Of a stretch of 22,650 bases of DNA, positions 1-22,650 are shown in pieces. Numbering within the stretch: the first letter of the stretch is position 1; each line of letters starts with the position of its first letter. Source of the DNA: a virus; the IMG/VR virus record IMGVR_UViG_3300008448_000715, positions 1 through 22,650 of that record. One strand, given 5' to 3'. The translations under genes were made by a program, and so were the position numbers. The notes under the pieces are model-generated. The model had not been told where the DNA came from and made no database searches. It worked only from the letters and a program-made list of their open reading frames with translations.

Positions 1-10
1 TATGCAAATG

Positions 11-23
11 CAAGTATTCCTCT
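11..23 (-). promoter_or_regulatory. Ribosome-binding site and possible TTG start of the next gene
   Basis: Directly overlapping the TAG of the 104-residue gene, the minus strand reads AGAGGA (23-18), then ATAC and TTG (13-11). This could be the start of a further minus-strand gene running off the left edge. Only four codons are visible, so neither start nor product can be confirmed. Confidence 0.25.
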
Positions 24-336
24 AGATTTTTCTGATTTTTTTAAGTTCTGCATGAGCTTGATGCCAGCGATTCATTACTGTTTGATAGTGTTGTTGAGCA
101 GTTACCAAAAAAACTTGCCGATCAATTTGAACTGGATTTTGGTATACATCTTCTAGATATAATTCATCCACGGGCCATGTTTTAACAAAGGCCAACAATT
201 CTGGACTTATTTTGAACAAGCCTCCATTATGGGTCATGTGTAATTCAGTTTGAATTTTTTCTCGTAGAATTTTTTTGTTGATTTGAAAATCTGTAGCCAA
301 TTTGATTTCGGCCACAATATCATTGATATTATCCAT
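22..336 (-). CDS. Hypothetical phage protein (104 aa)
   Basis: The ATG at 336 begins 'MDNINDIVAEIKLATDF'. Later segments are 'HMTHNGGLFKISPELLAFVK', 'VDELYLEDVYQNPVQIDRQV' and 'AQQHYQTVMNRWHQAHAELK'. It is predicted mostly helical, without signal peptide or membrane segment, and has a basic C-terminus. I associate the 'GGLFKISPELLAF...WP.DELYLEDV' pattern with small hypothetical proteins near structural genes of T4-like marine phages but know no function. No clear Shine-Dalgarno precedes the ATG. The upstream 61-bp gap holds an inverted repeat and a sigma70-like promoter, so this gene may be transcribed separately from the fibre genes. Confidence 0.78.
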   Translation of the reverse strand: MDNINDIVAEIKLATDFQINKKILREKIQTELHMTHNGGLFKISPELLAFVKTWPVDELYLEDVYQNPVQIDRQVFLVTAQQHYQTVMNRWHQAHAELKKIRKI

Positions 337-351
337 GTATAAGGTTGCAAT

Positions 352-379
352 AAGATTAGCTATATTTTATACTAATCTT
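352..379. repeat. Perfect 8-bp inverted repeat with 12-nt spacer
   Basis: AAGATTAG at 352-359 is the reverse complement of CTAATCTT at 372-379. The spacer (360-371) is almost entirely A/T. The stem is AT-rich with no adjacent T-run, so it is a poor intrinsic terminator. It may be an operator-like site, since it overlaps promoter-like hexamers on both strands. Confidence 0.5.
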
Positions 380-392
380 GTACTGATGTAAA
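364..392 (-). promoter_or_regulatory. Sigma70-like promoter upstream of the 104-aa gene
   Basis: On the minus strand TTTACA (392-387) is followed, after a 17-nt spacer, by TAAAAT (369-364). Spacing is ideal and each hexamer differs from consensus at one or two positions. It would start transcription near 357, ahead of the ATG at 336. In such AT-rich DNA a chance match is possible. Confidence 0.4.
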
Positions 393-397
393 GTTTT

Positions 398-1363
398 TTA
401 TGTACCCTGGCGGGTAACTGTAATAGCACCCCAAGAGTTTGTCAAATTTGTGGTCTCTGGAGGAGATACGTCAATTGTGACCGTTGGGGTAATATTGATA
501 GAATCATCAAAACTTAACCCACCTGCATTAGAACCAGAAGTAGAAGTTATATTAACCCAGAAACTTAAAATTGATCCGTTGTCGTTGTGCTCGCCTTGAG
601 TTCCGTTTGTTCTGTAGGTTATAGTGACAGTGTCTGATGTATAAAAAGAAGTCACTGAAGTGACTGAAACCAAAGTGATGTTGGCAATCGTGGCATTGTA
701 ATAACCTTTATCAGTATCTGTTGTTACCGAGGTACCACCAGTACCGGTTCTACCACCATTAGTGTTAGCACCAAACGTGGCAATACCACCTGCGTATCCA
801 AATAAGTTTGTTACAGCTACCGACCTTGCCACTCCGCCAGAATTGTTTACTGCACTTACATTAAATTTAAGTCTACCGCCGGCATTAAAGAAGAATCTTG
901 CTTGGTCAGGGCTAGCAAATTGCACATTGGCGCCAAAGCTTCTAGTTACAGTTGATGGAGTATTTGATACTACCCATGCTGAATATGCAGTCAAAGAACT
1001 TTGATTTGTGGTTACAGCTGAGTTGGTTGCAAAAAGTAGTCTATCTTGATTGAGACGTGAAATACCCACTGTTAGGCCACCAGAATGTCCAATCAGTTGC
1101 CCGGCTGTGTTAGCAGTTAAACCAGAAGAAGTGTTTCTAATATGAAGATTAGCACTATTAATGTTATTGATCAATGTTGCCCATTGTGTGGCTGTAACTG
1201 TACCCGACACAGACACATTACTGATTGGAGTTTGGCCATAACCACGACTACCATTTCCCCATGCCCATACTGCATGAAACGTGCTAGGATTAGAACTAGT
1301 GTTTGCTCCAATAATGTTATTATAATCTGTTGCTTCAATTAAACTGCCTTGTGCGTATGACAT
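398..1363 (-). CDS. Probable tail-fibre / virion structural protein (321 aa)
   Basis: The ATG at 1363 lies 8 bp after the stop of the 544-residue gene, with AGGA at the junction as ribosome-binding site. The N-terminus is 'MSYAQGSLIEATDYNNIIGA', followed by 'VWAWGNGSRGYGQTP' and 'SGTVTATQWATLINNIN'. This combination (DYN.I.G, W..G.G..GYGQ, V.ATQW..L.N.) is familiar from a structural protein that sits with the fibre genes of marine T4-like phages. The remainder is rich in Ser, Thr, Asn and Gly with alternating hydrophobic residues, suggesting beta structure, and ends in 'TNSWGAITVTRQGT'. There is no catalytic motif. It is the last of the closely coupled structural run; a 61-bp gap follows. A fibre or fibre-associated role is likely but not certain. 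Confidence 0.78.
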   Translation of the reverse strand: MSYAQGSLIEATDYNNIIGANTSSNPSTFHAVWAWGNGSRGYGQTPISNVSVSGTVTATQWATLINNINSANLHIRNTSSGLTANTAGQLIGHSGGLTVGISRLNQDRLLFATNSAVTTNQSSLTAYSAWVVSNTPSTVTRSFGANVQFASPDQARFFFNAGGRLKFNVSAVNNSGGVARSVAVTNLFGYAGGIATFGANTNGGRTGTGGTSVTTDTDKGYYNATIANITLVSVTSVTSFYTSDTVTITYRTNGTQGEHNDNGSILSFWVNITSTSGSNAGGLSFDDSINITPTVTIDVSPPETTNLTNSWGAITVTRQGT

Positions 1364-1371
1364 ATCTATTC

Positions 1372-3006
1372 CTAACTGTTCAGTTTCACTATAGCTTCAA
1401 TAATGCCTTCACCAGCGTCTGTTTTGTTTTCCAAACTGCGACCAATAACATTAAAAGGTGAAAGTTCATTTTTTGCACCAGCTCTAGCTAAGCCATTACC
1501 TGCACTGACTAAACGATCTCCTTTTTTCACCGGGCCAATTACTCTAACTGGCACTCTACCGTTTACAGCCACTGGCGGATGCGTATCATCTGATCCTGCT
1601 GCTCCATTCATCAAATATGCTGCTCTGGTGCTAATTACTCCAAACACATCTTCGCTTAATTCTTGATCTTCTGATGTAATTTCTTTAACGCCCCCAATGG
1701 CCACTACTGTCCCTGCTGCATATGGCTTATCTGCTTCAAATCTTTCTGCCAAGTCAGCGTATTGTGCTTGAACTGATACGCCATAGAATGTGTTAAACCA
1801 CATTCCAGTGCTTCCTAAGTTGACCGAGATATTTGATGTTGGTAAAATTGTGCCCGACGCATAAACAGTATGAACATTCGCATTGGCAGCAAAAATATTA
1901 CCAATAAGCATGCTCTGTGTAAAAACATTACTCCATCTATTTGTTGTGTTTCCTAGTGTGTATGTAACGTTGGCAGACGGATTCAAACTGGCAGAGAACG
2001 TGCTGATTCCGGTACCTCCGCCTAGCTGTGTATCAACATAATTTTTTGTTGCCAATGTCAGCGCAGGCGATGATATTGTCGGATTGGCGTATGCTTCTGG
2101 TAATCCAGTGATTGTGTTTCCTCTTAAAAAAGGTGTTTGAACTCCACCAGTTTTTACACTCAACACTAGATCGCGATTATTCGTTTGATTTCTTAAAGTT
2201 ACAACACCGCCGCTTACTGATGCTACAAAATCTCCGGATTGACCTAAAGTTAATCCACCATCGCTTGCTGCACCACTGAGTGTAAGCGCACCTGAAATTG
2301 TGCCCGAAGTGTCATTTCTTAAAAATGCTGTTCCTGGAACTTTTACACCACTTACAAACAAACTTACAGCTACATCTGCATTTCCATAAAACGCTTGGCT
2401 TAAATCTGTGCTAAGATTCAATCCTCTGTTTATTTGTGAAAATCCACTAACGGCGGTTGTAAAAGCTGCTTCTTTGCTCCATATTCCAACTAGAGTACTA
2501 TCAATATAAAACTTTAAAACCACGTAGGTTGCAGCAGGACTAATTGCGGCAATAGTATCTGGGATTGCCCCGCTATTGCCAGTAGATGTGGTAGCCGCAG
2601 GACCAATGGTAGTCCAGCTGGATCCTGTCCATACTTTTAGTTGTCCATTTACTGTATCAAACCATTGCTCGCCGGCCACTGGAGTGGAAGTAAAACTAGA
2701 GGCATAAGTCATTGTGGCAATTGTTTTCCACACTGCTGCGGCCGTGCCCTTTGTTGAAGCTGTGTTTATATTCAAATATTTGGTGACAGTATTCCACCAT
2801 AATTGTCCCGGTAAGGGAGCAGTAGGTTGCGACCCATTGGCAAAATTCTCTAGCAATCTAACCATGTTTTGATTTAAGAATATGCCATATCCAGGGTAAT
2901 TTTTACCGACTAAAGTAAGACTGCTGTTAGTGTTATCAATCGTGCCATCAGCAAGACCTCCACTAATTAAAGCAGTCCCGTTAGTTAGGGTAATATTATA
3001 AGCCAT
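1372..3006 (-). CDS. Tail-fibre-like protein (544 aa), paralogue of the 434-aa neighbour
   Basis: The ATG at 3006 has a strong GGAG ribosome-binding site (3017-3020) and its own late-promoter octamer (3029-3036) in the 40-bp gap. N-terminal module: 'NSSLTLVGKNYPGYGIFLNQ', 'NMVRLLENFANGSQP' and 'LPGQLWWNTVTKYLNINT'. A second copy of the GQLWFDT unit follows at about 111-138 ('AGEQWFDTVNGQLKVWTGSS'). The middle includes 'LTLATKNYVDTQLGGG' near residue 320, a typical phage fibre motif. The C-terminal domain (416-544) begins 'YADLAERFEADKPYAAGTVV' and contains 'VNGRVPVRVIGPVKKGDRLV', as in the 434-residue protein. The whole is Ser/Thr/Gly/Asn-rich and beta-like. I infer a trimeric fibre; the receptor is unknown. 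Confidence 0.84.
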   Translation of the reverse strand: MAYNITLTNGTALISGGLADGTIDNTNSSLTLVGKNYPGYGIFLNQNMVRLLENFANGSQPTAPLPGQLWWNTVTKYLNINTASTKGTAAAVWKTIATMTYASSFTSTPVAGEQWFDTVNGQLKVWTGSSWTTIGPAATTSTGNSGAIPDTIAAISPAATYVVLKFYIDSTLVGIWSKEAAFTTAVSGFSQINRGLNLSTDLSQAFYGNADVAVSLFVSGVKVPGTAFLRNDTSGTISGALTLSGAASDGGLTLGQSGDFVASVSGGVVTLRNQTNNRDLVLSVKTGGVQTPFLRGNTITGLPEAYANPTISSPALTLATKNYVDTQLGGGTGISTFSASLNPSANVTYTLGNTTNRWSNVFTQSMLIGNIFAANANVHTVYASGTILPTSNISVNLGSTGMWFNTFYGVSVQAQYADLAERFEADKPYAAGTVVAIGGVKEITSEDQELSEDVFGVISTRAAYLMNGAAGSDDTHPPVAVNGRVPVRVIGPVKKGDRLVSAGNGLARAGAKNELSPFNVIGRSLENKTDAGEGIIEAIVKLNS

Positions 3007-3028
3007 GTGTAAAGTTCTCCAACTTGTT

Positions 3029-3036
3029 TATTTATC
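3029..3036 (-). promoter_or_regulatory. T4-type late-promoter octamer upstream of the 544-aa fibre gene
   Basis: The minus strand reads GATAAATA in the 40-bp gap after the 434-residue gene. It is 22 bp before the ATG, with GGAG at 3017-3020 between them. The expected transcript start (about 3023) leaves a short leader containing the full ribosome-binding site. Confidence 0.7.
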
Positions 3037-3046
3037 AATAGTTTTT

Positions 3047-4351
3047 TTACATTCTTCCTGCTAAAATATCAATAGTAGCAGTGGTATTACTTGAAACGTT
3101 GGTTAAGGATTTTCCAATGATTGCACCCATAATAGGCAAATCTGCTCGTTTAGCATGACCGGCAATATGAGAAGTAGTAAGCATATCGCCAACCGCCACA
3201 GGCCCAATAACCTTGCACGGAACTCTTCCTTGTAAAGCTATACAACATCTTGTTCCTTCCAGCTGCTGATTCATTACAAATGCTGGATTGGTAGTTACTA
3301 CCCCGGCTACCTTGATATCATTTTCAACTTTAGAAATAGTTACTTCTGCGGATCCACCAAAACTCAAAACTGTGCCTGGTTCATATGAATCATCGCTTCT
3401 GAAGTATTCTGCCAAATCAGCGTACAAAGCATTTATGGTAGAATTAGTTCCTAAAAACCATTGTCCTTTTATTGTTACTGGAGTAGTTGCATCGTTTGAT
3501 CCTGCTGCAGAAATTACAGTTATACCGCCTGGTGTTTTAAAATTAATTACTGTATTACCGGTGCCTGTATTGTTTAATACAACGTTGCTATTTAACCTTA
3601 ATTCAGTGACATCAATTGGCCCACCACCGGAACTTATGGATAAAACATTTGATTGCAAAGCACCAATATTGCCCCAAGCTGCGTTTATATTTGCTTGTAA
3701 ACCAACTATGCTATTGTGTTGAACAACTGCATTAGATTCCAGATTGTTCAATAACACGGCCTGTGCTGATGCATTTGAAGAAAGATTTCCCAAAATGTTT
3801 GCTTGTACCGCAGCATTGGCCGTTAAATTATTAATAAAACTATCTACATAAATTTTGGTGGTTATTCCCAAATTGTTTGTAGCATTACCATTTACTGTTA
3901 GCAAGCCCGAATCGCCTGCTATATTCAAAACATTTGTGCTTACACCAGAAATATTTGAAAATATAGAAATGTTTCCGTTTGGAGCTTTATTAATAACTTT
4001 TACGTTTCCAGTTAAATCTTGTATTTCAAAAGCCTGAGTTCCCAAGAACAAATTACCTGTGGCTGTTAAATTTCCAAGAATTGATCTACCTACCGACGAC
4101 CATGTGTTTGAACTAGTATAAACTTTGACAGTATCATTGGTAGTATCAAACCACAATTGTCCTCTAATTGGATTAACAGGACTGGTATTAAACGCAAAAT
4201 TTTCTAACAGACGAACAAAGTTTTCATTTGTTTGATCGCCATAATTTGCAACTAAACGCCCAAACAAAGTGAGACTGGTACTGGTAGTATCTTTGGTACC
4301 ATCTAAAACAACTATTACGGATCCGTCGGTTTTATTTACAAAATATGGCAT
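3047..4351 (-). CDS. Tail-fibre-like protein (434 aa), paralogue of the 544-aa neighbour
   Basis: The ATG at 4351 lies 4 bp after the preceding stop, and the AGGA that overlaps that stop serves as ribosome-binding site. The N-terminal module (residues 1-90) contains 'STSLTLFGRLVANYGDQTNE', 'NFVRLLENFAFNTSP' and 'RGQLWFDTTNDTVKVYTSSN'. The middle (about 165-245) contains 'TTKIYVDSF' and then an Asn/Ala/Leu-rich stretch with repeating 'LxxNxxxQxxxLxNLxSNA' spacing that could form a trimeric coiled coil. The C-terminal domain (310-434) starts 'YADLAEYFRSDDSYEPGTVL' and includes 'LQGRVPCKVIGPVAVGDML'. N- and C-terminal modules match those of the 544-residue protein while the middles differ. This suggests two fibres, or two parts of one fibre, with common attachment and tip or trimerisation domains. 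The role in adsorption is inferred. Confidence 0.82.
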   Translation of the reverse strand: MPYFVNKTDGSVIVVLDGTKDTTSTSLTLFGRLVANYGDQTNENFVRLLENFAFNTSPVNPIRGQLWFDTTNDTVKVYTSSNTWSSVGRSILGNLTATGNLFLGTQAFEIQDLTGNVKVINKAPNGNISIFSNISGVSTNVLNIAGDSGLLTVNGNATNNLGITTKIYVDSFINNLTANAAVQANILGNLSSNASAQAVLLNNLESNAVVQHNSIVGLQANINAAWGNIGALQSNVLSISSGGGPIDVTELRLNSNVVLNNTGTGNTVINFKTPGGITVISAAGSNDATTPVTIKGQWFLGTNSTINALYADLAEYFRSDDSYEPGTVLSFGGSAEVTISKVENDIKVAGVVTTNPAFVMNQQLEGTRCCIALQGRVPCKVIGPVAVGDMLTTSHIAGHAKRADLPIMGAIIGKSLTNVSSNTTATIDILAGRM

Positions 4352-4355
4352 TGCG

Positions 4356-5060
4356 CTATCCTATACTACTTAAATTTGTTAAAGTTTGTATTCTTACTGT
4401 ATAATCAATTTGAATCAATCTGTTAAGGCTTTTTTGTACCGGATGAAATATCACGTGTGTCAGTAGCTTGCCGGTAGTGGTCAGTCCTGAACTGCCATCT
4501 GTGCTTCTGGCTTTTAGGCCTAGCTCGTCAAATGTGTAAGTGTCTTCTAGATTTGTGCTGTTATCAAATGCACTTTGTCCAGCGGGTTCACCGTAATCCA
4601 ATAGACAACTAATAACTATGTCTGTGTAAACACGCCCGGGCACATGCCTAATTTCCATTTTATTTCTGGTAGGGTCAGCATTGAGTGCGCTGGTGTTGTC
4701 TACTATCTTGGCAAATGTGGGATTGTATAAATTACTGTTGCTTGTATTAACATTGGGCGGTAGGTAATTAATAATACCAGTTGGATCTACGCTGGTGCCA
4801 CCATTACCAAAATGCATTTCATAAATGTAATTTTGACCTTTATTTGCTAAATTGTACGCAATGGCCTCACTGATGTTTTCATAATGAATGGCATTGCGTT
4901 TATCAATGTAAACTTCTCCAGATTCTGGATCAAAAATTTTGATATGACCCTGAACATGTATGCCACCCGTCTCGTTGGGCTGTGATGTGCTTTCAGTAGA
5001 ATTTTTTTGTAAATCTTCCATATTTTTATCCATATTACTATTTAGTTGCTGTTTGCTCAT
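4356..5060 (-). CDS. Virion structural protein (234 aa), probable baseplate/fibre component
   Basis: The ATG at 5060 overlaps the giant's stop by four bases (ATGA), so translation is probably coupled. A GGAG lies about 14 bp upstream, too far to be a strong site by itself. Residues 1-30 are polar and low in hydrophobics. The core begins at 'GGIHVQGHIKIFDPESGEVY', followed by 'KRNAIHYENISEAIAYNLAN' and 'YIYEMHFGNGGTSVDPTG'. I recognise this pattern from conserved structural proteins located between baseplate and fibre genes of T4-like marine phages, but cannot equate it with a named T4 gene. It might fill a gp8/gp9-like connector role by position, which is only inference. There is no signal peptide, membrane segment or catalytic motif. 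Confidence 0.8.
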   Translation of the reverse strand: MSKQQLNSNMDKNMEDLQKNSTESTSQPNETGGIHVQGHIKIFDPESGEVYIDKRNAIHYENISEAIAYNLANKGQNYIYEMHFGNGGTSVDPTGIINYLPPNVNTSNSNLYNPTFAKIVDNTSALNADPTRNKMEIRHVPGRVYTDIVISCLLDYGEPAGQSAFDNSTNLEDTYTFDELGLKARSTDGSSGLTTTGKLLTHVIFHPVQKSLNRLIQIDYTVRIQTLTNLSSIG

Positions 5061-8000
5061 GGTATATAACTAGGCTCCGCTCTAATAAACTGCGCACCTA
5101 CGGTATTGCTGTTTTGGAGTGTAGTGCTGAATTGTTCCCAAATATTACTACGCAATACAGGTGTACTTGATAGTACCACATTACCATTTGCATACACTGA
5201 ACCAAGAGTTGTAATACTTAACACATTTGCAGTTGTGCTACTAAAACCGTTTGTAATACTTGCTATATTAACTCTAGTACCAATATTTGCAGCAGTTTGG
5301 AAAATGCCATTGACATTTTCCACAGCTACAACGTTGCTTGAAATTACACTGTCTAGTATTCTTGCATTGCCTGTATTACCAATGAACTGTGTAATGTAAT
5401 CACCAATGTTTGCTGTGATATTTGCACTCAAAACAAGTTTAAAGGTAACATTAGATGTAACTTTGAGGTTTCCTGTAATTGTGATAGGATTGAAAATTTG
5501 TGCATTTGGTATTAATTGTTGTTCACTGCTGTCTGACACTATGTTTCCAGCTAAAATTACATTAGCTACACCGGTTCCATCTACACCACGACGCAACTGT
5601 CTTAACGAATTAAGAGTAATCAATTGAATGTTTGCTGAATTGACATATACATTGGCATTCGCATAAACATTACCTGTGGTAAGATACACATTACTATCTA
5701 GTGAAATTAGAGTTTCAATTGGTATCGTAGTATTAGCTGTCCACGGAATGGCTGTTGACATTTTTGCAAAATCATACTTTTGATAGTATATAATTTTTTC
5801 GCCATTGATAAACACAATACCTGGATTGGCAGTTGCACGTGAAGGTGTAGGCAATTTTGCAGCGTTGATTACTCTAATTTCATCATCAATCATATTCAGA
5901 TTGGCAGCAAGTGTTGTTGAAGCGTTAGCACTTATTCTTGTATATTCTATGTTTGCACTCATTGGCTGAAATACTCTATAGCCATAAATGGCAGTATTAC
6001 CAGCAGTATTGCTAAACACACGCATTTCAACAGCGTCATACATTCTACCAGGAATCAATTCTTCTGGTGCATGACTTGAGTATCTATCAACATATGCGCC
6101 GCCTACTATATTGATATCCTGCGGTCTGATACCTAAATTGCTATCCAAGTAGGTACTGTAAATATTTGAATCTAATACATCTTTTAGATCTAAATAACAA
6201 ATTTTAACTTCAACATTCCCGCCGGTGGTTATCTCGGCTATATTTGATGAGTAAGTTATTCCGTTAACGGTTACAACATTGCCTTGAGACACACGGAAAG
6301 ACGGAGTAGAATAAATTATTGATAGATTGCGTGAGCTGACTACTGATTCTAGCACATAGGCATTGGCTGTATTATTGGCCTGGCTTATCCAATCGCCGCG
6401 ATTAGCAGTCACAGGGTTGTCTAACAAGATGTTCCAGGTTGTTTCAACAGGTTGACCAGTCAGGGTCATTGAATCTCTGTTTACGTTAACAATAGTAAAA
6501 TAACCATTGTTTTGAAAATCAAACGGAACATTTGCTTCTATCCTGATGCTTTGATCAATCTCGAATCCTTGTTTAATAAAATCAAATGCAGCAATATTAC
6601 CGCTATTGATTGTTAAACCTTCATAATCAAAAGAAACAATGTTGCTCGAGACTTCAAAAGCATTAGCTCTAAATTCTGGCCCTTGAATGTAATTACCAGG
6701 ATAACTTATACCGTTTATCAGTTGAGGTAAAACTTTGCCTGGCATACCAACTTGAGGTTGGTAGTATGCTGCAATTCTATCAACTGCATTTAGAAGGACG
6801 TTGCCGCTTTCAATTTTGGTAAATCTAGTAAAATCAAATATGGATTCAGTGGTTATGTTTGCATTTGTAGCTATGTAAGCTTCATTGTTGTACACAACTA
6901 TATTGCCAGAAGTGATATAAACATTACCAACGTCAACAGTGGTGTTTCCTGCAACAACAACTGTGTTGGCAAATGCCTTGTTTGGCTCCCAAATGACAAC
7001 ATTACTTGTGTAGGCCAATCTATCAAACTTTAACAATGTATCAATGCTTCTAACTAGATTATAACTTAAATTTGCCTGGGAAGCATAAAACTCATTTTTC
7101 AGTAAGGGATAAGCAGTTGCACCTACTCCATCTCCATTGATAAACACATTTGGAGTAGATGTATAACCTGAACCAGCACTCACAACCGTAATACCACTGA
7201 CTTTACCGTTAGCATATAATGTTGTGATAGCAGAAGCTCCGGTACCGCCACCACCAGTGATTTCAACATTAGGAGGTAATATATAATTCAATCCTATGTT
7301 GCCAATTATATAATCAGTAATTTTAAACTTATAATTGTTGATCCAATCTGTATATATGTCTTTTGTCAATAAATTGGCATCAGCTGGATCAGTCAGGCTA
7401 GGACTTTTAAAAGTGTCTGACTGAATGTCGTATGAACTAGGTAAATCAAAGTCAGTCCAATCACCAAGTGCATCATCTTGTCTTGAATAGATTGGAATGT
7501 ATTCTCTAATTTGTGTTCTATATGGTTTTACTTCATTGATATAATCATTGTAAAAACTTTGATTGTCTCGTACATAATTAGGAAACTCCTCTAAAGTTCT
7601 AAGATTATGATATACATCAATGAAACTTGTTTTGAATACCCAATCAGGATTTTTCTGTTCGGCAAAGATATAATTAATAATTGTCAAAAATAATTTATTA
7701 AATTCGACACTTAAATTGTCAGTCAAAATTTCTTGATAGACACTGTCGTATATGTTTTGTAATTCCTTAACAGCCTGTGGATCATATTCAACAGAATCAT
7801 ACACAACACTATCATATCCAGGACCTTTTGAAACATCATATACTGATGAATTTATTTGTAAAGTCCCGTTCTGAGCACCTATCAATTCATAACTGCCATC
7901 AGATGAAACTTCGTATAGTAGCCAATCTCCTTTACCATCATCTAAAATTTTAATGTAGTCACCCACAGATGGAGTCAATGCTTGTGTTTCACTATAGAGA

Positions 8001-11000
8001 TTTACTGTGTAGTTTATTACTTTGCCGTTTTGAAAAGTGCTAGCATACCAATCAATTGGTGTCCAAAACAATGATGTTTTAAAACTTTGCAGTTTATCAA
8101 CTTCAAAATTATCTGTGGCAGAATTGTATCTATAGATAGCCCATTTGCCTTGATATGTTGAATCGCTTAAAACTAATACTTTATAGTTTTCTACAAAGGA
8201 ATCGGTGTCAAGATAAGACAAATCAACCACACTGTCAATTTGAGTATCAAATCCCACAGTCGGAATAGGATCCTCCAGGTACAGTGTTGAAGGAGTTTTA
8301 ATTAAAAGTATTGCGTAATTTACAAAAATGCCATTTAATGTTTCTATGTAATTTTGTAGTGCAACCAATCTATTCAATAATAAAGATTGACGTGGAAAAT
8401 TCAATATGCCCAGTTTTTCTTGCACAGGTAAAAGTGGATCCGGGACACTTTGTCCATTTGCATCAAATCCGCTTAGACTATCTTTCAATTTGTCTATAAC
8501 TCTTGATGGTATTGATCCAGCACCTGCATCTTGTTGAACCAACTGCCATTCATTATGAATCAAATTAGAATTTCGTTCTTGAGATAATTCTAACCGGATC
8601 ACAACATCATTGCCGCTCAATTTATCTGTAATGTTATAAAGTGCTACCGCGTTAGGTTTGAGCAAGGCCAAATACGGAATGTTTTGATCTTTTGGATTTG
8701 TGATATATGATTCTAAAGATCTGGCACTCAAAGTTCTTAAGGCACGATTAACATCTACAGTTGTTTTGCCAGATACCCAATAGTAATATTTTTGATTGAT
8801 TATGCCAGTGACTGGGTCAATCACTGTGACAGATGTGTATGCGGAGTTGTCAGGATATCTTGGTACGCCATCGCCAACAGAATCTTCATATTGACTAGGC
8901 AAAAAATCACTTTCAATCCATTCGTAAATTGTAACAACACTGCCAGGGAATAAACTGCCCCAATTTTTAGTTCTATATTGTATGCTGCTCTGTTCATAAT
9001 CTATAAAACTCATAGTGGAGAGATCTAGCCATGTTTTTCCTACCTGTTTATCAGACCAGTAAAACTTGCCGTTGTTGATTGTGTCTGATCTATTAGAGGC
9101 ATTATAACTTGCAGGGTCGTACTCTTCTTTAAAATCAAGTTCTTGATCTACTACACCTAAAAGTTTGCCTTTGGCAGGATCCAAATAATCAAAAAAATCA
9201 ATGATATTTTGTGTTATTGTGTTGTATATAAATGAACTGTTTAAAGCACCTATGTCTACACGTGGTTCTTTGTATCTGAGTAAAGTCCACCCAGATTTGG
9301 CATTTTGATTGTAGTAAAAATATATGCTGCCACCGCCAGGAACAACGTTCAAATCGTTAGAAACTCCCACAGTTAAATACTCGCCACGTAGTGCAATGCT
9401 TGCTCCAAAATTAAATCCACTTTGTAAGTCTGGACCTACAAGTTTTTGTGAATAAGCAAATAATGAAGGATTATCGGCGTCTTCAAATGGATTAGGCATT
9501 AGGTTGTAAACATAAACGGCTCCGCTGTCTGTTATAAATTGAATAAATTTTGTTCCACTACCGTCAAAAGTTGTAGGCAATCCTGACTCAAAATCAAATG
9601 TAGTTGGTATAGGCATATCGGCACCATCACTACCTATTGCCAATGTGTTTGTGATTTGATCAACTGCCAGCGCAGTGCCAAAAACTTCGCCTAAATCTTG
9701 TGGTTGTCTGAATGTTTGAACATATTGGTATAGAAGAATTCCTAAATCATCTAGCGCAGTGCTAAATGATGATCCATTTGTAATATTCAATTTGTCAGCA
9801 GCAACCTTTACATCACTGACTATCTTTAATTTTCCGTCTTGGGCTGTAGCAGTAACACCAGGAATATTCGCCCCATTAATATTGGAAATTACTGAATTTA
9901 AAGTAGTGCCGGTGAATGTAATAAAAATATTATTGATAACAATACTATGTCCAGCTGTAACAACTGGATTTACCACAGTACCTAAAACTACCCCATAAAC
10001 TCTTCCTAGATTTAGATACCTGGCTACTGTACCTTTTCTATAACTGGCCTCTGTGTACTCAGGACTAGAAACATAAATGTTGCAACCGCTATTACACATT
10101 GCCAACAGTTGACCAAACTTGCCTCCTTCTAGACCGACAAGCTCAGGATAAATTGCTTGATCAAACAATACTCCATTGGATTCCACTTTGATTACATTAC
10201 CGCGTGGCAATACAGGAATACCTGCACCTCCGTACTGTATAAGGTTAGAATTAATTACACTGTAAGAAGGAGATACCCCAGGTGGAGCATTTGTTATGTC
10301 ATAAATTAATTCATCGTTGAGATAGACTTTATATGACAAACCTAAATTATACGGTAGTGCAAAGGTGTTAGAAAGTCCATTGGTAAAAATTTCGTTAACT
10401 GTTGTATGCCAAACCTGTACGCTACCTGCATTTAGCAATCCGTTTATTGTAGTTGTGCTTGCGCCAATTGCTATGTTATAACCTTCTGAATTGCAAACAA
10501 CTGCTGATCCAAAATTTGAATTTATGCCGCCGTTGATGGTTTCAAAATAAGCATATTTTTGAGGTCTGGTCAACACATTGATGTCAAGACCGTTTGCTGG
10601 TGCAGAGGAAAATACCAAATTGGTAATTGTTCCTACTCCTGTTAACAATATAGTGATATCATTGGCAGGCGAAGATCCCCCAATAAGAGTACCTGCAATA
10701 GTAAGAGTATCCCCAATGATAACTGTTGGCGGGCCCGGATCTGGTTGTGTATATCCGCTTCCTGCGTTTTCTAATTCTACTCGGTAAACCAGCGTGGCTA
10801 AGTCGTCAATATATTTTTCTACATAAAACTTGGCTCCAGAACCAGATCCTCCAGTAGCAGATATTCCAGTATATATTGCGGGGCTTCCTGTGGCTGTTCC
10901 GGACGCAGTAAAATTTTTGATACCTTGACTTGCAGTGGCTAAAGTATAATCAATATAAGGAAAATATTGCGAATTTATTAGAGGAGCTACTACCAATATA

Positions 11001-14000
11001 TCAATCGCAAGTGTTGGAGATATATCTAGGGTATAAGCGGTATTGCCAGACGATTGTAAAATTTGTACTTGTGTAGTTCTAGGATAATCCAGAGTATAAC
11101 AAAATACTTTATCTGCTCCTGGTGCACCAACGTAAAGATATTTGGCATCATCTGACATGGCCAATGATGCTCCAAATTTATCCGTAGCAGTTGGTGAATC
11201 GTTGGCTAGAACTTGAACTAATGTTTGATTTACAAAAATGTAAACCACACCACCATTACTGGAATTTGGAGCTCCTACTGCTAGATAACTAACACCACTT
11301 ATGGTAGCAGTTGCTAAAACTGTACCAAAGCCGACTAGACTGGGATTAATTGCATTGAGAAAACCGTATGCGTCCCATCCATTATTAATGTTTCTTGCAA
11401 AAATGCTGACCCTGCCTGTGCCGCTTTCTGGTGCACCACCATACAAATATAGTGCCAAGTTATCAAATGCCACTGATCGACCAAAATGATCGTTTCCGGA
11501 GTATTGACTTATTCCTAATTGAATCTTTGATTCAAATCCCCAAGGATCAGTTTTTTGGTATACGGCCCAATTATTTTGTCCATCTGAATCTCTAACCCAA
11601 ACCGTATCATTTAAAATCCAACCATCATATGGAATATTATTAACAAGATCAATAGGAGTATCTAAAATACTACTCTTCAACTTGTACAAAATTCCAGTTG
11701 ATATTACAGCTTCTTCGTCTATTAGTTCCTGTAAACTATTTGATATTGTAATTAAAATTCTTGTGCTGTCGATTACAGAATCAACTTTGTAAATTGCATC
11801 AAATCTAGTATCAAAATTTTTAAGAGCAATTAAATCATCTTGCTCAAGTCCGTGTTCTGCATTAATAACTAGCTCGGCTTGAGAATCTATATTATATCGT
11901 AATAAAAAAGGTACTCCAGGGACATTTGTAGCTCTAAATACATTCCATTGTCCATTTAGATCTTTAGCAGTCCATATAGTATAACCTACTCCTATATCGT
12001 TTATCAAACGCGAGTTTGTGCTGTCTAAAATGTTAAAAATTGTATCGTCTATATCATCTAAATTAATAAATCCAGCCACTGGTAAAGGTTTGAGTTCTTC
12101 TGGTTGGTTTATATTTTCTGTTCTTAAAAAATCTTGAGTAAAAACAATGTTAGATTTATAAATGTCAGGCTGTTCAAATGAGACTACATCAGTTTGACGT
12201 GTAGCTGTGCCGTCAACAACTTGAAATACAGCAGGATTATTGTTAAACAAAGAATCAGACAATACAAATTCTAAGAATTGATTTATATCAGTGGCACCGT
12301 ATTCGCCTACTCTCACAGCCCAGTTTTCAAATACCTCTAAAGGTTGAGTATCTAAATTGTTAAACTTGGCGCCTTTAATTGCATAAATTGCATTCAGAGT
12401 GCCACCTTGTTTTACCAAGCCCTGATAAAATTTGCTTTGGGTTGTTAAATCAATCCCTAAATTGGTAAAATATTGTCTAGGTCTAAAGCCTATCAATCCA
12501 TTGCTGAACAATTGAATTTGTTCGTCTATGGGTTGATCATTGATGTCATAATAATTTAAGGACTGGGAGGCATTGGTAGCAAAATTGTTTATGACACCAG
12601 TTTTAATCTCTCCTGCATTTAGCAATTTCCAACTTGCAGATTGAAAATTATCACTGGCAGTAATATTTTCTAATGCAGTATAAAATCTTTGTTTGTAAAA
12701 TACTATAGATCCCTTGAGATAATCTACTCCTTGACTCCAATCATTGAATTTGTTGCTGCTGTAGATAAATCCTGGTAATTCTAAACTACCGTTCCACTGA
12801 CTGGTCTTTGCTCCAATCAGTTTTAGTCTATATTGTCTATTGCCAGTCTCTGGCAAATATATAATATCTCTGAATACAGTGGTGTTATCAAGTATCAACA
12901 AATGTTCATATTGGACTAAATTTAATTCAGCATATCCAATGGTCTGATTTGCTAGTGCTTTGATAGAAAATTGATTGTTCTCTCTAACTATAGTAAAATT
13001 ATTTTTTATGATAGGAGTATAATTAACATCTAGTACACGACTACCAGTAGAAGTATTTGTGATTTCGTCAATTACTGCAGATGAATTTACAACTTTTAAA
13101 GTGTCTGAAATTGGACTTAGAACAATAATGTTGCCTTCCTTCCATCCTTGAGTTGTCCAATGTAAAAATTCTTTGGCGCTTAATACCCAATTTTTAATTT
13201 CTAACAATAAAGTGTCTTTGTCATCAAATTTAAAACCTTGTTGATTTAGATATCTTTCATAGCCAACTAAAAAATCAACCACCTGTTGTTTGGTGTTAAA
13301 TTCAAAACCATACGGAACCACAGTTGTAGTATTTCGAGAATTTTTGTAGATAGTGGCTCGTTGGCCGCTTACACTGATTGTGTAAGCGTTATTATTTTGC
13401 AAACTAGGTATTACTGTAAAATATGGGTCATTGCTATTATAACCACTTACAGTATATCCATTCACTGTTTTTTCAACAATTACAGCAGAATACACCAGTT
13501 TAGCTAAAGGTGCACCTTTGTATAATTCAATTGAATAATTTTCTTCAGGAACAACAATACTGTCATTGATACTGCTCGGACTTACCTGTTCTGCCAGAAT
13601 CTCTAAAAACTTTTTGTCAGAGTACCCGGCCATTTTGTATGCCAATTGCACTGACAAAGTGTTAAGATTATTTTTAACTACAGCACCAGCATCTCTTACA
13701 CCTGAGTTTTTTATGTAGTCTCTAATCCAATTTATATAACCAGCACTTCTTTCAACCTCATTGTTGTTGTCAACAAAACCATTTACTCTGATTGACGTTG
13801 GTTGTATATGTTTGCCATCATCAACATTCACGAACTGTCCAAGCACACTGCTTCGTACAAATTTCTTAACATCGGCCAACAAAGAAAAATATTTTGCCGG
13901 CTTACCAATAGCCAATGCGTATTGCATAGCAAATGCAAAATCGCTGCTTCTTCTCCATGCCAATTCAGTTGGTCCTATATCACCGACTGAAAAACTTGCA

Positions 14001-17000
14001 TTTGCTCTTAAACTGTCAAAATCAGTAACTAAAAATTCTGAGGGCGGTCTTAAATTACCACTATCATCAACCGGTATTATAGATGTTAGCCCAGGCCTGG
14101 TATATCTTAAATCTATGCCGGCACGTGGACCAGAATGTATATATCCCGATTCTAGATCTCCCCATAAAACATAATTTCCTCCGGTGTAAGGTGCAGGGCC
14201 ATATCTATCATTCCAGTAATCTGGCTTTTCACTAAACCCTAACATTTCCCAAGGATGAGTATGTGGCCTATCAGTATCAAAGAAATATCTAAATATACTA
14301 CGCCAAGTACCTGGTAAATTTTCGGCATTTATTACATCTCTGAAATTTTTATAGTTCCATGTGAAAGCATCTGATGATTCAAAAACATCATTGGTAGTAA
14401 AGTTTACTCGATTGGTTCCTACCCATCGTAGAAAACTTTGGCTTAATAGTTGATCAAATTCTTGCCTTGAATAATCTACCAATCTAAATTTTCCAGGAAC
14501 ATAATCATTGATGTTAAAAATGTTTACGTCATATTCAACTTTGATATTGTTGTATATTCTTCTTTCTAATTCTAACAACAAACTGTCTCGATAATCATTA
14601 AATGCAGGTGTAAGACTACCATCATGTCCTTGAATTACCTGGATAGGTGTTCTATACGTGTTGTCAAGATAAATTTCCGGAATAAATTTTGGATATAAAC
14701 CCAACTTGGTTGGTGTTTCAGGAACATAGCTACCATCAGTATTGTTATACTCTACAATAGTCAACAAATCATCATACAACAAATTGAAGGTATCTTGAAT
14801 TATGACCGCGGGTCTTGTTTGATCAAAATAATAATCTTGACCTTTGACCAGTAAAGTAGTGGTTGTAATATTTTCAAGTGTGCGTGTCAAGTAAACAAAA
14901 ACTGCTTTGTTGCTAATGACACTGTCTTGAAAGATATTGGTAATTTCATATGCTCTTATATCTGTATCAAATACTCTATAACTGGGCAGAGTTGTTTTAT
15001 CAGAATCACCATATGGAACCATGTCGCTGTAATGCCAAGGAAAGCTGTCATTTTTAACGTTGTTTATCACTGCCATTATTGCATCAACAGACTGGCTGAC
15101 ATTGGTTCTATCTAGGTCTAGATTTGCTGCTAGTTCCAGAAATTTGTATTTGAATTGTGTATATTCTTTTGATGCTAATCGCAGTGAATCAACAAAATTC
15201 ATTGTTGGATGATTCAAGAAAAGTCCTGCGTACACAATTGGTGCGCTATGTTGCAAAATAGTACCACTGCGATTTGCAAAATAAATGTCCCGTAAATTGC
15301 TGTTACCAGGTACTTCACCAACAATATCCAAACTGTTATTTTTAAATTCAATTAAATGATTTCTAACCTGACCCAAAGTTAATGTTTCTAAATCATCATT
15401 TAAACTGTTGACGTCATAATTTAAAGGAATTTGATAAAATGCAGTGGGCGAAACATCTGTATTGTTAAAAATTTGAATAAAGACTGCATCGTTGACAGTC
15501 AAAAGATCTGGATTGATTAGAACAGCTAGTTTATCGACAGCTTTGGTAATTGCAAATTGTCCTGTTGAAACCAAAGTTCTATTGACAATAACTTTGATAT
15601 TGGGAACATTTACGCTTAAATTTGGTAAAATGTCAATTGGAAACAAATTGGTAGAACCATCATATGTAAAGCTGAAAATTTGGTACTGTTTACTGAAATT
15701 GCTATTAATGGTCCAAGTGTTTAATCTTACACTGGTATCTCTAGTAATATTTTTTTGTAAAAGCCCTGTATTAACAGTTACAGTTTCACTGACTCCACCG
15801 TTTATGAGATATGTAAATGTGTCAGTCTGAAAATTGTTTTCAAATTGAATATCACCTTGTGTTATGAAATTTTTATAACTTAAAGGAAAACCCAAAACAG
15901 GGTCGTTGGTACCTGTGCCTTGTTTGTATGAAAATATTTTGGTACCCGGAAACTGTGATCCGTTGTACACTGAAAAATCGCTAAAGCTTACACCGTCATT
16001 GTTAATGACGTCAAACAAAGGGGCCTGATTAGTTGAAGTTTTTTGTTGACTCTGAATCCAATCTGTGCCACTATAGTGCCATTGTTTTTGACCATTATCT
16101 CCGCTGTTTACAATAATTGTGTGCCCTTCTTCAACAAGGGTATCATCAGTTTCTTGAATATAAGCTCTATATATTGCAGTAACAGGAGTTGGTTTTTCTG
16201 CTTCTACTATACTAAAAGAATAAATTTTATTTCTTACGTCTAAATTGTTGTCTCTACTGAAAATTACTCTATCGCCATCAGTCAATGTAACAGTTTTGCC
16301 ATTGACAGTAATTGATAACGATGTAGGAGAAATACACTGAGCTCCTTGCACTTGTACATAAGCATTGGTAATTATATCGTCTAATATATCTACTGGTTGT
16401 TTTGCTTGAGTACCAAAGTTGAACAATTGTAAATTGGCATTAAATTCAATAATGGGTCTCAGTGCTCTAAAGTCTTGATTTAAAACAAGATCAACTTGTT
16501 TGTACTGAGCTGTTTTGGTAATTACGTCAACATGGAACCATCTATTGCTTCTTGACCAGCCATTCAAATCAATACTACTTCTATTGATTGTTATATAATC
16601 TTTATTGTCAAGATTGTCAAGTTCTGGATAAACCAAATCGTCGGCAAGTATTAATACAATGCTCTCGCCCACGCCTTCGACATAATAGGTATTACTAGAG
16701 TATGGTTCAGTGGCAGTCGAATCAAAATAAACCTTTAATCCATTTGTAAACTTTACTCCGTTGGGACTGACATAATCAATTTGTCCAACTATTTCCGATC
16801 CTGGATCAATGATCGCCAAAGTGGGATCAATAAGTTGAATTCCACCTACTGCATTGTCAGTCTGATCGCTTTGATAATAAAGTAAATTTTGATTTGCTGT
16901 TATTATAGGAACTTGATTGAAAACGTCAAATCTACTATAAAACTCTTTTCCTGCATTTGTTAAGCCAGCTGATATTTTTACTTTTTGCTCATTACTAACT

Positions 17001-18067
17001 AGAGTTTTTGGTACCAGATAAATTCTTGGCCTATCTTGATCATCATTATAAATTGCTATTTGGTAAACATCATTCCTTTGGCTTATTGGAACAAGTTGAT
17101 CCTGATCTAAATAAATTACACCGTCTTCTATTCTGGCAGTATTGTGCCAGAAAGCATCATCTATAAATTCATTGTTAATAAAAATTAAACTTACACCATT
17201 AAGAGATGAAGTGGGTCCATCTAATCCTCCTAATAGGTCTAGATCACTGACCAAGCAACCTTGCAATGTCTGATAACTAAGATTAGTTGCGTAATCGGCA
17301 GTAGCAACCAGAGTCATACTGGTCCAATTAACTTGAGCATCTGCCAACGGAACTTGGAAAATTACACTACCAACGTCTTGACCGTTGTTGCTTACACCAA
17401 GCACTGATCTTGTTGTTAGGCTAGGTGCATTTGCATTTATTCCCAAAGATCCCGGACCCGACTGGATGTAAAATTTGTTATTAGGTTCGTTAATTTCAAA
17501 CACGTACCTACCACCTCGTGCCAGAGTAATGATTGGATTAGGAGTGTCTCCATAATTACTAAACCGATATGTCTGTGTTGTTGAGTCATACACCACTGTG
17601 TAGGTGGCCTCAAAAGGCACTGTTGACGCTGTAATTGTTACAGCATCAGGGCCATTTTCTAACCAATAATACTGAGCAAAATTTATAAATTTATCTAGAT
17701 TTATTTGCGGGTCGTAAGAATAATATTCGCTTTCAAAAAGTCTAGAATGATTATTGCTTAGACCGCCATAAAAATTTATTTTGTTTACAATATCAGTATA
17801 AGTGGTGGCAAATAATAATTCATTTGTATCTAAATCTTTAACAATAATGCTGGGTTCAAGTTGATAATCTTGTCTGTTCCTGGATGGCTCAACAATATAA
17901 CTGTCTACTGTCTCGTACGACGGGGCAAGTTTTCTTCCAATGTATCCGTTGATTCTTTTTAAATCAGGTTCGCTGACCAGCTGGTCAGTAGTGGCATTTA
18001 AAAATTTTCTATTTGTATCTGTTCTAAAGATTTCTGGTAGAAACTCTAAAGTTTTAAAAGCTGCCAT
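5057..18067 (-). CDS. Giant baseplate/tail structural protein (4336 aa), gp7 position
   Basis: One uninterrupted frame of 4336 codons (about 0.47 MDa by length) with ATG at 18067 and a good AGGA ribosome-binding site 7 bp upstream. The N-terminus ('FLPEIFRTDTNRKFLNATTD', 'YIVEPSRNRQDYQLEP') and internal stretches such as 'GHDGSLTPAFNDYRDSLLLE' (about 1147) and 'YRTKNWGSLFPGSVVTIYEW' are of the kind found in very large structural proteins next to gp6 in marine T4-like phages. I therefore infer a baseplate or peripheral tail role. Position matches T4 gp7 (about 1030 residues), but I see no convincing gp7 domain. Further segments: a CBM-like motif (1774-1816), seven FG-GAP-like repeats (2190-2925) with insertions, a GxGY module (3598-3656), a second CBM-like motif (3695-3755), a duplicated module (3883-3933 and 4213-4265) and an RGVDGT segment near 4160. 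No signal peptide, transmembrane segment or enzyme motif was seen. The stop codon overlaps the next start as ATGA. Confidence 0.9.
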   Translation of the reverse strand: MAAFKTLEFLPEIFRTDTNRKFLNATTDQLVSEPDLKRINGYIGRKLAPSYETVDSYIVEPSRNRQDYQLEPSIIVKDLDTNELLFATTYTDIVNKINFYGGLSNNHSRLFESEYYSYDPQINLDKFINFAQYYWLENGPDAVTITASTVPFEATYTVVYDSTTQTYRFSNYGDTPNPIITLARGGRYVFEINEPNNKFYIQSGPGSLGINANAPSLTTRSVLGVSNNGQDVGSVIFQVPLADAQVNWTSMTLVATADYATNLSYQTLQGCLVSDLDLLGGLDGPTSSLNGVSLIFINNEFIDDAFWHNTARIEDGVIYLDQDQLVPISQRNDVYQIAIYNDDQDRPRIYLVPKTLVSNEQKVKISAGLTNAGKEFYSRFDVFNQVPIITANQNLLYYQSDQTDNAVGGIQLIDPTLAIIDPGSEIVGQIDYVSPNGVKFTNGLKVYFDSTATEPYSSNTYYVEGVGESIVLILADDLVYPELDNLDNKDYITINRSSIDLNGWSRSNRWFHVDVITKTAQYKQVDLVLNQDFRALRPIIEFNANLQLFNFGTQAKQPVDILDDIITNAYVQVQGAQCISPTSLSITVNGKTVTLTDGDRVIFSRDNNLDVRNKIYSFSIVEAEKPTPVTAIYRAYIQETDDTLVEEGHTIIVNSGDNGQKQWHYSGTDWIQSQQKTSTNQAPLFDVINNDGVSFSDFSVYNGSQFPGTKIFSYKQGTGTNDPVLGFPLSYKNFITQGDIQFENNFQTDTFTYLINGGVSETVTVNTGLLQKNITRDTSVRLNTWTINSNFSKQYQIFSFTYDGSTNLFPIDILPNLSVNVPNIKVIVNRTLVSTGQFAITKAVDKLAVLINPDLLTVNDAVFIQIFNNTDVSPTAFYQIPLNYDVNSLNDDLETLTLGQVRNHLIEFKNNSLDIVGEVPGNSNLRDIYFANRSGTILQHSAPIVYAGLFLNHPTMNFVDSLRLASKEYTQFKYKFLELAANLDLDRTNVSQSVDAIMAVINNVKNDSFPWHYSDMVPYGDSDKTTLPSYRVFDTDIRAYEITNIFQDSVISNKAVFVYLTRTLENITTTTLLVKGQDYYFDQTRPAVIIQDTFNLLYDDLLTIVEYNNTDGSYVPETPTKLGLYPKFIPEIYLDNTYRTPIQVIQGHDGSLTPAFNDYRDSLLLELERRIYNNIKVEYDVNIFNINDYVPGKFRLVDYSRQEFDQLLSQSFLRWVGTNRVNFTTNDVFESSDAFTWNYKNFRDVINAENLPGTWRSIFRYFFDTDRPHTHPWEMLGFSEKPDYWNDRYGPAPYTGGNYVLWGDLESGYIHSGPRAGIDLRYTRPGLTSIIPVDDSGNLRPPSEFLVTDFDSLRANASFSVGDIGPTELAWRRSSDFAFAMQYALAIGKPAKYFSLLADVKKFVRSSVLGQFVNVDDGKHIQPTSIRVNGFVDNNNEVERSAGYINWIRDYIKNSGVRDAGAVVKNNLNTLSVQLAYKMAGYSDKKFLEILAEQVSPSSINDSIVVPEENYSIELYKGAPLAKLVYSAVIVEKTVNGYTVSGYNSNDPYFTVIPSLQNNNAYTISVSGQRATIYKNSRNTTTVVPYGFEFNTKQQVVDFLVGYERYLNQQGFKFDDKDTLLLEIKNWVLSAKEFLHWTTQGWKEGNIIVLSPISDTLKVVNSSAVIDEITNTSTGSRVLDVNYTPIIKNNFTIVRENNQFSIKALANQTIGYAELNLVQYEHLLILDNTTVFRDIIYLPETGNRQYRLKLIGAKTSQWNGSLELPGFIYSSNKFNDWSQGVDYLKGSIVFYKQRFYTALENITASDNFQSASWKLLNAGEIKTGVINNFATNASQSLNYYDINDQPIDEQIQLFSNGLIGFRPRQYFTNLGIDLTTQSKFYQGLVKQGGTLNAIYAIKGAKFNNLDTQPLEVFENWAVRVGEYGATDINQFLEFVLSDSLFNNNPAVFQVVDGTATRQTDVVSFEQPDIYKSNIVFTQDFLRTENINQPEELKPLPVAGFINLDDIDDTIFNILDSTNSRLINDIGVGYTIWTAKDLNGQWNVFRATNVPGVPFLLRYNIDSQAELVINAEHGLEQDDLIALKNFDTRFDAIYKVDSVIDSTRILITISNSLQELIDEEAVISTGILYKLKSSILDTPIDLVNNIPYDGWILNDTVWVRDSDGQNNWAVYQKTDPWGFESKIQLGISQYSGNDHFGRSVAFDNLALYLYGGAPESGTGRVSIFARNINNGWDAYGFLNAINPSLVGFGTVLATATISGVSYLAVGAPNSSNGGVVYIFVNQTLVQVLANDSPTATDKFGASLAMSDDAKYLYVGAPGADKVFCYTLDYPRTTQVQILQSSGNTAYTLDISPTLAIDILVVAPLINSQYFPYIDYTLATASQGIKNFTASGTATGSPAIYTGISATGGSGSGAKFYVEKYIDDLATLVYRVELENAGSGYTQPDPGPPTVIIGDTLTIAGTLIGGSSPANDITILLTGVGTITNLVFSSAPANGLDINVLTRPQKYAYFETINGGINSNFGSAVVCNSEGYNIAIGASTTTINGLLNAGSVQVWHTTVNEIFTNGLSNTFALPYNLGLSYKVYLNDELIYDITNAPPGVSPSYSVINSNLIQYGGAGIPVLPRGNVIKVESNGVLFDQAIYPELVGLEGGKFGQLLAMCNSGCNIYVSSPEYTEASYRKGTVARYLNLGRVYGVVLGTVVNPVVTAGHSIVINNIFITFTGTTLNSVISNINGANIPGVTATAQDGKLKIVSDVKVAADKLNITNGSSFSTALDDLGILLYQYVQTFRQPQDLGEVFGTALAVDQITNTLAIGSDGADMPIPTTFDFESGLPTTFDGSGTKFIQFITDSGAVYVYNLMPNPFEDADNPSLFAYSQKLVGPDLQSGFNFGASIALRGEYLTVGVSNDLNVVPGGGSIYFYYNQNAKSGWTLLRYKEPRVDIGALNSSFIYNTITQNIIDFFDYLDPAKGKLLGVVDQELDFKEEYDPASYNASNRSDTINNGKFYWSDKQVGKTWLDLSTMSFIDYEQSSIQYRTKNWGSLFPGSVVTIYEWIESDFLPSQYEDSVGDGVPRYPDNSAYTSVTVIDPVTGIINQKYYYWVSGKTTVDVNRALRTLSARSLESYITNPKDQNIPYLALLKPNAVALYNITDKLSGNDVVIRLELSQERNSNLIHNEWQLVQQDAGAGSIPSRVIDKLKDSLSGFDANGQSVPDPLLPVQEKLGILNFPRQSLLLNRLVALQNYIETLNGIFVNYAILLIKTPSTLYLEDPIPTVGFDTQIDSVVDLSYLDTDSFVENYKVLVLSDSTYQGKWAIYRYNSATDNFEVDKLQSFKTSLFWTPIDWYASTFQNGKVINYTVNLYSETQALTPSVGDYIKILDDGKGDWLLYEVSSDGSYELIGAQNGTLQINSSVYDVSKGPGYDSVVYDSVEYDPQAVKELQNIYDSVYQEILTDNLSVEFNKLFLTIINYIFAEQKNPDWVFKTSFIDVYHNLRTLEEFPNYVRDNQSFYNDYINEVKPYRTQIREYIPIYSRQDDALGDWTDFDLPSSYDIQSDTFKSPSLTDPADANLLTKDIYTDWINNYKFKITDYIIGNIGLNYILPPNVEITGGGGTGASAITTLYANGKVSGITVVSAGSGYTSTPNVFINGDGVGATAYPLLKNEFYASQANLSYNLVRSIDTLLKFDRLAYTSNVVIWEPNKAFANTVVVAGNTTVDVGNVYITSGNIVVYNNEAYIATNANITTESIFDFTRFTKIESGNVLLNAVDRIAAYYQPQVGMPGKVLPQLINGISYPGNYIQGPEFRANAFEVSSNIVSFDYEGLTINSGNIAAFDFIKQGFEIDQSIRIEANVPFDFQNNGYFTIVNVNRDSMTLTGQPVETTWNILLDNPVTANRGDWISQANNTANAYVLESVVSSRNLSIIYSTPSFRVSQGNVVTVNGITYSSNIAEITTGGNVEVKICYLDLKDVLDSNIYSTYLDSNLGIRPQDINIVGGAYVDRYSSHAPEELIPGRMYDAVEMRVFSNTAGNTAIYGYRVFQPMSANIEYTRISANASTTLAANLNMIDDEIRVINAAKLPTPSRATANPGIVFINGEKIIYYQKYDFAKMSTAIPWTANTTIPIETLISLDSNVYLTTGNVYANANVYVNSANIQLITLNSLRQLRRGVDGTGVANVILAGNIVSDSSEQQLIPNAQIFNPITITGNLKVTSNVTFKLVLSANITANIGDYITQFIGNTGNARILDSVISSNVVAVENVNGIFQTAANIGTRVNIASITNGFSSTTANVLSITTLGSVYANGNVVLSSTPVLRSNIWEQFSTTLQNSNTVGAQFIRAEPSYIP
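5275..5430 (-). repeat. Internal duplicated module, copy 2 (giant residues ~4213-4265)
   Basis: This is the partner of the module at residues 3883-3933: 'ANITANIGDYITQFIGNTGN' and 'ARILDSVISSNVVAV'. It lies within the last 130 residues of the giant, just after the 'RQLRRGVDGTGVANVI' segment (about residue 4160). That RG-x-DGT signature is a frequent feature of marine phage baseplate and fibre proteins. Confidence 0.6.
6270..6420 (-). repeat. Internal duplicated module, copy 1 (giant residues ~3883-3933)
   Basis: The copy reads 'NPVTANRGDWISQANNTANA' and 'YVLESVVSSRNLSII'. It pairs with a second copy about 330 residues downstream ('ITANIGDYITQ', 'NTGNARILDSVISSN'). The shared pattern is (V/I)-T-A-N-x-G-D-(W/Y)-I-(S/T)-Q, N-T-(A/G)-N-A, (V/I)-L-(E/D)-S-V-(V/I)-S-S. 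The copies have diverged, so the duplication is old or the modules were acquired separately. Confidence 0.6.
6803..6985 (-). other. CBM5/12-like motif 2 in the giant protein (weaker)
   Basis: Residues about 3695-3755 end in 'SGNIVVYNNEAYIATNANIT' and 'FDFTRFTKIES'. The G-x-(I/V)-V-x-Y-x-x-x-x-Y-x-A core and the following F-x(4)-F parallel the motif at 1774-1816. The final Trp is replaced by Phe and the first Trp is not obvious, so the call is weaker. Confidence 0.35.
7100..7275 (-). other. GGGGTGA / GSGYTSTP beta module in the giant protein
   Basis: Residues about 3598-3656: 'VEITGGGGTGASAITTLYAN', then 'GKVSGITVVSAGSGYTSTPN', then 'VFINGDGVGATA'. This is a common phage and adhesin module with G-x-G-A-x-A, (I/V)-T-V-x-x-x-G-S-G-Y-T-x-x-P and G-x-G-x-G-A-x-A. 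It is probably a small beta unit in an elongated region and has no known catalytic role. Confidence 0.6.
9770..9962 (-). other. Flagellin hook IN-motif-like segment inserted between propeller repeats 5 and 6
   Basis: Residues about 2703-2766 of the giant read 'AGHSIVINNIFITFTGTTLN', then 'VISNINGANIPGVTATAQDG', then 'KLKIVSD'. The layout G-x-x-I-x-I-N-(G/N)-x-x-(I/V)-x-F-T, a helix ending in I-N, then (I/P)-G-V-T-A-x-x-x-x-G-x-L-x-(I/L)-x-S matches the flagellin hook IN motif known from flagellin-type and hook-associated proteins. This is by eye only. The fold may have been recruited simply as a small alpha/beta loop insert. Confidence 0.55.
10630..10905 (-). other. GxGY / GGxxPANDxTI beta module inserted between propeller repeats 3 and 4
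   Basis: Residues about 2388-2480 of the giant. The segment contains 'GISATGGSGSGAKFYVEK', then 'ENAGSGYTQPD', then 'IAGTLIGGSSPANDITILLT'. The pattern GSGY...GD.(I/L).I.GT..GG..PAND.TI.(V/L)T is a recurrent module in marine phage tail and fibre proteins. A related but distinct GxGY module occurs again near residue 3600. It sits inside the propeller region and accounts for most of the long spacing between repeats 3 and 4. Confidence 0.65.
12620..12748 (-). other. CBM5/12-like carbohydrate-binding motif 1 in the giant protein
   Basis: Residues about 1774-1816: 'DWSQGVDYLKGSIVFYKQRF' then 'YTALENITASDNFQSASWKL'. The arrangement W-x(5)-Y-x-x-G-x-x-V-x-(F/Y)-x-x-x-x-Y-x-A, then F-x(4)-W-x-x-L is that of small chitin-binding-type modules (CBM5/12), common in phage structural proteins as well as chitinases. 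Several of the expected aromatic residues are present. Binding to a sugar is inferred, not shown. Confidence 0.5.
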
Positions 18068-18078
18068 TATAAATCCTA

Positions 18079-21000
18079 TTAACCAGTTATATTCAATTGT
18101 GCTGCTGTAATTGCAGGAATAATTTGTACGTTGTCTACGGTTGCTGCGCTTATCAAAATTTCATCAGGGTCAGCATCAATCTGATATAAAGTTCCAAACT
18201 GACTACTTGAATTTGACGGAACAATAATTATGCTGCTGACGTAAGGCACCAATGTTGTATGCAAGTATGCGCTCAGTTCACTGAAATAAAATGTTTCACC
18301 AAAATCCCAGTTATTGATATCAAAATATGTGTTGATTGCAGCTACCACTTGGCTTTTTACCTCGTTATCACTGATGTTAGAATTTGGATTTTTGATAACT
18401 TTAAACGTTGCTCTCAACGATGCGTCTGCTTTGCTACCAAACAATGGTTTAAACACTGCTGGATTATAAATGATACTATCACTGATTGTTTTGAATGCTT
18501 CAATTGACCCAAATTCGATTTTTAGATCAGAAATAGTTGGAGCTACAGGCTCGGGCACTTTGTTGCTTGTGTCAACAATGTACGCAAAGTAATCATTTGA
18601 ATAGCTTTTTGTCAAAATGTAAAAATCTATTAGATTGTTAGGACTTGGGTCAATTCTTCTATTGTTAGGAGCATTGTGCTTGTACTGAAATTGCAAATCT
18701 GATCTTCCAGTTCTTGCAATGTAATTTCTTACTGTATTGAGAGATGTGCCAGTCGATTCGTAAAATGTTGGACCATTTTCGTCTGCCACAGATGAATCTC
18801 CCAATGCTGCATAGAATATTGTGCCTGTAGCATACAAAGTAATGTTGTCTAATATACTGTCTTTGGTGTCGTATGCACTTACAATGGTATTTTGATCAAC
18901 TGGATCATATCTTAAAAAATTATATTGATCTAGGGCTTCAACAAAATAAACATTTTTATTTTCCGGATTGGTAGATGGTGCCACTAATTCTAAAAACAAA
19001 TCAGGATTGTCCGGTACTTCATCTAGATTATCGTCGGGGAAAGTAATTCTAATTTTTCTGTTATCGTCAATTCCATCTGGACCAATGGCTCTATTCCATA
19101 TTCTATAAATTTGACTGTAAAATAAAGCATTACTGGAATCTGGCAATGTGTTTGTTCTAAGAACTCTGATACTGTCAATCAAGGTAGTGGCAGTTCTACT
19201 GTCATACACTCTTACATCAGGATCAAAGTAAAATCTTGTTTCTCTTTCACTTTGAAAGTAGTAATCTATGCCTCTACTAACCGCAGTATACTCGCCATTG
19301 GCAAATGACAAACTGATAAACCAACTGTTGTCTGCGCCTGTACCGGCTGTGCTGCCAGCATTGGTCAAACTAAAATTGCCATTACCAAGATTTTGACTTT
19401 CGATAATTTTCCATGTCATGGTGGTAATGTCGTATCTCAGGCCAAAAGTTTTATAACTCAATATCTGTAAAATAATACTGTTAATTAAAGATTCTGACCA
19501 ATCGTTGGCAAAAACTGGAATAACCTGACTAACTATAGCACCAGTGGGTACCACTACACTTAAAGTGGCGCTGGATGTTAATCCAGGATCGTCATAATTG
19601 ATAATACTTGCCCACAATACTGTGCGCTGATACTCAGTCTCTGGAGTGCCTGTTTGTAATTGATTTTGAGCATCAAAGTATTTTCCATCTGGAGCAACGA
19701 ATTTGACAAGACTTCCTTGCACTAGATAAGTGTAATTTGGGCTTGTGAATATGCCAACGCTACGGCCAGCACTGTTTGAAGTTTGTGTCCATAATGCCAC
19801 TGTGGCCACAGTTCCGTTTCCGGTACCAACTGCGGTAGCTGTAAAAACAGTACCAACTGTGTTAGAGGCAGCACCTAGATTGGTGAACACCGTTGACCCT
19901 ACACTTAAAATTTTATAAGTGGTGCCAACAACCATGCTGGTGGCATTTATAGTGGGTCCTTGTGGGCTGTTTCGTGTGGCAGTATCGTAATACAAATGTC
20001 TGGTAGGAATGCTTGATATTAAAGGTTTTAAAATATTTCTAACTATGGCATTGACTTCCGTGCTGCTTGTAAACTGAAACACTTCAGTTTCTTGATAATC
20101 TTCTTTGTAGATAATACCGTCCTCAGAAAATATATTAGTGCTGGAATATTTGCCGGTGGAATCTATGACATCCAAGTATCTACTAACACCAGAACTGGTT
20201 CTATTAACTGCTTTTAATTTTAAAATATTACTAAAAGTTGTATATGGGAGAATATTATAATCTTCGCCCGTTACCATTCTGTTTTGAGTATAATACTGTT
20301 GAGGAGCTTTGTTTCTAATCTCGTCAAGACTTTCTCTTGTGAGAGCATTTGTGACTGTGTATTGCAGACTTGCTCTTATAGTCAATGTTTCTGCTCTTCC
20401 AGTTCTTCCTCTATACGGTATATTAATTGAAATACCTGACATTTCATCAGGGGTAATTTTGTAAGTTAAATTATTTCCTGTTCTATAATAAACTCTAAAA
20501 TTGCCTACAGGAATATTGGTAAACGATCCATCGCCAAACACCAAATCAATTTGATCATTGGCTCTTGATGCCACGCTGTATAAATTTCTTTGGTCTGTAT
20601 TGTTGTAAATCACATTAATGCCGTTGACAGCAGGCACCTGGGTCCATAGTGTGTCTAGATTTCCGCTTGGCGTCAAGCTGTACAACCACACATCAGTATT
20701 GTTGATGTTATCAAAATTAACATTTACAATTCTGTTTGACAAACTTTCAGTGATATTAAAGTCTAACGAATTTAAGGCACCTTGTTTGAAGTAGAAAAAA
20801 TAACCAGTGTTGTTGCTGGAGTTGCCTTGATTGTCATTGCGATATAACACATTAAAAATTCCCGATGTGCTTGGTACCGATTCATATAAAAAATCTTGAT
20901 CAACTGAAGTAGCACTTACAATTTCAAAAGGATAATCAGCTCCGGCAATAGATGATGTGAATGGAAAAGTTGGTGTAACGCCGGCGATTACATCAATAGT

Positions 21001-21561
21001 GTATTCATCAGTTTTCACTCCGCTCAAGTTTTTTGTAGCGCCTGGTTTGCCCACTGCTTGTGTGGCTACTAGCGCAGCATTAATAATTGCGGTAAATTGT
21101 TCCAACCAATTTTCATTGGTACTATCGTTCCAACTAATAATTACGTTGCTTAAATTTATACCAGTGCTGTCAAACAAAGTTTCAGTGGTACTGACACTAT
21201 CAAATTTCAGCAACCCAGATGCAGGCGTACTTCTTTTGGGATTATAACTGATTAGTCTTGCTAACTTTAAAATACTGTCTCTACGTTCTGCAGTATCAAT
21301 AAAATTTTCTCTAGCGTTTAAGTCAGTTCTAAACGCCAAGCTTTGTCCTAAGAATGCTATGAGATCAATCAGAGCAATATATTCTGAACTGTCTGTAAAA
21401 TCGTTAAAATCTTCTGGGTAATAAGTGCGTAGGTATTCGATCATGGATTTCCGCAAAGTTTCATAATCAAAACTTTGGAAATCAGCTTCTCTGAAAGTCT
21501 GATAGATTTTGGTCCAATCTTCAGTAACTAGTAAACTTGTTTGTCTTGTAGTAATAGCCAT
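18079..21561 (-). CDS. 6: Baseplate wedge subunit gp6-like (1160 aa)
   Basis: This is the gp6 homologue, the protein that forms the structural ring of T4-type baseplates through dimerised wedges. The N-terminal region (residues 1-110) has the typical beginning with 'FQSFDYETLRKSMIEYLR', 'EDFNDFTDSSEYIALIDLIA' and 'RENFIDTAERRDSILKLARL'. The C-terminal region (about 960-1160) has the equally typical 'INTYFDINNWDFGETFYFSE' followed by 'IIIVPSNSSSQFGTLYQI'. At 1160 residues it is much longer than T4 gp6 (about 660), so the middle is expanded. One recognisable insert is a short phage module at residues 541-586. The start is the ATG at 21561, preceded by a weak AGG and by a late-promoter octamer at 21581-21588. 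The stop is 11 bp before the giant gene. The protein shares its first residues (MAIT) with gp25, which I regard as trivial. Confidence 0.95.
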   Translation of the reverse strand: MAITTRQTSLLVTEDWTKIYQTFREADFQSFDYETLRKSMIEYLRTYYPEDFNDFTDSSEYIALIDLIAFLGQSLAFRTDLNARENFIDTAERRDSILKLARLISYNPKRSTPASGLLKFDSVSTTETLFDSTGINLSNVIISWNDSTNENWLEQFTAIINAALVATQAVGKPGATKNLSGVKTDEYTIDVIAGVTPTFPFTSSIAGADYPFEIVSATSVDQDFLYESVPSTSGIFNVLYRNDNQGNSSNNTGYFFYFKQGALNSLDFNITESLSNRIVNVNFDNINNTDVWLYSLTPSGNLDTLWTQVPAVNGINVIYNNTDQRNLYSVASRANDQIDLVFGDGSFTNIPVGNFRVYYRTGNNLTYKITPDEMSGISINIPYRGRTGRAETLTIRASLQYTVTNALTRESLDEIRNKAPQQYYTQNRMVTGEDYNILPYTTFSNILKLKAVNRTSSGVSRYLDVIDSTGKYSSTNIFSEDGIIYKEDYQETEVFQFTSSTEVNAIVRNILKPLISSIPTRHLYYDTATRNSPQGPTINATSMVVGTTYKILSVGSTVFTNLGAASNTVGTVFTATAVGTGNGTVATVALWTQTSNSAGRSVGIFTSPNYTYLVQGSLVKFVAPDGKYFDAQNQLQTGTPETEYQRTVLWASIINYDDPGLTSSATLSVVVPTGAIVSQVIPVFANDWSESLINSIILQILSYKTFGLRYDITTMTWKIIESQNLGNGNFSLTNAGSTAGTGADNSWFISLSFANGEYTAVSRGIDYYFQSERETRFYFDPDVRVYDSRTATTLIDSIRVLRTNTLPDSSNALFYSQIYRIWNRAIGPDGIDDNRKIRITFPDDNLDEVPDNPDLFLELVAPSTNPENKNVYFVEALDQYNFLRYDPVDQNTIVSAYDTKDSILDNITLYATGTIFYAALGDSSVADENGPTFYESTGTSLNTVRNYIARTGRSDLQFQYKHNAPNNRRIDPSPNNLIDFYILTKSYSNDYFAYIVDTSNKVPEPVAPTISDLKIEFGSIEAFKTISDSIIYNPAVFKPLFGSKADASLRATFKVIKNPNSNISDNEVKSQVVAAINTYFDINNWDFGETFYFSELSAYLHTTLVPYVSSIIIVPSNSSSQFGTLYQIDADPDEILISAATVDNVQIIPAITAAQLNITG
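19804..19941 (-). other. Short phage module inserted in gp6 (residues ~541-586)
   Basis: The segment reads 'VVGTTYKILSVGSTVFTNLG' followed by 'AASNTVGTVFTATAVGTGNG'. I recognise the pattern G-x-x-Y-x-I-x-x-x-G-(S/T)-T-x-F-T-x-x-G-A, N-T-V-G-T-x-F-T-A-T, G-T-G-x-G-T-V as a small beta-rich module found scattered in unrelated phage tail and fibre proteins. Its function is unknown to me. Its presence in the middle of a baseplate wedge protein suggests insertion by module shuffling into an exposed loop. Confidence 0.65.
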
Positions 21562-21580
21562 ACTTAATACCTATTTTTTG

Positions 21581-21588
21581 TATTTATC
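21581..21588 (-). promoter_or_regulatory. T4-type late-promoter octamer upstream of gp6
   Basis: The minus strand reads GATAAATA in the 47-bp gap between gp25 and gp6, 19 bp before the gp6 ATG. The expected start about 6 nt downstream would give a leader of roughly 14 nt that still holds the weak AGG preceding gp6. Confidence 0.65.
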
Positions 21589-21608
21589 GAAATAATTAAG
21601 TGGTACTT

Positions 21609-21989
21609 TTAAGCTGCTATCACTGTGTTTAGTTCTTTATTGAATTGAAGAACCAAAACATCGCTTAAATCGTCAGGTAAAAACGTCATTTCAACTTGGA
21701 CTTGTAGGCCGTACTCAAATTGATCAATCAGTACCTCATCTACCCTTACTCTGGGGTCGTAGTTTACTACCCGTTGTATGTCATCAACAACCAAGGCTTT
21801 AACATCGGCAGTCAATTGTTCAAACAAAATAGTCCATATTATACTGCCAAATTCTGGATTCATTAATTTTTCGCCCTTGCGTATAGCAAAGTGATTGAGC
21901 AAATCACGTTTGATCAATTCAAGATCAGTCAATCTAAACTTTTTAAATTGATCTATTGTGCTGAATCCGCGGTATCTGGTAATAGCCAT
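21609..21989 (-). CDS. 25: Baseplate wedge subunit gp25-like
   Basis: The 126-residue protein belongs to the gp25/GpW-gp25 family of contractile tails, whose members are baseplate wedge components that join the inner baseplate to the sheath. The family core is visible at residues about 37-85: 'RKGEKLMNPEFGSIIW', 'LFEQLTAD', and 'VNYDPRVRVDEV', the last corresponding to the family's E/D-P-R signature. The length is normal for the family (T4 gp25 is about 132 residues). The ATG at 21989 follows a 70-bp gap. No Shine-Dalgarno is evident, and a late-promoter-like octamer ends only 5 bp upstream of the ATG. It is followed after 47 bp by gp6, matching the clustering of wedge genes in T4-like phages. 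'Lysozyme' labels sometimes attached to this family are not supported by anything visible here. Confidence 0.93.
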   Translation of the reverse strand: MAITRYRGFSTIDQFKKFRLTDLELIKRDLLNHFAIRKGEKLMNPEFGSIIWTILFEQLTADVKALVVDDIQRVVNYDPRVRVDEVLIDQFEYGLQVQVEMTFLPDDLSDVLVLQFNKELNTVIAA

Positions 21990-21994
21990 GTTAG

Positions 21995-22002
21995 TATTTA
22001 TT
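21995..22002 (-). promoter_or_regulatory. T4-type late-promoter octamer upstream of gp25
   Basis: The minus strand reads AATAAATA, matching the (N)ATAAATA late-promoter element of T4-like phages (T4 consensus TATAAATA), recognised by the phage late sigma factor. It ends 5 bp before the gp25 ATG. With the usual offset the transcript would start at or next to the ATG, leaving almost no leader. Confidence 0.5.
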
Positions 22003-22059
22003 GTATAAATTGCTTTGGTTTGCTATGCTGTAATTGTTGCATTGTGAATCGTAATCATT

Positions 22060-22359
22060 TTATTTTGGACACCACAGACAAGTTTCTACATCCAATTCGT
22101 ATTCATCACCTGGTTTTGGCGGTATAAAAGCATCCAAACTTGCATCATATGTATAACCTATTCCTGCATAGTTTTTTCTAAATGCTATTCCACCATTTTT
22201 GTGTTGCCCGGCATAAGTGTTGTAGCTTGTGCGCCGACAAGGTCGTCCCCGTACTTGGCTGTAATGTTCTTCCCAATCAATATCACCTTCGCCTTCGTTT
22301 TTTCCAACAATGACTTCAATGACAACATTATTTTCGTCTAAAAATGCGTAGTGTGCCAT
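22060..22359 (-). CDS. Conserved small phage protein (99 aa), function unknown
   Basis: I place the start at the ATG at 22359 (MAHYAFLDENNVV). An in-frame TTG at 22371 would add four residues (MVKI) but overlaps the end of the upstream gene and has no better ribosome-binding site. No strong Shine-Dalgarno is visible for either start, and coupling to the upstream stop 5 bp away is likely. The protein resembles a small family I have seen in many marine phage genomes: an N-terminal 'LDENNVV..VIVG' strand, a central 'CRRTSYNTYAG..H' segment, 'FRKNYAGIGYTYD', then 'DAFIPPKPGDEY' and a terminal 'CLWCPK'. Family members as I recall them usually continue with a Pro-rich and Trp-rich tail, whereas this one stops right after CLWCPK. 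There is no signal peptide or membrane segment. Its role is not known to me; its position before gp25 suggests a virion or assembly function, which is inference. Confidence 0.85.
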   Translation of the reverse strand: MAHYAFLDENNVVIEVIVGKNEGEGDIDWEEHYSQVRGRPCRRTSYNTYAGQHKNGGIAFRKNYAGIGYTYDASLDAFIPPKPGDEYELDVETCLWCPK

Positions 22360-22364
22360 AATTT

Positions 22365-22650
22365 TTACCAAATAATAGTACCTGTACCTGCGGTGAATGT
22401 GTAAACAGTTTTACCGCCGCTGATTGTTTTAGTGAAGGATAATCCAGCACCAATGAAACGTATATCTGAAAACTCTGCTGCATAACTTAAAATGACTACG
22501 CCTGATCCGCCACTGTATCCAGCTATACCATTACCGCCCCCGCCACCACCACCACCAGTATTGCTGGCTGCATCGGAACCGTTAGCAGTTCCGGCTCCTG
22601 CGCCTCTACCGCCATTGATATTTGCAGATCCGCCATTTCCTCCAGCGACA
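22365..22650 (-). CDS. Glycine-rich adhesin / tail-fibre-like protein, C-terminal part (5' end outside window)
   Basis: The frame is open from the window edge to a TAA at 22365-22367 and encodes the last 94 residues of a protein whose start lies beyond 22650. The visible part begins with Gly/Ala/Asn-rich sequence, including a run of eight glycines. It then reads SGGSGVVILSYAAEF and ends in a short beta-rich tail (FTKTISGGKTVYTFTAGTG, then TIIW). The order Gly-rich block, GGSGVVI-(L/I)-x-Y, short beta tail is what I know from glycine-rich tips of phage tail fibres and adhesins, which are thought to contact receptors on the host surface. The assignment rests on composition and that motif only. 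The next gene starts 5 bp after the stop, so the two are probably cotranscribed. Total length, N-terminal domains and attachment site on the virion cannot be seen. Confidence 0.7.
   Translation of the reverse strand, partial: VAGGNGGSANINGGRGAGAGTANGSDAASNTGGGGGGGGNGIAGYSGGSGVVILSYAAEFSDIRFIGAGLSFTKTISGGKTVYTFTAGTGTIIW

Follow-up and report, generated by a model that had tools for sequence, protein, structure and literature searches.

The window, as we call the whole 22,650-base stretch of DNA that was analysed, encodes on its minus strand, in this order, gp25, a gp6-like protein and a giant protein of 4336 residues (Table 1). Residues 2190-2925 of the giant (9293-11500, minus strand) hold seven FG-GAP repeats. 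The giant directly follows gp6, a slot held by gp7 in T4 (order 6, 7), and its homologue in phage PA5oct, gp355, which is without the propeller, is a virion protein according to an ESI-MS/MS note on its record. From the gene order and the virion proteomics of this homologue, we infer that the giant is part of the baseplate wedge, at the place of T4 gp7. This agrees with the preliminary description of the DNA, which had assigned the repeats to a structural protein adjoining the baseplate wedge. That the giant might be a recognisable T4 gp7 was also considered and found no support in sequence, as HMM and profile alignment gave no significant match to T4 gp7. S-PM2p081, the giant at the same gene position in S-PM2, showed no match to the cores in the part of its sequence that was compared, and nothing meaningful came up when PDB sequences were searched with the giant, with the alignment of the propeller or with the N-terminal core. 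According to PMC7029224, VrlC takes the place of T4 gp7 in pelagimyophages and cyanomyophages, with YHYH and concanavalin domains in the structural operon.

Cultured homologues of the giant were found in the jumbo phages Deifobo and PA5oct, Atu_ph07, Phosso, SCTP-2, BF and RaK2. They match residues 1 to 1950 or 2050 and residues 2927-3580 of the giant, and are wholly different in between. Residues 1777-1806 (12650-12739, minus strand) stand out as an insertion when aligned with the cultured phages and have a weak match to CBM_5_12 (E 0.0012, below cut-off); a homologue of the giant is labelled chitin-binding type-3 in one PA5oct-like record.

Table 1. Positions of genes, cores, hairpin sides, blades and inserted domains in the window (residues are those of the giant)
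Feature	Positions	Strand	Remarks
Baseplate wedge gp25	21609..21989	-	PF04965 E 2.9e-9; phrog_261, phrog_43
Baseplate wedge subunit, gp6-like, 1160 aa	18079..21561	-	phrog_10646 and phrog_219
Giant virion structural protein, 4336 aa, PHROG_10938	5057..18067	-	Profile match 1101 bits
Conserved core before graft, residues 1113-2048	11924..14731	-	Aligned with six cultured jumbo phages
Host hairpin, first side, residues 2150-2170, ends WAVY (2167-2170)	11558..11620	-	W and V invariant across relatives with and without a filling
Grafted propeller with decorations, residues 2171-2926	9290..11557	-	Boundaries from empty sites L100, L105
Blade 1, strands A-C, FG 2195	11393..11485	-	
Blade 2, strands A-C, FG 2247	11228..11329	-	
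Blade 3, strands A-C, FG 2298	11087..11176	-	
Inserted domain 1, blade 3, about 2333-2507	10547..11071	-	Mostly missing in L003, L004
Blade 4, strands A-C, FG 2519	10400..10513	-	
Inserted domain 2, blade 4, 2558-2639	10151..10396	-	
Blade 5, strands A-C, FG 2651, CNSGC motif in A-B hairpin	10007..10117	-	
Inserted domain 3, blade 5, 2690-2781	9725..10000	-	Extended in L007, L008
Blade 6, FG 2796, long conserved B-C loop, residues 2813-2849	9500..9682	-	
Blade 7, strands A-C, FG 2887	9302..9409	-	PF14312 best stretch 2874-2917
Host hairpin, second side, residues 2927-2939, WTLLRYKEPRVDI	9251..9289	-	W and VD conserved across relatives with and without a filling
Conserved core after graft, residues 2930-3580	7328..9280	-	Matched in 6/6 cultured relatives

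Repeats and predicted fold

All seven repeats noticed in the preliminary description were found, as blades within residues 2174-2930, and the first three are regularly spaced as it had stated, at 52 and 51 residues. A strict FG...GAP expression recovers six of the seven copies, blade 1 (FGRSV...YGGAP) escaping it; the FG at 2247, which is without the strict FG.[SAT] form, is picked up by a second expression. When the region was shuffled 5000 times, 97% of the shuffles were without any motif and the maximum was two. The FG-GAP_2 family (PF14312) scores 25.8 bits on the giant and 44.2 bits on the region alone, against a cut-off of 23, and matches all nine members of the first alignment. The proposed kinship with the FG-GAP and integrin families thus stands for FG-GAP_2 and not for FG-GAP proper (PF01839), which gave no match when the virus record was searched. 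Profile matches to most of the repeats, likewise, come from a blade profile built from relatives, which finds six or seven blades in most relatives, and not from Pfam, which passes unaided on two stretches only.

An alignment of 27 related sequences was used to examine conservation. In blade 6 the G of FG is present in 85% of the sequences; in the other six blades it is invariant. The DxDxDGxxD calcium loop is absent from all 27 sequences, in keeping with the earlier remark that the copies have no clear calcium loops, and the A-B hairpins are short; PF14312 repeat proteins likewise have short A-B hairpins without calcium loops. Judged by its sequence, the propeller is a member of FG-GAP_2 rather than of the calcium-binding FG-GAP of integrins. 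Unlike other PF14312 proteins, it is embedded in a 4336-residue protein of the baseplate region and decorated with domains. Blade 5 contains a CNSGC-type cysteine pair (C2658 and C2662, within residues 2657-2663; 10079-10099, minus strand) that is invariant in the 27-sequence alignment, for which the search pattern had partly selected, and absent from the compact propellers described below.

AlphaFold2 modelling of residues 2150-2960 from the same number of aligned sequences gave a mean pLDDT of 83.9 and a pTM of 0.81. Foldseek placed integrins first (E 1.8e-8), with the FG-GAP protein of Atu_ph07 also among the structure matches. VIA-align matched model residues 25-781 to the whole propeller of integrin-alpha targets, with Z 36-38 and an rmsd of 2.6-3.0 over about 340-358 residues. 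The region is thus predicted to form a closed seven-bladed propeller of integrin topology, as the preliminary description had anticipated. FG and GAP-like motifs might instead have come together by chance in a beta-rich phage protein that forms no propeller. This reading could draw on the two stretches that alone pass Pfam unaided; given the shuffles, the model with its Z of 36-38 and the six or seven blades found by profile in most relatives, we consider this hardly credible.

The integrin-alpha N-terminal beta-propeller (4wjk, 5e6s) likewise has seven FG-GAP blades in a closed ring. The phage propeller differs in being part of a virion protein and in having no DxDxDGxxD calcium loops; it has the fold of the integrin head, yet with these loops tested for and absent it is not an integrin. 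The repeats are indeed interrupted by other modules, as had been noticed: three inserted domains, none of which matched a Pfam family, lie between strands C and D of blades 3-5, as read from the strand order. Some integrins have an I domain, which the extra between-strand domains of the phage propeller recall; the integrin insert lies between blades 2 and 3.

The host hairpin and its fillings

The propeller sits in a beta-hairpin, framed by WxVY (W2167) and by W2927, the first residue of WTLLRYKEPRVDI; both tryptophans are invariant when relatives with and without a filling are aligned. In two environmental contigs, L100 and L105, the hairpin is empty and reads as the uninterrupted WAVYTYNGSTWTRTRQQSPSVDI and WAVYTYNGATWDRTRQQSAKVDI; it is likewise uninterrupted in the isolates Deifobo and SCTP-2. 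L100, L105 and Deifobo have 20 residues from WAVY to VDI (or from WAVA to VDS), compared with about 770 in the window. Beside the empty hairpin of the Salicola phage SCTP-2 giant, 20214-21071 of L012 resembles a LamG-type jelly roll by eye, with no Pfam match.

Other relatives carry other fillings. In L099, L103, L104 and L096 the propeller is compact, about 420 residues long and with none of the inserted domains, and these compact forms, too, keep the long B-C loop of blade 6. L094 and L086 use the same hairpin for a YHYH domain (PF14240; E 2e-29 and 2e-31), which is unrelated to the propeller and otherwise found in baseplate and tail proteins. The YHYH domain has been predicted to be a tail-associated metal hydrolase (PMC7824862). 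L108, L113 and L127 have a small domain in the hairpin. Further upstream in these three baseplate giants lies a GDSL/SGNH esterase domain (L108 12596-13858, L127 12563-13945, L113 3930-5390), possibly an esterase of envelope or capsule polysaccharide. Since the hairpin of relatives holds nothing or an unrelated domain, it looks like a socket for exchanging surface-facing modules. It also reveals a site in a baseplate protein that naturally tolerates a domain of more than 700 residues.

Distribution and inheritance

PHROG_10938 proteins of PA5oct, Atu_ph07, RaK2, BF, SCTP-2 and Phosso share with the giant the gene order after gp6 and the cores 1-1950 and 2927-3580; they differ in having no propeller at the site, where the interval is 69 to about 1530 residues. 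Measured by the core-end method, the cores lie 114-116 residues apart in BF and RaK2, 297 apart in Deifobo, 414 apart in SCTP-2 and about 1525 apart in Phosso and Atu_ph07, in each case with no blades between them. The propeller was absent from the graft site in 6/6 cultured relatives examined. Scanning IMG/VR with the core yielded at least 598 stretches, the best 80 of which were analysed. Both cores are present in 63 of these 80 loci, 52 with blades and 11 without, in a sample that is skewed to the window's kin and includes some near-copies. The propeller is therefore common to dozens of environmental relatives and not peculiar to the window's giant.

In the tree of 92 cores, presence of the propeller accounts for 3 changes, compared with 15.8 in shuffles, although this tree was made by a quick method and by itself cannot separate gain from loss. 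On this tree, the propeller appears for the most part to have descended together with the core. L100 and L105 group with L099 and L104, so that for these two a loss is the simplest interpretation. The clade of giants with YHYH or GDSL domains is nested in the core tree, which points to replacement or loss of the propeller. The cultured relatives fall outside, on long branches, and may never have had it. Relative to the core, divergence within the window's clade is 1.61x for the blades, 1.69x for the inserts and 1.31x for the following core, making blades and inserts the most diverged of the parts compared.

We also looked for the propeller in other phages. A tblastn search of 50,697 phage records with the window propeller gave no match at E 1e-3. 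The propeller of a more distant relative gave a single weak match, to an FG-GAP gene in a tail region, and the compact propeller gave two weak matches in phage records. The propeller profile had no significant match among T4 gp6-gp11, in line with the earlier statement that T4 itself has no such module. FG-GAP repeats do occur in or near tail genes elsewhere. Atu_ph07 has 4 FG-GAP_2 matches, in gp320 beside genes annotated as tail sheath, and LR797314 has a protein named 'FG-GAP repeat'. Sinorhizobium phage Phosso has 55 matches in its genome, mostly in genes 107 and 108 (L052 4339-24979), which lie side by side and encode giant hypothetical proteins composed mainly of FG-GAP_2 repeats. All of these are separate genes, none grafted into the protein after gp6. 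FG-GAP propellers, including those near phage tail genes, are thus already known. Since jumbo phages have FG-GAP_2 in other proteins too, the module itself is not new to phages, and it is its position in this giant that appears undescribed. Our search of open-licence papers found no description of an FG-GAP or integrin-like propeller in a phage baseplate, and the graft site and the swapping of its fillings appear undescribed in that literature.

Possible functions of the propeller

Sequence, predicted fold, graft boundaries and the loss of the graft or its replacement by other fillings were shown computationally; exposure and ligand binding are inferred. In the proposed arrangement, the wedge giant would display a self-closing seven-bladed FG-GAP_2 propeller on one hairpin. 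The last blade appears to be completed by the N-terminal strand of the insert; both ends would then exit side by side, leaving the propeller pendant from the hairpin. Blades 3 to 5 would carry small domains on their C-D loops, and the propeller head would offer an exposed binding surface that touches the host envelope or capsule at adsorption. We put the chances about even that the propeller is an exposed binding module of the baseplate wedge, most likely for the host surface. The fold, the existence of empty, compact and YHYH versions, the divergence of blades and inserts, and the presence of FG-GAP_2 near jumbo phage tail genes weigh for host contact. Against it weigh the mostly vertical inheritance, the absence of integrin calcium loops and the 6/6 cultured relatives that manage without a propeller at the site; nor is the propeller hypervariable, unlike many receptor-binding proteins.

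Not far behind is the reading that the propeller is a docking platform, binding another virion protein such as a fibre or tail-pin protein and so anchoring peripheral parts of the baseplate. The same mainly vertical inheritance is consistent with docking, as are the moderate conservation and a blade 6 B-C loop conserved even in compact forms. Genes downstream of the giant in the window include proteins with tail-fibre profiles, and in PA5oct a T4 gp10-like gene lies downstream, which would also fit docking. The natural absence of the propeller in L100 and L105 and the YHYH substitute elsewhere suggest, however, that it is dispensable for the wedge. We give docking a substantial but lesser probability.

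The propeller might also serve only as a spacer or stiffener that binds nothing specifically and is retained as bulky decoration. This would fit the missing calcium loops and a hairpin that tolerates several unrelated fillings, nothing included. The FG glycines, however, are invariant in 6/7 blades across 27 sequences, and the conserved loop signature exceeds the needs of a closed fold alone, making a mere spacer improbable.

A broader form of the host-binding reading, which we advance only tentatively and think rather doubtful, is that the hairpin serves a large group of uncultured phages as a dedicated wedge socket for alternative surface modules, be it the propeller, a YHYH domain or nothing. 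The propeller would then be an integrin-like adhesive head, its blade-borne domains setting host specificity. The analysis brings a fold familiar mainly from the adhesion receptors of animal cells to the baseplate region of contractile tails in uncultured phages. One hairpin occurs naturally with a full propeller, a compact one, none or a replacement, so the idea of exchangeable host-contact modules on wedge proteins, beyond the tail fibres, is directly testable.

Two neighbouring proteins encoded at 1372-3006 and 3047-4351 (minus strand) share profile matches at their C-terminal ends, to phrog_6427 and phrog_22593. The first of them has a borderline match to the Peptidase_G2 autoproteolytic domain (PF11962), with a score exactly equal to the cut-off; this domain is typical of tail spikes and fibres that mature by self-cleavage.
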